From Phycisphaeraceae bacterium (lineage in GTDB: Bacteria; Planctomycetota; Phycisphaerae; Phycisphaerales; Phycisphaeraceae): DNA of 64,000 bases. The notes under the pieces are model-generated. The model was given only the letters and a program-made list of their open reading frames with translations, was not told where the DNA came from and did no database searches. Location: NCBI GenBank assembly GCA_020849625.1, contig JADLFV010000030.1, positions 1-64,000 on the forward strand, written 5' to 3'. Below, piece by piece: positions 1 to 64,000 of the stretch. The translations under genes were made by a program, and so were the position numbers. The number at the start of each line of letters is the position of its first letter. Within the stretch, counting starts at the first letter, position 1.

Positions 1-133
1 GGTCGGGCCATCCGTAGCTCCTTGCGCGGTGAGACAAGTGTCCGCAGAGGAAGCTACCGGATCGCAGCTCGTAGCGCAACACCTAACAAGCGCCGAACGC
101 GCTACGCTTGGAATTGGTTTGCTCTAGGCGGAG

Positions 134-152
134 CCGGGGTCTGTGACCCCGG
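134..152. repeat. GC-rich hairpin downstream of the aminotransferase
   Basis: Perfect inverted repeat CCGGGGTC-TGT-GACCCCGG lying just beyond the 3' end of the minus-strand aminotransferase. No T-run follows on either strand, so it is not a classical intrinsic terminator. It resembles the other hairpin repeats of this window (for example at 31.2 and 58.5 kb) and is probably a REP-like element. Bases 1-133 show no gene that I can support. Confidence 0.5.
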
Positions 153-175
153 GGATTGCGGACGGCGGGTTCTGT

Positions 176-1366
176 TTACAACACCGACGCGATCGCCTTA
201 CAGAGTTGATCCATGCTTCCGGGGGTCATGCCGGCGACGTTGATGCGGCCGGAGCCGACGATGTAGATGGCGTGCTCGTCGCGCAGGAGCTTGACCTGGT
301 CTTTGTTGAGGCCGCTGAAGCTGAACATGCCGCGTTGATCGACGATGAAGGAGAAATCGCGGCCGGGGGCTAGTTTGGCCAGGGTGTCTACAAACAGGCG
401 GCGCATGGCGTTGATGCGGTTGCGCATGGTGGTCAGTTCACTCAGCCACTGGGCGCGCAGCTTGTCATCGGTGAGGATGGTGCGGACGATGGCAGCCCCG
501 TGAGCAGGCGGGTTGGAGTAGTTGCGGCGAATGACGACCTTGATCTGGCTCATCACGTTGGCGGCTGAGTCCTTGTCGCCGCTGACGATGGTCAAAGCGC
601 CGACGCGCTCGTTGTAGAGGCTGAAGTTTTTGCTGAAGCTGGAGCAGACCAGCAGTTCGGGCACGCGATCAGCCACAGCCCGCAGGCCGGCAGCGTCTTC
701 TTCCAGGCCGTCACCGAAGCCCTGGTAGGCGAAGTCGATCAGCGGCAGAAGCTGGCGCTGTGCGAGCACGTCGGCGATCTGTTCCCACTGGGCGACGGTG
801 GGATCGACGCCGGAGGGATTGTGGCAGCAGGCGTGCAGCAGGATCACGTCGTGATGCGGGATCTCGTGCAGGGCGGCGATCAGGGCGTCGAAGTCGAGGC
901 TGTTGGTTTTGGGATTGAAGTAGGCATAGACAGCAGTGGGGACGTCGGCGGCGTGGAAGATGGCGTCGTGGTTGGCCCAGGTGGGATTGGAGAGCCAGAG
1001 GGTGGCGGTGGGGTGGCATGCGTGCAGGTAATCGGCGGCGACGCGCAGGGCACCGGTGCCGCCGGGGGTCTGAGCGGTCAGGGCCTGGCCGTTCTTAACC
1101 AGTGAATGGTCCGAACCGAACAACAACTGTCGGACGCAGCGGTTGTAGGCTGCATCGCCGTCGATGGGCAGATAGCTTTTGTTGGTGGCGGCAGCGGCCA
1201 TGCGCTGCTCGGCTTGGCGTACGGTGTCCAGCAGGGGTGTTTTGCCGGTCTCATCGAGGTAAACGCCGACGCCGAGGTTGATCTTGTTGGGACGCGAGTC
1301 AGCCTTGAAGGCCTCGGTCAGGCCGAGGATGGGGTCCGGTGGGGCGGCTTCGATGGTGGCAAACAT
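176..1366 (-). CDS. Aspartate/aromatic-amino-acid aminotransferase (class I PLP enzyme)
   Basis: Transfers amino groups between aspartate or aromatic amino acids and 2-oxoglutarate in the cytoplasm. The 396-residue product matches the usual length of E. coli AspC. The segment CSSFSKNFSLYNERVG places the PLP-binding lysine at residue 246, the expected position, and the active-site stretch HNPSGVDPT is present. The start at 1366 (MFATIEA) is chosen because AAGGA lies 8 nt upstream; an in-frame start at 1447 would add 27 residues with no family resemblance. Family knowledge does not allow aspartate and aromatic specificity (AspC versus TyrB) to be separated from sequence alone. It diverges from the oxidoreductase gene at 1480. 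Confidence 0.93.
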   Translation of the reverse strand: MFATIEAAPPDPILGLTEAFKADSRPNKINLGVGVYLDETGKTPLLDTVRQAEQRMAAAATNKSYLPIDGDAAYNRCVRQLLFGSDHSLVKNGQALTAQTPGGTGALRVAADYLHACHPTATLWLSNPTWANHDAIFHAADVPTAVYAYFNPKTNSLDFDALIAALHEIPHHDVILLHACCHNPSGVDPTVAQWEQIADVLAQRQLLPLIDFAYQGFGDGLEEDAAGLRAVADRVPELLVCSSFSKNFSLYNERVGALTIVSGDKDSAANVMSQIKVVIRRNYSNPPAHGAAIVRTILTDDKLRAQWLSELTTMRNRINAMRRLFVDTLAKLAPGRDFSFIVDQRGMFSFSGLNKDQVKLLRDEHAIYIVGSGRINVAGMTPGSMDQLCKAIASVL

Positions 1367-1479
1367 GGGCGTTATCCTTATGATCTGTGATTCAAACGGC
1401 CGCACTGGGGCGGCTAAGGTTAGCACAAACAGGGGCGGCCGCAACATTTCCCGCAGTCTAACGACAGGAGTGCAAACAC

Positions 1480-2607
1480 GTGAGTCAGATTCGGCTGGGC
1501 ATCATCGGGCTGGGTTCGATGGCGGATGTTCACATCAAGGGGTTCGAGAAGATCGAAGGCATGCGGCTGACCGCGGTGTGCGACACAGCCATGGATCGCG
1601 TGCAGCGGATCACCGAGCAGCAGCGTGATGTCCGCGGCTACACCGATCCCCGGAAGTTTTTAGCCAGCGACATCATCGATGCGGTGCTGATCGTGACGCC
1701 GCACAAGTTTCATCCGCAGTACGCGATCGCGGCGTTTGAGCGCGGGCTGCACGTGCTGACCGAGAAGCCGGTGGCGGTGACCGCGGCCGATGCCCTGGCC
1801 ATGAACCAGGCCCACGCGCAGCATCCCGAGCTGATCTATTCGGTCATGTTCCAGATGCGCACCGATCCGTTGTATCGCAAGGTCAAGCAGATGATCGAGT
1901 CCGGCCGGGTGGGCAAGCTGCTGCGGGTCAACTGGGTGGTCACCACCTGGATGCGCACGCAGGCCTACTATAATTCCGGCTCGTGGCGTGCCACTTGGGA
2001 GGGCGAAGGCGGCGGCGTGCTGTTGAACCAGTGCCCGCACAACCTTGACCTGCTCTGCTGGCTGGTCGGCATGCCCACGCAGGTCGTGGCCCAGATCGGC
2101 GTCGGCAAGTATCACAAGATCGAAGTCGAAGACGAAGTCAACGCGCTGCTGACCTTTGAAGGCGGAGCCACCGGTTCGTTCATCACCAACACGGCCGAGT
2201 CGCCCGGCGTCAATCGACTGGAAATCGTCGGTGACCTGGGCACCATCATCGCCCAGCCCGGCGGCACCCCAGTGTTGACCTATTACGAATCGGCCGGCTC
2301 GGTCAGCGAATTCATCGCCACCACGCCGCAGGCCTGGGGCAAGATCGCCTCCAACCTTCACGCCATCACCCCTGCCGCCACCGACTGGGGCCATCACTGC
2401 ATTCTCCAGAACTTCATCAATGCCATCCGCCACCGCGAAGCGCTGATCGCCCCGGGCGAAGACGGCCTGATGAGCCTGGAACTTTCCAACGCCATGCTGT
2501 TGAGCGGTTTCAATCACAGCCAGCCGGTCAATCTGCCCACGGATCACGCGGCCTTTGACAAGCTGCTGAACCGCCTGATCGCGCAGGCCAATCAGAAGAA
2601 GAAGTAG
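1480..2607 (+). CDS. Gfo/Idh/MocA family NAD(P)-dependent oxidoreductase
   Basis: 375 residues with an N-terminal Rossmann fold (GIIGLGSMADVH, residues about 7-18) and the family EKP motif (TEKPVAVT, about residue 97) whose lysine is catalytic in this family. Members oxidise or reduce sugars, inositols and related polyols. The start is a GTG preceded by AGGAG 9 nt upstream. It is followed 53 nt later by a sodium:solute symporter, so uptake and oxidation of a sugar or uronate derivative is a reasonable inference. The exact substrate cannot be read from the sequence. Confidence 0.88.
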   Translation: MSQIRLGIIGLGSMADVHIKGFEKIEGMRLTAVCDTAMDRVQRITEQQRDVRGYTDPRKFLASDIIDAVLIVTPHKFHPQYAIAAFERGLHVLTEKPVAVTAADALAMNQAHAQHPELIYSVMFQMRTDPLYRKVKQMIESGRVGKLLRVNWVVTTWMRTQAYYNSGSWRATWEGEGGGVLLNQCPHNLDLLCWLVGMPTQVVAQIGVGKYHKIEVEDEVNALLTFEGGATGSFITNTAESPGVNRLEIVGDLGTIIAQPGGTPVLTYYESAGSVSEFIATTPQAWGKIASNLHAITPAATDWGHHCILQNFINAIRHREALIAPGEDGLMSLELSNAMLLSGFNHSQPVNLPTDHAAFDKLLNRLIAQANQKKK

Positions 2608-2660
2608 TGTTGGAAGTCACAGGCTGAATGCGACCTTATATTCCCGGAGGCCGTCAAGTG

Positions 2661-4970
2661 ATGCACTCTTCGCTGCTGGCTAGCGGATGGTTCGGCATGC
2701 AGGTCGCCGACCTGGTCGTGATTGCGTGCTATTTCCTGGTGGTGATGCTGATCGGCTGGTGGGCCATGCGCCGCATCCGCAACCAGGAGGACTATTTCCT
2801 GGGCGGGCGGCGTTTCGGGAAGCTGATCCAGGTGTTCGCATCCTTCGGGCAGGCGACCAGTGCCGATAGCGCGGTGACGGCCACCACCATCGTCAGCACC
2901 AATGGTGCGGCCGGGGTGTGGGTCATGCTGGTGGGCAACCTGTTCAACCTGCCGATCATCTGGTTCTGGTCGATGTGGTTTCGGCGGATTCGCCTGTCCA
3001 CGCTGGCGGACTTTTTCGAGGAGCGTTTCGACAGCCGGTCGCTGGCAGCGTTTTACGCCCTGACCCAGGCGGTGTTCCTCATGTTCGCCGCCGGCGGCGG
3101 CATGATCGCCCTCAGTAAGACGGTGCACGCCATCGCCATCAAGCCCACCAGCGCCTTGACCGCCGAGGAACGGGCCGTGTACGACCTGAGCCAGCGCAAG
3201 CTGGATCTGGAAGCGCGCGATTACATGAGCCTGACGCTCCAGGAGCAGGGCGAGCTGAGCGATCTGCGCGAATTGAATCCACAACGTGAGTTTTCTTACG
3301 TCAACCGCAAGCTGATGACGGTATGCGTGGCCCTGACCGTGCTGGTGTACGCGGGGCTGGGAGGCCTGGAAGGCGCGTTCCTGACCGACCTGGTGCAGGG
3401 CATTTTCATGCTGATCCTGTCGGTGCTGATGGTGCCGTTCGCGGCGGCGCGCATCAATCAACTGTTCGGCAGCGAAGGCATCATCGGGCCGTTCCAAACC
3501 ATGCACGAGCAGTTGCCCGAATCCTTCTTCGAACTGCTGGGTTCAGTCACCGTGCCGGACTTCACCTGGTACTGGATCGTGGCCTTCGGGCTGCTGGGCA
3601 TGATCAACGTGGCGGTGCAGGCCAACGGTTTCGTGGGACCGGCCTCGGCCCGGGATGATTACGTGGCGCGTTACGGCTTCGTGGTGGGGCTGATCATCAA
3701 ACGTTACGCCACCGTGTTCTGGGGGCTGGTGGCCATGATGCTGTTGTTGTTGTACGGAGCGACGGCGGGTGATCCGGACCTGGTGTGGGGGCGTGCGGTG
3801 CGCGACCTGGTGGGGCCGGTCGGTTTCGGGCTGCTGGGATTGACGGTGGCCTGCCTGTTCGCGGCATTGATGTCCACCATGAGCGCCCACCAGATGTGCG
3901 TCTCAGCGTTGCTCACGCGCAACATCTATCTGCCGCTGGTCCAGCATCTGCGCCGCGGCAAACCGCGCGCGATGCCGGGCCCGCCGCACGTCGAAGCCCA
4001 CAGCATGAACGTCTCGACAGATCCCGAGCTGACCACCAACGCCGGACTCAGCGAGCGGCACATGGTCTGGGCCGGGCGCATCGGCGGCCTGATCTACATC
4101 GCCGGCGGCGTGGGCGGGGCCATGTTCTTCGACAGCATCTTCAACCTGATGAAGTTCATGATCACCTTCAACAGCATCGTGGCGGCCAGCTTCTGGATGG
4201 GCATGCTGTGGCGGCGGGCCAACCGGGCGGCGGCCTGGTGCTCGATGATCGTCACCTTCGTGTTCACGCTGATGCTGCCGTTCGGTCTGCCCATGGTTCC
4301 CGGCGTTCATCAGAGCGAGTATCTGCTGCAGCGCGTGGATCAGCCGCCGGTGGTGCGCACCTATCACGCCCGGGCCGCCGACATCGCCGAGCGCGAGGCC
4401 GCCATCGTGCTGTGGGATCAGCAGCAGGCGGCCGGCCAGGCTGAAGGCGAGCGCCCCGAGTTTCTGGTGCAGGGGCAATCGTTCGAAAAGTCGTTCAAAT
4501 TCCCCGCCCGCTCCATCTTCTGGTCCGAGGGCATTGTCGAACGCAATGGCGAACGCTACGGCAAGGGATACCTCAAGGTGGGGCTGGTGGCCCTGGATCT
4601 GGCGGGCTGGGATCTGACGCGCAACAGCTACGCTTTCAATGAAACGCTGGCCCTGGTGCTTAGCGCCGCGATACCGTTCGGCGCGTTCTTCCTGGTGGCC
4701 TTGCTGACCCGGCCGCACGATCAGCGCCGTCTCGATCGCTTCTACGTCAAGATGCGCACCAAGGTCCACGCCGATCCGCAGATCGATGCCCACGAGATGG
4801 AACTGTCCTACGCCGACCCGCATCGACTCGATCACCTCAAGCTGCTGCCGCGCAGCAACTGGGAGTTTCGCAAGTGGGATCGCGATGACATCAAGGGCAT
4901 CATCGGCAGCATGGTAGCGATCGCCGGCTGCCTGCTGCTGCTGTACCTGATGGTGACTCTTGGCGCGTAG
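2661..4970 (+). CDS. Sodium:solute symporter (SSF family), enlarged
   Basis: 769-residue polytopic membrane protein of the sodium:solute symporter family, likely importing a sugar or organic acid with Na+. It begins with a membrane helix (LVVIACYFLVVMLIGWWAM), followed by NQEDYFLGGRRFG, a typical SSF loop, and QATSADSAVTAT. It is longer than the usual 500-600 residues because of two soluble loops: a charged helical insert at about residues 165-215 and a loop of about 100 residues near 545-650. GGAGG at 2646-2650 fits starts at GTG 2658 or ATG 2661. Together with the upstream oxidoreductase it forms a two-gene plus-strand unit facing the minus-strand lyase operon. Confidence 0.88.
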   Translation: MHSSLLASGWFGMQVADLVVIACYFLVVMLIGWWAMRRIRNQEDYFLGGRRFGKLIQVFASFGQATSADSAVTATTIVSTNGAAGVWVMLVGNLFNLPIIWFWSMWFRRIRLSTLADFFEERFDSRSLAAFYALTQAVFLMFAAGGGMIALSKTVHAIAIKPTSALTAEERAVYDLSQRKLDLEARDYMSLTLQEQGELSDLRELNPQREFSYVNRKLMTVCVALTVLVYAGLGGLEGAFLTDLVQGIFMLILSVLMVPFAAARINQLFGSEGIIGPFQTMHEQLPESFFELLGSVTVPDFTWYWIVAFGLLGMINVAVQANGFVGPASARDDYVARYGFVVGLIIKRYATVFWGLVAMMLLLLYGATAGDPDLVWGRAVRDLVGPVGFGLLGLTVACLFAALMSTMSAHQMCVSALLTRNIYLPLVQHLRRGKPRAMPGPPHVEAHSMNVSTDPELTTNAGLSERHMVWAGRIGGLIYIAGGVGGAMFFDSIFNLMKFMITFNSIVAASFWMGMLWRRANRAAAWCSMIVTFVFTLMLPFGLPMVPGVHQSEYLLQRVDQPPVVRTYHARAADIAEREAAIVLWDQQQAAGQAEGERPEFLVQGQSFEKSFKFPARSIFWSEGIVERNGERYGKGYLKVGLVALDLAGWDLTRNSYAFNETLALVLSAAIPFGAFFLVALLTRPHDQRRLDRFYVKMRTKVHADPQIDAHEMELSYADPHRLDHLKLLPRSNWEFRKWDRDDIKGIIGSMVAIAGCLLLLYLMVTLGA

Positions 4971-4983
4971 AAGATTGCTTCAG

Positions 4984-5099
4984 AACCCTCTCCCCCTGGG
5001 AGAGGGCAGGGTGAGGGCGGACCTGAGCAAGCATGTTTCTGATCATGGAAGCCACGGTCATTCGGCCCTCACCCAACCCTCTCCCCCTGGGAGAGGGAG
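4984..5099. repeat. Pair of inverted REP-like palindromes between convergent genes
   Basis: Two copies of a palindrome centred on CTCTCCCCCTGGGAGAG lie in opposite orientation. The first is followed by GGGTGAGGG, the second preceded by CCCTCACCC, so the pair also forms a larger inverted repeat. It fills the gap between the convergent symporter and lyase genes, a typical REP location where it may act as a bidirectional terminator or protect mRNA ends. Very similar words occur as dispersed repeats in many bacterial genomes. Confidence 0.75.
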
Positions 5100-5136
5100 T
5101 TGTGAAACAGCCTGTTAGTCGTGCGAGGACAAGATG

Positions 5137-7065
5137 TCATTCGCCTGTTGGCGTGATGCGCACCACGATGCTGGTATTGCTGACGTCCTTGAGGGCGATG
5201 GTCAGTTTGCGGATCGCATATTTGGGGTCAGGCTCACCGAAGACGGGCGTGTCGCCGGTGCGGACCATGTTGCCGCCGGGCACGGCCGGGTTCTGGATTT
5301 TTGCACCGTTGTTGGGATTCTGCTCCACGGGATCGACTGAGCCGGGCAGTGGGCGGGCATCCATTACGGTGAACTTCACGTTGCTGTCGGTCGGCTGCAA
5401 CAATTCGACGCGCAGGGTTTTGTCACCTTGCCAGAGCGTGGCGGTGCGGCCGTCCTCGCTCAGTTCGACCTGGGCCCGCGTGTGAGCGAACCACCAAACC
5501 GGCTGCGGTGACCCAGTGACGATCCGATCCTGAATCTCCAGCATCGGTCGCGCATCATCCGGGCGATGGAGCGTGATAGTGCGCTGCACGTCACCGGCCT
5601 CGGTGTATACCTTGCTCAGGTCGATGCGGGCCACCGCCTGCTGCGGCTGCGAATCGAGCTTCACGTCGGCCCGGCAGTGGACCGCCTGTTGTTCATTGAC
5701 GGGCGGGCCGATGATCAGCGTGTTGTGTCCTTCGGTGCGACAGCGATAGTAGGTCCAGCGCTTACCGCCGGGTTTACCGTCGAAGAAGCCGGGGATGTTG
5801 TAGTCGTCAGCGCCCAGGTCGATGAACCAGCGCTGGCCGGCGGCATCGAGGATGAAAGAGCCCAGGTCGAGGTGGCCGTGGCTCTTGCCGTTCTCGCCAC
5901 CCTTGGCGGCAACGAACATGGCATCGGGATCGTCCCAGGCGCTGCGCATGGCCAGCACGCCGACACGCTGGTAGTGCGCATCCAGAGGCAACTGCGTGTC
6001 CGCGGCGTCCTGTTTGAGCAGATCGGTTTCGTACCAGAGCAGTTCGAACGGGCCGCCTTTGCAGGCGTCAATGGCGGGGCGGGCGAAAGCGGGCTGGTTG
6101 AAGCGTTTGGCGAAATACAACAGCGGCGGGCTGATGGCGCTGCCTTCGCCGGCGTCGGCGAAGTTGAAACTCCTGTGGGTCGGGCCGGTCAACTGAATGG
6201 GAAAACCCGCGGTCTGGTCGTAGCCGGGCGACTGGGACAGCTCGAAGTCGTGGCCCAGGGCCAAGTCGAGCGCCGCAAGGGCATAGACATTGAAGCGCGT
6301 ACCGTAGCCCCAGTAGCCGGGCCCTTCCTCGTATCCGCCATCAGGCGCGTAGTTGGCCATGGCGATGGGCAGACTGGCGATGGCGTGGCGGATGATCTCG
6401 GCAGCCAGATCCGGATTTTCATCGGCGATGGCCAAAGCCCCGTTGATCATGCCGCCGTTGCAGACCTGGTTCCAGTTGCTGGTGCTGCTGACCCACCATA
6501 AGCCGGTTTTGTAACACGCGAGTCCCGGCTCCAAGCCGTGCCTGATGATGGCTTCGCGCATGACGCGGCGTTGCTCGTCGGTCCACTCGTCGTACAGCCA
6601 GTCGTAGGCGATGGCGAAGGCGAAAGTCATCTCGCCCACATCCAGGAAGTGGGATGGGTTCCAGTCGGGAAACGCGGCCGCGGCCTCCATGTCGGCCCAG
6701 ATGCGCGTGAGATACTTTTCGTCCGGGTCGATCCGGTGCATCATGCCCAGCGTCAACGCCCGCGCCTCGACGGCACGACTTTCACTGAGCAACCGCTTGC
6801 CGTCGGGCTTGCTGTAGGTGGTCACCGGATCTTCGAGCATCTTCTCCGCCTGCTTCTTCATGGCGGCGATCCACTTCTGCACCAGCGGATCGCTCCGGGC
6901 AAGCTCGCGGATGCGGTCGAAATCTTCCTGATGCGCCAGCAGGCGCGGATGCTCGCGGCGCAGGCCGGCCAGCACGTTGTCGGGTGTCTGCCCCAACGCA
7001 GTCGCGGTGACGCAAACGCACGCCAGTGTCAGCAGACCAACGAAATATGCCGTGTTTTTCAGCAT
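5137..7065 (-). CDS. Secreted heparinase II/III-like polysaccharide lyase
   Basis: 642 residues with an N-terminal signal peptide ending near TATALGQ (residue 26). The alpha-toroid part carries SNWNQVCNGGM (about residues 196-206) and PDGGYEEGPGYWGYG (241-255). The C-terminal beta-sandwich has KSHGHLDLGSF (394-404), with histidines in the place of the catalytic histidine of heparinase II. Such enzymes cleave uronic-acid-containing polysaccharides by beta-elimination outside the cytoplasm. It is the last gene of a minus-strand operon, 54 nt after a paralogue of the same architecture. The polysaccharide (alginate-, heparin- or ulvan-like) cannot be assigned from sequence. Confidence 0.85.
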   Translation of the reverse strand: MLKNTAYFVGLLTLACVCVTATALGQTPDNVLAGLRREHPRLLAHQEDFDRIRELARSDPLVQKWIAAMKKQAEKMLEDPVTTYSKPDGKRLLSESRAVEARALTLGMMHRIDPDEKYLTRIWADMEAAAAFPDWNPSHFLDVGEMTFAFAIAYDWLYDEWTDEQRRVMREAIIRHGLEPGLACYKTGLWWVSSTSNWNQVCNGGMINGALAIADENPDLAAEIIRHAIASLPIAMANYAPDGGYEEGPGYWGYGTRFNVYALAALDLALGHDFELSQSPGYDQTAGFPIQLTGPTHRSFNFADAGEGSAISPPLLYFAKRFNQPAFARPAIDACKGGPFELLWYETDLLKQDAADTQLPLDAHYQRVGVLAMRSAWDDPDAMFVAAKGGENGKSHGHLDLGSFILDAAGQRWFIDLGADDYNIPGFFDGKPGGKRWTYYRCRTEGHNTLIIGPPVNEQQAVHCRADVKLDSQPQQAVARIDLSKVYTEAGDVQRTITLHRPDDARPMLEIQDRIVTGSPQPVWWFAHTRAQVELSEDGRTATLWQGDKTLRVELLQPTDSNVKFTVMDARPLPGSVDPVEQNPNNGAKIQNPAVPGGNMVRTGDTPVFGEPDPKYAIRKLTIALKDVSNTSIVVRITPTGE

Positions 7066-7119
7066 GAGTGATGCTCCATGGATGTGGTGAACGTAGCATC
7101 CACAAACGTTGCGGGCCTG

Positions 7120-9021
7120 TCAATCGGTCACCGGTGTGAAGCGCAGCGCGATGGTGGTCTTCTGCACGTTCTCCAGGGCGATGGTCAGCTTGGACATCGT
7201 GCGCGTGTCATCGATCGCTTCTGCCGGATCATCCGGATTGACCGCGCCGACGTTGGGCTTCATCCCTTCGGGATGGGGTGAGTCGGGCAACGGTGATGCG
7301 GGCATGATCGAAAATCGGGCGTCTGCCGGCTCAATCAGTTCCGCGCGCAGACGCTTGCCCTGCTGCTTGAGCACGGCGCTGCGGCCGTCGTCGCTGATCT
7401 CGATGGCGGCATGGGTGTGCGCGAACCACCACACCGGCTGCGGAGATGCGGTCGCGATCTGGTCCGTGACTTCCACATAAGCGCCGGCATCACTCGGCCG
7501 ATGCAGTGTCAACTGACGTTGCACCGATTCGGCGTGCTCGTAAGCATCACTCAGGTCGATGCGGGCGACGGCTTGATCTGGCTGGGCATCCAATGTGACA
7601 TGAGCCAGGGCGTCAGCGATCTGGTCTTCCTTGCTGTGATCGCCGATGACCAGCGTGTTGTGGCCCTCAGCCCGCAGGCGATAGTAGAGCCAGCGCCGCC
7701 CGCCGTGTTCGACTTCCCAGTAGCCGGGCAGGCCGTAGTTGTCGGAGTTCTGATCGGTAAACCAGCGCACGCCGAGGGCTTCGAGCACGAACGAACCGAG
7801 ATCCAGGTGGCTGTGGCTGTCGCCGTTGTGTCCGCCCTTGCCGGCCAGGAACAGCGCCTGGTCATCTTTCCATGCGCTGCGCATGGTGAAGACGCCGCAG
7901 CTTTCAAACAGCTTGTCCAGCGGCAATGAAGACTCGTCCACGGGCGGGGTCAAGGTGGCGGGGTCCATCCAGAGCAGCTCGAAAGCGCCTCCGCGATGGC
8001 GCGACGCCATGTACTGTGCCGGCAGTTTCTGATCGAACTGCGAAGTGATGTAGTACACGGCCGGTTGCACCGCGGGCGTGGCGCTGTCGGTGTCGGCATA
8101 GTTGTAAGCCAGTCCGCTGGGTCCGTTGATGTAAATGGGATAGAAGCTGGTCTGATCGAAGCCCGGGGCCTGGGAGAGGCCGAAGTCGGTGCCCAGGGCG
8201 CGTTGCAGGGTGCACAGGGCGATGACGTTGTAACGTGTGCCGTAGCTCCAGTAGATCGGTCCTTCGACGTATCCGCCGTCGGGTTGGTAGCGGGCCATGG
8301 CGTTGGGCAGACTGGCGACTGCCCGCTGAATGATGTCGGTGGCCAGGCGCGGGTCTTCATCGGCGATGGCGATGGCGCCGCTGATCAGTCCGCCGTTGCA
8401 GACCTGGTTCCAGTTGTTGCCGTTGTACGACCACCAGACGTTCTGGCGATAGACCAGGGCGCCGGCCTCCAGGCCTTTGTTGATCAGCGCATCGCGGATG
8501 GCGGTGCGCTGCTGGTCGGACCATTGGTCGTAGAACCAGTCATAAGCCAGTGCGACGGCGAAGGTCATTTCGCCGGTGTCCAGAAAAACGCCGGGGTTCC
8601 AATGGGGGAATTGGATGACAGCCTCGATGTCGGTTTCGATGCGCTGAAAGTAGCGCGGGTCGGGCTGGATGTGCTGCAACATGCCCAGTGTCAGGGCCCG
8701 ACCGATCAGCGCGCGTGCGGTGAACAACTGGCGGCCGTCGGGCTGGAACTGCGGTGCGGGCGCCTGCAGGATGTCATCGACGCTGCTGAGCATGCGCTCG
8801 TACCAGGTGCGGGCCAGATCATGGGTCTGCACGAGGTCGGCGATGCGCTGGAAGTCCTGCGCGGTGGCCAGGACGCGGGGATGGTCCGGGTGCAGGTTGA
8901 CCAGAGGATTATCGATGCTTGCCGGGGTCGTCTGGGCACAGGCGGTGGATGCAAAAGTGAATATGATAAAAAAAGCCATGCACAAACGTTGCAGTTTTTG
9001 AGCGGAGATTTGACCGGGCAT
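7120..9021 (-). CDS. Secreted heparinase II/III-like polysaccharide lyase (tandem paralogue)
   Basis: 633 residues, same order of motifs as the downstream gene: signal peptide ending near STACAQ, NNWNQVCNGGLISGA, PDGGYVEGPIYWSYG and DSHSHLDLGSFVLEA. The two proteins clearly arose by tandem duplication but differ through most of their length, suggesting different cuts in one polymer or different polymers. It starts 31 nt after the Ldh2-type dehydrogenase. A candidate catalytic histidine is retained in SHSHLD, where the partner has SHGHLD. Confidence 0.85.
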   Translation of the reverse strand: MPGQISAQKLQRLCMAFFIIFTFASTACAQTTPASIDNPLVNLHPDHPRVLATAQDFQRIADLVQTHDLARTWYERMLSSVDDILQAPAPQFQPDGRQLFTARALIGRALTLGMLQHIQPDPRYFQRIETDIEAVIQFPHWNPGVFLDTGEMTFAVALAYDWFYDQWSDQQRTAIRDALINKGLEAGALVYRQNVWWSYNGNNWNQVCNGGLISGAIAIADEDPRLATDIIQRAVASLPNAMARYQPDGGYVEGPIYWSYGTRYNVIALCTLQRALGTDFGLSQAPGFDQTSFYPIYINGPSGLAYNYADTDSATPAVQPAVYYITSQFDQKLPAQYMASRHRGGAFELLWMDPATLTPPVDESSLPLDKLFESCGVFTMRSAWKDDQALFLAGKGGHNGDSHSHLDLGSFVLEALGVRWFTDQNSDNYGLPGYWEVEHGGRRWLYYRLRAEGHNTLVIGDHSKEDQIADALAHVTLDAQPDQAVARIDLSDAYEHAESVQRQLTLHRPSDAGAYVEVTDQIATASPQPVWWFAHTHAAIEISDDGRSAVLKQQGKRLRAELIEPADARFSIMPASPLPDSPHPEGMKPNVGAVNPDDPAEAIDDTRTMSKLTIALENVQKTTIALRFTPVTD

Positions 9022-9052
9022 GGCGGGGCTCCTTGTGTCGGCTGGGGGTTGA

Positions 9053-10171
9053 CTAAATGGTAGGAAGTGCGGCCGGGTCCAGCGAAACGCCTGCTGAGTC
9101 GGCCACCTGCTTCAACTCGGCCAGTTCGGCATCGGTGAAGATCAGGCCGCCGGCCTGCTGGCTGCGCAAGGCGGCCTTGTGCTCCAGTTCGCCGGGGAGG
9201 ATGCATCGGCCAGTATCTCTATTGCCGTGGCCGAGCACGTCGTCGAGGACAGCCTTGACGTTGGCGGCCTGGTTGCGCTGGAGCGCGAAGTCGCCGCAGT
9301 CGAGGGCCTCGGGGTGGATGACCTGGAAGAAGAAGTTGGGGGTGGTTTTTTCGGAGACGGCCGGTGAACCGGCCTCCACCGCGGCATCTGGTCGCGAACG
9401 CAGGGTGGGCAGTGAGCCGCCGATGAAGGCGGCGAGCAGTTCGTTGATCAGCGACAAGCCGTAACCCTTGTGAGCGCCGAAGGTGATCAGGGCGGCGACC
9501 TGATGGGGGTCGGTAGTTTCCTTGCCATCCTTGTCCACGGCGCTGCCGGGCGGAAGTGATTTACCTTCACGTTTCAGTTGCTGGACGCGGCCCATGGCCA
9601 CGGTGCTGGTGGCCCAGTCGATGACGATGGGGAAGCCGACGGCATCAGTGGTGGGGAAAGCCCAGGAGTGTGGGTTGGTGCCGAGCGTGGGGAATTTGCC
9701 GCCGAAGGGCACGACTTCAGCCAGGGCGGCGGTGCAGCAGGTGTAGGCGATGTAGCCGCGTTTGGCGGATTCGAGCACGTAACCGCCGCCCCAGAGATAG
9801 TGGAAGGCGTTATCGACGCTGACGATGCCGACGCCGTACTGATCGGCCAACTTTTCACAGGCGGCCATAGCGTCGAAAGCGACAGCGGGGCCGAGCTTGC
9901 GATTGGCGTTCCACTTCTGGGCGGCAGCGAACTTGGACGGCAATTTCTCCACGACCGCGCCGGGGACACATCCCTTCTTTCGGGGGACGCTGCCGAAGTG
10001 GTCGTCGAGGTGCAGGGCCTTGAGTGCGTTATGGGTTTTGATGCCGTGCCAGGCGGCGAGCTGGCAGAAGCGGGCAGCCTGTTGCGATTCATCGGCGGTG
10101 AAGCCGCGCTGGCGGTAGGCGGCCGCGACGATTTGGTTGTGTTTTTCGACGCTGAGGATGCGTTCGCTCAT
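9053..10171 (-). CDS. Ldh2/malate dehydrogenase-type NAD(P)-dependent 2-oxoacid reductase
   Basis: 372 residues of the type II malate/L-lactate/ureidoglycolate dehydrogenase family, which is unrelated to classical LDH. Family features seen are YGVGIVSVDNAFHYLWGGGY, PFGGKFPTLGTNPHSWAFP and ITFGAHKGYGLSLINEL. The usual role is interconversion of a 2-hydroxy acid and a 2-oxo acid with NAD(P)H. It lies between a DapA-like aldolase and two polysaccharide lyases, so it probably acts on a product of uronate or sugar-acid breakdown. The ATG at 10171 is chosen; a TTG three codons earlier is possible. TATGCT lies 9 nt before the ATG and may be a -10 box of an internal promoter. Confidence 0.85.
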   Translation of the reverse strand: MSERILSVEKHNQIVAAAYRQRGFTADESQQAARFCQLAAWHGIKTHNALKALHLDDHFGSVPRKKGCVPGAVVEKLPSKFAAAQKWNANRKLGPAVAFDAMAACEKLADQYGVGIVSVDNAFHYLWGGGYVLESAKRGYIAYTCCTAALAEVVPFGGKFPTLGTNPHSWAFPTTDAVGFPIVIDWATSTVAMGRVQQLKREGKSLPPGSAVDKDGKETTDPHQVAALITFGAHKGYGLSLINELLAAFIGGSLPTLRSRPDAAVEAGSPAVSEKTTPNFFFQVIHPEALDCGDFALQRNQAANVKAVLDDVLGHGNRDTGRCILPGELEHKAALRSQQAGGLIFTDAELAELKQVADSAGVSLDPAALPTI

Positions 10172-10226
10172 AGGCGACAAAGCATATCAGAATCGGACCG
10201 TCGCAAGCGTCCTGCAAAAGGGCAGA

Positions 10227-11153
10227 TCATGGTATATTCGGCCATTTTTTGTCGAAGCCGATTCGTTTCAGGACCCACTGGAATTCTTTCAGTTCCACGT
10301 CGCTCATGGGCTTGTATTGCCGCGGGTGGATGATGTCGGGGCAGTCGATGATGCCGCGGTCGTAGAGCATCTGCTTGAGCAATTGCTCGGGGTAGGCATC
10401 GTAGAAAGTGAAGTAGGGCAGCAGCACCTGGTAATAGATTTCGGCCGCCTTATCTTCGTCGCCGTCGAGGTAAGCCTTGACCACGGCGGCGTGGACGTCC
10501 AGGGCCTCGGTGCCGGTCATGAAACTGGTCACCCCCACTCGCAGCATGTGGATCATGTGTTTGCCGCCGGCTCCACCGATCACGGGCAGCTTGCCGCCGC
10601 TCAGTTCGATCAACTTGGCGCTCTTGAGCAGGAAGTCGGAGCCCTCGGCCTTGATGTAGTCGATGTGCTCGATCTGGTTGAACATGTTCCCGACGACGTC
10701 CGGCTTGAGGATGTTGGTGCTCAGCGGCGTGTCCTGCACGATGATGGGCAGATCGACCGCGTCGCTGATGCGCTGGTAATACTCCCACGTGCCTTTTTCA
10801 TCGGGCACGGCGATGTAGGGGATGGCAGCCATCAGCAGGTCGGCGCCCAGGTCTTTGGCCTGTTTGGCGTATTCGACGGCCATGTGCGTGGCGGGGGCGG
10901 CGACGCCGATGAACACCGGCACTTTACCCTTGGCTTCATCGACCACCACTTGAGTGACCAGTTTGCGATTCGCTTCATTGAGCTTGAAGAACTCGGAGGC
11001 GAAACCGAAGTGCCCGATGGCAGCCGCGCCGCATTTGATGGCGTACTGCACGAGGCGGCGCTGACTGGCTTCATCGATGCGGCCGTCCTTGGTGATGGTG
11101 GTGGGCAGAATGGGCATCATGCCGCGGAAGGGTTTGGGTGCTTTCTGGCTCAT
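10227..11153 (-). CDS. DapA/N-acetylneuraminate-lyase superfamily aldolase
   Basis: 308-residue TIM-barrel class I aldolase or lyase. The Schiff-base lysine is in YIKAEGS (K168), and the entry motif is GHFGFASEF in place of the usual G-x-T-G-E. The tyrosine of the family triad, normally in Y-N-x-P, is absent: the corresponding segment reads IIVQDTP. It is therefore probably not a true dihydrodipicolinate synthase. Such members often act on 2-keto-3-deoxy sugar acids, which would fit its place between an HMGL-like aldolase (81 nt upstream) and an Ldh2-type dehydrogenase (55 nt downstream). Confidence 0.85.
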   Translation of the reverse strand: MSQKAPKPFRGMMPILPTTITKDGRIDEASQRRLVQYAIKCGAAAIGHFGFASEFFKLNEANRKLVTQVVVDEAKGKVPVFIGVAAPATHMAVEYAKQAKDLGADLLMAAIPYIAVPDEKGTWEYYQRISDAVDLPIIVQDTPLSTNILKPDVVGNMFNQIEHIDYIKAEGSDFLLKSAKLIELSGGKLPVIGGAGGKHMIHMLRVGVTSFMTGTEALDVHAAVVKAYLDGDEDKAAEIYYQVLLPYFTFYDAYPEQLLKQMLYDRGIIDCPDIIHPRQYKPMSDVELKEFQWVLKRIGFDKKWPNIP

Positions 11154-11234
11154 GTCAATATCCGTCTATCTTTGCCAATTGAAAAAAAGTATCCCCCCTG
11201 CCCAGCCACGGCGGCGGGTGGGTGGTCTGGTTAA

Positions 11235-12218
11235 TCAGACGTCGCTGATGATCTGGTCGTAGAAGGAGAGAAAATCATCCTTCTGTTTGCCGTCGCGCCA
11301 CTGCATGGCCGCCCGGGGATGGCGGTTGTATTTGCCGGTCAGGTTGTAGGCCACGTTGGGCCCCCAATCGACGTCTTTGTGCAGCGGATGCACGTATTCC
11401 TGCAGCAGGTTGATGACTGGGCGCAGTTTGAACTTGGGATTGCGCAAGAAACCGAGCAGCAGTTCGGTGGGGCAGTTGCCCGCGCCGCGGCCGAGGCCGT
11501 CCATCGTGCAGTCAGCCCGGTTGCAGCCGAGGATGATCGCTTCGATGGTGTTGGCGAAGGCAAGCTGGAGATTGTTGTGGGCGTGGATGCCGATCTCCTT
11601 GCCCGTGCCTTCGATGGCCTTGGCGTATTTGCGGTAGAGATTGTCGATCTGTTCGCGGTAGAGCGCGCCGAAACTATCCACGATGACCACCACCTGGGCC
11701 GGGGTCTGAGCGAGCACTTCCAGTGCCTGGTCGATCTCGACCTCCTGGGCGATGGAGATGGCCATGATGTTGACGGACGTTTCGTAGCCCATCTCGTGAG
11801 CGTGGTGCAGCATGTCCACCGCTTCGGGGATCTGCTGTACGTAGCAGGCGACGCGGATCATGCTCAGCACGCTGTCAGCTTTGGGGATGATCTGTTGCGT
11901 CCAGTCGCTCTTGCCGGCATCGGCCATGACCGCCAGCTTCAGGCCGGTCTTGACCGGATCGTGATCGCCCACAATGCGGCGGATGTCATCCTCGTCGGAG
12001 AACTTCCAGTCGCCGAACTGCTCGCGCGGGAACTGTTTGGGCGAGTTCTTGTAGCCGATCTCCATGTAGTCCATGCCCGCCTCGATGCAAGTCTGGTAAC
12101 AGGCTCGCACGAAGTCGTCGCTGAAGCGGTGATTGTTCATCAGACCGCCGTCGCGCACGGTGCAATCGAGCACTTTCAGTTGCGGGCGATAGGTGATCCA
12201 TGGGGCCTTGTCGGGCAT
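11235..12218 (-). CDS. HMGL-like / 4-hydroxy-2-oxovalerate-aldolase-type protein
   Basis: 327 residues with a DRE-TIM metallolyase barrel: LDCTVRDGG (about residues 16-24) and the metal-binding IGIHAHNN (about 202-209) are present. The family includes HMG-CoA lyase, isopropylmalate synthase and 4-hydroxy-2-oxovalerate aldolase. It is the first gene of the catabolic minus-strand operon; GGAG precedes the ATG by 9 nt. Aldol cleavage or formation of a keto acid is the likely chemistry; the substrate is unknown. A long C-terminal segment after the barrel is conserved-looking but unassigned. Confidence 0.8.
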   Translation of the reverse strand: MPDKAPWITYRPQLKVLDCTVRDGGLMNNHRFSDDFVRACYQTCIEAGMDYMEIGYKNSPKQFPREQFGDWKFSDEDDIRRIVGDHDPVKTGLKLAVMADAGKSDWTQQIIPKADSVLSMIRVACYVQQIPEAVDMLHHAHEMGYETSVNIMAISIAQEVEIDQALEVLAQTPAQVVVIVDSFGALYREQIDNLYRKYAKAIEGTGKEIGIHAHNNLQLAFANTIEAIILGCNRADCTMDGLGRGAGNCPTELLLGFLRNPKFKLRPVINLLQEYVHPLHKDVDWGPNVAYNLTGKYNRHPRAAMQWRDGKQKDDFLSFYDQIISDV

Positions 12219-12289
12219 GAGTGTGCTCCGGGGCTAACCGGTCGAAGCTCGTGGACTCGCATCGACGGGCTTAGGTCGTGGAGCTTGGC

Positions 12290-12295
12290 ATTGTA
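12290..12295 (-). promoter_or_regulatory. Possible -10 box for the catabolic operon
   Basis: On the minus strand TACAAT (5 of 6 matches to TATAAT) lies 71 nt upstream of the HMGL-like gene, in the gap after the ABC exporter operon. No good -35 hexamer is seen at 16-18 nt, so this is a weak call that only marks where the lyase operon could start separately. Confidence 0.3.
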
Positions 12296-12298
12296 CCA

Positions 12299-13111
12299 TC
12301 AGCTTGAGGCACTGGTGTAATGGCGCAAGGCCCATAGCCAGAACAGCCGGCTGACCAGCAGCAGACCAGCCGCCACCGCCAACGAACCCAGCAGCCAGCC
12401 GCCCCCGCCCCCGGAAGTGCCACCACCGGAAGTGCCGCCGCCGAGCATTCGGGCCGGGACCGTGGTCATGAACGCCACCGGCAGCACGAAGGTGAAAAAC
12501 ACGCGGTAAAGCGGTGAATATGCGGGGATCGGATAACGTCCCGCTTCCAGCAGGGCCGCCATCATGAAGGTGATGTTCTCCATCTTTACGAACCAGATGG
12601 TCAGTGAACTGAGGATGTAGCCCAGGCCGTAGAGGATGGCCATGCCCAGGACGATGCCCGCCGCGGCCGGCGCGATGTTGCCCAGCGTCAGACCGGCTGG
12701 CATGGATGCCCCGGCATAAAGCACCATGCCCGCGCCCAGGATCAGGTTCGGTCCGCCCCACAACGATAGCTGTCGCAGCGAAAGCCAGAATTGGGCGTCG
12801 ATGGGTTTGAGCAGCACGAAGTCCAGCGTGCCGTCGCGCACCATCTGCGTGATGCGCGTGCGATTGGGCGCCAGCAGCATCTGTTGAAAGCCATCCAGCA
12901 GCGTGTACACGCCGATGACCGCCAGCGCCGCCGGCCACGACCAGCCGCCCATCTCGTACCCGCTGCCGTAGAAAACCAGCAGCAGAAACACCCCGCCCGC
13001 CAGCGTCACCGCGCTATTGAACAGCGAGATCAGGAAGTTGACGCGATATTCCATCTCCGCGCCGACGGATGCGGACCAGAAGATGCGCAAGGTGTGCAGG
13101 TAACGTTTCAT
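12299..13111 (-). CDS. ABC-2 type transporter permease (second subunit)
   Basis: 270-residue membrane protein with six predicted helices of the ABC-2 export permease type (COG3694-like). It follows another ABC-2 permease and an ATPase, forming a complete exporter. A glycine/serine/threonine loop (about residues 225-240) before the last helix is encoded by tandem copies of a CCGGAAGTGCC-like word and looks like a recent expansion. The start at 13111 (MKRYLHTLRIFW) fits the family; further upstream the frame has no resemblance. The exporter's cargo is not evident. Confidence 0.82.
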   Translation of the reverse strand: MKRYLHTLRIFWSASVGAEMEYRVNFLISLFNSAVTLAGGVFLLLVFYGSGYEMGGWSWPAALAVIGVYTLLDGFQQMLLAPNRTRITQMVRDGTLDFVLLKPIDAQFWLSLRQLSLWGGPNLILGAGMVLYAGASMPAGLTLGNIAPAAAGIVLGMAILYGLGYILSSLTIWFVKMENITFMMAALLEAGRYPIPAYSPLYRVFFTFVLPVAFMTTVPARMLGGGTSGGGTSGGGGGWLLGSLAVAAGLLLVSRLFWLWALRHYTSASS

Positions 13112-13199
13112 GGTGGTCGAATCCGGCCCTTCGCCAAGCCTCAGGGCTCGGCGTCTCAACAAACAATCGCAAATCTATAATCTAAAATCTACAATTCCC

Positions 13200-14129
13200 T
13201 CACGCTCCCATCGCCGAGTAATGTTTCAATCCCACGCGCCAGGCCCATCGGCTCAGGCCGTACATCGCCACGCACCAGCCGCCGAGCATGGCGAAACCCC
13301 AGGCGATCTGGCCGGCCGACAGGCTCTGGCCGGACACCAGCTCCGCGGGAAACCACATCATGTACGGAAACGGCGTCCACATGACCAGGCGATAAACCCA
13401 ACCCGGCAGTACGTCCGGAAGGACTTGCAAGGGAAAAACCATGCCCGACAGGAACAGGTACGGCAGATAGATCAGGCCGTGGGCCGCGCTGATGCGCTCG
13501 AACCAGAACGCGCCCACCGACATCGCGTAATCCATCCAGAAACGCAGAATGAACGACAGGTGCAGGGCAGCCAGCATCAGCAGCACGTTCACCACGCCCG
13601 GCTTCCACCAGCCCGACTGCTGAGCGTCGCCCCACAATGCTTCGGGATAGAGGAAAAAGCACAGCACGAACAGCACCGCAGCCGCCGGGATGCGGGCCAG
13701 TTGCTCGCCCAGATGGGCGAAGTAAAACCGCCACGCCGGATCGATCGGCTGCAATAAAAACGGTGACAAACGCCCGCTGACCACGTGCCACTCGAAGTCG
13801 TGAATCACCCACACCACCGTGAACTGGCGCACGAAAAACACCGCGATGAAATAGCGCACCACCTGCACGCGATTGACGGAAAAATGCCCACTGGCCCCGG
13901 CCTCCGCCCACACGCCCATCATGATCAGCGGCAGGCAGGTGGCGATCGCCCACAGCACAATCTCCGCTCGGTATTCGACCATCATGGCGTAATAGGTGAC
14001 CAGGAAGGCGCGGGATTTGGAGAGGAAGGCACCAAGGGACCAAGGCACCGAGGGACCAAGGGTTTCATTGTGGGCAACGATATCCAGCCCCTTGGTGCCT
14101 TGGTGCCTCGGTGCCTTGATCCCTTTCAT
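13200..14129 (-). CDS. ABC-2 type transporter permease (first subunit) with repeat-encoded N-terminus
   Basis: 309 residues; from about residue 38 it is a typical ABC-2 permease (SRAFLVTYYAMMVEYRAEI, then six membrane helices). The start ATG at 14129 overlaps the stop of the ATPase gene by 4 nt, a translational-coupling arrangement. The first 36 or so residues are encoded by an inverted array of CACCAAGG-type units (14024-14122), so the repeat has entered the reading frame without breaking it. No alternative start codon lies between the array and the conserved part. Confidence 0.8.
   Translation of the reverse strand: MKGIKAPRHQGTKGLDIVAHNETLGPSVPWSLGAFLSKSRAFLVTYYAMMVEYRAEIVLWAIATCLPLIMMGVWAEAGASGHFSVNRVQVVRYFIAVFFVRQFTVVWVIHDFEWHVVSGRLSPFLLQPIDPAWRFYFAHLGEQLARIPAAAVLFVLCFFLYPEALWGDAQQSGWWKPGVVNVLLMLAALHLSFILRFWMDYAMSVGAFWFERISAAHGLIYLPYLFLSGMVFPLQVLPDVLPGWVYRLVMWTPFPYMMWFPAELVSGQSLSAGQIAWGFAMLGGWCVAMYGLSRWAWRVGLKHYSAMGA
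14024..14122. repeat. Inverted array pair, unit about CACCAAGG (period 8-9)
   Basis: Left arm 14024-14072 reads as tandem GGCACCAAGG / GGACCAAGG / GGCACCGAGG units. Right arm 14088-14122 is its reverse complement (CCTTGGTGCC, CCTCGGTGCC). A spacer of about 15 nt separates them. It lies wholly within the 5' part of the permease reading frame and could fold into a long hairpin in the exporter mRNA. Confidence 0.85.
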
Positions 14130-15106
14130 TCCTCCGCCCCTTCAAACAGTCGCCCGATCACCTGCTCGATCGGCGGGTCGCTCACCGTCAGGTCCAGCAC
14201 GTCCAACTCGTGCAGCAGGCGATTGACCGTGCCCGTCAGCCGCGATCGCTCGACCAGCAGCTTTACGATGCGCCCGTCGGTGCTTTCGATCTGTCCGAAG
14301 CGCTGGAAGTCCTGGCCGGCGGGGTCCTGCTTCAGTTCGAAGGTGACCTCGCGCAGCGGCGCGAAGCGTTCGACGATGCCGCGCAGTTCGCCGTCGTATT
14401 TCAGCGACCCGTGGTGGATCACGATCACCCGCTCGCACAACGCGGTGATGTCAGCCATGTAGTGGCTGGTCAGCAGAATGGCAGCCCCATGCTGTTGGTT
14501 GTATTGGCGCAGGAACTGGCGCACCGCGTTCTGAGCGTTGACGTCCAGACCCAGCGTCGGCTCATCGAGAAACAGCACCTTGGGCCGATGCAGCAACGCC
14601 GCCACCAGTTCGCACTTCATGCGCTCTCCCAGCGACAGCTTGCGCACCGGGCGGGTCATCTCGTCGCTGAGACCCAGCATGTCCGCCAGCTCCGCCACGC
14701 GATTGTCCGCCTCGGTCCGCGGCAGGTCGTACACCGCGGCGTTGATCCGCAGCGAGTCCAGCGTGGGCAGATCCCAGATGAGCTGCTGCTTCTGGCCCAT
14801 CACCAGCGTGATTTGTCGCAGCAGTTCCGCCTTGCGATCGAACGGCTTGAAACCCAGCACCTGGGCCGCCCCGGCAGTGGGATGAATCAGCCCCGTGAGC
14901 ATCTTGAGCGTTGTGGTCTTTCCCGCGCCGTTGGGGCCGAGGAACCCGACGATCTCGCCCGGCTCGATGCTGAAGCTGACGCCTTTGACCGCCTCGACGT
15001 CACGGTATTTGCGATGAGAAAAATGGCGCAGTGTCCCCAGAAGTCCGGGTTGTTTGTCCGCCACGCGAAAGACTTTGCTCAGATTGTCCGCGATCACCGA
15101 GGGCAT
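14126..15106 (-). CDS. ABC-2 type exporter ATP-binding protein
   Basis: 326 residues (COG4586-like). Walker A GPNGAGKTTT, Q-loop region, signature LSLGERMKCEL, Walker B VLFLDEPTLGLD and switch histidine TSHYM are all present, followed by the C-terminal extension typical of ABC-2 exporters. The start at 15106 (MPSVIADNLSK) is preferred; an in-frame extension upstream is encoded only by the ATGGCAA-type array. It is the first gene of a three-gene exporter operon with the two permeases. Confidence 0.92.
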   Translation of the reverse strand: MPSVIADNLSKVFRVADKQPGLLGTLRHFSHRKYRDVEAVKGVSFSIEPGEIVGFLGPNGAGKTTTLKMLTGLIHPTAGAAQVLGFKPFDRKAELLRQITLVMGQKQQLIWDLPTLDSLRINAAVYDLPRTEADNRVAELADMLGLSDEMTRPVRKLSLGERMKCELVAALLHRPKVLFLDEPTLGLDVNAQNAVRQFLRQYNQQHGAAILLTSHYMADITALCERVIVIHHGSLKYDGELRGIVERFAPLREVTFELKQDPAGQDFQRFGQIESTDGRIVKLLVERSRLTGTVNRLLHELDVLDLTVSDPPIEQVIGRLFEGAEE

Positions 15107-15117
15107 GGGGGAGATTG

Positions 15118-15230
15118 TATGGCAGATGGGGGCATGGCAAATGGCAAATGGCAGATGGCAAATGGATGGAAAGCGGCAAGGCAATCTTCATTTTCTCACA
15201 TCTGCCATTTGCCATTTACCATCTGCCATG
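15118..15230. repeat. Inverted array pair, unit ATGGCAA/ATGGCAG (period 7)
   Basis: Left arm 15118-15168 repeats ATGGCAA and ATGGCAG words. Right arm 15199-15230 carries the reverse complement (TGCCATT, TGCCATC). A spacer of about 30 nt includes ATCTTCATTTTCTC. The pair fills the gap between the ABC ATPase start and the end of the nuclease gene. Confidence 0.85.
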
Positions 15231-15231
15231 T

Positions 15232-16158
15232 TTATTGCGGCGGAACCTGTGTTTCGTCGAGGTGTTCGTCCAATGTCGCGCGGTCCAGCCAGTCGGCGGG
15301 GGTCATGGCGGCCGAGTCGGTCCAGGCCCGCAGGAAGATGGCGGCGGTGAAGCTTGCTGCGGCGCGGGTGCGCTCGATGGTGAAAGCGATCACCTGCGGA
15401 TCAGTCAGATTCAGATCGGGCGTCTGGGGCAGGTCGGCTTCCAGTTCGTAGCAGCGATCGACCAGGCTGTGACTGGCAGCAAACGCTCCAAGCACTGCCT
15501 GCATCAGATCGCCTTCGATGGGCGAAATCAGCAGGGGCTCGGTGAATAGCTGCGCGTAAGGCAGCTTGGTGGGCAGGGCGTCGATCCGGGCGTGGATGCC
15601 GGTGCGTGGCGAGCGGCTGAATGAGCCGTCGTCGTAGCGCGTGGTGCGGCCGTCGAAATCGATCGTGGTGTGCAGCGGCATCTGAAGATCGGCTGTCAGG
15701 TGCGACAGGATGCCTGCGTACACCAGGCACTTGATCTGGATATGCGGGTTGTCCGGCCAACGGCGATGCTCAGCGAACGCCAGGGCCAGACGCTGCTCGC
15801 CTTCCACGATGGCATAGGGCAGGTAGCCGGCATTCTGGGGATCGATATCATGCTCCAGGCAAAGCTTCACGTAGTCGCTGCGCGTGGCTGGCAGTTCCAG
15901 GTCGGCCACCATTTCCCAGTCGAGGTAATGATCGCTGGAGGTGGCGTTGCCGATCTGGGGCGCGTTGTCGTGGCGCCAGGTGTCCGGGTCGATCGAGCAG
16001 TGGGCGACGGTTTTCCGGCCATCACGGAAGAACTGCGGCACGTCGTCCGGCAGGGCCCGCACGGCCGCCAGGGCGCTGTAAAGGTGGCCTTCATCGTGCC
16101 AGGCATGAGCGTTGACAGCGGGATAAATCAGCGCGAGCAGGAGAATTAATTTTCTCAT
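15232..16158 (-). CDS. Secreted S1/P1 nuclease / zinc phospholipase C-like protein
   Basis: 308 residues with a signal peptide (MRKLILLLALIYPAVNAHA). After cleavage the mature chain starts WHDEGH, as in S1/P1 nucleases, where the N-terminal tryptophan itself binds zinc. A second metal motif is HLTADLQMPLH (H-x3-D-x3-PLH). Members hydrolyse single-stranded nucleic acids or phospholipids extracellularly. The start is supported by TACAAT exactly 6 nt upstream on the minus strand, suggesting a leaderless transcript. It diverges from gluconokinase. Confidence 0.8.
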   Translation of the reverse strand: MRKLILLLALIYPAVNAHAWHDEGHLYSALAAVRALPDDVPQFFRDGRKTVAHCSIDPDTWRHDNAPQIGNATSSDHYLDWEMVADLELPATRSDYVKLCLEHDIDPQNAGYLPYAIVEGEQRLALAFAEHRRWPDNPHIQIKCLVYAGILSHLTADLQMPLHTTIDFDGRTTRYDDGSFSRSPRTGIHARIDALPTKLPYAQLFTEPLLISPIEGDLMQAVLGAFAASHSLVDRCYELEADLPQTPDLNLTDPQVIAFTIERTRAAASFTAAIFLRAWTDSAAMTPADWLDRATLDEHLDETQVPPQ

Positions 16159-16164
16159 GCGGTG

Positions 16165-16188
16165 ATTGTAGGCCACAGCGGTTAGAAT
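16165..16188. promoter_or_regulatory. Divergent pair of -10 boxes placed for leaderless transcripts
   Basis: On the minus strand TACAAT (16170-16165) ends 6 nt before the nuclease ATG. On the plus strand TAGAAT (16183-16188) ends 6 nt before the gluconokinase ATG at 16195. Both match TATAAT in 5 of 6 places. With the usual 6-7 nt to the start of transcription, each mRNA would begin at or next to its start codon. No clear -35 hexamers are seen. Confidence 0.5.
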
Positions 16189-16194
16189 TGCGTG

Positions 16195-16683
16195 ATGAAG
16201 ATTGTGCTCATGGGCGTCAGCGGCAGCGGCAAGAGCGCGGTGGGGCGCGCCTTGGCCCGGCAACTCAACTGGCCGCTGATCGAGGGCGATGACCTGCACC
16301 CGCCGGCCAACATGGACAAGATGCGACGGGGCGTGCCGCTGGACGACGAAGACCGTCGGCCGTGGCTGGAGACGCTGGTCAATCGCATGCGCTCCCAGGA
16401 TCAGGTGATCGTGGCCTGCTCCGCGCTGAAGCAGAGTTATCGCGACACGCTGCGGGCGGCTGGTGATGACGTGCGATTTGTTTTTCTGCGCGTGCATCGC
16501 CAGATGCTGGCCGGCCGGCTGGCTCGCCGGCGTTCGCACTTTTTCAGCCCAACACTGCTGGACAGTCAACTGGCGACGCTGCAGCCGCCGCAGACGCAGG
16601 AAGCCGATGCGATCACCATTGACGCCGACGCCTCGGTGGCGGCGCTGGCCAAGCGCGTCATCCAGCAGCTTCAGTTGGGTTGA
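16195..16683 (+). CDS. gntK: Gluconokinase
   Basis: 162 residues, the usual size of GntK/IdnK. It phosphorylates D-gluconate to 6-phosphogluconate with ATP. P-loop GVSGSGKSAVG (residues about 7-17), GDDLHPPANMDKM and CSALKQSYRDTLR are family signatures. The start at ATG 16195 is preceded directly by a GTG at 16192 and lacks a Shine-Dalgarno; a -10-like TAGAAT ends 6 nt upstream. The product feeds 6-phosphogluconate dehydrogenase encoded 1.4 kb away on the other strand. Its stop codon abuts the stop of the convergent lamin-tail gene with no spacing. Confidence 0.93.
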   Translation: MKIVLMGVSGSGKSAVGRALARQLNWPLIEGDDLHPPANMDKMRRGVPLDDEDRRPWLETLVNRMRSQDQVIVACSALKQSYRDTLRAAGDDVRFVFLRVHRQMLAGRLARRRSHFFSPTLLDSQLATLQPPQTQEADAITIDADASVAALAKRVIQQLQLG

Positions 16684-17346
16684 TCACTCGGAAGCTTTGT
16701 TCACCGCGCCGGGCGAGCCGACGTCATCGCCGTCGAAGATGTCGGTCTTGACGTTGGCCTTGCCGCCGTCGCTGTCCACCGCCGAGCGGGCCCAGTTGCC
16801 GCCGCTGTCGTTGGCTTCGTGGTTGAGGGCGTCAGGCTTGAGATAGATGCTGGGGCCGTCGGGTACATCCTTGGGCCAGTCGCCTTCGTCGTCGTAGTTG
16901 ACGGTGTCGATGTCCGTGCCGTCCTTGTCCACCAGGCGCAGGATTTCATTGTTCTCATGAGGGCTGTTGGACAGGTTTCGCAACCCACCGTCGCCCCAGC
17001 CGCTGACGGGGATGACCTGGAAGCCTTCGCCCCATGCGGCGCGGAAGTTGTCGATGCCGCATTCCTGCGGGATCAACACGACCGCGACACCGGGCGCGAT
17101 AATGGTGCTCTCCGCGATGGGGCCGGTGGAGCCATCCTCGTCAGCCAGCGCCCAGCCGGACAAGTCCACCTCAGCCTGGGAAACATTGTAAATCTCTACC
17201 CATTCCGTTCTGCACGAGATGGCCTGATCGCCGCCGGGCTTGGCCTCGCGGCTGGCGGGGTTGTACATGATCTCGCTGATGATAATGTCCGCGGCGAACG
17301 CGGGCGCAGCGATAAGCAGGACAGTGACGGCCGAAAGTGTTCGCAT
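16684..17346 (-). CDS. Secreted lamin-tail-domain (LTD) protein
   Basis: 220 residues. A signal peptide (MRTLSAVTVLLIAAPAFA) is followed by one lamin tail domain (IIISEIMYNP, EWVEIYNVSQ, DLSGWALADEDG), an Ig-like beta fold common in secreted bacterial proteins. GGAGG lies 9 nt before the start. The C-terminus is rich in Asp and Gly but lacks a PEP-CTERM or other sorting tail. Function is unknown beyond a likely extracellular binding role. Confidence 0.82.
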   Translation of the reverse strand: MRTLSAVTVLLIAAPAFAADIIISEIMYNPASREAKPGGDQAISCRTEWVEIYNVSQAEVDLSGWALADEDGSTGPIAESTIIAPGVAVVLIPQECGIDNFRAAWGEGFQVIPVSGWGDGGLRNLSNSPHENNEILRLVDKDGTDIDTVNYDDEGDWPKDVPDGPSIYLKPDALNHEANDSGGNWARSAVDSDGGKANVKTDIFDGDDVGSPGAVNKASE

Positions 17347-17408
17347 GAATGTGCCTCCGAAAGGGGTTTGGATTGGAGGCGTATTATCGATTCGTCCGGG
17401 CGGTGCTG

Positions 17409-18005
17409 TCAAGAGAGCACATCAGCGGAAGTTAAGGGCGAATGATAGAGGTTGCGATAGTAGGTGGCTATGGTGGTGCCGTGGCGCTGGATGTTGCGGC
17501 TGTGTTCGAAACCGAAGGCCTCGACCCTGCGCTGGTCGGGCGACAGTTCGCTGGGCGCGTGCAGGTGCAGTTTGAGGTAGCCCTGCTGATGACAATGGCT
17601 CAAGGCCACCCGCAGCATGGCAGCCATGTCATGAGAAGTCGGTTTCTGCGGGCTGTCGCTGCTGATCACCAGCCGCGCTACGTCGGGATACAGGGGCCAG
17701 ACGCCCGCCACCAGCAGCGGCGTCATGTCGCGATGATACAGCGTCCAGATCGTCGGCCGCCGGTCAAAGGCCGGCTCCTGCACCGGGGCCGGGTAGCGAT
17801 TCAGGTCCGCCAACGTGACGGGGCGCAGGCGTTTGACCAAGACGCCGTCGTCATCCATCACGGTGTCGCTGGCGTCGGTATCGAGCGAGGCTATGGGAGC
17901 ATCGGGCGAGTCGGCCGTCGCGCCGTCGAGGCCGTCGGTAGCATCGCCGAAGCTGAAACTGCTCAGCAGCACGGACAACAGCAAACCCAGTAGTCGATCG
18001 CGCAT
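17409..18005 (-). CDS. Exported protein with possible GNAT-like C-terminal region
   Basis: 198 residues with a probable signal peptide (MRDRLLGLLLSVLLSSFSFG), then an Asp/Ala-rich linker (about 21-55). In the C-terminal half, AAMLRVALSHCHQQGYLKLHL and VEAFGFEHSRN loosely recall the last strands of GNAT acetyltransferases, but the acetyl-CoA loop is not convincing. Lies 62 nt upstream of the lamin-tail gene on the same strand. I do not recognise a specific family. Confidence 0.6.
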   Translation of the reverse strand: MRDRLLGLLLSVLLSSFSFGDATDGLDGATADSPDAPIASLDTDASDTVMDDDGVLVKRLRPVTLADLNRYPAPVQEPAFDRRPTIWTLYHRDMTPLLVAGVWPLYPDVARLVISSDSPQKPTSHDMAAMLRVALSHCHQQGYLKLHLHAPSELSPDQRRVEAFGFEHSRNIQRHGTTIATYYRNLYHSPLTSADVLS

Positions 18006-18050
18006 GACTGGCCCCCGGGATTGTTACGAAAGGACGATGGGGATGGTTCA

Positions 18051-18090
18051 CCAAAGAAAAAGCCCACAGTGAATCGGTGTGGGCTTTGGA
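18051..18090 (-). terminator. Intrinsic terminator of gnd
   Basis: On the minus strand, 31 nt after the gnd stop, a 10-bp perfect stem AAAGCCCACA / TGTGGGCTTT with a 9-nt loop is followed by TTTTTC. The stem and T-run fit a Rho-independent terminator for 6-phosphogluconate dehydrogenase. Confidence 0.8.
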
Positions 18091-18120
18091 GATTGAGCGA
18101 AATTTTGCGGCAGTTTACGG

Positions 18121-19659
<1,539 letters not shown>

Positions 19660-19685
19660 GAGTCAAACTCCAAAAAGGATTGGGA

Positions 19686-19869
19686 AGGAACCGCAGATTT
19701 CGCAGATGACGCAGATTAAGAAGGCATGAAACCGCGGATGAACGCAGATGAACGCGGATAAAGAACAAGACTTTGAGTTTTATCCGCGTTCATCAGCGTT
19801 TCATCTGCGTTCATCCGCGTTATCTTGTTTGAGAAATCTGCGTCATCTGCGAAATCTGCGGTTCCTCCG
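19686..19869. repeat. Nested inverted array pairs, units CGCAGATGA / CGGATGAA
   Basis: An outer pair (19686-19718 and 19831-19867; GCAGATTTC, GCAGATGAC units, period 9) encloses an inner pair (about 19729-19771 and 19776-19829; GCGGATGAAC, GCAGATGAAC units, period about 10). Each pair is a near-perfect inverted repeat around its own centre, and the inner unit appears inserted in the outer one. The whole fills the gap between gnd and the following dehydrogenase gene and could fold into a stem of about 90 bp. Confidence 0.9.
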
Positions 19870-19876
19870 ATGTTCA

Positions 19877-20851
19877 CTAAAATTGATTCGCCTGAACGTA
19901 ATCTTTGTCACCCTTGAGGTAATTGACAAGGTTTTTCGTGGCGCGCATGGCCTGGCGTTCGACGGATTCGCGGGTGCGGCTGCCGACGTGGGGGGTGATG
20001 ATGATGTTGTCGATCCCTCGGAAGAGGTGGTCCGGGGCCGGCGGCTCGTGGTCCAGCACGTCGGCGGCGTAGCCAAGCAGTTTGCCGCTCTTGCAGGCCT
20101 CCGCCAGGTCGGCTTCGTCGATCAGGCCGCCGCGGGCGGTGTTGACGATCAGGGTGGAATTCTTCATCAGGGCGATCGAATCGCGGTTGATCAGCTTGCG
20201 CGTCTGGTCATTCAGCGGCATGTGCAACGAGACAATATCCGCCGCCTTGAGGATGTCCGGCACGTTCTCGTAGCGCTGCACGTTGTATTGTCGGGCGAAG
20301 TCGTCATCCCAGAAGACGTCGTAGCCGATCGGCTTCATGTCGAAGGCGACGGCTCGCTTAACCACTTCCTTGCCGATCCTGCCCATGCCCAGCACGGCAA
20401 TGGTCTTGCCCGCCAGCTCGTTGCCGGTGATGCGTTTCCAGCCGCCTTCCTTGGTCGAGCGCAGGTGAGGCCAGAAGTGCTTGACCATCGCGATCATCAA
20501 TCCGAAGGCGTGCTCCGCCACCGTGGTGTGATTGACGCCGGGCGTAAACAGCACGGGCAGCTTTTTGCTGGTGGCATATTTGACGTCGATCGAATCGAGC
20601 CCGATGCCATACTTGGCGATGACTTTTAACTTCCGGGGGGCGGCCAGCGCGGCATCGATCACTTTGGCGGTGATGGCGTCGTCACCATTGAGCAGGCCGT
20701 CGAAGCCCCCGGAAGATTCGATCAGTCGCAACATCTCATTTTCAGGTAACGGACCGCGGGCGCGAACGACCTCGAAGCCGCTGGCCGCGAGGAAATCGTG
20801 GTGGGGGCCGGGGGTGTCCTGATAGCTGGTGGTGGTCAGAAGGATCCGCAT
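19877..20851 (-). CDS. D-2-hydroxyacid dehydrogenase (phosphoglycerate-dehydrogenase-like)
   Basis: 324 residues of the SerA/GyaR superfamily. NAD-binding GMGRIGKEVVKRAVAFDM, the catalytic arginine in NTARGGLIDE, the glutamate in DVLDHEPP and the histidine in ITPHVGSRT form the expected active site. It lacks the ACT regulatory domain of long SerA enzymes. Likely acts on 3-phosphoglycerate or another 2-hydroxy acid. AAAGG precedes the start. The 248 bases upstream, up to the ClC gene, contain no gene I can support. Confidence 0.88.
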   Translation of the reverse strand: MRILLTTTSYQDTPGPHHDFLAASGFEVVRARGPLPENEMLRLIESSGGFDGLLNGDDAITAKVIDAALAAPRKLKVIAKYGIGLDSIDVKYATSKKLPVLFTPGVNHTTVAEHAFGLMIAMVKHFWPHLRSTKEGGWKRITGNELAGKTIAVLGMGRIGKEVVKRAVAFDMKPIGYDVFWDDDFARQYNVQRYENVPDILKAADIVSLHMPLNDQTRKLINRDSIALMKNSTLIVNTARGGLIDEADLAEACKSGKLLGYAADVLDHEPPAPDHLFRGIDNIIITPHVGSRTRESVERQAMRATKNLVNYLKGDKDYVQANQF

Positions 20852-21099
20852 GAGTGAGGCCTTTCGTAAACTGAAACGGACTTACGCGTCACAAAGCGGT
20901 AGTCCGCTTCGCTCCACGCACGTCCCTCCAGACACCCTGCCAACGCCGCGCGTTAGCAGGGCCGACGACCTCCGTGCGGTTCAATTGAAGGAAACAACAT
21001 AATGAGTGGTCAAACGCCGGTCAACTGCTAACGGATGCCAACAGTCCGTATGGAGGCCTCGTTGCCCGTCACGATACCGTCCCACGCATTCTTTGTGGG

Positions 21100-22356
21100 T
21101 CACGGCAAGAGTTGGCTGTCCATCTCCGCAAGATGAAAATTATGGGGTTCCGTACGGGATTGCTTGTTTTCGATCACCACAATGCCCTGTCCCATCAGAA
21201 AACCGGAGACGCTGGCGAGAAAAACCGGCACCGGTGCGCCGTAACCGGTCAATGCCAGTACGATCAATGAGGAGGCCAATGGCGTCTGAGTCGCTGCTGC
21301 ATTGAACCCCGCCATGCAGCAGATCGTCACCAGTATCGGATCGGCTTGAGGCAAACAGGGTGCAAGCAATTGGCCAACGACCGCGCCCATGAAAAAGTGG
21401 GGAATGATCAACCCTCCCTGCCAGTGCCCGCGTATTGTCACGGAAGCAGCGAGCATTTTGGCCAGCAGCAGGCCAATCAGTGCAATCCCAGGCGCCTGCC
21501 CGTGCATCAGCGAGGCGATCTGTGCCCCGCCGTAAAAATAGGTCAGGGGAAACAGGTAGCCCAGCAGTCCGATGATCAGACCCGCGACGGTCGTCTGCAC
21601 AACCAACTGCCCGGATAAGCGTTGTGCCAACTGCCCGACGCCGCGGAAGATCGCCGCGTATCCCCAGGCCGCTACCGCGCAGACGGCGCCGATACCCGCT
21701 GCAGCCAGCGGAACCCACCATGCCATCGGCATGCGCATCGCCACGTGCCAGGGCTGTACGATGCCGTGACCGATGGTCACCACCATCACCAGGTAGGCCA
21801 TACTGCTGCAGATGACGGTGGGAATGATCGCTTCATAATATTCCAGCCCGCGTGTGTGCAGCATCTCCAGCCAGAGTATCGCGCCGCCCACCGGCGCCCC
21901 AAGGAACGCACCGAAACCTGCTCCCATACCCGCCAGCGTCAGCAACCGCGCCAGTCGTGGCTGCTTCAGGTAACGCGCCAGCCATCCACCGAGTGAACCA
22001 CCCGCCTGCGTCAACGCGCCTTCAGGACCCGCACTTTGACCCGCGACCAGGCCCAGCAACGACACGGGCAGAATCGGCGCATTGTCTTTCAATGGTAGAC
22101 AACCCGCCTTGTGAAAGTGGCGCACGATCGTCGCCATGCTTCCCGGATTGTGCAGCATCGTCAGGATGACTCCGACCATCATGCCAACCAGCATGCTGAA
22201 CCAGATGCGATGCAGCGGCGATGTCAGACTGTGCCAGACGACATGATCCAGTCCGTGCCAGGCCAGTGTGAACCCGACGCAAACCAGACCCACCAATACT
22301 CCCAGCAGCGCGGAAACGAGCAGCACATTGCCAAACCAACGCCTTGTATTGAGCAT
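21100..22356 (-). CDS. ClC family chloride channel/antiporter
   Basis: 418 residues, about 11 hydrophobic segments. Family signatures are GQSAGPEGALTQAGG (the G-x-E-G-P-like selectivity region, with Ala instead of the final Pro) and GGLIIPHFFMGAVVGQ (the G-x-F-x-P-like region), the two halves of the ClC inverted repeat. It moves Cl- or another anion across the inner membrane. The usual cytoplasmic CBS domains are absent. Its base composition looks somewhat less GC-rich than neighbouring genes, which might reflect transfer but is not proof. Confidence 0.8.
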   Translation of the reverse strand: MLNTRRWFGNVLLVSALLGVLVGLVCVGFTLAWHGLDHVVWHSLTSPLHRIWFSMLVGMMVGVILTMLHNPGSMATIVRHFHKAGCLPLKDNAPILPVSLLGLVAGQSAGPEGALTQAGGSLGGWLARYLKQPRLARLLTLAGMGAGFGAFLGAPVGGAILWLEMLHTRGLEYYEAIIPTVICSSMAYLVMVVTIGHGIVQPWHVAMRMPMAWWVPLAAAGIGAVCAVAAWGYAAIFRGVGQLAQRLSGQLVVQTTVAGLIIGLLGYLFPLTYFYGGAQIASLMHGQAPGIALIGLLLAKMLAASVTIRGHWQGGLIIPHFFMGAVVGQLLAPCLPQADPILVTICCMAGFNAAATQTPLASSLIVLALTGYGAPVPVFLASVSGFLMGQGIVVIENKQSRTEPHNFHLAEMDSQLLP

Positions 22357-22363
22357 GACCTAT

Positions 22364-23068
<705 letters not shown>

Positions 23069-23575
23069 GGTGTAAACTCGAAATCCGAAACTCGAAACTC
23101 GAAATAAACTCAAAACCACAAACTCGCAGTCGGAATTGTTACGTCCTTTCCTTTTTCAGGATGGCGCCGAAGATCAGGTTCAGTTCTTTGGCTTCCTGCC
23201 ACAGTTGGCGAGCTTCGTCGCGCTGGGCGGGTTCGGCGGCGGCGATCATGCGCAGCCAGTGCTTGGATTCTTTGGCTTCCTTGCGACACAAGGCGATACG
23301 ATGGCCGAAATCCTTGCGCGAAATCGCATCCTCCGCTTCCAGATAATTGGCGCCGACGCTCGTGGCCGATCGCGTCAACTGGTCGATCAGCCGTAGATTC
23401 ACCGTGTCCCGCGGCAGCACCTTACAGAACCGCACAATCGCCTCTCCAAACCGAGCCGTCCGCTCATCCAGATCATAGGGCTTTTCTGCCTCGGATTGAG
23501 CGTTGTGATCGGGCATACGGTCCGTATTTCGAGTTTGAGGTTTATTTCGAGTTTCGAATTTCGAGTTTCGAGTTT
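23069..23575. mobile_element. Candidate S23/IVP element with inverted CGAAACT arrays
   Basis: The whole gap between the lolE stop (23576-23578) and the lolD start (23068) is made of a left array (about 23074-23123; CGAAACT, CGAAATAAACTC units), a four-helix-bundle protein gene, and a right array (about 23525-23575; TTTCGAGTTTCGA units) that is the reverse complement of the left. Known intervening sequences in bacterial 23S rRNA genes have the same parts: inverted termini around an S23/IVP-type gene. I infer a related mobile unit in an intergenic site. The same arrays recur without the gene at 56.9-57.1 kb. Confidence 0.6.
23139..23516 (-). CDS. Four-helix-bundle protein (S23/IVP, TIGR02436-like)
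   Basis: 125 residues from ATG 23516 (MPDHNAQSE). The core LTRSATSVGANYLEAEDA, followed by RKDFGHRIALCRKEAKESKHW, is the signature of the 23S-rRNA-intervening-sequence protein family, which forms pentameric four-helix bundles and is related to the accessory protein Avd of diversity-generating retroelements. An upstream ATG at 23579 would add residues encoded only by the array. No Shine-Dalgarno is visible. It separates lolE from lolD on the same strand, and both flanks are repeat arrays, so it looks like cargo of a mobile unit. Confidence 0.85.
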   Translation of the reverse strand: MPDHNAQSEAEKPYDLDERTARFGEAIVRFCKVLPRDTVNLRLIDQLTRSATSVGANYLEAEDAISRKDFGHRIALCRKEAKESKHWLRMIAAAEPAQRDEARQLWQEAKELNLIFGAILKKERT

Positions 23576-25180
23576 TCACTCATACCTCAGCGCTTCTACC
23601 GGGTTCATCCTCGCGGCCAGGATGGCGGGGATCAGGGCGCCTACCACGCTGGAGACGATGGCGCCGAGCACCACCCACGCGGAGCCGAAGATGTCCAGCC
23701 GATCGGGGATGCGTTCGAAGAAATACACCCGCGGGTCCCACATGCGCCAGCCGAACTGCCCGTCCAGGGAGGCGATCCCCGGAAGGGTGACGTGCGGGAA
23801 CAGGTAGTAGCAGGTCAGCGACAGCAGCACCAGTGTGGCGGCTGCGGCCAGCACGGTCAGTTCCAGCCGATTGTCGCGGCGGCGGCAGAGCATCGCGGTG
23901 GCGATGGTCACGATGATGCTGCTGATGACGATGACCAACACGAATGCGATGAAGCTGAACATGCGTGTGGCCAGGGTGTCCTGGATGTTGTTCAGGTGGG
24001 TGACGATGATGGCCGCCAGAATCAGGCCGACCAGTGACCCGAGCGTTCCGACGCCCAGGCCGTAGCCCAGGAACAGTTTCGATACGCCGTAGCTGGACGC
24101 CCCGATGGCTCGCAGCACGCCGATGTCGCGGGTCTTTTCCAGCACGATGGTGTAGAACGTGGTGGCCACCATGACCACCGCCACCACGCTGATGATCACG
24201 AACAGGAACGTAACCAGCCCCTTCTCATTTTCCACGGCCGAAAGCAACGTGTGATGCCGCTGCATCCAGGTGCGCACCCGCGGCTGAACCGTCAGTTCGG
24301 GATGCTCAGCCAGAAAATCATTCATCAATCCGGCGACGTCATCCTCCACCTGTTGCGGACTGTAACCGTCGGCTGCTTTCACCATGATCTCGCTGGCGCG
24401 GGCGGGTGTCGGCTTGTCCACCAGATTGCCCTCGGCATCCACCGACTGGGTGCTGCCGCTCATCAGCAGCTTGCGCTGAAGCTCATCGAACGGCACATAG
24501 ACCCGGCTCGAATCAATCTCGTACAAACCGCTCTTGAACTCGTTGAGCACCACGCAGCGCAACCGCTGGGCATCGACGAAATCACCTTTGGTGGTCACCG
24601 GCAGCACGCTGATGACCGCCTCGGAGAACACAGCCGCCCAACCGGGATTGTATTGGCCCTTTTCATCGCGCCACTGCACCGGGTTGGTTTCGATGCCGAT
24701 CACGCAGCCCGGCCGATCGTCCGTGGCCAGCGGCGAGCGCATGTCCAGCGACAGCTTTTCCAGGTCGATGTTCGTCGGAAGATTGTCGATGTCCGACGAC
24801 TGCCACATCAACGTCTGGCTGAAACCCACGATACGATCCATCTCGCGCGGACGGATGCCCATCACCTCCACCGGCTTGGTGCTGTCGAACAGGCGCAGCA
24901 GCCCGTAACTGACCACCGTGGGGGTGGCTGCTTCAACCGAGGGCAGCTTTTCGATGCGCTCGATCAGGTCCTGGTAGTAGGGGAAGCCGCCATAGGTGTT
25001 GGCGTCGATCACCACGTCGCCGGTCAGCTTGTGGGCGCTGCTTTGAAGCAGATCGAGAAATCCGCCCATGACGCTCATGACCACGATCACCATCATGGTG
25101 CAGACGGTGACCGCCAGCGCCGCAAACAACGGCGCCAGCTTGCGGCGAAGGTACTTCGAGATGAGCAGCCATTTGAACAT
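23576..25180 (-). CDS. ABC transporter permease, LolC/LolE (FtsX-like) type
   Basis: 534 residues with the classical layout: an N-terminal membrane helix (residues about 17-40), a large periplasmic MacB-PCD-like domain (about 45-330), then three membrane helices in the FtsX-like domain with DIGVLRAIGASSYGVSKLFLG split around residue 375. Partner of the LolD ATPase downstream. Between the second and third terminal helices there are additional hydrophobic segments not typical of LolE, making the C-terminus longer. The S23 element begins immediately after its stop codon. Confidence 0.85.
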   Translation of the reverse strand: MFKWLLISKYLRRKLAPLFAALAVTVCTMMVIVVMSVMGGFLDLLQSSAHKLTGDVVIDANTYGGFPYYQDLIERIEKLPSVEAATPTVVSYGLLRLFDSTKPVEVMGIRPREMDRIVGFSQTLMWQSSDIDNLPTNIDLEKLSLDMRSPLATDDRPGCVIGIETNPVQWRDEKGQYNPGWAAVFSEAVISVLPVTTKGDFVDAQRLRCVVLNEFKSGLYEIDSSRVYVPFDELQRKLLMSGSTQSVDAEGNLVDKPTPARASEIMVKAADGYSPQQVEDDVAGLMNDFLAEHPELTVQPRVRTWMQRHHTLLSAVENEKGLVTFLFVIISVVAVVMVATTFYTIVLEKTRDIGVLRAIGASSYGVSKLFLGYGLGVGTLGSLVGLILAAIIVTHLNNIQDTLATRMFSFIAFVLVIVISSIIVTIATAMLCRRRDNRLELTVLAAAATLVLLSLTCYYLFPHVTLPGIASLDGQFGWRMWDPRVYFFERIPDRLDIFGSAWVVLGAIVSSVVGALIPAILAARMNPVEALRYE

Positions 25181-25189
25181 TCGTTTTCA

Positions 25190-25275
25190 GACAGGATGAC
25201 AGGATGGACAGGATTTACAGGATAAAAACCCTGAATTGAATCCTGTTAATCCGTCTTCATCCTGTTGATCCTGTC
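25190..25275. repeat. Inverted array pair, unit ACAGGATG (period 8-9)
   Basis: Left arm 25190-25224 holds four ACAGGAT units with changing linkers. Right arm about 25240-25275 holds the reverse complement ATCCTGT. The spacer is about 15 nt. It lies directly upstream of the LolE-type gene, between it and lysS, and would be in the 5' leader of lolE. Confidence 0.85.
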
Positions 25276-25291
25276 AAAAATCGAAATACCC

Positions 25292-27157
25292 TTAACCTTG
25301 TGGTCGCATCAGGGGGAACAAAATGACATCGCGAATGCTCGTGGCTCCGGTCAGCATCATCACCAGGCGGTCAATGCCTAGCCCGAACCCCCCGGCCGGG
25401 GGCATGCCGACCTTGAGGGCTTCAAGGAAATCCCCGTCGATCTCCTGCTGCTCCTCGCGGTCGCCCACTTGGTGGCGCAGGTGACGCTCCTGCACGTCCG
25501 GGTCGTTCAGTTCGCTGTAGCCGGGGCTGATCTCGACGCCGTTGATGGCCAGTTCGTAAACGTCAGCGAAGAACGGGTCGTCCCTGTTCTCGCGGGCCAG
25601 GGGGATCACGGCGCTGGGCACGTGGGTGACGAACGTTGGATCAATCAGCGTGGGTTCGATGAGTTTCTCATAGACTTCGACCAGTTGCTCAGCGGGAGAC
25701 ATATGAGTGAATTTGTAAAGAAACACATCTGCTTCCCGTTTAGCTCCACTCTCATCAATAAGCCTATGAAAATCATTCATCAGGGTTGTTAGCGTGTTTA
25801 TTTGCCGATCTAACCGCTCTAGTTCGGCCTTATCTTCAAGTCTACCATCGTTCTGCAGTCGGTTGAATTCTTGTTCAAGGTGTGTTAGCTCAGCCCGTAT
25901 GAATGCCAAGACTTTGTCCTTTTCTCGCCGATATGCCTCAACGGAACCGGCCTGAAGCAACTTCCCTGCCAGCGAGGGATTTGATTCTTTCAACCGCAGA
26001 CCTATCTTGCGAAAACTCCTTGTCTGAATAGCCGAAAGGATGGTTTGAACGTCTTGTGCCGAGGCTCGTTTCTTATTGAAGCTCCAGCCTAATTCTTCGC
26101 GTACCAAGTCCACCATGCTCACCCGCCGCCAGGGACGCTTCAGGTTGATCGTGCGGGTGATCTTCTCTGCGTCCTCCGCGTCTCTGTGGTTAATCTCCAG
26201 CGTCCCGAACACCTTCATCGCCACGGTGCAGACCAGGTCTTCAACCAGGTCAGCCACGGTTTCCCACGACCCGAAGGCCTCGTAGGCTTCGAGCATGGTG
26301 AACTCGGGGTTATGGCGTGGACTCAAGCCTTCGTTGCGGAAGTTGCGGTTGATTTCGAAGACCTTGTTGAATCCGCCGACCAGCAAACGCTTGAGGTACA
26401 GCTCGGGGGCGATGCGCAGGTACAGCGGCATGTCCAGGGCGTTGTGGTGCGTGATGAAGGGCCGGGCGGCGGCTCCGCCGTGGAGCGACTGGAGCATGGG
26501 GGTTTCGACTTCGAGGAACCCTCGACCCCGCAGGTAATCACGGATTTCATCGATAATGCGGATGCGCAGTTGCATCGTCCGCATGACATCGGGGTTGGCA
26601 TAGAGATCGACGTAGCGTTTGCGGTAGCGTTGCTCGGGGTCGGTCAGACCATGAAACTTTTCCGGGGGCGGGGCGAGGCTCTTACAGGCGAGGGTGAGGC
26701 CGGCATCACCTCCGGGGGCGCCTTGGGACCAGACGGTGATTTCGCCGGTCTTGGTGCTGCCCAGCGGGCCGGCGGCGGTGACGATGTCGGACAGGTCCAC
26801 CTGCTTGGCGAGTTTGAACACTTCCGGGGGCACGGATTTTTTGCTGACGGCAACCTGCAGGTCGCCGCTGCAATCGCGCAGGCTCAGGAAGATCAGGTTG
26901 CCCATGACCCGCGACTGCACCACGCGCCCGGCCACCCGTACCCGCGGCCGGGCATCCTGGGTGGCGTCCTGTTTGTGGGCTTCGTCAGCGGCGGCATCGT
27001 ATTTGGCACGCGCTTCGGCCAGGGGTAGCAGGCCGTCGATGCGTCCGCCGTAGGGCTCGATGCCCAGCTCGTCGCGCAAGCGTGCCATCTTGCGGCGGCG
27101 ATCGCCTTCGATGTCTCCGGGGGTCCGTGGTGTCCGGGGGTCGTTCGGTGTGTTCAT
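25292..27157 (-). CDS. lysS: Lysyl-tRNA synthetase, class II, with two insertions
   Basis: 621 residues, versus about 500 in most bacteria; charges tRNA-Lys. An OB-fold anticodon domain is at about residues 70-185. Motif 2 is FRNEGLSPRHNPEFTMLEAY (about 280), motif 3 GFGLGIDRLVMML (about 597). Two features are odd. HRDAEDAE (about residue 325) is encoded by a short tandem array. Residues of about 355-475 form a long charged, coiled-coil-like insertion encoded by clearly AT-richer DNA (about 25.7-26.09 kb). The reading frame stays open and all catalytic motifs are present, so the enzyme is probably functional. Confidence 0.93.
   Translation of the reverse strand: MNTPNDPRTPRTPGDIEGDRRRKMARLRDELGIEPYGGRIDGLLPLAEARAKYDAAADEAHKQDATQDARPRVRVAGRVVQSRVMGNLIFLSLRDCSGDLQVAVSKKSVPPEVFKLAKQVDLSDIVTAAGPLGSTKTGEITVWSQGAPGGDAGLTLACKSLAPPPEKFHGLTDPEQRYRKRYVDLYANPDVMRTMQLRIRIIDEIRDYLRGRGFLEVETPMLQSLHGGAAARPFITHHNALDMPLYLRIAPELYLKRLLVGGFNKVFEINRNFRNEGLSPRHNPEFTMLEAYEAFGSWETVADLVEDLVCTVAMKVFGTLEINHRDAEDAEKITRTINLKRPWRRVSMVDLVREELGWSFNKKRASAQDVQTILSAIQTRSFRKIGLRLKESNPSLAGKLLQAGSVEAYRREKDKVLAFIRAELTHLEQEFNRLQNDGRLEDKAELERLDRQINTLTTLMNDFHRLIDESGAKREADVFLYKFTHMSPAEQLVEVYEKLIEPTLIDPTFVTHVPSAVIPLARENRDDPFFADVYELAINGVEISPGYSELNDPDVQERHLRHQVGDREEQQEIDGDFLEALKVGMPPAGGFGLGIDRLVMMLTGATSIRDVILFPLMRPQG
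26162..26193 (-). repeat. Tandem array inside lysS, unit about CGCAGAGGA (period 9)
   Basis: On the coding strand CACAGAGAC-GCGGAGGAC-GCAGAGAAG, three 9-nt units encoding HRD-AED-AEK. Because the period is a multiple of three, the array keeps the frame. It has only one arm, with no reverse complement nearby. Variants of this word are seen as intergenic repeats in many bacteria (from general knowledge). Confidence 0.7.
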
Positions 27158-27170
27158 GGGCGCCGCTATG

Positions 27171-27210
27171 GTATGAAAAAACGCCCCCGCCGGTGAAAGC
27201 GGGGGGCAAA
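27171..27210 (-). terminator. Intrinsic terminator after rplS
   Basis: On the minus strand GCCCCCCGC and GCGGGGGC pair around a short loop (TTTCACCG) and are followed by GTTTTTTC. It lies 54 nt after the rplS stop and 14 nt before the lysS start, separating the two transcripts. Confidence 0.7.
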
Positions 27211-27212
27211 GA

Positions 27213-27247
27213 GAGTTACGAGTTTCGAATTACAAGTTTCGAGTGAC
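27213..27247. repeat. Single-arm array of the CGAAACT family
   Basis: Between rplS and its terminator the plus strand reads GAGTTACGAGTTTCGAATT followed by ACAAGTTTCGAGTGAC: about five degenerate units of the word that flanks the four-helix-bundle gene at 23 kb. The second arm is missing, so it may be a decayed or partial copy. Confidence 0.65.
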
Positions 27248-27260
27248 AGAGCGGAGGGCA

Positions 27261-27713
27261 TTATCCCTCGGACCCGCTTGCCTCGGCGGCGGCTTTTTCC
27301 TTGGCTTCGCGCTCGGCGGCTTCCTGGCTCTGCTGCTCTTCCTGCTGGACCAGCCAACCCAGGCCGCGGCGGCGGTCACGCAGACGACGCTTCTTGCCCA
27401 CGCGCTCGCGCAGGTAGTAGAGCTTCGACCGGCGCACGTGGCCGTGACGCTGAACCTTGATGCCCGCGATTCGGGGCGAATGGATGGGAAACGTGCGTTC
27501 CACACCCTCGTTGGCCACGATTCGCCGAACGGTGATGGTTTCGTTGATGCCGGAGCCCTGGCGTTTGATGACCACGCCGGTGAAGACCTGGATGCGCTCC
27601 TTGGCGCCTTCCACGATCTTGACGTGGACGTCAACGGTATCACCGACGCTGACCATCGGGATGGTGCTGTTGAGTTGGCCTTGGGTCACTGATCTGAGGA
27701 TGTCGTCGCTCAT
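27261..27713 (-). CDS. rplS: 50S ribosomal protein L19
   Basis: 150 residues; sits at the 30S-50S interface. Conserved segments GDTVDVHVKIVEGAKERIQ, FTGVVIKRQGSGINET and the basic KLYYLRERVGKKRRLRDRR are present. It is longer than the usual 115 residues because of an acidic, Glu/Ala-rich C-terminal tail (about residues 122-150). AAGGA precedes the start codon by 9 nt. In many genomes it follows trmD, but here no trmD lies upstream. Confidence 0.95.
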   Translation of the reverse strand: MSDDILRSVTQGQLNSTIPMVSVGDTVDVHVKIVEGAKERIQVFTGVVIKRQGSGINETITVRRIVANEGVERTFPIHSPRIAGIKVQRHGHVRRSKLYYLRERVGKKRRLRDRRRGLGWLVQQEEQQSQEAAEREAKEKAAAEASGSEG

Positions 27714-28159
27714 GGTTCAGTCCTTCGCAAATCTGGCGAGCCGTATACTTTATCAGGCTTGCGCAGCTCTGTCGAGGCAGTCCTCTGGTATTGGCGTGAG
27801 GGAAGGCGGGGACGGGGGGCGAAAAAACTCGACACCCAATGGCTTCACCCGCTGCCAAGCCGCTAAACGCGAAATCTATACCCAAACGTCATTGAGATAC
27901 AGTCTTTCGAGGTCGTATGACCGCGTCCAACATACTGGGCTCCCAGCGTGCCAAATACTGCAAATTGTCTTGCGGGCCATTTGTGGACAGCAGTGGTCAT
28001 AACCTTAACTATCTGAAAATAAAGTATTAATGTAATTATTTACCGGAGGAAAGCCACCTTGAGGCTGCAAATATATCCGCGTGAAACCACAAGGAGACCT
28101 TGACTGGGACATTGAATGAGATATCTTGGTATCCCAGTGGGCCACCAGTGGGAAACACC
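27714..28159. other. Intergenic region between divergent rplS and GntR genes
   Basis: 446 bases without a supported gene. Its right part (27.88-28.06 kb) is distinctly AT-richer than the genome, including a run around AAATAAAGTATTAATG, and is where promoters for rplS (minus) and the regulator (plus) would be expected. GGAGG at about 28043-28047 precedes a short open frame that I do not consider a gene. Confidence 0.6.
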
Positions 28160-28161
28160 AT
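28128..28161. promoter_or_regulatory. Imperfect dyad before the GntR gene, possible operator
   Basis: Just upstream of the regulator start the arms TGGTATCCCA and TGGGAAACACCA surround GTGGGCCACCAG, giving an imperfect inverted repeat, with CCAGTGGG repeated directly within it. GntR-family proteins often bind such dyads near their own gene. This is inference from position and symmetry only. Confidence 0.35.
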
Positions 28162-28876
28162 GATGACATCCACGGATAAAGCGTACGGGCACCTGAGACA
28201 CATGCTGATGCGCGGTGACCTGACCAGCGGCAGTCGCGTGTCGGAATTGAAGCTGGCCAGCCAGTTGGGCATGAGCCGCACCCCGATCCGGGCGGCGGTG
28301 CGTCGTCTGCGCGATGAAGGTCTGGTTCACCAGGTTCCGCGCGGCGGCACGGTCATCTCGCGGCCGACCCTGCGTGACCTGCTGGACCTGTACGAATTGC
28401 GCGAGTCGCTGGAATCGCGGGCTGCCTACAAGGCGGCCAGGTACGCCAGCGATGAAGAGATTGAAGGCTTGAATCAACTCTGCCAGCACATGCTCGACAT
28501 ACTGCCCAAGCTTAAATCAGGCGAAACTCTGACGAAAGACGACATTCACCAGATCGGTGAATTGGATGTTCGTTTCCATCTGGAACTGATGCGCCTGGGC
28601 GGCAACATGCGTTCGCTGCGGATCGTCAATGACATGCAGTTGTTCGAGAAGTTGTTTTTCATCGGCGGGCTGACCTGGCCGTCGATCCGCCCCAACGTGC
28701 TGCTGTTCGGTTTTTACCGCGGGCATCGCAAGGTGGTGCGGATGATCCAGAAGCGCGATCCCAGGCGGGCTGCCAAAGCGATGATCGCCCACGTGCGCAG
28801 CGGCCGCCGCGAAGTGGTGCGCCTCTACCGCAAGCGCCTGCGTCACATCGCCAAAGAGGCAGTCAACGATTTCTGA
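28160..28876 (+). CDS. GntR family transcriptional regulator (FCD subfamily)
   Basis: 238 residues. N-terminal winged helix with LKLASQLGMSRTPIRAAVRRL (split around residue 38) and the wing DEGLVHQVPRGGTVI. The C-terminal all-helical ligand-binding domain has LYELRESLESRAA and HLELMRLGG, as in FCD regulators, which often sense sugar acids. The first ATG of two adjacent ones is used; no strong Shine-Dalgarno is seen. It directly precedes the secreted LamG/dockerin/BNR genes, which it may regulate. Confidence 0.88.
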   Translation: MMTSTDKAYGHLRHMLMRGDLTSGSRVSELKLASQLGMSRTPIRAAVRRLRDEGLVHQVPRGGTVISRPTLRDLLDLYELRESLESRAAYKAARYASDEEIEGLNQLCQHMLDILPKLKSGETLTKDDIHQIGELDVRFHLELMRLGGNMRSLRIVNDMQLFEKLFFIGGLTWPSIRPNVLLFGFYRGHRKVVRMIQKRDPRRAAKAMIAHVRSGRREVVRLYRKRLRHIAKEAVNDF

Positions 28877-28958
28877 CCGGCGGACATCGTGCGCGTCGGA
28901 GGTTTGCAGTGGAAAGGTCTTGGAACGATTCACATCTTTATCGAAGGAGAAATGCAAG

Positions 28959-29807
28959 ATGAATGGACAATCCCACAGAAGACGAATTGCGGCGGGCACG
29001 GTCGCCCTGGTCTGGGCAGTGGCGACGATCGTGGCGTCACCGGCGGGGGCGGCCACGCTGCTGCTGCACAGCACGATGGATAACGCGGACATTTCAGGGA
29101 CGACGGTGTACGACGTGGCGGTGCCGGCCCAGAACGGCACGCTGGACGCGGCCGCCACCTCCGGGGCCGCCGGTGTGATTGGTCAAGCCATCGATTCGGT
29201 GACCGCCTCCGGAGTTGGGGCGGTGGATTATGGTGATGTCCTCGACGCTGGAGCCGGCATCCAGACCATCTCCATCTGGTTCAACGCCGACACCATCAAG
29301 ACCCAGGGCGTGGTCCGCAAAGGCAACGCCGGCTCGACCAACATCGGCTGGAGCATCTTTTTGGAATCGCGCAACAGCGGCGCGTTTCACCGGGTGGCGG
29401 TCCGCGCCAGCGCCACGGGCGTCGGTGACAACCCCAACCGCGCCATCGCCTGGGCCGACCTGGCCGGCGACGGCAGCGATTCGACCGGCGTGTGGCACCA
29501 CGTCGCCTTCGTCATGGATGCCTCTGCCGGCAGTGTCAGCGGCTATCTGAATGGCGTGTTGATGACCGCCACCAATAGCTGGGGGTTGACCTTCACCACC
29601 GACGTGGACGGTGTCGCCACCACCGAGCCGATTCTGGCGGGGATCGGTTTCGACGGCCGACTCGATGACTTGCGCATCTACGACGGGGCGTTGACTCAAC
29701 AGGAGATCACGAATCTTTACAACAGCGGCATTCCCGAGCCGGCCAGCGTCGGGTTGCTGGGTTTGGGCTGGCTGATGATGGGGACGCGCCGTCAACGGGC
29801 TGGATGA
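28959..29807 (+). CDS. Secreted LamG-domain protein with PEP-CTERM tail
   Basis: 282 residues. Signal peptide (to about PAGAA, residue 32), one LamG/concanavalin-like domain (LLLHSTMDNADI to LDDLRIYDGALTQQEITNLY), then IPEPASVGLLGLGW, a short hydrophobic stretch and a basic end (RRQRAG): a PEP-CTERM signal recognised by exosortase. AAGGAG lies 9 nt before the start. Probably binds extracellular carbohydrate. The next gene is a paralogue over the LamG domain. Confidence 0.85.
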   Translation: MNGQSHRRRIAAGTVALVWAVATIVASPAGAATLLLHSTMDNADISGTTVYDVAVPAQNGTLDAAATSGAAGVIGQAIDSVTASGVGAVDYGDVLDAGAGIQTISIWFNADTIKTQGVVRKGNAGSTNIGWSIFLESRNSGAFHRVAVRASATGVGDNPNRAIAWADLAGDGSDSTGVWHHVAFVMDASAGSVSGYLNGVLMTATNSWGLTFTTDVDGVATTEPILAGIGFDGRLDDLRIYDGALTQQEITNLYNSGIPEPASVGLLGLGWLMMGTRRQRAG

Positions 29808-29929
29808 CGGTCGCATTGTTTTGCGCGGGGCAACGCCCCAAAGCGTTTCTCCGCTTTGCATCGCAGGCCACTTGAAGAAGGAGCTCATTCATGTTCCGTC
29901 CACAACATGCTCAACAACGGAGGCAGTTC

Positions 29930-31186
29930 ATGAGATTCATCCAGCAATTCACGGTCATAGTCGCAGCGATGGTCGGTCTGGGCCTATCGCAGGTTCACGC
30001 CCAGACATTGCTGCTGCACAGCACGATGGATGATGCGGATATCGTCGGCAGCACCGTGCTGGACACCGCGTTGCCTGCCCAGAACGGCGTGCTCGACGCT
30101 GGCGCGTCTTCCGGGGCCGTGGGCCTGTTCGCCCAGGCCATCAACTCAGCCGGCACGGTCGGCACCACCGCGGTGGATTACGGCGACGTGCTCGATCCGG
30201 GCGCGGGGATCCAGACAGCCTCGGTGTGGTTCAACGCCGATACGATCAAGACGCAATATGTGTTCAACAAGGGCAACACGGCCTCGACCACAATCGGGTG
30301 GTCCATTTTCACCGAGTCGCGCAACAGCGGGGCTTTTCTGCGGGTGGCGGTCCGGGCCACGGCCACCGGCGTCGGTGACAATCCCAATCGCGCCATCGCC
30401 TGGACCGATCTGGCGGCCGACGGCAGCGACTCGACCAACACCTGGCACCACGTCGCATACGTCATGGACGCCACGGCCGGCACCGTGGCGGGTTACCTGG
30501 ACGGCATTCTGATGACAGCCACCAATTCCTGGGGCATGACCTTCACCACGGATGGCGACGGCGTGGCCACCAGCGCGCCGCTGAGCATCGGCAACATTTT
30601 CGACGGCCGCATTGATGATGCCGGCCAGTGGGATGGCGCGGTGGCGGCGGAGAAGATCGCGTTGATCCACGGCCTGGGACGCTTCGGCGGCGTCACGCTT
30701 AATTCCTCCAGCATCGACGACGTTCTGAATGTCTTTAACACCGCCGGCGGTTCGGCCAATGCAGGCGGTTACACATGGAGCTACGCCACCGGCCTGGCTT
30801 CCAGCACTGTCGGCGCTGTCGGCGGCGATACCGCCACGCTCGACGCCTTCATCGTGCTCGACTCCAGCGGCAACGGCGTGCAGATCACCGCGTCCGCCCT
30901 GCATCCCGGCGACGCCAACGGCGACGGTATGGTCAACTTGTCCGACCTGCAGATTCTCGGTGACAACTGGCAGTCCAACACCGCTACGTGGGCGGAGGCG
31001 GACTTCACCGGCGACAACACGGTCAACCTGGCTGATCTTCAGATTCTTGGCGACAACTGGGGCTTCGGCACCGGGCCGGATGTGAGCTTCGATGAAGCGC
31101 TGGCCCAGGTGGCGATACCCGAGCCGGGCGCGTGCAGTCTGCTGGCGGCCGGAGGGCTGCTGGTGATGCTGCGTCGTCGTGGTTGA
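29930..31186 (+). CDS. Secreted LamG-dockerin protein with PEP-CTERM tail
   Basis: 418 residues: signal peptide ending at QVHAQ, a LamG domain very similar to that of the upstream gene (shared ADTIKTQ, ESRNSGAF, GVGDNPNRAIAW), an unassigned stretch, then two dockerin-like Ca-binding repeats (PGDANGDGMVNLSDLQILG and FTGDNTVNLADLQILG) and IPEPGACSLLAAGG with a basic end. GGAGG lies 6 nt before the chosen ATG; an ATG at 29891 with its own AAGGAG is also possible. The repeats may bind cohesin-like partners, but no cohesin is in this window. Confidence 0.85.
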   Translation: MRFIQQFTVIVAAMVGLGLSQVHAQTLLLHSTMDDADIVGSTVLDTALPAQNGVLDAGASSGAVGLFAQAINSAGTVGTTAVDYGDVLDPGAGIQTASVWFNADTIKTQYVFNKGNTASTTIGWSIFTESRNSGAFLRVAVRATATGVGDNPNRAIAWTDLAADGSDSTNTWHHVAYVMDATAGTVAGYLDGILMTATNSWGMTFTTDGDGVATSAPLSIGNIFDGRIDDAGQWDGAVAAEKIALIHGLGRFGGVTLNSSSIDDVLNVFNTAGGSANAGGYTWSYATGLASSTVGAVGGDTATLDAFIVLDSSGNGVQITASALHPGDANGDGMVNLSDLQILGDNWQSNTATWAEADFTGDNTVNLADLQILGDNWGFGTGPDVSFDEALAQVAIPEPGACSLLAAGGLLVMLRRRG

Positions 31187-31193
31187 ATCACAT

Positions 31194-31246
31194 AGCCCCG
31201 GCCTTGGCCGGGGTTTTCAATTTCCCCCGGCCAAGGCCGGGGCTAT
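31194..31246. repeat. Twin inverted hairpins, the first also a likely terminator
   Basis: CCCCGGCCTTGGCCGGGG followed by TTTT (31196-31217) fits an intrinsic terminator for the LamG-dockerin gene. A second hairpin CCCCGGCCAAGGCCGGGG (31225-31242) is its mirror, and the flanks ATAG and CTAT match too, so the whole is one inverted pair around TTTTCAATTT. REP-like. Confidence 0.75.
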
Positions 31247-31261
31247 ATGGAGATGCACGCC

Positions 31262-32047
31262 ATGTCACGCCACAAGGGTTTCACGCTCATCGAATTACTG
31301 GTCGTGATTTCGATCATCGCGCTGTTGATTTCCATTCTGCTGCCGGCGTTGCGCAAAGCCCGTGAGACGGCCAAACTTTCGTTGTGCTCAGCCAATCAGA
31401 GACAGGTGATCATGGCCCTGACGACTTATGCGTCCGATGAAAATGGACAGATGCCTGCGGCTATCTGCAAGACCACCTCCGGCTCATGGTCCTGGCCGCT
31501 CTACATCAGCTATCACGCTGAAAGCGACGGCGCCAACGGCGGCAGCATCATTCCGCAACTGCGGCCTTACCTCACGGAGGCCCTGGTGCTGCAATGCCCG
31601 TTGAGTCCGGAGGCGCCGCAGTTCGCCAAGACATTGACCTACGAATGGGCGGCCTTCAATGCCATACCCAAAACCAGCCGACAGCGATTCCTGGCGGCAG
31701 GGTATTTCTATCTCTGGAATTACGAAGCCTTCTCCACGGCCGTGCGTTTCCAGCCGGTGCATTCGCTGGAGGACGACGGCGACGGGCTGGTGATTTCAGA
31801 CCTGTTCCTGGAAGACCACAATGCGGCAACCTGGGACACCTCTCACCCCAATCCATCGTGCGCCGAGTTTCTTTCGCCGTCCCATCCTCGCTACCGCGGA
31901 TCGCTCGCCTTGCCCAAGCCGGTGACGTTGCTGCTGAACTCCGGATTCATTGACGGCCACGTGGAAACTAACTCGCTCGGCGGCGGGCGACTGTATGAAA
32001 TTCTGCTCTATTCCTCCTATCTGACGCTCCCGGTGATGCAGCATTGA
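31262..32047 (+). CDS. Pseudopilin-like secreted protein with prepilin N-terminus
   Basis: 261 residues. [20 protein letters not shown] at the N-terminus is a prepilin peptidase site (cleavage after G6) and a hydrophobic assembly helix. The remainder resembles the planctomycete/verrucomicrobial type II secretion pseudopilin-like families, with a late FIDGHVE motif typical of their C-termini. A start at ATG 31247 is also possible; GGAG lies 9 nt upstream of the one chosen. These proteins are abundant in planctomycetes and their roles are largely unknown. Confidence 0.85.
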
Positions 32048-32080
32048 GACGCCCGAGCGCCGGGCTGGAGGTCCAGGTTT

Positions 32081-33748
32081 ATGAAGATGTTTTTTTCACG
32101 TGTCATGGTGCGTGCTCTGATCACAGTGGCGTGGGCGATCACGATGACGAACCTGGCCGGGGCACAGGTCGGAAACTGGTCCAGCCGGGACGAACTGATC
32201 GACTTCCTGCTGGGTGTCGATTCGGCTGAAACCGCCAGGCTCGACAACCTGCGGCAGATCGGCCTGATGACCATGGACCCGGCGGTCATTCCCTATGGCT
32301 CGGACCTCTACGGCGACAACTGGGACCTGCGCCATCCGATCGCAGCAGGCGACGGGCAGAACATCGTCCTGATCTTCGTGCGCAGCCCGTACCATTCAGC
32401 CAACGTGCCCACCGATCATCACCCCGATGCCTACACCAGCCAGCACGTCATGGTCCGCAGCAGTGATGGCGGGCAAACCTGGTCGCAGCAGGTGGACATG
32501 CGCCAGTTCTTCTCCACGCCCGATTACCCGAGCATCATGGGCATGAAAGCGCTGACCTGCCTGGGCGAGGGCCAATTCCTCTACATCGGTGAGATGGGCT
32601 CCATGACCAGCTCCGACGGCGGCGCGACCTGGATCCATCATCCCAACGCCTTCGGTGCTGCGCTGCCTTCAGGCGTCATAGGCGCCAACATGGGGCCCAA
32701 CATCATCGCCCATCCCCAGTTCGGCCTGGTCGCGGCGGCGCACGCCTGGAGAAATGACGGCTCGTTCTTCGACGAGACATGGTTCTGGATCAGCGGCAAC
32801 GGCGGTGTCTCCTGGCAGCTTTATCGTTCACCGACCACCACGCCATCGAAGAACATCGAATCGGCCATGGCGCTGATCGGCGACAAGATCGCCATGGTCG
32901 CACGCTCTCACGATCCTGAAAATTATGACGCCGCCACGCAGACCTACCATTACAGCCAACTCCTGGCCACCAATCGACTGGCGCTGACCTCGCAATTCAC
33001 CAACATCCCCACCAGTGACGCCTCGCAGGAACTGGCTGCGCCTTTGGCCGCGCAGGGTTATGCACCCAGCAAGGCGGCGGCCTTCGGGTACTGGTCGCAG
33101 GACACCGTCGATCTGATCCTCAACCCCATCACCAATCGCCTGGAAGCGGTGGTCACCAACCGCGTCGGCCGGGCCGCGGACAATGCCGGGGATGTCCGCC
33201 GACAGAGCCTCAGTCTCTGGAGCATCGATCCGGCCGCCTTCGCCGACGGATCAACTGACTGGCGTTACGAGGGCACGCTGTTCGAGCGCCACATGATCGA
33301 CGCGCCGCTGTTCGTGGACGGCATGCACCCGGCCGGGTCGGTGATCGACCTGGAAAACCAGGTGCAGCACATTTTCATCTACGTCGGCTACTACATGGGA
33401 CCGGCCGGCATCTTTCAGATCACGCGCAGCCTGCATACGGACCGCCTGTCGCCCGTTCTGCTTAACGCGCCCGGCGACGCCGATGGCGATGGACAGGTGA
33501 ACCTCGGCGATCTGCAAATCCTCGGCGACCACTGGCAGGCTGGCGACGCCACGTGGGCCATGGGTGACTTCAACGTCGATGGTCAGGTCAACCTGGCGGA
33601 CCTGCAAATCCTCGGCGATCATTGGGCAGAAGGAGCGGTCGGTGACATGAGCTTCGAGCAGGCGCTGGGCATGGCGGGGCCGTTCGTGCCTGAGCCGGCC
33701 AACCTCGGCTCGGCTCTGGCGGCAGTGCTGCTGATGCTGCGCCGCTGA
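32081..33748 (+). CDS. Secreted BNR/sialidase-like protein with dockerin repeats and PEP-CTERM tail
   Basis: 555 residues. Signal peptide ending at NLAGAQ. At least three Asp-box-like motifs (RSSDGGQTWS, TSSDGGATWI, SGNGGVSWQ) mark a beta-propeller of the sialidase/BNR type. Two dockerin-like repeats follow (PGDADGDGQVNLGDLQILG and FNVDGQVNLADLQILGDHW), then VPEPANLGSALAAVLLMLRR, a PEP-CTERM signal. Could be a glycoside hydrolase or a sugar-binding propeller; the sialidase RIP motif is not obvious, so catalytic activity is uncertain. Confidence 0.82.
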   Translation: MKMFFSRVMVRALITVAWAITMTNLAGAQVGNWSSRDELIDFLLGVDSAETARLDNLRQIGLMTMDPAVIPYGSDLYGDNWDLRHPIAAGDGQNIVLIFVRSPYHSANVPTDHHPDAYTSQHVMVRSSDGGQTWSQQVDMRQFFSTPDYPSIMGMKALTCLGEGQFLYIGEMGSMTSSDGGATWIHHPNAFGAALPSGVIGANMGPNIIAHPQFGLVAAAHAWRNDGSFFDETWFWISGNGGVSWQLYRSPTTTPSKNIESAMALIGDKIAMVARSHDPENYDAATQTYHYSQLLATNRLALTSQFTNIPTSDASQELAAPLAAQGYAPSKAAAFGYWSQDTVDLILNPITNRLEAVVTNRVGRAADNAGDVRRQSLSLWSIDPAAFADGSTDWRYEGTLFERHMIDAPLFVDGMHPAGSVIDLENQVQHIFIYVGYYMGPAGIFQITRSLHTDRLSPVLLNAPGDADGDGQVNLGDLQILGDHWQAGDATWAMGDFNVDGQVNLADLQILGDHWAEGAVGDMSFEQALGMAGPFVPEPANLGSALAAVLLMLRR

Positions 33749-33785
33749 TGGCGGCGACCGGTCCACCATCGCGCTCTATCCGGGC

Positions 33786-33791
33786 TATGAT
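33786..33791 (+). promoter_or_regulatory. -10 box 6 nt before a start codon (leaderless type)
   Basis: TATGAT matches TATAAT in 5 of 6 positions and ends 6 nt before ATG 33798, so transcription would begin at the start codon. It supports the choice of this start for the glycosyltransferase, ahead of a hairpin repeat. No -35 hexamer is recognised. Confidence 0.45.
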
Positions 33792-33797
33792 GGCGGC

Positions 33798-35663
33798 ATG
33801 ACGGGACAGGCTGCGACGTCACAAACGGTCTCCGCTGCTCAACCCGAAGCGAGCCGGACTCTGCGAGTCCGGTCCGGGCACGCAGTGCCCGGCTCTGTTC
33901 CGAAGGTGGGGGAGAAGCAAGAGTTGGACAAGCGACAGGTGATGCTGGCGTTGATCCTGCTGCTGGCCAGCGCTGCACCGATCTTCGTGAGCCTGGGTGA
34001 TCATCCGCTGTTCGGGCGTTCGGATGCCCGTTACGCCGAGGCCAGTCGTGAGATGCTGGAAAGTGGGGACTGGCTGGTGCCGCGTCTGCTGGGTCGGCCG
34101 CATCTGACCAAGCCGCCGCTGATCTACTGGCTTCAGGCGGCGAGCATGAAGTGGCTGGGTGAAAACGAGCTGGCGGCCAGGCTGCCCTCGGCGGTGGCCG
34201 GGTCACTGACGCTGGCGCTGATCATGGCGGTGGGCTGGCAGTGGCGAAGCTGGCACGTCGGCGCAATGTCGGCCGGGGTGCTGGCGCTGATGCCGCTGGC
34301 GCTGATCGTGTCGCGACTGCCGCTGACTGATGCATTGCTGGGGTTTTTCTGGCTGGGCATCCTGGCCAGCGGATTGTTCGCGGTGCGCTGGCCGAAGCAG
34401 TGGCGCTGGCCGTTGCTGTTGTGCGCAGCCATGACGGGGGCATGGATGACCAAAGGGCCGCTGGCCCTGGTGCCGCTGGGCGTGCTGCTGGTGTGGTTGG
34501 CTTTCAGTGGGCAATGGCGGGCGATGGGGCGGTTGCGGTTGTGGTGGACGGTGCCGCTATCGCTGCTGCCGGTGGGCGTGTGGGCGGCGATGGTGGTGGT
34601 GCATCGGCCGGGCGTGTGGGGGCAGTGGTATCAGGAAACGATCTCGCGGGTGGTGGGCGAGGGCGATCACCTGCAGCCGATGTGGTTTTTCATTCCGGTG
34701 TTCCTGGTGGGTTTGTTTCCAGCCACCGCCATGCTGGAGGTGCCGGGGTTGAACCTGAGTTGGCGGAGCGCGTGGGGAAGTCTTCGCCGCGGATCGGATG
34801 AGGCGCTGTGGGCGCTGGCGGTGGTGTTGCCGTTCGTGTTTTTCTCGCTAAGTGCGGGGAAGCTGGCGACGTACATTCTGCCCTGTGCTCCGCCGCTGGC
34901 GCTGCTGACGGCCGTGATGCTGGAGCGATGGGTCAGCGGTGAGAATGACCGGGGCATCAGCGGCTACAAGCCGCCGGAGGTGATGGGCGCGGTGACGGTC
35001 TGCCTGTCGCTGGCGTGGCTAGGTGTGTTGGTCGCGGCGGGTTGGTTTTTCGGATGGCGTGGAGCGCTGCTGATGTTGCCGATGGCGGTGGGGCCGGCGG
35101 CGGCGGCGTGGCTGTGGCCGATCTGGAAGAAGCGGCCGCCCCCGCAAGTGCGTCGCGGATTCGGGCTGACGGTTTTGTTCGCCGCCCTGATCGCCGTGAC
35201 CTGTTACAGCGAGGAGCTGGAGGATGCCCTGCTGCACGAGCACAGCATCCGCAGTGCCGTGAGACACATCCACGGCATGGACCTGCCTGCCGAGGCGAGC
35301 TGGATGACCGTGGGCAAGCTGGAATATGGCTTCAGCTTCTACCACGGGGCGCAGGTGCCGGTGGCGACGCCGGAGGATATCGCGGCGATCGGTGAGGCGG
35401 ACGCACAAAGCCCCGGCGTGCTCAAGCATGCCTCGCCCCAGGCGAGCCGGACTCTGCCAGTCCGGTCCGGGCGCGCAGTGCCCGGCTCTGTTCCGGGGGC
35501 GGGGGTGTTGATCTGCTATCCGGACAAGCTGGCTGTGCTGCGCCAGACGCAGCCGGACTGGCCGGGGGCTGCCTATCGCCTGATGGGTGAGGTGTTGTAT
35601 AACCCGCGCAAGGATCCACTGGTGGTGTTCGCCCGCATCGAACCAGCCGCTTCGCGGCCGTGA
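33798..35663 (+). CDS. Glycosyltransferase family 39-like membrane protein (ArnT/PMT type), with two in-frame repeats
   Basis: 621 residues, about 10-12 membrane helices. SDARYAEASREMLESGDW with LTKPPLIYWLQA is the first periplasmic loop of ArnT-type enzymes, which transfer sugars from a polyprenyl phosphate donor; the aspartate of DARYAE is the likely catalytic residue. Residues about 19-34 (ASRTLRVRSGHAVPGS) and about 548-563 (ASRTLPVRSGRAVPGS) are encoded by two copies of one twin-hairpin repeat. The protein resumes after the second copy (VLICYPDKLAVL), so at least that copy is translated. A TTG start at 33924 would avoid the first. Confidence 0.83.
   Translation: MTGQAATSQTVSAAQPEASRTLRVRSGHAVPGSVPKVGEKQELDKRQVMLALILLLASAAPIFVSLGDHPLFGRSDARYAEASREMLESGDWLVPRLLGRPHLTKPPLIYWLQAASMKWLGENELAARLPSAVAGSLTLALIMAVGWQWRSWHVGAMSAGVLALMPLALIVSRLPLTDALLGFFWLGILASGLFAVRWPKQWRWPLLLCAAMTGAWMTKGPLALVPLGVLLVWLAFSGQWRAMGRLRLWWTVPLSLLPVGVWAAMVVVHRPGVWGQWYQETISRVVGEGDHLQPMWFFIPVFLVGLFPATAMLEVPGLNLSWRSAWGSLRRGSDEALWALAVVLPFVFFSLSAGKLATYILPCAPPLALLTAVMLERWVSGENDRGISGYKPPEVMGAVTVCLSLAWLGVLVAAGWFFGWRGALLMLPMAVGPAAAAWLWPIWKKRPPPQVRRGFGLTVLFAALIAVTCYSEELEDALLHEHSIRSAVRHIHGMDLPAEASWMTVGKLEYGFSFYHGAQVPVATPEDIAAIGEADAQSPGVLKHASPQASRTLPVRSGRAVPGSVPGAGVLICYPDKLAVLRQTQPDWPGAAYRLMGEVLYNPRKDPLVVFARIEPAASRP
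33851..33900. repeat. Twin-hairpin repeat, copy 1, in the glycosyltransferase 5' region
   Basis: CCGGACTC-TGC-GAGTCCGG (33854-33872) followed by T and CCGGGCAC-GCA-GTGCCCGG (33874-33892), then CTCTGTTCCG. Almost identical, over about 45 bases, to the copy at 35444-35493, and in the same orientation and reading frame. Confidence 0.85.
35444..35493. repeat. Twin-hairpin repeat, copy 2, inside the glycosyltransferase gene
   Basis: CCGGACT-CTGCC-AGTCCGG (35447-35465), T, CCGGGCGC-GCA-GTGCCCGG (35467-35485), then CTCTGTTCCG. Differs from copy 1 at only a few positions and is read in the same frame, adding about 18 residues to a periplasmic part of the protein. Confidence 0.85.
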
Positions 35664-35683
35664 TCTGGTATGCTGAGCGGCTC

Positions 35684-35941
35684 ATGAACCAGACGATTGA
35701 CCAGTTTCAACCGGGTGCGCGGGTGACGGTGACGCAGCAGATCCCGCAGCGCGACGAGGTTTGGACCAGCACCGTCACCGGCATGATCGTGCGCTTCGAG
35801 CAGCGCAAGACCGGCTCATGGTACGCCCACGCCAAGGATGACAAGCTCTGGCTGGATCGGCTGGTCCTGAAGAAGGATGACGGCGAGATCGTCGTGTGCA
35901 ACCTGGATCGCTACACGCACGTCGGGCCGGCCGAGTCATGA
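35684..35941 (+). CDS. Small conserved hypothetical protein
   Basis: 85 residues, no signal peptide or membrane segment. The pattern FQPGARVTVTQQIP, TSTVTGMIVRFEQRKTGSWY, KLWLDRLVLKKDDGE suggests a small SH3-like beta-barrel, but I do not recognise a named family. TATGCT lies 9 nt before the ATG and could be a -10 box. Its stop codon overlaps the next start by 4 nt, so the two are translationally coupled and probably act in one process. Confidence 0.75.
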   Translation: MNQTIDQFQPGARVTVTQQIPQRDEVWTSTVTGMIVRFEQRKTGSWYAHAKDDKLWLDRLVLKKDDGEIVVCNLDRYTHVGPAES

Positions 35942-36825
35942 ACAAGCAGGAAACGACCACCCGTTGGCCGCTGGGGGTGACGGCGGTCATGCTTTCGTCC
36001 CTTGATTTCGATCAGCAGATCGCCTTGTGCCGCGAGTTGGGAGTGACGCACTACGTCTATCGCCCGCGCATCATCGCTGACGATCAGCGCGACAAACCTT
36101 TCAGCAACTGGGGCAATCACAAGTTCGACCTGACCCCGGCCCGGCTGCTGAAGCAAGGCGCCCAGCTTACGCAGCGCCTGCGCCAGGCGGGCCTGCAACC
36201 GTTCGGCACCGTGCCCAACGCCACGGCTGATGACGATTCGCAGGCCATACAACTGCACATGGCCGGGGCCGCGGCGGCCGGCTGCACACGGGTGCGCGTC
36301 GCTCCGCCGCGCTATCCGCAGGGCTTGTTTGACTATGGCGAATACTTGGCCCGCACCATCGAGTGTTTCAAGCAGGTGGTGGCTGTGGCCAGACCCATGG
36401 GCATCAAGCCGGTGATCGAGATGCACGCCAATTCCGCCGCCACCTCGCCGGGATTATCGCGGCTGATCGTGCAGTCGTTCGACCCGGCCGAACTGGGCCT
36501 GATCCTCGATCTGCCCAACGCCGCCATCGAGGGCTACGTGTCGCCCGACCTTGCGGTCAGTGCCGTGGCGGACTGGATCGATCACCTGCACGTGGGCGGC
36601 GCAAAACGCACCGACGGCGAACGCGACGAGCACGGCTATCTGCGCGGTGGACGCGAGTTCTGCGCCCTGGTCGATAACCCCATCGGCGTCCCTGCATGGC
36701 TGAACGTGCTGGCGCAACTGGATCGGCCGATCCCCCTGATCATCGAAGACTACCGCGGCGGCGGCGGCAAAGACGACGCCGAACGCCTGCGCCAGTCCGT
36801 CGAGCAACTGCGACGATTGTTATGA
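35938..36825 (+). CDS. Sugar phosphate isomerase/epimerase-like TIM barrel
   Basis: 295 residues of the xylose-isomerase-like/AP endonuclease 2 superfamily. Seen are the barrel strands and metal-ligand-like segments: PVIEMHANSAATSP (Glu and His), GLILDLPNAAIEG (Asp), DHLHVGGAKR (His) and PLIIEDYRGGG (Glu). Such proteins isomerise or epimerise sugars or inositols. Starts in the ATGA overlap with the small gene before it. A GCAGTAGG array begins immediately after its stop. Confidence 0.8.
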   Translation: MNKQETTTRWPLGVTAVMLSSLDFDQQIALCRELGVTHYVYRPRIIADDQRDKPFSNWGNHKFDLTPARLLKQGAQLTQRLRQAGLQPFGTVPNATADDDSQAIQLHMAGAAAAGCTRVRVAPPRYPQGLFDYGEYLARTIECFKQVVAVARPMGIKPVIEMHANSAATSPGLSRLIVQSFDPAELGLILDLPNAAIEGYVSPDLAVSAVADWIDHLHVGGAKRTDGERDEHGYLRGGREFCALVDNPIGVPAWLNVLAQLDRPIPLIIEDYRGGGGKDDAERLRQSVEQLRRLL

Positions 36826-36826
36826 G

Positions 36827-36915
36827 GCAGTAGGGAGTAGGCAGTAGGCAGTAGGGTTTGGATTTCAGTGACGTATCCTGCTACAACCCCTACACCCTAC
36901 TCCCTACACCCTGCC
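36827..36915. repeat. Inverted array pair, unit GGCAGTA (period 7)
   Basis: Left arm 36827-36857 (GGCAGTA, GGGAGTA units) and right arm about 36879-36915 (CCTACAC, CCTACTC, CCTACAC, CCTGCC units), with a spacer of about 22 nt. It fills the gap from the isomerase stop to 2 nt before the lipid kinase start and so replaces any Shine-Dalgarno there. Confidence 0.85.
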
Positions 36916-36917
36916 CT

Positions 36918-37829
36918 ATGCCTGCACGTGTTGTCATCCTGGCCAATCCCTACAGCGGCAGTGGCGCCAACCGGCGAACGGTCGATGAGTTGTCGTTGAA
37001 GCTGTCAGCCGCGAGCTTGGACGCCCATGCTATCTGGGACCTGACCGAGCGGCGGCGGGTGCTCAGCGATCCGCTGCTGGATCGGCACGTGCAATGCGTG
37101 ATCTCAGCCGGCGGCGACGGCTCGCTGGGCGCGGTGGTCAATGAACTGCACCTGGCAGGCAACCTGGCCAAGGCCACGCTGGCGGTGCTGCCGCTGGGCA
37201 GTGAAAATCTGGTGGCGCACGAACTGGGTTTCGCCATCGATCTGGACGCCTTGGTGGCAGCGGTCAAGCGGGGGCGCAGCCGCACGATCGATCTGGCCCA
37301 GGCGGGCGATCGGCTGATGCTGCTGTGCATGACGGCCGGGTTCGACGCGGAGGTCGTCCATCGCCTCGATCGCTGGCGGCGTAGCAAAGTGAACCTCAAG
37401 CGCGTGGGGCGGATCAGTTACGTCCCGCGCACGTTGGGAGCGCTGCGCGACTATCACTATCCGGGGCTGACCCTGGAAGCGGACGGCCGAACGATCCACG
37501 GGGCCCACGTGTACGTCTTCAACTTCGCTCTGTACGGGGCGAAGATTCCACTGGCTTTCGACACCCGCTGCGATGACGGGCTGCTGGACTACCTGGTGCT
37601 GCAACGCCCGGGGCGAGCGATGTATGCCGGCTACATGTTCGCCATGCTGCGCCGCCGCCACCTGCAGCGCAGCGACGTAATCCACGGCCGGGCCGCCCGG
37701 CTGCGCATCAGCGGCCAGGCCCCGCTGCAACTGGACGGCGATCCCCTGCCTCTGACGCCGCCGCTGGATATCCACGTCCTGCCGGCCGCGTGGCGGGTGA
37801 TCGACACGGCGCAAGACAGTAGCAAGTAG
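36918..37829 (+). CDS. Diacylglycerol/lipid kinase family protein (YegS/DgkB-like)
   Basis: 303 residues. ANPYSGSGANRR (about residues 9-20) and VISAGGDGSLGAVVNELH (about 60-77) are the nucleotide-binding signatures of the DAGK catalytic domain, and GSENLVAHELG matches the G-T-x-N-D-x-A-R-x-L-G region. Phosphorylates a diacylglycerol-like or sphingoid lipid. The start is directly after a repeat array with no ribosome binding site. The 3' end runs into another array. Confidence 0.87.
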   Translation: MPARVVILANPYSGSGANRRTVDELSLKLSAASLDAHAIWDLTERRRVLSDPLLDRHVQCVISAGGDGSLGAVVNELHLAGNLAKATLAVLPLGSENLVAHELGFAIDLDALVAAVKRGRSRTIDLAQAGDRLMLLCMTAGFDAEVVHRLDRWRRSKVNLKRVGRISYVPRTLGALRDYHYPGLTLEADGRTIHGAHVYVFNFALYGAKIPLAFDTRCDDGLLDYLVLQRPGRAMYAGYMFAMLRRRHLQRSDVIHGRAARLRISGQAPLQLDGDPLPLTPPLDIHVLPAAWRVIDTAQDSSK

Positions 37830-37850
37830 CAGGTAGCAAGCAGTGGCAAG
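37815..37850. repeat. Single-arm array, unit about AGCAAGT (period 7)
   Basis: AGTAGCAAGTAGCAGGTAGC followed by AAGCAGTGGCAAG overlaps the last codons of the lipid kinase gene (its final residues QDSSK) and runs into the intergenic gap. Related in sequence to the GGCAGTA arrays 0.9 kb upstream. No second arm is visible. Confidence 0.65.
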
Positions 37851-37865
37851 ATCGGAGGAGGGGTA

Positions 37866-38519
37866 TCAGTTCCCTTTGCCTCGTTCCTGCTCGTAGGCGG
37901 CAATCTCCTGCTGCGTCACGCCCAGCCACTCGAGCATCTGCTGGTCGTAGATGTCCTGGTGATCGGGATTGGAAAAATCCAGACGCAGTTCATTGATGAC
38001 CTTGGTGCCCTGACGAATCCAAGTGTTCCATGTCACCTGCCCGAAGTGGTCGAAGATGAACGCGCCCATCGGGCCGCGCATGGGCGGACCATCCAGGCGC
38101 GGCTGCAACTGACCGCTGCGGCGATCCAGGATCATGCCTTCCTCGTCCACATCCTCCGCCTGCGCTTGATCGGCAATCTCCACCTGCGGCGGCGTGCGCC
38201 CCATCTGCTCCAGCAGCGAACCCATCGCCCGCTGCGGCATCACGTCGCCTCGGCTGGCGGCAATGAGGTAACCTTTTTCCAGCAACGCGGCCGCCTCGTC
38301 GGTCCGGTCCAGCTTGATCAGCACCTGCCCGCGCAACTGGTAGGCACGTGACATCTGATCGTTGAGCTTCAACGCTTCAGCCAATGCCTGCTCCGCTTCC
38401 AGGTAGCGCTGGGCATCTTTGTAGGCATTGCCCAGGCTGAAATAAGCCATGTCGTCCGGGGCCTCGCGGGCCATCTGCTCCCATTGGGCGATCCGTGCAT
38501 CGATGTCTTGTTTGCTCAT
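37866..38519 (-). CDS. TPR protein fused to a YggX-like Fe(II)-trafficking domain
   Basis: 217 residues. Two to three tetratricopeptide repeats (about residues 20-105; MAYFSLGNAYKDAQRYLEAE is typical), a variable linker, and a C-terminal part (about 165-210) GQVTWNTWIRQGTKVINELR with LDFSNPDHQDIYDQQMLEWL. This follows the pattern of YggX (W-x-x-W, TK-x-INE, DP-x-x-x-x), a small protein implicated in iron trafficking and protection of Fe-S clusters. The N-terminal cysteine of free-standing YggX is replaced by the TPR module. TATGCT ends 6 nt before the ATG. Confidence 0.78.
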   Translation of the reverse strand: MSKQDIDARIAQWEQMAREAPDDMAYFSLGNAYKDAQRYLEAEQALAEALKLNDQMSRAYQLRGQVLIKLDRTDEAAALLEKGYLIAASRGDVMPQRAMGSLLEQMGRTPPQVEIADQAQAEDVDEEGMILDRRSGQLQPRLDGPPMRGPMGAFIFDHFGQVTWNTWIRQGTKVINELRLDFSNPDHQDIYDQQMLEWLGVTQQEIAAYEQERGKGN

Positions 38520-38525
38520 GCCCTA

Positions 38526-38553
38526 AGCATAGCGGCAGGGCGGGGGGAGACAA
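38526..38553 (-). promoter_or_regulatory. Candidate promoter of the TPR-YggX gene, partly within a repeat array
   Basis: On the minus strand TATGCT (38531-38526) ends 6 nt before ATG 38519, and TTGTCT (38553-38548) lies 16 nt upstream as a possible -35. The -35-like word belongs to the GACAAGG array, so the array may supply part of the promoter. The transcript would be leaderless. Confidence 0.4.
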
Positions 38554-38653
38554 GGAGGCATGAAGACAGGGAGACATGAAGACAAGCAGACAAGGAGCTC
38601 GTTGTCCCAGGCGCTCTGCGTGCAATCCCCTTGACTCCTTGTCCCCTTGTCTG
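38545..38653. repeat. Inverted array pair, unit AGACAAGG (period about 8)
   Basis: Left arm about 38545-38598 (GAGACAAGG, GAAGACAGG, GAGACATGA, GACAAGCA units) and a shorter right arm about 38629-38653 (CCTTGACT, CCTTGTCC, CCTTGTCT). They lie between the divergent TPR-YggX and AddB-like genes. Confidence 0.8.
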
Positions 38654-38687
38654 CCACGTCGCGCGAGCTTGTGATACAACTTCACCC

Positions 38688-41447
38688 ATGGCCGCCGAGC
38701 GCATCTTCCTGGGTTGGGACGCACCGGCTCTGCCGCGGGTTGCGGCGTGGCTGCGTCAGCGTTTCGGCGAGCTATTGGATCAGCCCATCCTGGCGGTGCC
38801 AGCCGCCAACGCCGGCCGCCGGCTGCTGGAACTGCTGGTCGAGCAGGCCGGTGGTGCCCTGGCCTGTCAGCCGGACATCGTGACCCTTGGCCGCCTGCCC
38901 GAGCGTTTGTATCAGTCGCCGCTGCCGATCGCCGATGACTGGACCGCGCAGCTCGCCTGGCTCTCTGCCCTGCGTCATCTGGATGGCGAAATGCTGCGCC
39001 CGCTGTTGCCGCAATTGCCGGACGAGAACGATCTTTCCGCCTGGTGGGCGCTGGGGCAGCAGTTGGATGGCCTGCGTCAGGATCTGGCTGCGGCAGGCAT
39101 GACGCTGGAAAAACTGATTGAGCGCACACGACAATTGAATCTCGACTGTTCCGGGGGCGCCCTGCCGCGCTTCGAGGCGATCCTGTCCGTCGAGCGGGCG
39201 TACCTGGCTGACCTGCAAGCGCGCGGGCTTTGTGATCAGCAACAGGCCCGCATGCAGGCGATTGCGTCGCGCACCTGCGCCTTGGAGCGTCCCATCGTGC
39301 TGATCTGCACGCCGGACCTCAATCAGCAGTTGGCCCGCATGCTCGCTTTGTTGCCGGGTGAGGTTATCGCGCTGATCCATGCGCCCGATGAGCAAGGCGA
39401 AGGCTTCGACGGCCTCGGCCGCTTCGTCAGCTCACACTGGCGCCGGCAACAGCCACCGATCGCAGGCGACCAGTTGCACTTTACGGATCGGCCTGCCGAT
39501 CAGGCCCGGCTGGTCGTCGAAACGTTGCAGTCATGGTCCGTGGCGGCGAACCAGGTCACCGTGGGCCTGATCGACACCAGCCTGGCAGCGATGGTGCGAC
39601 GGGGCATCGAGCATGCCGGCGCATCAGCCCGCGACGCGGCTGGACGTCCATTGGGATGCAGTCGTCCCGCCACGCTGCTGCGGGCCCTGGGCGAGTTCGC
39701 CTCCTCGCACCGCTTCGATGCTTTTGCCGCGCTGCTTCGTCATCCCGACATCACCGACTACGTCGCACAACTAGCCGGGACCGAAGACTGGTTGACGTTG
39801 CTGGACGAGTATGCGCAGCGCCACCTGCACGGCCGGTTGTTCGGCCAATGGTTAACCGAGGGTGATCGGCAGGTGAAGCTCAAGCGAATGTGGGATCGCA
39901 TCGCGCCGCTGGCGCCGCCGCCGCAGGAGCAGCGCAAGTTGCCGCAGTGGTCGCAGCCGATCGCCGCGGCCCTGGAGGCGGTGTATGGTCGGCGTGCGCT
40001 GCACCGTTACGCGCCCGAGGATCACAGCCTGGTCAGCGCCCTGGAAATGCTGGGTAATGCGCTTCGGCAATGGGCGGACATGGATGTCACAGACGACCTG
40101 GCCCCGACCGTCGATTTCGCGGCGGCGATCAATCTTCTGCTGCAATCGCTGGAAAGCCGCAGCGTACCGGAGCCCGCCGACGCAAGCGCCATCGAGTTGG
40201 CCGGCTTGCTGGAACTGCCGCTGGATGATGCGCCGCACCTGATCCTGGTGGGGCTCAACGAGTTGTCGCAGGCGGGCGGCGATCCATTTCTGCCCGATTC
40301 GGTCCGCCGATCGCTGGGACTGCCCGACAGCGAGCATCGCCTGGCCCGCGATCGGTATCTGCTCAGCGCCATGTTGCACAGCCGCAAGGTGGCGTTGATC
40401 GCCGGCCGCAGCAGCGGGGAAGGTGAGCCGATGGCCCCGAGCCGGCTGCTGCTTGCATGCGATGATCAGCAACTCGTCGATCGCATCGCCGCGTTCTACG
40501 CGGAAGCGAACGACGAGGATGCCTCACCACCTGCCGCCTTGTTGACACCGGGTGACGGTCACCTGCTGATTCCCTTGCCGCAGGATTCGCCGTCCATCAA
40601 CGAACTGCCCGTCACTGCCTTCCGCGACTACCTGGCCTGTCCCTATCGCTTCTACCTCAAGCACGTGCTCAAGCTGTGCGGCATCGACGACCACGTGGTG
40701 GAGATGGACGCCCTGGCCTTCGGCAGCCTGGCTCATGAGCTGATGCAGGGTTTTGCCCAAAGCGATCTGCGCGACAGCGCTGTGGCGCAGGACATCGCGC
40801 GATTCCTAGGCGATCAACTCGACGCCCTGGCGCGGCGACGCTTCGGCAGCGAGCCGAGCGTGCTGGTGCAGTTGCAGATCGAACAGTTGCGACAGCGCAT
40901 GAACGCCATGGCAGCCCGTCAGGCTCAGTGGCGCAGCGAGGGTTGGCGCATTGACCCCAAGCACATCGAGCGGGACATGAAGGCCCAGATCGTTGTTGAC
41001 GACCAGCCGTTCACCGTTACCGGCCGCATCGATCGCATCGACATCCACGACGCGCTGGGCTATCGCATCCTCGATTACAAAACCTCCGAGCGGGGGCGCA
41101 GTCCGCAGCAGACGCATCGCAAGCGCAGTCAATGGCAGGATTTACAGCTCCCGCTGTACCTGGACTTGGCCACCGCCCGGGGCATCAGCGGCACCGTCGC
41201 GCTCGGTTACATCAACCTGCCCAAGAAGGTCAGCGAGGTGGACCTGAAGCTGGCCGCGTGGAGTGATGAGGAACTGTCTGAAGCGCGTAATGTGCGCGAC
41301 CAGGTGATCCGTAACGTGCGGGCCGGCAACTTCTGGCCGCCGAAGGAGCGGCCGCAGTTTGAGGATGACTTCTCCGGCATCTGCGCCGATGGGGCGTTCG
41401 ATCGGGCCGGCCTGATCCGCGCCAGTGAAAGGGCGGGCCGGCCATGA
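38688..41447 (+). CDS. addB: AddB-like exonuclease subunit (PD-(D/E)XK)
   Basis: 919 residues. The N-terminal two thirds is an inactivated helicase-like region without a Walker A motif. The C-terminal nuclease contains AFRDYLACPYRFYLKHVLKL (Cys and aromatic residues as in AddB), AFGSLAHELMQGF, then GRIDRIDIHD and YRILDYKTSERG, which give the Asp and D-x-K catalytic residues. Together with the AddA-like protein encoded next (4-nt overlap) it should process double-strand DNA ends for recombination. The start at ATG 38688 (MAAERIFLGWD) fits the family beginning. Confidence 0.85.
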   Translation: MAAERIFLGWDAPALPRVAAWLRQRFGELLDQPILAVPAANAGRRLLELLVEQAGGALACQPDIVTLGRLPERLYQSPLPIADDWTAQLAWLSALRHLDGEMLRPLLPQLPDENDLSAWWALGQQLDGLRQDLAAAGMTLEKLIERTRQLNLDCSGGALPRFEAILSVERAYLADLQARGLCDQQQARMQAIASRTCALERPIVLICTPDLNQQLARMLALLPGEVIALIHAPDEQGEGFDGLGRFVSSHWRRQQPPIAGDQLHFTDRPADQARLVVETLQSWSVAANQVTVGLIDTSLAAMVRRGIEHAGASARDAAGRPLGCSRPATLLRALGEFASSHRFDAFAALLRHPDITDYVAQLAGTEDWLTLLDEYAQRHLHGRLFGQWLTEGDRQVKLKRMWDRIAPLAPPPQEQRKLPQWSQPIAAALEAVYGRRALHRYAPEDHSLVSALEMLGNALRQWADMDVTDDLAPTVDFAAAINLLLQSLESRSVPEPADASAIELAGLLELPLDDAPHLILVGLNELSQAGGDPFLPDSVRRSLGLPDSEHRLARDRYLLSAMLHSRKVALIAGRSSGEGEPMAPSRLLLACDDQQLVDRIAAFYAEANDEDASPPAALLTPGDGHLLIPLPQDSPSINELPVTAFRDYLACPYRFYLKHVLKLCGIDDHVVEMDALAFGSLAHELMQGFAQSDLRDSAVAQDIARFLGDQLDALARRRFGSEPSVLVQLQIEQLRQRMNAMAARQAQWRSEGWRIDPKHIERDMKAQIVVDDQPFTVTGRIDRIDIHDALGYRILDYKTSERGRSPQQTHRKRSQWQDLQLPLYLDLATARGISGTVALGYINLPKKVSEVDLKLAAWSDEELSEARNVRDQVIRNVRAGNFWPPKERPQFEDDFSGICADGAFDRAGLIRASERAGRP

Positions 41448-44400
41448 GCGCGACGATGCACGAAATCTGCCGCGCCTCGGCCGGCTCGGGCAAAACGCAC
41501 CAGTTGACCGGGCGCTACCTGCGCCTGTTGGCGGAGGGCGTTGATCCTTCGACGGTGATGGCCTCGACCTTCACCCGCAAGGCGGCCGGTGAAATCCTTG
41601 GCCGCGTGCTGGGACGATTGGCCAGGGCGGCCCAACATGACAAAGACCGCGGCGAATTATCGAAATCGTTGCAGATGAAGCTCACGCAGGCCGACTGCCT
41701 GCGCATGCTGCGGCAGTTGGCTGATACCCTGCACCGCCTGGCTATCGGCACGCTCGACAGTTTCTTCCATCGCGTGGCCCACAGTTTCGCCCTGGAATTG
41801 CAACTGCCGCTGCAGCCGATGCTGATCGACGAGCGCAGCGCCGCGGCCGAGCAGTTGCGCCTCACCGCCATCGAAGCCATGCTCGGCGAGCACGATCTGC
41901 CCACGTTGATGGACCTGCTGCGGCGGCTGGATCACAACGCCAAGCGATCGGTGACCGAGACGATCGACGGGATCGTGCGCGATTTTCACGCTGCGTACCG
42001 GGCAGCCCCCGATAAGGCCGCGTGGTCGGCACTGACCGTGCCGCCGGCCGTGGATGATGACCAACTGCAGCAATTGATCGCCCAACTGGTCGAAACCGCA
42101 TGGGATTTCCCCGATAAACGTTGGCACAAGGCCTGGGACAGGCTCTGCACCAGCATCCTCGATCGCGACTGGGAAGCGGTGGCGTTGGATTCACTGATCG
42201 GGCGTCTGATCAGCGGCGAGGGCTACTACAACAAGCCGTTTCCACCGGATTTCGCCGCGGCCCTGGCACCGATCGTTCAGCAGGCCGGTCACGCGCTGCA
42301 CGAGCGCCTCGCCAATCGCACGAAGGGTTATCACGATTTGCTGCAGCGCTTCGATCAGCAGGACGCCGCCCTACGTCGCCGCCGCAACCTGATGCTGTTC
42401 AGCGACGTGACCTACAAGCTAGCCCACGATCTGCCGCGCCTGGGCGATGACGTGCTGCTGGAGATTTACTATCGCCTCGACGGCCGTGTGCGTCACATGC
42501 TGCTGGATGAGTTTCAGGACACCAGCCACGACCAGTGGACGATTCTCGAACCCGTCGCCCAGGAGCTGACCAGCGATATGACCGCCGAGCGCAGCTTTTA
42601 CTGCGTGGGCGACGCCAAGCAGGCGATCTACGGCTGGCGCGGCGGCTGCGCGGAGTTGTTCACGCATATCGAAAAAGAGTTGGCCGGCGGTTCGATCTAT
42701 GTGAGCACACTGGCCAGAAGCTATCGCTCGTCGCAGGTGATCCTTGACGCGGTCAACCGGGTGTTCAGCGATCTGTCGCACAATCCGGTGCTGTCGGAAT
42801 ACCCGGCGGTGACGCAGAATTGGGACCGTCGCTACGACGAGCACAAAGCTGCCAGGGACATGCCCGGCTACGTGCGCTTTGAAACCACAGCCGCTGATCT
42901 GGCGGACGATGAGCCGGGCAATAATGACAGTGATGATGACACGGATGCGGTGGACAATCACTGGCTATGCGTGGCCCGGCGCATCGCGGAGATTCACAAC
43001 GCGGACCCCGCGCGCAGCATCGGCGTCCTGGTGCAGCGCAACAGCCAAATTCCGCTGCTGCTGCACGAACTGGCGAAGGTCAACGTCCAGGCCAGCGGTG
43101 AAGGCGGCTACGACATCGCTGACGATCCCGCGGTGGCGGTGATGCTCAGCGCCCTGCTGCTGGCCGATCATCCTGGACACAGTGCCGCGACATTCCACGT
43201 GCTGCATTCGCCGCTGGCGGCCGTGCTGGGATTGAGTGATGACAAGCCGGCCACGGTGCGCCGCGCGGGCCTGGCGATCCGCAGGCGGTTGATCGACGAA
43301 GGATATCCAGCGGTGATCGCCGACTGGACGCGCCGCGTGGCCCGCTACTGCGATGAAAGTCACCTGCAGCGCCTGGAGCAATTGGCGCAGCTCGCCGAGC
43401 GCTTTGAGCCAGCCACCACGCTGCGCTGCGGTGACTTTGTACGCTTCGTGCAGTCCAGCCGGGTGGATTTCGCCAGTGCGGCCCGCGTGCGGCTGATGAC
43501 GGTGCACGGCGCCAAGGGTCTGGGATTCGATGCGGTGGTGCTGGCGGACCTGGATAGCCAGATGCATCTTCGCCGCGAGTTGCTGGTCGATCGCGCCAGC
43601 GCCACCTCGCCGGTGCGAGCGGTCTTTGCCAATCCTCGCAAGGAATTGCTGCACCTGATGCCGCAGGTCGAGCAGGCAGCCCACCGCGCCGAAGCTGAGG
43701 AACTCAACGAGGAATTGTGCACGTTGTACGTGGCCATGACCAGGGCCAGGCAGGGGTTGTACGTGATGGTCCGCTCCATGCGGCGCGGCCTTCGGAAGCA
43801 GTCGCATGCCCGCATCCTGCTGCACGCCCTGGCGAATCTCTCCGAGCCGCCGATTGAGCAGAAGGTGTTGTTCGAGCAGGGCGATCCGCAATGGATGAAG
43901 CGCGATCGAACCGCCTCGCCGCCATCAGCCGCAGCGCCGCAGCCCGCGATTCAACTGAAGCTGCCCAGGTCCAAGGCTGCGGCCCGCTCGTTGACGCGCG
44001 TCAGTCCCTCCGGGCTGCACCACGGCGGGCAGGTCGCGGCAGCCGATCTGCTCCGCCTCGAGGCGCACGGCGGCATGGAGCATGGCACGCAGGTTCACGA
44101 GCGATTCGCCAAACTCAGCTTCGTCGATGACGAGGGCGACGATGAGGTCAAAGCGGAACTGGCCGACTACATCAGGCATCCCGCCATCCACCAGGCCCTT
44201 TGCCGTGCTGATACCATCGAACTGTGGCGAGAAAGGCCTTTCGCCGTGCGCGATGGCGACCGCCTGCTCAGTGGCGTGTTCGATCGCGTCACGTTCCAAC
44301 CCGGCGGCCGGGCTGTCATTATCGACTACAAGACCGATACGCAACCCGACGCCGAGCGCTACCGCCCGCAACTGCAGGCCTATCGCCGCGCTTTGGCGAA

Positions 44401-44476
44401 ACTGCGTGGCCTGGATGAGTCCGCCATCACGTGCCTACTGCTATTCGTCGGCTGTGGGGAAGTGGTCGAGGTTTAA
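41444..44476 (+). CDS. addA: AddA-like UvrD/Rep helicase-nuclease
   Basis: 1010 residues, SF1A helicase with a C-terminal nuclease. Motif I is ASAGSGKTHQL (about residues 12-22), motif II MLLDEFQDTSHDQW, motif III GDAKQAIYGWRGG, motif IV region LARSYRSSQVI, motif V VHGAKGLGFDAVVL and motif VI YVAMTRARQGLYVM. A PD-(D/E)XK nuclease at the end is shown by GVFDRVTF and AVIIDYKTD. It translocates on DNA and forms the AddAB end-resection complex with the overlapping upstream gene. The stop overlaps the convergent phosphoesterase by 4 nt. Confidence 0.88.
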   Translation: MSATMHEICRASAGSGKTHQLTGRYLRLLAEGVDPSTVMASTFTRKAAGEILGRVLGRLARAAQHDKDRGELSKSLQMKLTQADCLRMLRQLADTLHRLAIGTLDSFFHRVAHSFALELQLPLQPMLIDERSAAAEQLRLTAIEAMLGEHDLPTLMDLLRRLDHNAKRSVTETIDGIVRDFHAAYRAAPDKAAWSALTVPPAVDDDQLQQLIAQLVETAWDFPDKRWHKAWDRLCTSILDRDWEAVALDSLIGRLISGEGYYNKPFPPDFAAALAPIVQQAGHALHERLANRTKGYHDLLQRFDQQDAALRRRRNLMLFSDVTYKLAHDLPRLGDDVLLEIYYRLDGRVRHMLLDEFQDTSHDQWTILEPVAQELTSDMTAERSFYCVGDAKQAIYGWRGGCAELFTHIEKELAGGSIYVSTLARSYRSSQVILDAVNRVFSDLSHNPVLSEYPAVTQNWDRRYDEHKAARDMPGYVRFETTAADLADDEPGNNDSDDDTDAVDNHWLCVARRIAEIHNADPARSIGVLVQRNSQIPLLLHELAKVNVQASGEGGYDIADDPAVAVMLSALLLADHPGHSAATFHVLHSPLAAVLGLSDDKPATVRRAGLAIRRRLIDEGYPAVIADWTRRVARYCDESHLQRLEQLAQLAERFEPATTLRCGDFVRFVQSSRVDFASAARVRLMTVHGAKGLGFDAVVLADLDSQMHLRRELLVDRASATSPVRAVFANPRKELLHLMPQVEQAAHRAEAEELNEELCTLYVAMTRARQGLYVMVRSMRRGLRKQSHARILLHALANLSEPPIEQKVLFEQGDPQWMKRDRTASPPSAAAPQPAIQLKLPRSKAAARSLTRVSPSGLHHGGQVAAADLLRLEAHGGMEHGTQVHERFAKLSFVDDEGDDEVKAELADYIRHPAIHQALCRADTIELWRERPFAVRDGDRLLSGVFDRVTFQPGGRAVIIDYKTDTQPDAERYRPQLQAYRRALAKLRGLDESAITCLLLFVGCGEVVEV

Positions 44477-45255
44477 TCCTGCGGGCGCGACAACGCTTCA
44501 TCGGCGATTAACTCGTACGTCCAGTCACTATCCAGCGTGTGCAGGACCATGCCCGTGACGTTGCCGCCGGGCGGGTAGTGCGGCTCGTGGACGACGCTGT
44601 AACAGGCGGGGCACCAGAGGCGCGGTAATGAATCATGGTTGAAGGTCGCGTGCCAGTGGACGTGGCCGGAAGCGACCAGGCGAACGTTGGGGCTATCGAG
44701 CAGATGGAGAATGTGTTGGCGCGGTTCGGGATCGATCTGCCAGTAGGCTTCGCGGCCGGTGGGGTTTTCGTCGCATTGGTAGAGATAGGGCGGCATGTGC
44801 GAAAACAGCGCGATGGGCAGCTCGGTATCGAGTGCGGATTGCAGCCAGTGGAGTTGATCGCGTTCCCGGGCCAGGCCGCTGCCGGTGATCTGGGAATTGA
44901 TGCCGATCAGACGCCAGCCGCCGACATCGCAGACGAAGCGGTCGTTGCCGAGGATGTCGATCCACTGACCGACGGCGGGCTCGGTGACGACGTGGCGGCC
45001 GATGCTGAGCTTGTTGCCGACGTCATGGTTGCCGGGAAGTGCATAGAAAGGACAACCAAAGCTCGCCAGCAGATCGCGGCCGCGGCGGAGGCTGTCAGCA
45101 TCCTGCGGGCCCAGCTCGACCAGGTCGCCGGTGAACACGATCAGGTCGGGCGCCAGGCGTTGCACAAGCTGCCGCACAACCTCCATGCGTCGCGGGTCAT
45201 CGTGCGGCCGGGCGTCGAGGTGGAAATCACTGCACTGAAGCAGGCGTAGCGTCAT
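44473..45255 (-). CDS. Metallophosphoesterase (calcineurin-like, CpdA type)
   Basis: 260 residues. The metal-binding motifs of the calcineurin-like fold are all present: D-x-H in QCSDFHLD, GD in VFTGDLVE, GNHD in ALPGNHDVG, a histidine in LFSHMPP and GHVH in VASGHVHW. Closest in layout to the cyclic-nucleotide phosphodiesterase CpdA/Icc group, though the substrate could be another phosphodiester. Cytoplasmic (no signal peptide). Divergent from the YyaL-type gene. Confidence 0.88.
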   Translation of the reverse strand: MTLRLLQCSDFHLDARPHDDPRRMEVVRQLVQRLAPDLIVFTGDLVELGPQDADSLRRGRDLLASFGCPFYALPGNHDVGNKLSIGRHVVTEPAVGQWIDILGNDRFVCDVGGWRLIGINSQITGSGLARERDQLHWLQSALDTELPIALFSHMPPYLYQCDENPTGREAYWQIDPEPRQHILHLLDSPNVRLVASGHVHWHATFNHDSLPRLWCPACYSVVHEPHYPPGGNVTGMVLHTLDSDWTYELIADEALSRPQD

Positions 45256-45305
45256 AGGGGTTTACCGCAGGGCTGGGATCGGTGTAAGATGGCGGCACAT
45301 CTGTC

Positions 45306-47525
45306 ATGGGTCAAGCAGGCCATAAAAATCCCGACGGCTCATGGGCGTACACCAACGTGCTGGTGCACGAGACGTCGCCCTATCTGCAGCAGCACGGGCA
45401 CGATCCGGTGCACTGGCTGCCGTGGGGCGATCTGGCCTTCGAGCGGGCGCGGCGGCAGCAGTTGCCGATCTTCCTGAGCATCGGCTACTCGACCTGCTAC
45501 TGGTGCCACGTGATGCAGCGGCTGGTGTTCAACGACCTGGACATCGCCACCTACATGAACGAGCATTTCGTCAACATCAAGGTCGATCGTGAAGAGCGGC
45601 CGGACGTTGACGACCTGTACATGACGGCCACGCAGGTGATGACGCGCAAGGGCGGCTGGCCGATGAGCGTGTTCCTGACGCCGCCGGAAGCCGAGGGCCC
45701 GGGCGCCAAGGGTTTGAAACCGTTTTTCTGCGGCACGTATTTCCCGCCGGAGGCGGTGGGGCGGATGCCGGGCTTCGGCCAGGTGCTCGAGTCGATGCAC
45801 CGGGCCTGGATGACGCAGCGCGAGGTGGTGCTCAACCAGGCCGACGAACTGATGCGCCACGTGCGAAGCTACCTGGAGGTCCACCGAGCGGCGGGACAAC
45901 TCGATGCCGGCAGCGCGCGGAAAGCGGCCGAGCAGTTGATGAAAACCTACGATCGCGAGCACGGCGGTTTCGGCGCCGCGCCCAAGTTCCCCACGCCCAA
46001 TCACCTAGCGTTTCTGCTGGCCCGCCCCGAACCCGAGCGGCGGGCGGCTGTGCATCACACGCTGCATCGAATGGCCCACGGCGGGATCTACGACCATGTC
46101 GGCGGCGGCTTCCATCGCTACAGCACCGATGAAGTCTGGCTGGTGCCGCACTTTGAAAAAATGCTCTACGACAATGGACAACTGATGGAGCTGTACGCCG
46201 ATGCCCTGGCTGATGATCTGGGCGAGGCGCACGCGCCGCTGTACGGGCGCGTGCTGCGCGAGACGGGCGACTACGTGCTGCGCGAGATGACTAACCCTTC
46301 CGGGGGTGCTTCCGGGGGCTGCTTCTATTGTGCCCAGGATGCGGAGGTCAACACCTTCGAGGGCGGCAGCTATCTCTGGACGAAGCAGCAGGTCGAGGAG
46401 ACGATCGACGATCCCGAGCTGCGGGTGTTCGCGTTGAAGCTGTATGGGCTGGACGGCGGGCCGAATTTCCGTGATCCGCATCATCGTGATGCCGAGCCGT
46501 GCAACGTGCTTTACCTTCCCACCCCGCTGGAGGAACTGGGTCCCGATGCCGCGGAAAAACGGCAGAAGATCAACGCCCTGCTTAAACAGCAGCGCGACCT
46601 GCGCGATCAGCCGGCCACCGACGACAAGGTGCTGGTCAGTTGGAACGGCATCATGATCGCGGGCCTGGCCCGGGCCGGGGCGGTGCTGAAGGAATCTCGC
46701 TTCATCCAGGCCGCGACCAGGGCGGCCGACTTCATCATGCAGCACATGATCGCGCCTGACGGCTCATTGCTTCGCCTGCATCGCCAGGGCAAGGCCAGAG
46801 TGCCCGCGTTCCTCGAAGATTACGCCTTCTTCGTCCACGGCCTGCTCAGCCTGCACCAGGCGACCGGCGAAGTTCGCTTCCGCGAGGCGGCGGAGAAGTT
46901 CACCGACATCGCCATCGAGCGTTTTGTCGCCAGGGGTAAGTCGGGTGGAGGCGAGGGTTATTACGATACGCTCGACGAACAGCAGGACATGATCCTGCGC
47001 ACGCGGGGTATTTATGACGGCGCCATCCCCAGCGGCGCCAGCCAGATGGTGCACAACCTGCTGGACCTGGGCCGCCACGAACGAGCCCTGGCTGACCTGC
47101 GCAGCTACAGCGGTGAACTGGCCCGCTACGGCCAAGGCATGGCCCACATGCAGCACGCCCTCATGCGGGCCCTGGCCTTGTCAGCCGCGTCCGTCGTCAG
47201 CGCCAGGGTCAGTCCCATCGACAGCCAGGCCGGCCGATTCCACGTCGATCTGACCATTGCCGCGGGCTACCACCTTAACGCCAACCCCGCATCCGATGAC
47301 AAGCTTGTTGCCACCACGCTCAGCGGAGCCGAGGTCATCTACCCGCTGCCGCAGCAGAAGCGCTACGCTTTCGCTGACCGTGAGCTATCGGTGTACGAGT
47401 CCAGTGCCCGCCTGACGGTCAAGGTCGATCCCGCCGCGTTGCCGACGCAGTTGACGCTGACCTATCAGCCCTGCACCGACCACACCTGCGAAGCGCCGGC
47501 GACGCTGCAAATCCCCCTGTCTTGA
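45306..47525 (+). CDS. YyaL-type thioredoxin-domain protein (DUF255) with DsbD-alpha-like C-terminus
   Basis: 739 residues. N-terminal thioredoxin-like DUF255 domain with STCYWCHVM (Cys64 and Cys67), the family form being S-T-C-H-W-C-H; then a long (alpha/alpha)6-like domain of the N-acylglucosamine-2-epimerase fold, and a final domain of about 105 residues (YHLNANPAS, LTYQPCTDHTCEAP) resembling the thiol-reactive N-terminal domain of DsbD. NPSGGASGGCFYCAQDAE carries a short duplicated insertion made of two CTTCCGGGGG words. Function of this family is unknown; a redox or chaperone role is inferred. Confidence 0.85.
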   Translation: MGQAGHKNPDGSWAYTNVLVHETSPYLQQHGHDPVHWLPWGDLAFERARRQQLPIFLSIGYSTCYWCHVMQRLVFNDLDIATYMNEHFVNIKVDREERPDVDDLYMTATQVMTRKGGWPMSVFLTPPEAEGPGAKGLKPFFCGTYFPPEAVGRMPGFGQVLESMHRAWMTQREVVLNQADELMRHVRSYLEVHRAAGQLDAGSARKAAEQLMKTYDREHGGFGAAPKFPTPNHLAFLLARPEPERRAAVHHTLHRMAHGGIYDHVGGGFHRYSTDEVWLVPHFEKMLYDNGQLMELYADALADDLGEAHAPLYGRVLRETGDYVLREMTNPSGGASGGCFYCAQDAEVNTFEGGSYLWTKQQVEETIDDPELRVFALKLYGLDGGPNFRDPHHRDAEPCNVLYLPTPLEELGPDAAEKRQKINALLKQQRDLRDQPATDDKVLVSWNGIMIAGLARAGAVLKESRFIQAATRAADFIMQHMIAPDGSLLRLHRQGKARVPAFLEDYAFFVHGLLSLHQATGEVRFREAAEKFTDIAIERFVARGKSGGGEGYYDTLDEQQDMILRTRGIYDGAIPSGASQMVHNLLDLGRHERALADLRSYSGELARYGQGMAHMQHALMRALALSAASVVSARVSPIDSQAGRFHVDLTIAAGYHLNANPASDDKLVATTLSGAEVIYPLPQQKRYAFADRELSVYESSARLTVKVDPAALPTQLTLTYQPCTDHTCEAPATLQIPLS

Positions 47526-47583
47526 TTCGCGCGGGATGCCTGCTCCAACTGATGACTGTTATTTTTCAAAGACCACGACGCCG

Positions 47584-49062
47584 TTATTTTGCGTCGATGG
47601 TCAGTTCTACACTGTTGTCGGCCGCATCGGTGTCTGCGCTCTGGCTGGTGGCGAAGCGATGTCTGGACCAGTCGGTGACGCTCAGGTCGGGGCTGGCGGC
47701 GGAACCCCCGGAAGAATCGTGAATGCGCAGCAGTTGGTAGCGATTGTCGCGCTGGGCGGGGGTGAAGCCGCTGGAGCGGATCAGGTGGCAAAGCACCGCT
47801 TCGTCCAGGCGATAGGTGGTGCCGGCCGCGGAGACGACGTTTTCCTCCATCATGATGCTGCCCATGTCGGTGGCCCCGTGGTAGAGGCCGAGCTGACCGA
47901 TGCGGGGGCCCATGGTGACCCAGGATGAGCCGATGGAGTGGATGTTGTCGAAGAACAGGCGGCTGATGGCCTGCGTGCGCAAGTAATCCACGGCGCCCGA
48001 AAGTCGCACGACTTTCCCAGCCCCCGGAAGTGCCTTGTCGCATGCCACTTTGTCGTTGGGATCAAGTTGTCCGCTGTAAACCAGTTCAGCCAGTTGATCG
48101 CCGGGGAAAGGCTCGCTCGACTCCAGGTCGTAGTCCGGCAGTCGGCCCATCGGCGTGTTCTCGCGCTGGAAGGGCCAACTGATGAAGCTGACGTATCGCC
48201 CCCGGAAGTTTTGGGCGATGGCTTCATCTTGCGCATCCCGAATGAATTGCATGTGATGGAATCGATCCGCCACGCCCTCGATGTGGCCGAACATCATGGT
48301 GGCGCTGGTGAACATGCCCAGGCGATGGGCGCAGCGCATCACGTCCAGCCACTGTCGCGCGTCGGCCTTGCCCAGTCCGATGCGTCGGCGCACCGCTTCG
48401 GCGAAAATCTCACCGCCGCCCCCCGGAATGGAATCGAGACCTGCCGCCTGCAGGCGTCGCATGATCGCTTCGAGTTTGGCCTGCCAGAGATCCGCGGGAA
48501 GTTGCTTGCTCTTGCCCGGCGGGGTGGTAGGCAAATCGTCAAGCTTGAACACCGCGACGAACTCCACGAACTCCGGCGGACTGAACCCGTGCACGTGTAC
48601 TGTCGGGAACTTGGCCTTGATGCCGCGCAGCATGTCTTCGTAAAACTCAATGGGAAGTCCCGGGTGCATTCCACCCTGCAGCAGCACCTGCGTGCCGCCG
48701 ACATCGACCAGTTCCTGGATTTTGCGGTGAAGCTGCGACTGATCGAGCGTGTAGGCGTCGCTTTCATCTTCATCGCGGCGAAAAGCGCAGAACGTGCAGC
48801 GGGCGGAGCAGACGTTGGTGTAGTTGATGTTGCGATCAATGACGTAGGTGCGCACCCCCGGAAGTTGCTTTGGGAAATCGGGGTACGCTTTGGCGATCAT
48901 GCGGTCAGCCACGGCGGTGGACCAGCGGCCCAGGTCGTGCAGCGTCGCCTCGCGGTAGAGCATCATGGCCTGTTCGAAACTCAGCCGCGCATCGCCGGCC
49001 ACGATGGCGTCGATGTCGATGGAATGGGAAAAGGCACGGCGATAGGGGGTGGCTCCGCTCAT
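47584..49062 (-). CDS. mqnC: Cyclic dehypoxanthine futalosine synthase (radical SAM)
   Basis: 492 residues. Radical SAM cluster cysteines C85, C89 and C92 in NVCSARCTFCAF. DRNINYTNVC and SIPGGGGEI are typical of MqnC/MqnE/CofH, and WPFQ with SWVTMGP fit MqnC best. It cyclises dehypoxanthine futalosine in the alternative menaquinone pathway. It is longer than the usual 360-400 residues because of an internal insert (about residues 175-195) and a low-complexity tail. Five CCCCCGGAA words occur in the gene, at loop positions. TAGAAT lies 12 nt before the start. It follows a glycosyltransferase gene by 10 nt. Confidence 0.85.
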   Translation of the reverse strand: MSGATPYRRAFSHSIDIDAIVAGDARLSFEQAMMLYREATLHDLGRWSTAVADRMIAKAYPDFPKQLPGVRTYVIDRNINYTNVCSARCTFCAFRRDEDESDAYTLDQSQLHRKIQELVDVGGTQVLLQGGMHPGLPIEFYEDMLRGIKAKFPTVHVHGFSPPEFVEFVAVFKLDDLPTTPPGKSKQLPADLWQAKLEAIMRRLQAAGLDSIPGGGGEIFAEAVRRRIGLGKADARQWLDVMRCAHRLGMFTSATMMFGHIEGVADRFHHMQFIRDAQDEAIAQNFRGRYVSFISWPFQRENTPMGRLPDYDLESSEPFPGDQLAELVYSGQLDPNDKVACDKALPGAGKVVRLSGAVDYLRTQAISRLFFDNIHSIGSSWVTMGPRIGQLGLYHGATDMGSIMMEENVVSAAGTTYRLDEAVLCHLIRSSGFTPAQRDNRYQLLRIHDSSGGSAASPDLSVTDWSRHRFATSQSADTDAADNSVELTIDAK

Positions 49063-49072
49063 GGCAAGCGGA

Positions 49073-50731
49073 CTATTCTAGCCGCTGTTTTGCATCCGGG
49101 CCCGAGGCACTCAGCAGCACCAGCAGGGGTGAGTCATCCTCATCGCTTTCGCGCAGGATTAGCTTCACAGCGATGCCGGCGGGCAGTTTGAGCTGACGGC
49201 GGCGATCCACCTTCATCAGCAGCCACACCTGGCCCTCGCGCTGCACGTCAGCCACCAGTTGCTCGACATCCTGACGCAGTTCGATGGGCCGGCGCGCGTG
49301 GTACAGTTCGGTGTACCAAGGCTGCTTCGACCAGACGGCCAGCATCTGATCGCGTGGCACCGTCGCAGCCACCGTGCGGGCGAAGTTCGCCTGATCGTAG
49401 CGCGATCGGCCCCAGGCTGTGCCGTTGAACAGCATGGCGAAACTGAACACCATGGCTGATACCGCGGTTACAGCCAGTAGTTGCTGGGGTCCGCGCTGCC
49501 GGTAAACGATCACCGCGATCGCCACGGCCACCACCAGGCAGATGGTCCACAGCGGCGGCGCCTGCATGGCGGGCGCTGCGAAGCGCATGGCGATGATCAC
49601 AGCCGCCAGCACCACCGCGTGCATGATCCACACGATCCGCCAGGTGCGTTCGTGCCGCGTGCCGATCAGTGCGCGTCCCACCGCCAGCGTCCCGGCCGCC
49701 ATCAGCAGGCCCATCGGCCCCATCAGCGGCAGCATGTAATAGCTGCGCCTCCCGATCGCCAGCGACAGCAGCAGCATGGTCACCACCATCGGCCACCACA
49801 ACAGAGCGACGCTGCTGCGCTGTCTTTTTCGCACCAGCCACGGGGCAGCGATCAGCAGCGGATACATCACCACCCACGGCAGAAACAACTCGGCCGGTCG
49901 ATACAGATAAAAAGGCTCCAGCAGGCGCAGCAACTCACCCGGGCGCATCACGAACTTGGCTCCCAGATCATCCTGCCACACCGCCTCACTGTTCTTGACC
50001 CGCCACCACACCAGGGCGAACCACCACAGTGCCACCGCCAGCAGGATCAGCATGCCGCTGAGCGGCCGCAGTGTTTTGAGCACCATCCTGCCCCGCCCGA
50101 TGCGCCACAGACCGAGCCCCCAGCCCACCGCGATCATCAGCGGCAGCAGCGGCCCCTTGGTCAGCACCGCCAGTCCCATCATCAGCCAGCCGTACCACGG
50201 CAGAGCCGGCCCGACGGATTGTCGCCGCAATATCCGCCGCGCCGCCGAGGCGAAAAAAATCACGCCCGCCACGCAGAACGCCGCGTAGAGCATCTCCGGG
50301 CGGGCGCGATGGGTGTAGTTGATGTATCCACGACTGCTGAGCACCAACAGTGCCCCGATCAGCGCCACCCAGCGGTCGAACAGGATCACCCCCAGCACCA
50401 TGGTCAATATCACCATGGCCGCGCCACCGACGATCGAAGGCCAGCGTGCTTCCCAGGCACCGATGCGACCGTCGCCGTCGCCCATGCGGTCAGCGATCAT
50501 CGCCAGCCAGTAACTGACCGGCGGCTTTTGCAGGCGAGGCCGGCCGTCGATGTAGGGCGTGATCCAGTCGTTGCGCTGGAGCATTTCCTCAGCGGTGCGG
50601 GCCACGAGTATCTCGTGACCTTCCATGGGAAGCTCTTCGCCGTTGTTGATCGCCCCGATCAGCACAGCCGCGGCCGCGATCAGCAGCCACGTCAGCTTCC
50701 ACGACGCTCCAGTGGGTGGTGAGGGGTTCAT
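49073..50731 (-). CDS. Glycosyltransferase family 39-like membrane protein
   Basis: 552 residues, around 11 membrane helices. Opening loop EGHEILVARTAEEMLQRNDW with RLQKPPVSYWLAM matches the ArnT/PMT-type family; a Glu (EGHE) stands where many members have Asp. Transfers a sugar from a polyprenyl-phosphate donor to a periplasmic acceptor. The gene upstream at 33.8 kb is a distant relative. TAGAAT lies 12 nt before the ATG on the minus strand. Diverges from atpG. Confidence 0.82.
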   Translation of the reverse strand: MNPSPPTGASWKLTWLLIAAAAVLIGAINNGEELPMEGHEILVARTAEEMLQRNDWITPYIDGRPRLQKPPVSYWLAMIADRMGDGDGRIGAWEARWPSIVGGAAMVILTMVLGVILFDRWVALIGALLVLSSRGYINYTHRARPEMLYAAFCVAGVIFFASAARRILRRQSVGPALPWYGWLMMGLAVLTKGPLLPLMIAVGWGLGLWRIGRGRMVLKTLRPLSGMLILLAVALWWFALVWWRVKNSEAVWQDDLGAKFVMRPGELLRLLEPFYLYRPAELFLPWVVMYPLLIAAPWLVRKRQRSSVALLWWPMVVTMLLLSLAIGRRSYYMLPLMGPMGLLMAAGTLAVGRALIGTRHERTWRIVWIMHAVVLAAVIIAMRFAAPAMQAPPLWTICLVVAVAIAVIVYRQRGPQQLLAVTAVSAMVFSFAMLFNGTAWGRSRYDQANFARTVAATVPRDQMLAVWSKQPWYTELYHARRPIELRQDVEQLVADVQREGQVWLLMKVDRRRQLKLPAGIAVKLILRESDEDDSPLLVLLSASGPDAKQRLE

Positions 50732-50960
50732 GCAGAAGTCGGCATTCTACCGGCCATGGGCAGGCCAGGCGTGGACGTGCACCCGCAAACATGATGGGCG
50801 CGTGATATTCAGATTGCCCTTGCATGTGAAACCGATCCCGCCGCAGGTTGAACCACGCACCGCACCTCACATGGCCTACCACTGCGACGCGAACAATGGT
50901 CATCATGACCGGCCGCTTGCCGCACGGGGCGGCAACTTTGTAGGTGATCGGCGGGCGTGG

Positions 50961-50988
50961 TTGTGCGATGGTTGGCAATGGCTATGAT
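50961..50988 (+). promoter_or_regulatory. Candidate promoter of the ATP synthase operon (leaderless)
   Basis: TTGTGC (50961-50966) and TATGAT (50983-50988) are 16 nt apart, matching TTGACA in 4 and TATAAT in 5 of 6 places. The -10 box ends 7 nt before the atpG start, so the operon mRNA would start at or just before the ATG. No Shine-Dalgarno precedes the gene, in agreement. The rest of the 264-base gap to the divergent glycosyltransferase shows nothing further. Confidence 0.55.
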
Positions 50989-50995
50989 ACCGCCC

Positions 50996-51877
50996 ATGGC
51001 GGGAAAAACGCGAGAAATCAGAGGCCGAATGAAAGCGGTGGGCAACATCCGCCGCATCACCAAGACCATGCAGATGATCGCCACGGCCCGCTTTCAGGCC
51101 ATGCAGAAGCGCGCGGTCAACGCTCAGGCTTATACGCGGAGCATCGCCCGGATCGCCTCCGACCTGGCTGCCAGTCTGGCCGGTCAGGAGGTCAGCAATC
51201 CCCTGCTGAGCGCTCCGCAGCCCAAGGCCGGGCGGCAACTGCTGCTGGTGATCAGTTCCAACCGCGGCCTGTGCGGGGCCTACAACGCCAACGTGCTGCG
51301 TGCCTCCACCGCTTTCATCCGCCGGCAGACCGAGCCGCTGGACGTGGAGGTGGTGGGCAAGAAGGGCACCAGCTTTTTCCGTTTCAACAAAATCAGCGCC
51401 AAGTCGTACAGTCACTTCGGCGACACGCCGCGCTACGAGGACGTGGTGGAACTGGCCCAACAGTACATGGAGCAGTTCACCGCGGGCAAGTACGACGCCA
51501 TCCACGTGGCGTTCATGAGTTTCGAAAGCGCTTCGCGGCAGACAGCGACCATCACGCAGTTGCTGCCCATGCAGCCCCCTGCGCAGGAAACTCGAAACTC
51601 GAAACTCGAAACTCGAAACTTGGTTTACGAGTTCAGCCCCGGGCCTGCCGAGCTGTTAAGCGATTTGTTGCCGGTGACGGTGAAAGCGACGCTGTTCCAG
51701 TGCTTCAACGAAGCGGTGGTCAGCGAGCAGGTCTCGCGCATGGTGGCCATGAAGAGCGCCACCGACGCGGGCGAAAAGATGGGCAAGAGTCTGCAGCGCC
51801 GCTACAACCGGGCCCGGCAGACCGCCATCACCACCGAACTGTCGGAAATCATCGGCGGCTCGGCGACCATGGGATAA
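50996..51877 (+). CDS. atpG: ATP synthase subunit gamma with in-frame repeat array
   Basis: 293 residues; central rotor stalk of F1. N-terminal coiled coil REIRGRMKAVGNIRRITKTM and C-terminal SRMVAMKSATDAGEKMG are well conserved, and SNRGLCGAYN marks the globular domain. Residues about 198-208 (ETRNSKLETRN) are encoded by an array of CGAAACT units placed in the variable loop before YEFSPGPAELL. The gene is at the head of the operon instead of between atpA and atpD. The start MAGKTREIRG is preferred over two upstream ATGs in frame that add no conserved sequence. Confidence 0.93.
   Translation: MAGKTREIRGRMKAVGNIRRITKTMQMIATARFQAMQKRAVNAQAYTRSIARIASDLAASLAGQEVSNPLLSAPQPKAGRQLLLVISSNRGLCGAYNANVLRASTAFIRRQTEPLDVEVVGKKGTSFFRFNKISAKSYSHFGDTPRYEDVVELAQQYMEQFTAGKYDAIHVAFMSFESASRQTATITQLLPMQPPAQETRNSKLETRNLVYEFSPGPAELLSDLLPVTVKATLFQCFNEAVVSEQVSRMVAMKSATDAGEKMGKSLQRRYNRARQTAITTELSEIIGGSATMG
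51587..51620 (+). repeat. CGAAACT array inside atpG
   Basis: Four to five perfect tandem copies of ACTCGAA (period 7), preceded by GGAA and followed by CTTGG. Same word as the arrays around the four-helix-bundle gene (23.1 and 23.5 kb) and after atpA (57 kb). Only one arm is present. Its total length keeps atpG open, although 7 is not a multiple of 3. Confidence 0.85.
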
Positions 51878-51948
51878 GCGGGTCATCGTGTCCGCGTGTT
51901 TGCCGGGTTTGACCGGCGATTGACTGCCTCCTAGGCTAAGGGCCTCAA

Positions 51949-52200
51949 ATGGCCAGGGATGAGCCGACGAAGCTATGGGCACTGGCAGGAATGGGAATGG
52001 AGTTTGCAACGGCCCTGCTGGTGTTCGGCGGGATCGGCTGGTACCTGGATCGCCGTTGGGATTGCGGACCGTGGCTGACGCTGACAGGATCGTTATGCGG
52101 CGCTGCGGTCGGGTTTTACGTCTTCATCGTCCGTGCTCGAGCCGCCACTCGCGACAGCCGGGCGTCGGGCAAGGATATCACTGACCGAAAACATGACTGA
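51949..52200 (+). CDS. AtpZ/AtpI-like small membrane protein
   Basis: 83 residues with two membrane helices (about 13-31 and 41-60) separated by WYLDRRWDCGPW, the pattern of AtpZ (putative F0F1-ATPase subunit). Proteins of this family associate with F0 and may assist c-ring assembly or Mg/Ca transport with AtpI. It lies 71 nt after atpG, and its end overlaps the next gene by 8 nt. Confidence 0.8.
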   Translation: MARDEPTKLWALAGMGMEFATALLVFGGIGWYLDRRWDCGPWLTLTGSLCGAAVGFYVFIVRARAATRDSRASGKDITDRKHD

Positions 52201-52651
52201 CCAGACCGACCAGACAGCCTGCCAAACCGTCACGCCGATGCCCATTGGCCGGATCGTGGCGCGCCTGATGGGCGTGGCCCTGATGCTGCTGGCGGTGGTC
52301 GCGCCACTGGCGGCTGTGCTGGAGGCAGCCTGGGTCGGGGCGGTGGCGGCCTGGGGCGTCTGCCTGGCGGCGATGCTATGCGGTCTGGCGCCGATGTGGG
52401 CCATGAGCCGCATGAATCCGCAGACGGCCGTGCTGGCCCCGCTGGTGGCGCTGGTGGTGCGGTTGTTCGTGGCGGCGGCGGGCATCGCAGTGTTGATCAT
52501 GGTCGTTGCTCTGCCCATGCCGGCCACGGTCTGGTGGGCGATGACGTGGTACCTGGTCCTGATGGGCTGCGAAGTGGCGCTGCTTTATCGGCAGAATGTC
52601 GCGCTACGGACGCCGGCAATCAATCCCACGGGACAAAGGGCGGGAGCGTAA
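52193..52651 (+). CDS. AtpI-like four-helix membrane protein
   Basis: 152 residues with four hydrophobic segments (about 20-45, 47-70, 82-107, 112-132). Position between the AtpZ-like gene and atpB, and the overall layout, match AtpI/AtpR-type F0 accessory proteins, but the sequence is too divergent to name confidently. It starts within the end of the preceding gene (8-nt overlap), so it is translationally coupled. Confidence 0.7.
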   Translation: MTDQTDQTACQTVTPMPIGRIVARLMGVALMLLAVVAPLAAVLEAAWVGAVAAWGVCLAAMLCGLAPMWAMSRMNPQTAVLAPLVALVVRLFVAAAGIAVLIMVVALPMPATVWWAMTWYLVLMGCEVALLYRQNVALRTPAINPTGQRAGA

Positions 52652-52657
52652 TCGGAC

Positions 52658-53569
52658 ATGTTCATCCTGGCCTCATCCAATCCGCTCGAGCACGTGCTGC
52701 CGCACCCCGTGTTTCACATCGGCGGCTTCGCGGTGACCAATCACCTGATCATGAGCACCTTTGCCGCGCTGCTGGTGCTGGTCACGTTCATGTGGGTCGC
52801 TTCACGGGTCAAAGTCCGCGGAACCGGCACCGATTCCTACCTGACCAAAGGCAATCTGGCTCATATGTTCGAGACCATGTGCGTCTTCATCCGCGAGCAG
52901 GTGGCCCGGCCCAACCTCAAGCACCTGACCGACAAGTACATCTACTATCTCTGGACCGTCTTCTTCTTCATCCTCTTCTGTAACCTGCTGGGGATGATTC
53001 CCTTCGGCTACATCGCTTCGCTGATCATCTCGGCGGCCGGCGGCAACGGCAACGACTGGTCCATGCTCGGCGGTACGGCCACCAGCAATCTCTCGCTGAA
53101 CGTGCCCCTGGCCCTGACCGCGTTCACCGCCATCGTGTTCATCGGCATTCGCGAGTCAGGCGTTGCTTACTTCAAGCACTTCGCCCCCGGGCCGGCCTAC
53201 ATGTGGCCTCTGATCATTCCGCTGGAGGTCATGAGCCTGTTTATCAAGTGCACGGTCCTGGCTGTGCGTTTGTTCGGAACCATGCTGGCTGGTCACCTGG
53301 TGCTGGCCGCCCTGGTGGGGATGATCTTCATCTTCGCCAACCTCTCGCCCGTGCTGGGCTACGGCGTGGGCATCGGCGTGGTGCTGCTGAACCTGGTGCT
53401 GTCGCTGCTGGAACTGTTCATCGCGATGCTCCAGGCGTTCATCTTCACGTTCCTGACCACGCTGTTCATCGCCCAGGGAGCCGTACACGACGATCACGGG
53501 CATGAACACGATCACGAACACGACCCTGCGTTAGCGTTTGACCCGGCCGAGGTCCGTAGCCCGGCCTGA
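52658..53569 (+). CDS. atpB: ATP synthase subunit a
   Basis: 303 residues; forms the proton half-channels of F0. The essential arginine is R204 in TVLAVRLFGTMLAGH, and ELFIAMLQAFIFTFLTTLFI is the conserved last helix. The C-terminus carries an unusual His/Asp-rich tail (HDDHGHEHDHEHD) that might bind metal ions. An extra segment with SAAGGNGNDW lies between helices. In the usual operon place before atpE. Confidence 0.93.
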   Translation: MFILASSNPLEHVLPHPVFHIGGFAVTNHLIMSTFAALLVLVTFMWVASRVKVRGTGTDSYLTKGNLAHMFETMCVFIREQVARPNLKHLTDKYIYYLWTVFFFILFCNLLGMIPFGYIASLIISAAGGNGNDWSMLGGTATSNLSLNVPLALTAFTAIVFIGIRESGVAYFKHFAPGPAYMWPLIIPLEVMSLFIKCTVLAVRLFGTMLAGHLVLAALVGMIFIFANLSPVLGYGVGIGVVLLNLVLSLLELFIAMLQAFIFTFLTTLFIAQGAVHDDHGHEHDHEHDPALAFDPAEVRSPA

Positions 53570-53576
53570 TTCATGA

Positions 53577-53876
<300 letters not shown>

Positions 53877-53927
53877 TCAATCACTGACGCTTCCCGCCGC
53901 GCCGTTTCGGCGCAAGGATGGCCCAGG

Positions 53928-54605
53928 ATGCTCATGACCCTGCGACGTTCGTGTCCCATACTGCTGGTGATGCTCTGTCTGCTGGCAGCGCCGGCCGGAC
54001 TGTCGGCAGCAGCAGAGACCCATGAAGCCCCCGCACCCGATCAAGAGACGTCGGTCACTGCGACTGATCCTCATGGCGAAGCCTCGGTACACGAGCAGGA
54101 ACAAATGCCGTTCCTGCTGAGCGTGGACCTGGGCTCGGCCGTGTGGAACATGGTGGTCTTTCTGCTGCTGCTGCTGTTCCTGGCCAAGTTTGTCTGGCCT
54201 TCCATTTTGGGAGGACTGCGGCAGCGCGAAGAGAAGATCCGCGGCGACCTGGATGCGGCCGCCAAAGCTTCCGCCGAAGCCAAGGCCACGCTGGATCAGT
54301 ATCACCAGCAACTGACCGCCGCCCGCCAGGAAGCTCAGCAGATCATCGAGCAGTCGCGCACCGACGCTCAGAAGGTGGCCGACCAGCTCAAGAAGGACGC
54401 CCACGCTGAGATCACGCACATGCGCAAGCGCGCCGAAGCGGACATCCGCGCTGCCGGCGAGCAAGCCATTGCGACCATCTACGAGCAGGCGGCCGGGCTT
54501 TCGACCTCCATCGCCGGCCGCATCCTGCAGCGCGAGATCGACCCCGCAGCCCACCAGGCCCTGGTCGATCAGTCGCTCCAGCAGTTGCAGGCGGAGCAGA
54601 ACTGA
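53928..54605 (+). CDS. atpF: ATP synthase subunit b with N-terminal signal peptide
   Basis: 225 residues; peripheral stalk. A signal-peptide-like segment (residues about 9-27, ending GLSAAAE) precedes a variable linker and the membrane helix (about 68-88, VWNMVVFLLLLLFLAKFVWP). A long charged coiled coil follows (REEKIRGDLDAAAKASAEAK). Subunits b with a cleavable leader are seen in planctomycetes and some other groups. The next small gene starts 2 nt after its stop. Confidence 0.92.
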   Translation: MLMTLRRSCPILLVMLCLLAAPAGLSAAAETHEAPAPDQETSVTATDPHGEASVHEQEQMPFLLSVDLGSAVWNMVVFLLLLLFLAKFVWPSILGGLRQREEKIRGDLDAAAKASAEAKATLDQYHQQLTAARQEAQQIIEQSRTDAQKVADQLKKDAHAEITHMRKRAEADIRAAGEQAIATIYEQAAGLSTSIAGRILQREIDPAAHQALVDQSLQQLQAEQN

Positions 54606-54607
54606 CC

Positions 54608-54784
54608 ATGCGCAAGGCAGCTTACATGGCGGTGATCTTCACCTTCGGTCTGTGGACCGGCGGCATCTTCGCGCCCAACCAGACCCCGGCTGTCGATCAT
54701 CGCCCGCAGGTTCAGGATGTTGCGGTTCAGACCGTTCCCCAGGCCCCCACCCCGCAGGAGACGCCCGAACGTGGGCAACGCTAA
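54608..54784 (+). CDS. Small membrane-anchored protein inside the atp operon
   Basis: 58 residues, MRKAAYMAVIFTFGLWTGG at the start giving one short membrane helix or signal anchor, then a Pro/Gln/Val-rich tail (about 24-58; PQVQDVAVQTVPQAPTPQE). It starts 2 nt after atpF and overlaps the start of atpH by 14 nt, so it is most likely a real translated gene of the operon. I do not recognise the family. It might be a planctomycete-specific accessory subunit. Confidence 0.6.
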   Translation: MRKAAYMAVIFTFGLWTGGIFAPNQTPAVDHRPQVQDVAVQTVPQAPTPQETPERGQR

Positions 54785-55367
54785 TCCCTCCAACACGACA
54801 ACCGCCATCGATCGCACCTATGCCGCGGCTCTCCTCCAGATGGCCGATGCCGAAGGAAGGCTCGATGAGGTGGCCGACGAGGTCAACCAATTGGCGCAAC
54901 TGCTGCGCGACAACGAATCGCTCCACAAACTGCTGGCCTGCCGCACCTTGACCGTCGGCGAGATGCAGAGCGTGCTCGAACGGCTTTTCGCCGGCCGTGT
55001 CAGCGACCTGGTCTATCGCTTCCTGCAGGTGGTCAATCGCAAGAGCCGCCTGGGCGAACTGGCTGGATTTCTCGATGCCTTCAACGTCCTGCTGGATCGC
55101 AAGCGTGGCATTCTGGAGGTGGACCTGTTCACCGCCAGCCAGCTTGACCGTTCAGCCGTCGATCGCATCGCCGGCGAACTCGGCCGCAAACTCAGCAAGC
55201 AGGTCGTGGTCCACCAGTCCGTCGAAAGCACCCTCATCGGCGGCCTGAAACTGCGCATCGGCGACCAACTGATCGACGCCAGCGTGGCGACCCAGTTGGA
55301 ACAGATGAAACAGAAACTGATCGAGCAGGGAAGAGAAAAAGCCCGCCTGGCTACGGCGACCGGCTGA
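54771..55367 (+). CDS. atpH: ATP synthase subunit delta
   Basis: 198 residues from the GTG at 54771, which has AGGAG 10 nt upstream. It connects the peripheral stalk to F1. [20 protein letters not shown] is the typical beginning, and [18 protein letters not shown] is the conserved C-terminal motif (G-G-x-x-x-x-I-G-D-x-x-x-D-x-S). Followed 25 nt later by atpA. Confidence 0.92.
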
Positions 55368-55392
55368 GAAATCCATCGCAGAGATTCATTCC

Positions 55393-56931
<1,539 letters not shown>

Positions 56932-56945
56932 CGACCACGGCGGGG

Positions 56946-57085
56946 AATCTCGAAACCCGAAACCAGAAACTCGAAATAAACTCAAGACTCGAACACCAAA
57001 AAGCCGCTGACAAGGTCTGTTTTGAGGTTTTGGTTTTGGGATTTATTTCGAGTTTCGGGTTTCGAGTTTCGGGTTTCTGGTTTTT
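56946..57085. repeat. Inverted CGAAACT array pair without a gene
   Basis: Left arm 56946-56997 (CGAAACC, CGAAACC, AGAAACTCGAAATAAACTC units) and right arm about 57041-57085 (TTTATTTCGAGTTTCGGG units) are reverse complements. The core ACTCGAAATAAACTCA is shared with the arrays that flank the four-helix-bundle gene. The interior (about 45 nt) has no gene, so this may be a non-autonomous version. It lies just after atpA. Confidence 0.85.
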
Positions 57086-57211
57086 GCCTCCGCATGGCGT
57101 GTCATGCACCCCCAGCGGCGTCATAACAACCGGCGGACTGGCCAAAGGCTTACAATCAGTCTAAACTTACGGGACTAGGCATATACCTCCCCGCCATGAT
57201 GAGGGCTTACC

Positions 57212-58519
<1,308 letters not shown>

Positions 58520-58535
58520 AACCGCCAATACGCCT

Positions 58536-58586
58536 GTTTAGCGGGCGAGCTTGCTCGCCCAACGCGGAGCAAGCTCCGCGGCTAAA
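58536..58586. repeat. Double-hairpin repeat after citrate synthase
   Basis: GGGCGAGC-TT-GCTCGCCC and GCGGAGC-AA-GCTCCGC lie side by side, and are enclosed by GTTTAGC and GCTAAAC, which also pair with each other. The cruciform-like design is REP-like; it may also end gltA transcription, though no T-run follows. Confidence 0.7.
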
Positions 58587-58632
58587 CACTTGTGGCATCG
58601 TCTGCACCCCAGGGGGGTATGATGTCGGGCAC

Positions 58633-59058
58633 ATGTCATCTTCGATCTACAGCCTGCTGGCTGACCTGCTGCTCATCACGCACGCGGCTTTCATCGGCTT
58701 CATCGTGATCGGGCTGCTGCTGATCCTGACGGGCGGCGTCCGTCGCTGGAAATGGGTGCGCAATTTGCCGTTTCGCCTGCTGCACCTGGCGGCCATTGTC
58801 GTGGTCGTGTTGCAGGCCTGGCTCGGCGTGATCTGTCCTCTGACCACGCTGGAAGCCTGGCTGCGCGAACAGGCGGGGCAAAATGCTCTCTATGGCGAAG
58901 CAGGTTTTATCGCCCACTGGCTGCACCGGCTGATCTTTTTCTCCGCGCCGCCCTGGATGTTCACCGTCTGCTACACCGCTTTCGGGCTGCTGGTGCTGCT
59001 GTCGTGGATCGTCATTGCCCCGGCCCGAAAACGATCCACGGCTCGAGGTCAGCCATGA
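58633..59058 (+). CDS. DUF2784 family membrane protein
   Basis: 141 residues, four membrane helices. LLLITHAAFIGFIVIGLLLI, VRNLPFRLLHLAAIVVVVLQ and ICPLTTLEAWLREQAG are characteristic of DUF2784, whose function is unknown. TATGAT lies 9 nt before the ATG, with no Shine-Dalgarno, so the mRNA may have a very short leader. Its last 47 bases overlap the convergent ComEA-like gene. Confidence 0.85.
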   Translation: MSSSIYSLLADLLLITHAAFIGFIVIGLLLILTGGVRRWKWVRNLPFRLLHLAAIVVVVLQAWLGVICPLTTLEAWLREQAGQNALYGEAGFIAHWLHRLIFFSAPPWMFTVCYTAFGLLVLLSWIVIAPARKRSTARGQP

Positions 59059-59398
59059 TCCTGGGGCCGATGCCGCTGACCTGCTGAAGATCATCGCTGC
59101 CGGTGAACGCTCCGTGCCGGCTGCGATATTCCACGATCCGCTGGGCCAGTTGCGGACCAAGTCCCGGCAGCAGTTCCAGATCACCAGCGTCAGCCGTGTT
59201 GATGTCGATGCGCAGCGCGGCCGAGTGCGGCTCCAGCGTGCCTCGGCGCACAGGATGGGTCCACCACCAGCCGGCGGTCAGCGCTAACAGGAAAATCACA
59301 AAAGCTGCGACCCACAACCGCAATGACAACTGATCAGTGCTACGATTGGCTTCCGCAGGCGGGGTTACTTGAGGGATTACTTCCGGGGGCGGGGGCAT
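59012..59398 (-). CDS. ComEA-like helix-hairpin-helix protein
   Basis: 128 residues. A proline-rich cytoplasmic start, one membrane helix (about 30-47), and a double helix-hairpin-helix domain (DINTADAGDLELLPGLGPQL, then GAFTGSDDLQQVSGIGPRI). In ComEA this domain binds incoming DNA at the outer face of the membrane. Other competence genes are not in this window. Its first codons contain a TTCCGGGGG word. Confidence 0.87.
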   Translation of the reverse strand: MPPPPEVIPQVTPPAEANRSTDQLSLRLWVAAFVIFLLALTAGWWWTHPVRRGTLEPHSAALRIDINTADAGDLELLPGLGPQLAQRIVEYRSRHGAFTGSDDLQQVSGIGPRIMADLEPWIVFGPGQ

Positions 59399-59479
59399 GG
59401 CTCCATTTTACGGCCTGTCCCGTGCGATGGACCGATAAACTTTCTAATCGATATGGGATAATAGCCCGATTGAGGTAGA

Positions 59480-62176
59480 GTGACTGCGACTTCAGACAGT
59501 ATGGCGGCAACGACGGACCAGATCGACGCACGACTGGCCGAGACGACGCTGCAGGCCCGTTTCGAGCGGCAGGTTGAGCAGTTCGCCGAGCGGCCGGCCC
59601 TGCACAGCGCCGGCCGGGAAGTGACTTACGAGCAGTTGAACGCGGCCGCCAACCGCCTGGCTCGCGGCATCCTCGAAAAGTTCGGGCCCGCCGAGCAGAC
59701 CGTGGGGTTGCTGGTCGAGCAGGGCATGCCGCTGATCTGCGCCATGATGGGCAGCCTCAAGGCAGGGCGGACTTTTGTGCCGATGGACCCCAGCTATCCG
59801 CCGGCCCGTCTGGAGCTGATGCTAAGCGACTCGCAGGCGACCCTGCTGATCACTAACGACGCCAACGCTGAGGCGGCCGGGCAATTGGCCGGGGCCGTGC
59901 CGATCCTCAATCTCGATCAGCTTGCCAACGACGGCCCGCAGGACAACCCCCTGCTCGTGATTCCACCCACGAGGCCGGCCTACATCCTCTACACCTCCGG
60001 CTCCACCGGCAATCCCAAAGGCGTCGTGCAGGATCATCGCGCCGTCCTGCACAACATGCTCCGTCATAAGGCCTTCTTCCAGATCACGCATGAAGATCGC
60101 CAGACCCTGCTCTACCCCTGCAGTGTTTACGGCGGCATCCGCGACATCTTCAACGCCTTGATGAACGGGGCCTCGCTGCACCATTACCCGATCCGCGATG
60201 CCGGGCATCTGGGCTTGGGCGACTGGCTCAGCCGCCATCAGATCACGATCTATTGCTCGGTGGCCACGGTCTTCCGCTACTTTGCCCGTGAGTTAGAGGG
60301 CAGCGATCTGTTTCCGCATCTGAAGATCGTCAAACTGGGCGGTGAAGCACCGTATCGCCGCGATGTCGAACTGTTCCGCGAGCACTTCTGCGCTCACACC
60401 GTGCTGTTCTGCGGACTGGGCAGCACGGAGACGGGCATGAGCCGTCGTTTCCCGGTGATGCGTGATACCCCGCTGGAAGGTTCGGGCGTTCCGCTTGGTT
60501 TTGCCGTTCCGGGGGTGGATGTGATGCTGCTGGATGAGCAGCGACAGCCGCTGGGTGCCGACACGCTGGGCGAGATCGCCATTCGCAGCCGCTACATCAT
60601 GCAGGGCTATCGCGGCCGCGCTGAGCTTAATGCCAAAGTGCTGCTGCCCGATCCCGACGATCCGCAATCGCGCATCTTCCTGACCGGCGACCTAGGCGTG
60701 ATGGATGCCGCGGGCTGTCTGATTCACAAGGGCCGCAAGGATCACCAGGTCAAGATTCGCGGCAACCGCGTGGAGCTGCCGGAGATTGAAACCGCGCTGT
60801 CTCGCTGCGGCAACGTGCAGGACGCTGTGGTCATCGCCTGGACCAACCCGCGCGGCGACGCCCAACTGGTGGCCTACATCGTGCCCAAGGCCAAGCCCGA
60901 CCCGGCAGTGCATGAACTGCGCGATCAGCTCAAGGACAAGCTGCCGCACTTCATGGTGCCCAACCTGTTCCTGACCATCGACGAAATCCCCTTGACCCCC
61001 AACGGCAAGATCGACCGCCTCGCGCTACCGTCACCGGAAACCACAACTGTTTCTGGAACCGCACCCTCCGAGTCCGGCGGAGGCCGGTTCACCGGCCGTC
61101 CCACCACCGACCTGGAATCCAAACTGCTCGCCATCATGTCCCGCGTCCTCGGCCGCGACAACATCGGCGTCGAGGACAGCTTCTTCGACGTCGGCGGCGA
61201 TTCCATGCTGGCCGTCAAAATGGTGCTCCAGATCGAAAAGGAGCTGGACCAGGTGCTGCCGCTGTCAGGCTTTTATGACACGCCCACCGCGCGCAAGCTG
61301 GCCCAGTGGATCGAAAACGGCCAGTACGGGGTCGAGCGCGAAGTGGTCACGCTCAACGGCAACGGATCGCGCGATCCGTTGTTCTGTCTGCCCGGGCGCG
61401 GCGGCACGGTCTTCAGCTATCGCGGCCTGGTCCGCCTGCTCGATCCCGATCAGCCTGTCATCGGCCTGCAATTCCCCGGCCTCGAGGGTCAGGACGGCCC
61501 CATCGCTGACATGATCGAACTGGCTACAGAAATGGTTCGCCGCGTGCGCCGCGTGCGGCCGCACGGCCCGTACCTGCTGATGGGCTACTCCTTTGGCGGC
61601 CTGGTGGCCTTCGAAATGGCGCGGCAGTTGATCGAAGCCGGCCAAAGCGTGCCCTATCTGGCCGTGCTGGATGCCGCGGCCCCCGGCGCCATGGCGCAAC
61701 GCCCCATGCACGAACGCATCGGATTGCACCTGCGCCGCTTCGCCCAGGCTGACGTCAAGGGCAAGATTCGTTACGTCACGCAGCGCATGGACAACCTGGC
61801 CGACCGCATTCGTCGTCCCAAGCGCAACGGAAAGCCCTCGGTGCCGATCGCGGAGATTCCCGAAGGCGAAGGCCGCGTCATCGATGCCCTGCGCCGCCTG
61901 CAGGAGACGACCGATCAGGCCCGGGCTGGTTACCAGCCGCAGCCGATCGACGTAAACGTGAGCCTGTTCCGCACGGCCGCCAAACCGGAGTGGTACGAGT
62001 TCTGCAAGATGGATGAAGTTTACGGCTGGGGCGATCTGGCCCGCCACGGTGTGCGCACCTACGACATCCCCGGCAAGCACCTTGAGATCTTCGACGCCGC
62101 CCACGTGCCCCTGCTGGCCGAGCAGGTCCGCGTCAGCCTGCTGGCGGCGGGCAGCTACGCGAAGCCAGCCGACTAA
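59480..62176 (+). CDS. Stand-alone NRPS-like synthetase: adenylation, carrier, thioesterase
   Basis: 898 residues: adenylation domain (about 20-530; core LYTSGSTGNPKGV, late-core LTPNGKIDRL with the catalytic Lys), peptidyl carrier (about 545-620; Ser575 in DVGGDSML for phosphopantetheine), and type I thioesterase (about 640-890; Ser704 in GYSFGG, Asp731, His875). No condensation domain exists. The pocket position normally Asp235 is replaced (VYGGIRDIF), so the substrate is probably not an ordinary alpha-amino acid. It might make a dimer, ester or furanone/quinone from keto or aryl acids. Start is GTG with GAGG upstream; GATAAT at about 59457 may be its -10. Confidence 0.86.
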   Translation: MTATSDSMAATTDQIDARLAETTLQARFERQVEQFAERPALHSAGREVTYEQLNAAANRLARGILEKFGPAEQTVGLLVEQGMPLICAMMGSLKAGRTFVPMDPSYPPARLELMLSDSQATLLITNDANAEAAGQLAGAVPILNLDQLANDGPQDNPLLVIPPTRPAYILYTSGSTGNPKGVVQDHRAVLHNMLRHKAFFQITHEDRQTLLYPCSVYGGIRDIFNALMNGASLHHYPIRDAGHLGLGDWLSRHQITIYCSVATVFRYFARELEGSDLFPHLKIVKLGGEAPYRRDVELFREHFCAHTVLFCGLGSTETGMSRRFPVMRDTPLEGSGVPLGFAVPGVDVMLLDEQRQPLGADTLGEIAIRSRYIMQGYRGRAELNAKVLLPDPDDPQSRIFLTGDLGVMDAAGCLIHKGRKDHQVKIRGNRVELPEIETALSRCGNVQDAVVIAWTNPRGDAQLVAYIVPKAKPDPAVHELRDQLKDKLPHFMVPNLFLTIDEIPLTPNGKIDRLALPSPETTTVSGTAPSESGGGRFTGRPTTDLESKLLAIMSRVLGRDNIGVEDSFFDVGGDSMLAVKMVLQIEKELDQVLPLSGFYDTPTARKLAQWIENGQYGVEREVVTLNGNGSRDPLFCLPGRGGTVFSYRGLVRLLDPDQPVIGLQFPGLEGQDGPIADMIELATEMVRRVRRVRPHGPYLLMGYSFGGLVAFEMARQLIEAGQSVPYLAVLDAAAPGAMAQRPMHERIGLHLRRFAQADVKGKIRYVTQRMDNLADRIRRPKRNGKPSVPIAEIPEGEGRVIDALRRLQETTDQARAGYQPQPIDVNVSLFRTAAKPEWYEFCKMDEVYGWGDLARHGVRTYDIPGKHLEIFDAAHVPLLAEQVRVSLLAAGSYAKPAD

Positions 62177-62209
62177 GGATGATTTCGCGTAGCCGCAAGC
62201 GGCGAACGC

Positions 62210-62638
62210 TTACACCCACACGTTCAGGAACAGCGCCTCTTCGGTGGTCTTGCCCACCAGGGTGCCGACCGACGCGGTGACGAACTTGATGTCGTAGTCG
62301 GGGTGCTCATCGAGCCATTCGTTGATCTGGTTGTCCATGTGATCGATGGCGTCGAGGCGCAGCTTGGCCACGAAGGTCTTCATGTGCGAAGCGCCGTGTG
62401 AAGACTTCTGCGGCTTGCGCTTCCAGCGCGAAGCTTCCCGCCGCGACGAGCCGAACGTGCGGATCATGCCGGCCGCCTGCGGATCACCCTCACCGCTTTC
62501 CAGGTCCTGGGACAACTCGATCGGACGCAGGGCCTCTTCTCCCGGCTCGCCATCGTCATCCATTGCCTCCGGCGGAATGGGAATGGCGTCGGCCAACAGT
62601 TCGTCATCGCTCTTGTGATGATGCGGATGTTCGGACAT
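62210..62638 (-). CDS. Conserved hypothetical protein with acidic N-terminus
   Basis: 142 residues. His/Asp-rich start (SEHPHHHKSDDE), acidic low-complexity half, then a compact C-terminal domain of about 55 residues (HMKTFVAKLRLDAIDHMDNQ, INEWLDEHPDYDIKFVTASV, ending FLNVWV) that looks well folded. AGGAGG lies 7 nt before the chosen ATG. I do not recognise a named family; I have an impression that the C-terminal pattern is common in planctomycetes. Confidence 0.75.
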   Translation of the reverse strand: MSEHPHHHKSDDELLADAIPIPPEAMDDDGEPGEEALRPIELSQDLESGEGDPQAAGMIRTFGSSRREASRWKRKPQKSSHGASHMKTFVAKLRLDAIDHMDNQINEWLDEHPDYDIKFVTASVGTLVGKTTEEALFLNVWV

Positions 62639-62708
62639 GCCCAACCTCCTGATGGCTGATGAAGATAACCTGACTGTATCGCCGATCCACTCCAGCGACA
62701 AGTGGGAA

Positions 62709-63083
62709 TCAGCCCACTTGGGCACGCCAGCGGTCACCAGCGATGTGGCACAGCTCGATTCGTCCGCTGAAATGGCGCATGGCCACCTGCAACGTCGCCT
62801 TCTTCTCGTTCCAGCTCTCGATCCGCACAGTGCCCGCGTCGATGCGCTGCACGTGGCCGCGATCGCCTGAAATGGGGCCTTGGTAGGTCAGGTATTCTCG
62901 GCGGTGGGGCGGAATTTCGATCAATTCAAAACTGCCCAGTTCGCGCCACTGCCCGCTGGGCTGCCAGAGGCGGGCGGTCCACAGCCGATCCTGGTCGGGC
63001 CGGGCGATCAGCCAGTCATAGTGCTCGCTTTCCGCCAGCTTGTGCAGCAGCAGGGCGGTGGGCTGGAGGCTCGGTTTTGTCAT
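62709..63083 (-). CDS. Conserved hypothetical protein
   Basis: 124 residues, soluble, beta-rich: YDWLIARPDQDRLWTARLW, GSFELIEIPPHRREYLTYQG, RIDAGTVRIESW. No catalytic motif or signal peptide is visible. Same strand as and 70 nt upstream of the acidic hypothetical protein, so the two may be co-transcribed. Divergent from the lipoprotein gene. Confidence 0.65.
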   Translation of the reverse strand: MTKPSLQPTALLLHKLAESEHYDWLIARPDQDRLWTARLWQPSGQWRELGSFELIEIPPHRREYLTYQGPISGDRGHVQRIDAGTVRIESWNEKKATLQVAMRHFSGRIELCHIAGDRWRAQVG

Positions 63084-63134
63084 GGCGGCCCGTCCGCGGG
63101 TATCCTGTTGTCCGTCAGCAAGAAAGGATACGCC

Positions 63135-63833
63135 ATGACTGATCCAGAGCGAAACGGACTTCGAGTGACCGGCGCGGCAGGCCTGCTGCTATGCCTGCTG
63201 CTGGCCGGCGGCTGCCAGACCAACACCAGCCTGCGTGAAGACGGACTGGTCGCCTACCAGGGCGGCGACTATCCGGGTGCGGCCGCCAAGTTCGCCCGTG
63301 CAGTGGAACTGGCCGACAACGACTACCAGTCTTACTACTATCTCGGCCGCACCCAGTTGAAACTGGGCAAGTATCTCGATGCGCAACTGAACCTGGAGCG
63401 AGCCCTGGCCCTGCGCAGCAACGACCCGGTGCTGACGCCCAACATTCTCGACTATCTGGCCGAGGCCTACTACCAGCAGAACCGGCCGGCCAACCTGTCA
63501 GCTTTTCTGCAGAAGACCGCTTCCGACTACGGCACCAGCCGCGACTTCCTGCGCCAGGGCAAGTACCTGGCCATGATCGGCGACGCCGACGGGGCGCGGG
63601 TGGCCCTGCGCAAGGCGGCCTACTTCGCCGCTGCGGGTGATGCCGAGCCTTACCTGGCCATGGCGGACTTCTATCACCAGCTCAACGACCTGGCCAACGA
63701 GCAGGTGGCCCTGCGTTACGCCTACTACGTCAACTCGAAATATCCCGGCCTGGCGGATCGGCTGCGGGCTTTAGGCGTGGTGCCCGGGCCCACCATGGCC
63801 CTGGAACCGCCCCGGCCGGAGATGTTGAACTGA
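63135..63833 (+). CDS. TPR-containing lipoprotein
   Basis: 232 residues. Signal peptide with lipobox LLAGGC (lipidated Cys at about residue 29). Tetratricopeptide repeats follow: GLVAYQGGDYPGAAAKFARA, YQSYYYLGRTQLKLGKYLDA, and further degenerate repeats, ending in a Pro-rich tail. AAGGA precedes the start. Likely an outer-membrane-anchored assembly or scaffold protein. Confidence 0.85.
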   Translation: MTDPERNGLRVTGAAGLLLCLLLAGGCQTNTSLREDGLVAYQGGDYPGAAAKFARAVELADNDYQSYYYLGRTQLKLGKYLDAQLNLERALALRSNDPVLTPNILDYLAEAYYQQNRPANLSAFLQKTASDYGTSRDFLRQGKYLAMIGDADGARVALRKAAYFAAAGDAEPYLAMADFYHQLNDLANEQVALRYAYYVNSKYPGLADRLRALGVVPGPTMALEPPRPEMLN

Positions 63834-63869
63834 AGGCGCCGCATGGATGTGCCGTGCCATGGGAACGAT

Positions 63870-64000
63870 ATGAACATCGTCATCTGCGGCGCTGGAGAAG
63901 TCGGCCGACACGCGGCCGAAGTGCTCAGCGCCAAATCCAACAGCATCACCATCATCGATCTGGACGAGAGCAAGCTCGCTCAGCTCGATGAAGCCCTTGA
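63870..64000 (+). CDS. trkA: TrkA-like potassium uptake protein, N-terminal part (runs off the window)
   Basis: The first 43 codons are present: MNIVICGAGEVGRHAAEVLS then SNSITIIDLDESKLAQLDEA. This is the start of an RCK/TrkA-N Rossmann domain (G-x-G-x-x-G, acidic residue at the end of strand 2), which binds NAD and gates Trk potassium channels. The rest lies beyond the window. Confidence 0.8.
   Translation, partial: MNIVICGAGEVGRHAAEVLSAKSNSITIIDLDESKLAQLDEAL

Follow-up and report, generated by a model that had tools for sequence, protein, structure and literature searches.

How does a perfect tandem repeat come to be translated inside the gamma subunit of an ATP synthase? We addressed this question in a window of 64,000 nucleotides (the whole stretch of DNA analysed), in the genome to which the window belongs (G000), and in other genomes of the class, which are largely metagenome assemblies and include none of the same genus. 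We consider it likely that the array in atpG belongs, as a solo copy, to a mobile-like family of heptamer repeats dispersed in the genome, and that it is tolerated in a loop of the protein.

The heptamer array in atpG

The gene, the loop and the array lie as follows.

50996–51877, plus strand: atpG, ATP synthase F1 gamma, 293 amino acids, ATG start (profile matches)
51560–51640, plus strand: array-bearing hypervariable loop, between LLP and YEFSP (alignment of relatives; low pLDDT)
51587–51620, plus strand: perfect heptamer array, (GAAACTC)x4.86, encoding ETRNSKLETRN in frame (TRF)

TRF assigned the array a unit of GAAACTC, a period of 7, 4.9 copies and a 100% match. It is 34 nt long, begins in phase 0 of the reading frame and has no inverted partner. 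The earlier note, made from the letters of the window, had read four to five in-frame copies encoding ETRNSKLETRN and had described the rest of gamma as intact. Both statements hold, and atpG is otherwise complete (275 bits to Pfam ATP-synt and 245 bits to TIGR01146). Because a search of the genome returned one gamma match only, the array-bearing atpG is presumably the working copy. Judged from the perfect repeats alone, the array's age is suggested to be recent. We considered GAGTTTCGA as a left arm of the array and rejected it as a chance match: it lies upstream, within the conserved MSFES codons, and no comparable partner accompanies the remaining in-gene arrays of G000. The ATP synthase cluster (50996–58519) runs in the order atpG, ATPase_gene1, an unassigned ORF, atpB, E, F, H and A, followed by citrate synthase; the beta and epsilon genes are not downstream of atpA in the window cluster.

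A dispersed repeat family with two forms

In the window, the word ACTCGAA has 21 occurrences where 5.2 are expected, a roughly fourfold excess that 0 of 100 shuffles reached. The earlier note had seen the array word around an S23 gene and after atpA. It is indeed present at both, as inverted arrays flanking the S23 gene (23076–23103 and 23528–23573; see below) and as a hairpin (56951–57083) with an RNA fold of −69.8 kcal/mol (z −8.4):

56945–57092, no strand assigned: S23-less hairpin 3' of atpA, with inverted AAACTCG/AAACCCG arrays and AAATAAA (fold)

Throughout G000, a 17-mer of the array gave 138 matches with ≤1 mismatch versus 1 for the reversed control. Perfect or near-perfect tandem 7-mers recur at many sites. 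The exact sites number 32, and we classified the regions of all of them, with genes predicted by codon usage, as 25 intergenic and 7 coding. These classes differ in form. An inverted partner was found within ~170 nt at 23 of the 25 intergenic sites versus 0 of the 7 coding sites, so that the family includes numerous short, dispersed copies whose ends are inverted; at the S23 site, the partner is on the far side of the gene. Likewise, the stop-bearing AAATAAA is nearby at 18/25 intergenic and 0/7 coding sites. Coding arrays in this genome are solo and stop-free. They are located in atpG, a GGDEF protein, a capD-like polysaccharide biosynthesis enzyme, a rhomboid protein, a sulfatase-like protein, E2 (dihydrolipoamide acyltransferase) and a prepilin, their coding status being taken from open frames and homology. 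An interrupted copy is present in ParB.

The ParB, prepilin and GGDEF copies have a GGCCGCAACAGCGGC-like core in common with some hairpins. A conserved CGGCCGCAACAGCGGCNNNGCCGCT-like core also stands between heptamer arrays of varied units, both in these three genes and in hairpin arms (L175, L191, L205, L215, L217–L220). The capD-like array (L176, 2269–2301) is enclosed as a loop by a perfect 13-bp inverted repeat, CCCGCCCCCGGAA / TTCCGGGGGCGGG, and CCCCGCCCCCGGAA, which resembles that inverted repeat, is upstream of the rhomboid array (L177). The window holds other tandem arrays with units of 7–10 bp, several of them inverted pairs (14026–14118, 36825–36912, 38546–38651, 15134–15229, 19692–19860 and 25190–25274). 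Those at 14026–14118 and 36825–36912 fold far beyond shuffles (z −7.6 and −4.5), and one unit among these arrays, AGGCAGT, matches the unit flanking another S23 gene.

Position, strand and length of the in-gene copies

Of 397 class genomes, 10 contain the exact array (as a 21-mer), and there it comes in bursts with as many as 25 matches. Beyond atpG, we found at least 17 in-gene copies that are in frame, in four genomes and in several near-universal proteins. In G022, which belongs to a different genus of the family and whose gamma is 64% identical, full inverted pairs are in frame in a complete RecG, a complete PriA and an MnmE-like GTPase, and a single array is in an ABC ATPase. In G143, which is of a different family, one CarB holds two arrays, and PdxA, cardiolipin synthase and a coiled protein hold one each; in G194, Maf holds a single array. 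The two in-frame arrays of the G143 carB (L377, 729–4229) are ~820 bp apart. In L363 (G045:C5), a perfect 74-nt array of the GAAACTC heptamer has 10.6 copies, far longer than any in-gene copy, and an open frame of >500 amino acids runs on past it.

All in-gene copies whose location we checked are in length-variable loops or linkers, which agrees with the earlier note's view that such arrays get into essential genes at places that the protein can tolerate. The E2 array falls in the linker that joins the E3-binding domain to the catalytic domain, and the ParB copy is in the loop preceding Y[EQ]IVAGERRW. For the capD-like enzyme, the alignments of relatives break at approximately residues 262–295 (with G008, 34 residues stand against about four). 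When the G022 RecG is aligned with the solved RecG 1gm5, its insert falls in the stretch flanked by QREAL and LVMSATP. The second CarB array of G143 is between KP and GVIVQ(F/Y)GGQTP, with ~19 residues beyond the bacterial CarB 1bxr.

Read in triplets, the 7-nt unit cycles through all three frames in 21 nt and encodes ETRNSKL in sense and EFRVSSF in antisense, without stops. Solo in-gene copies (8 in G000, 5 in G143, 1 in G194 and 1 in G022) read ETRNSKL in 15 of 15 cases and the antisense EFRVSSF in 0 of 15 (two-sided binomial, 6e-5). Their strand is thus biased.

Array lengths within genes of G000 and G143 are mostly 32–35 nt. This clustering suggests a discrete copied piece over open-ended slippage. 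Local replication slippage would have a chance GAAACTC among the loop codons grow in place, independently of the other arrays. Many bacteria favour heptamers among long simple repeats, and slippage has been proposed for them (reviewed in PMC4679880, PMC4692102), and the gamma loop is free to vary. Even so, we consider this origin unlikely, as the identical heptamer recurs in at least seven other genes and at 25 intergenic sites of G000 as well as in core genes of other families, and the in-gene lengths bunch without spread.

A more improbable explanation is that the heptamer is a signal used by the host, a regulatory or structural DNA or RNA site such as a terminator or an RNase III hairpin, placed by need. 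The intergenic copies are very stable hairpins close to gene ends, and a regulatory role has been proposed for the TAACTGA heptamers of Beggiatoaceae (PMC4679880). The in-gene copies of G000, however, are unpaired, the atpG array region shows no significant gain in RNA folding over shuffles (z −1.3), and the exact array is missing from 387 of the 397 class genomes.

The array occupies a hypervariable loop of gamma

We aligned gammas from 47 genomes of the order and took loop lengths at a further 50 loci on GTDB contigs, two sets that possibly overlap in part. Among these ~97 relatives, the segment from LLP to Y[DE]FSP is unalignable and has a length of 14 to 39 residues. The window loop, at 19 residues, is within this range. 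In an AlphaFold model built from 46 gammas, with an overall pLDDT of 92.9, the sole low-pLDDT segment is the array loop, residues 191–210 (block means of 79 and 63).

The earlier note had described an insert in the variable loop. The array is in frame and in such a loop, but the loop has an ordinary length. Without the 11 array residues, 8 residues would be left, fewer than in every one of the ~97 relatives, and a simple net insertion into atpG is unsupported because of this remainder. It is more likely that the array took the place of loop sequence, or arrived together with a deletion, instead of adding length. For E2 as for atpG, we rejected net insertion, which loop and linker lengths disfavour.

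The earlier note had also proposed aligning Phycisphaerae gammas, on the grounds that an ETRNSK-like loop encoded by divergent codons in close relatives would mark conserved protein sequence; none of the ~97 loops contains the ETRNSKL peptide. It is therefore scarcely credible that ETRNSKLETRN is a selected gamma peptide comparable to the regulatory beta-hairpin of phototroph gammas, a known insertion of 30–39 residues within the Rossmann fold of the same gamma domain (PMC8390522): although alignments of PDB chloroplast gammas to the window gamma break at residue 196, beside the array, the peptide is in 0/97 relatives, ETRNSKL also occurs in unrelated proteins, and protein selection does not demand a perfect 7-mer repeat in the DNA.

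S23 genes between inverted arrays

Among the genes checked, the S23 gene was the only one to match the ends of the dispersed arrays. In the window, its ORF is within a complementary stem, between protein genes and outside 23S rRNA:

23074–23115, plus strand: left AAACTCG array at the S23 gene (repeat search)
23139–23513, minus strand: S23 / four-helix-bundle gene (PF05635, 54 bits)
23527–23575, minus strand: right AAACTCG array at the S23 gene, inverted (repeat search)

The S23 loci that we examined, in G000 and its relatives, number 33 (L294, L295, L297–L299 and L324–L352). At least three inverted 12-mers are common to both flanks at 19/33 S23 loci versus 0/80 control loci. The inverted match between flanks exceeds the 95% level of mismatched (cross-locus) flanks at 28 of the 33 loci, and the 99% level at 13/33 versus 0/78 control genes. 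Arrays with period 7 or 14 were found in 39 of the 66 flanks and with period 8 in 9 of 66. Their units vary by locus and include AGTAGGC, CGGGTAT, AAATCTA, CTAATGT and others. G022, which bears in-gene AAACTCG elements, also has an AAACTCG-flanked S23 gene (L344).

On contig C31, arrays enclose a 130-aa ORF that we expected to be S23; it proved to be a Com_YlbF protein. There were no arrays beside the four Y1_Tnp (RAYT-like) genes. Our literature search on the GAAACTC unit, or on S23 with heptamers, found nothing relevant.

A tentative extension, which we think somewhat doubtful, is that S23 genes with inverted, locus-specific arrays of 7–8 bp represent, in autonomous form, an undescribed class of mobile element that is widespread in Planctomycetota. 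The S23-less hairpins and solo arms would then be derived forms, the S23 protein would aid copying, and frame-open arms would repeatedly enter essential genes.

Proposed origin and significance

The commonest form of the family is the intergenic hairpin of two inverted AAACTCG arrays, often with AAATAAA close to the apex. We infer that ~33–35 nt from one hairpin arm were copied into the gamma gene, displacing part of a loop that varies freely. The copy would have been tolerated because it yields the same stop-free 7-residue peptide in all three frames, because the total length change preserved the frame, because the sense peptide ETRNSKL is hydrophilic and because the site is a disposable loop. 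In-gene copies with stops, frameshifts or the hydrophobic EFRVSSF would presumably be purged by selection. The family looks like selfish DNA, and it would persist in genes because no frame of the repeat contains a stop codon.

A stop-free 7-mer is a simple design that would explain how an element remains translated whichever frame it lands in. The in-gene copies offer natural maps of insertion tolerance for AtpG, RecG, PriA, CarB, E2 and other proteins. S23 proteins, whose function has long been unknown, are tied here to inverted arrays, which makes a role testable.

Comparison with known systems

Heptanucleotide repeats are known from Calothrix, Xanthomonas and Nostoc (GGGNATC) and Beggiatoaceae (TAACTGA) as intergenic tandem heptamers, occasionally inverted or in ORFs (PMC4692102, PMC4679880). 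The family described here differs in that core enzymes repeatedly carry in-frame copies and that intergenic copies are, as a rule, inverted pairs. The coding tandem repeats of Borgs are also in ORFs and encode disordered peptides, but they arise independently at each locus (PMC9879509), whereas here one common unit is dispersed.

The intervening sequences of 23S rRNA in Leptospira and Coxiella, which have been described as selfish, likewise have an S23 gene between complementary stem-forming sequences, and their mobility via the ORF product has been hypothesised (PMC4990558). The window S23 gene is instead outside rRNA, and its stem consists of tandem heptamers in common with dispersed copies.

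Some intragenic MITEs (the 107-bp NEMIS of Neisseria and the enterobacterial RU-1/ERIC) provide another likeness. As in our family, a stop-free form resides in genes and a stop-bearing form is intergenic, a distinction described for the Neisseria elements (PMC2229807). The arms here are tandem heptamers, and no target-site duplication or cognate transposase was identified; the nearest relative is ~64% identical in gamma, too low for a base-level alignment of an empty site.

In-frame repeat DNA in conserved enzymes is best known from Rickettsia, besides a few MITEs, and here it appears in another phylum. Rickettsia palindromic elements (RPE) are palindromes of 105–146 bp with terminal inverted repeats (Ogata et al. 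2000, reviewed in PMC2229807). Like RPE, the heptamers are short repeats that occupy intergenic sites and also lie in frame within conserved protein genes, with the ORF open through the element (PMC2229807), and the in-gene copies of G022 (RecG, PriA and MnmE-like) are inverted pairs. Palindromic copies are these together with the intergenic ones of G000. Unlike RPE, for which no heptamer structure is described, the family has a 7-bp tandem unit that is open whatever the frame, and in genes it mostly takes the form of single, unpaired ~34-nt arms. The 34-nt unpaired atpG copy has neither the size nor the palindrome of an RPE, and for this reason we do not class it as one. From described features rather than sequence, the heptamer family would appear to work like RPE while being built differently.
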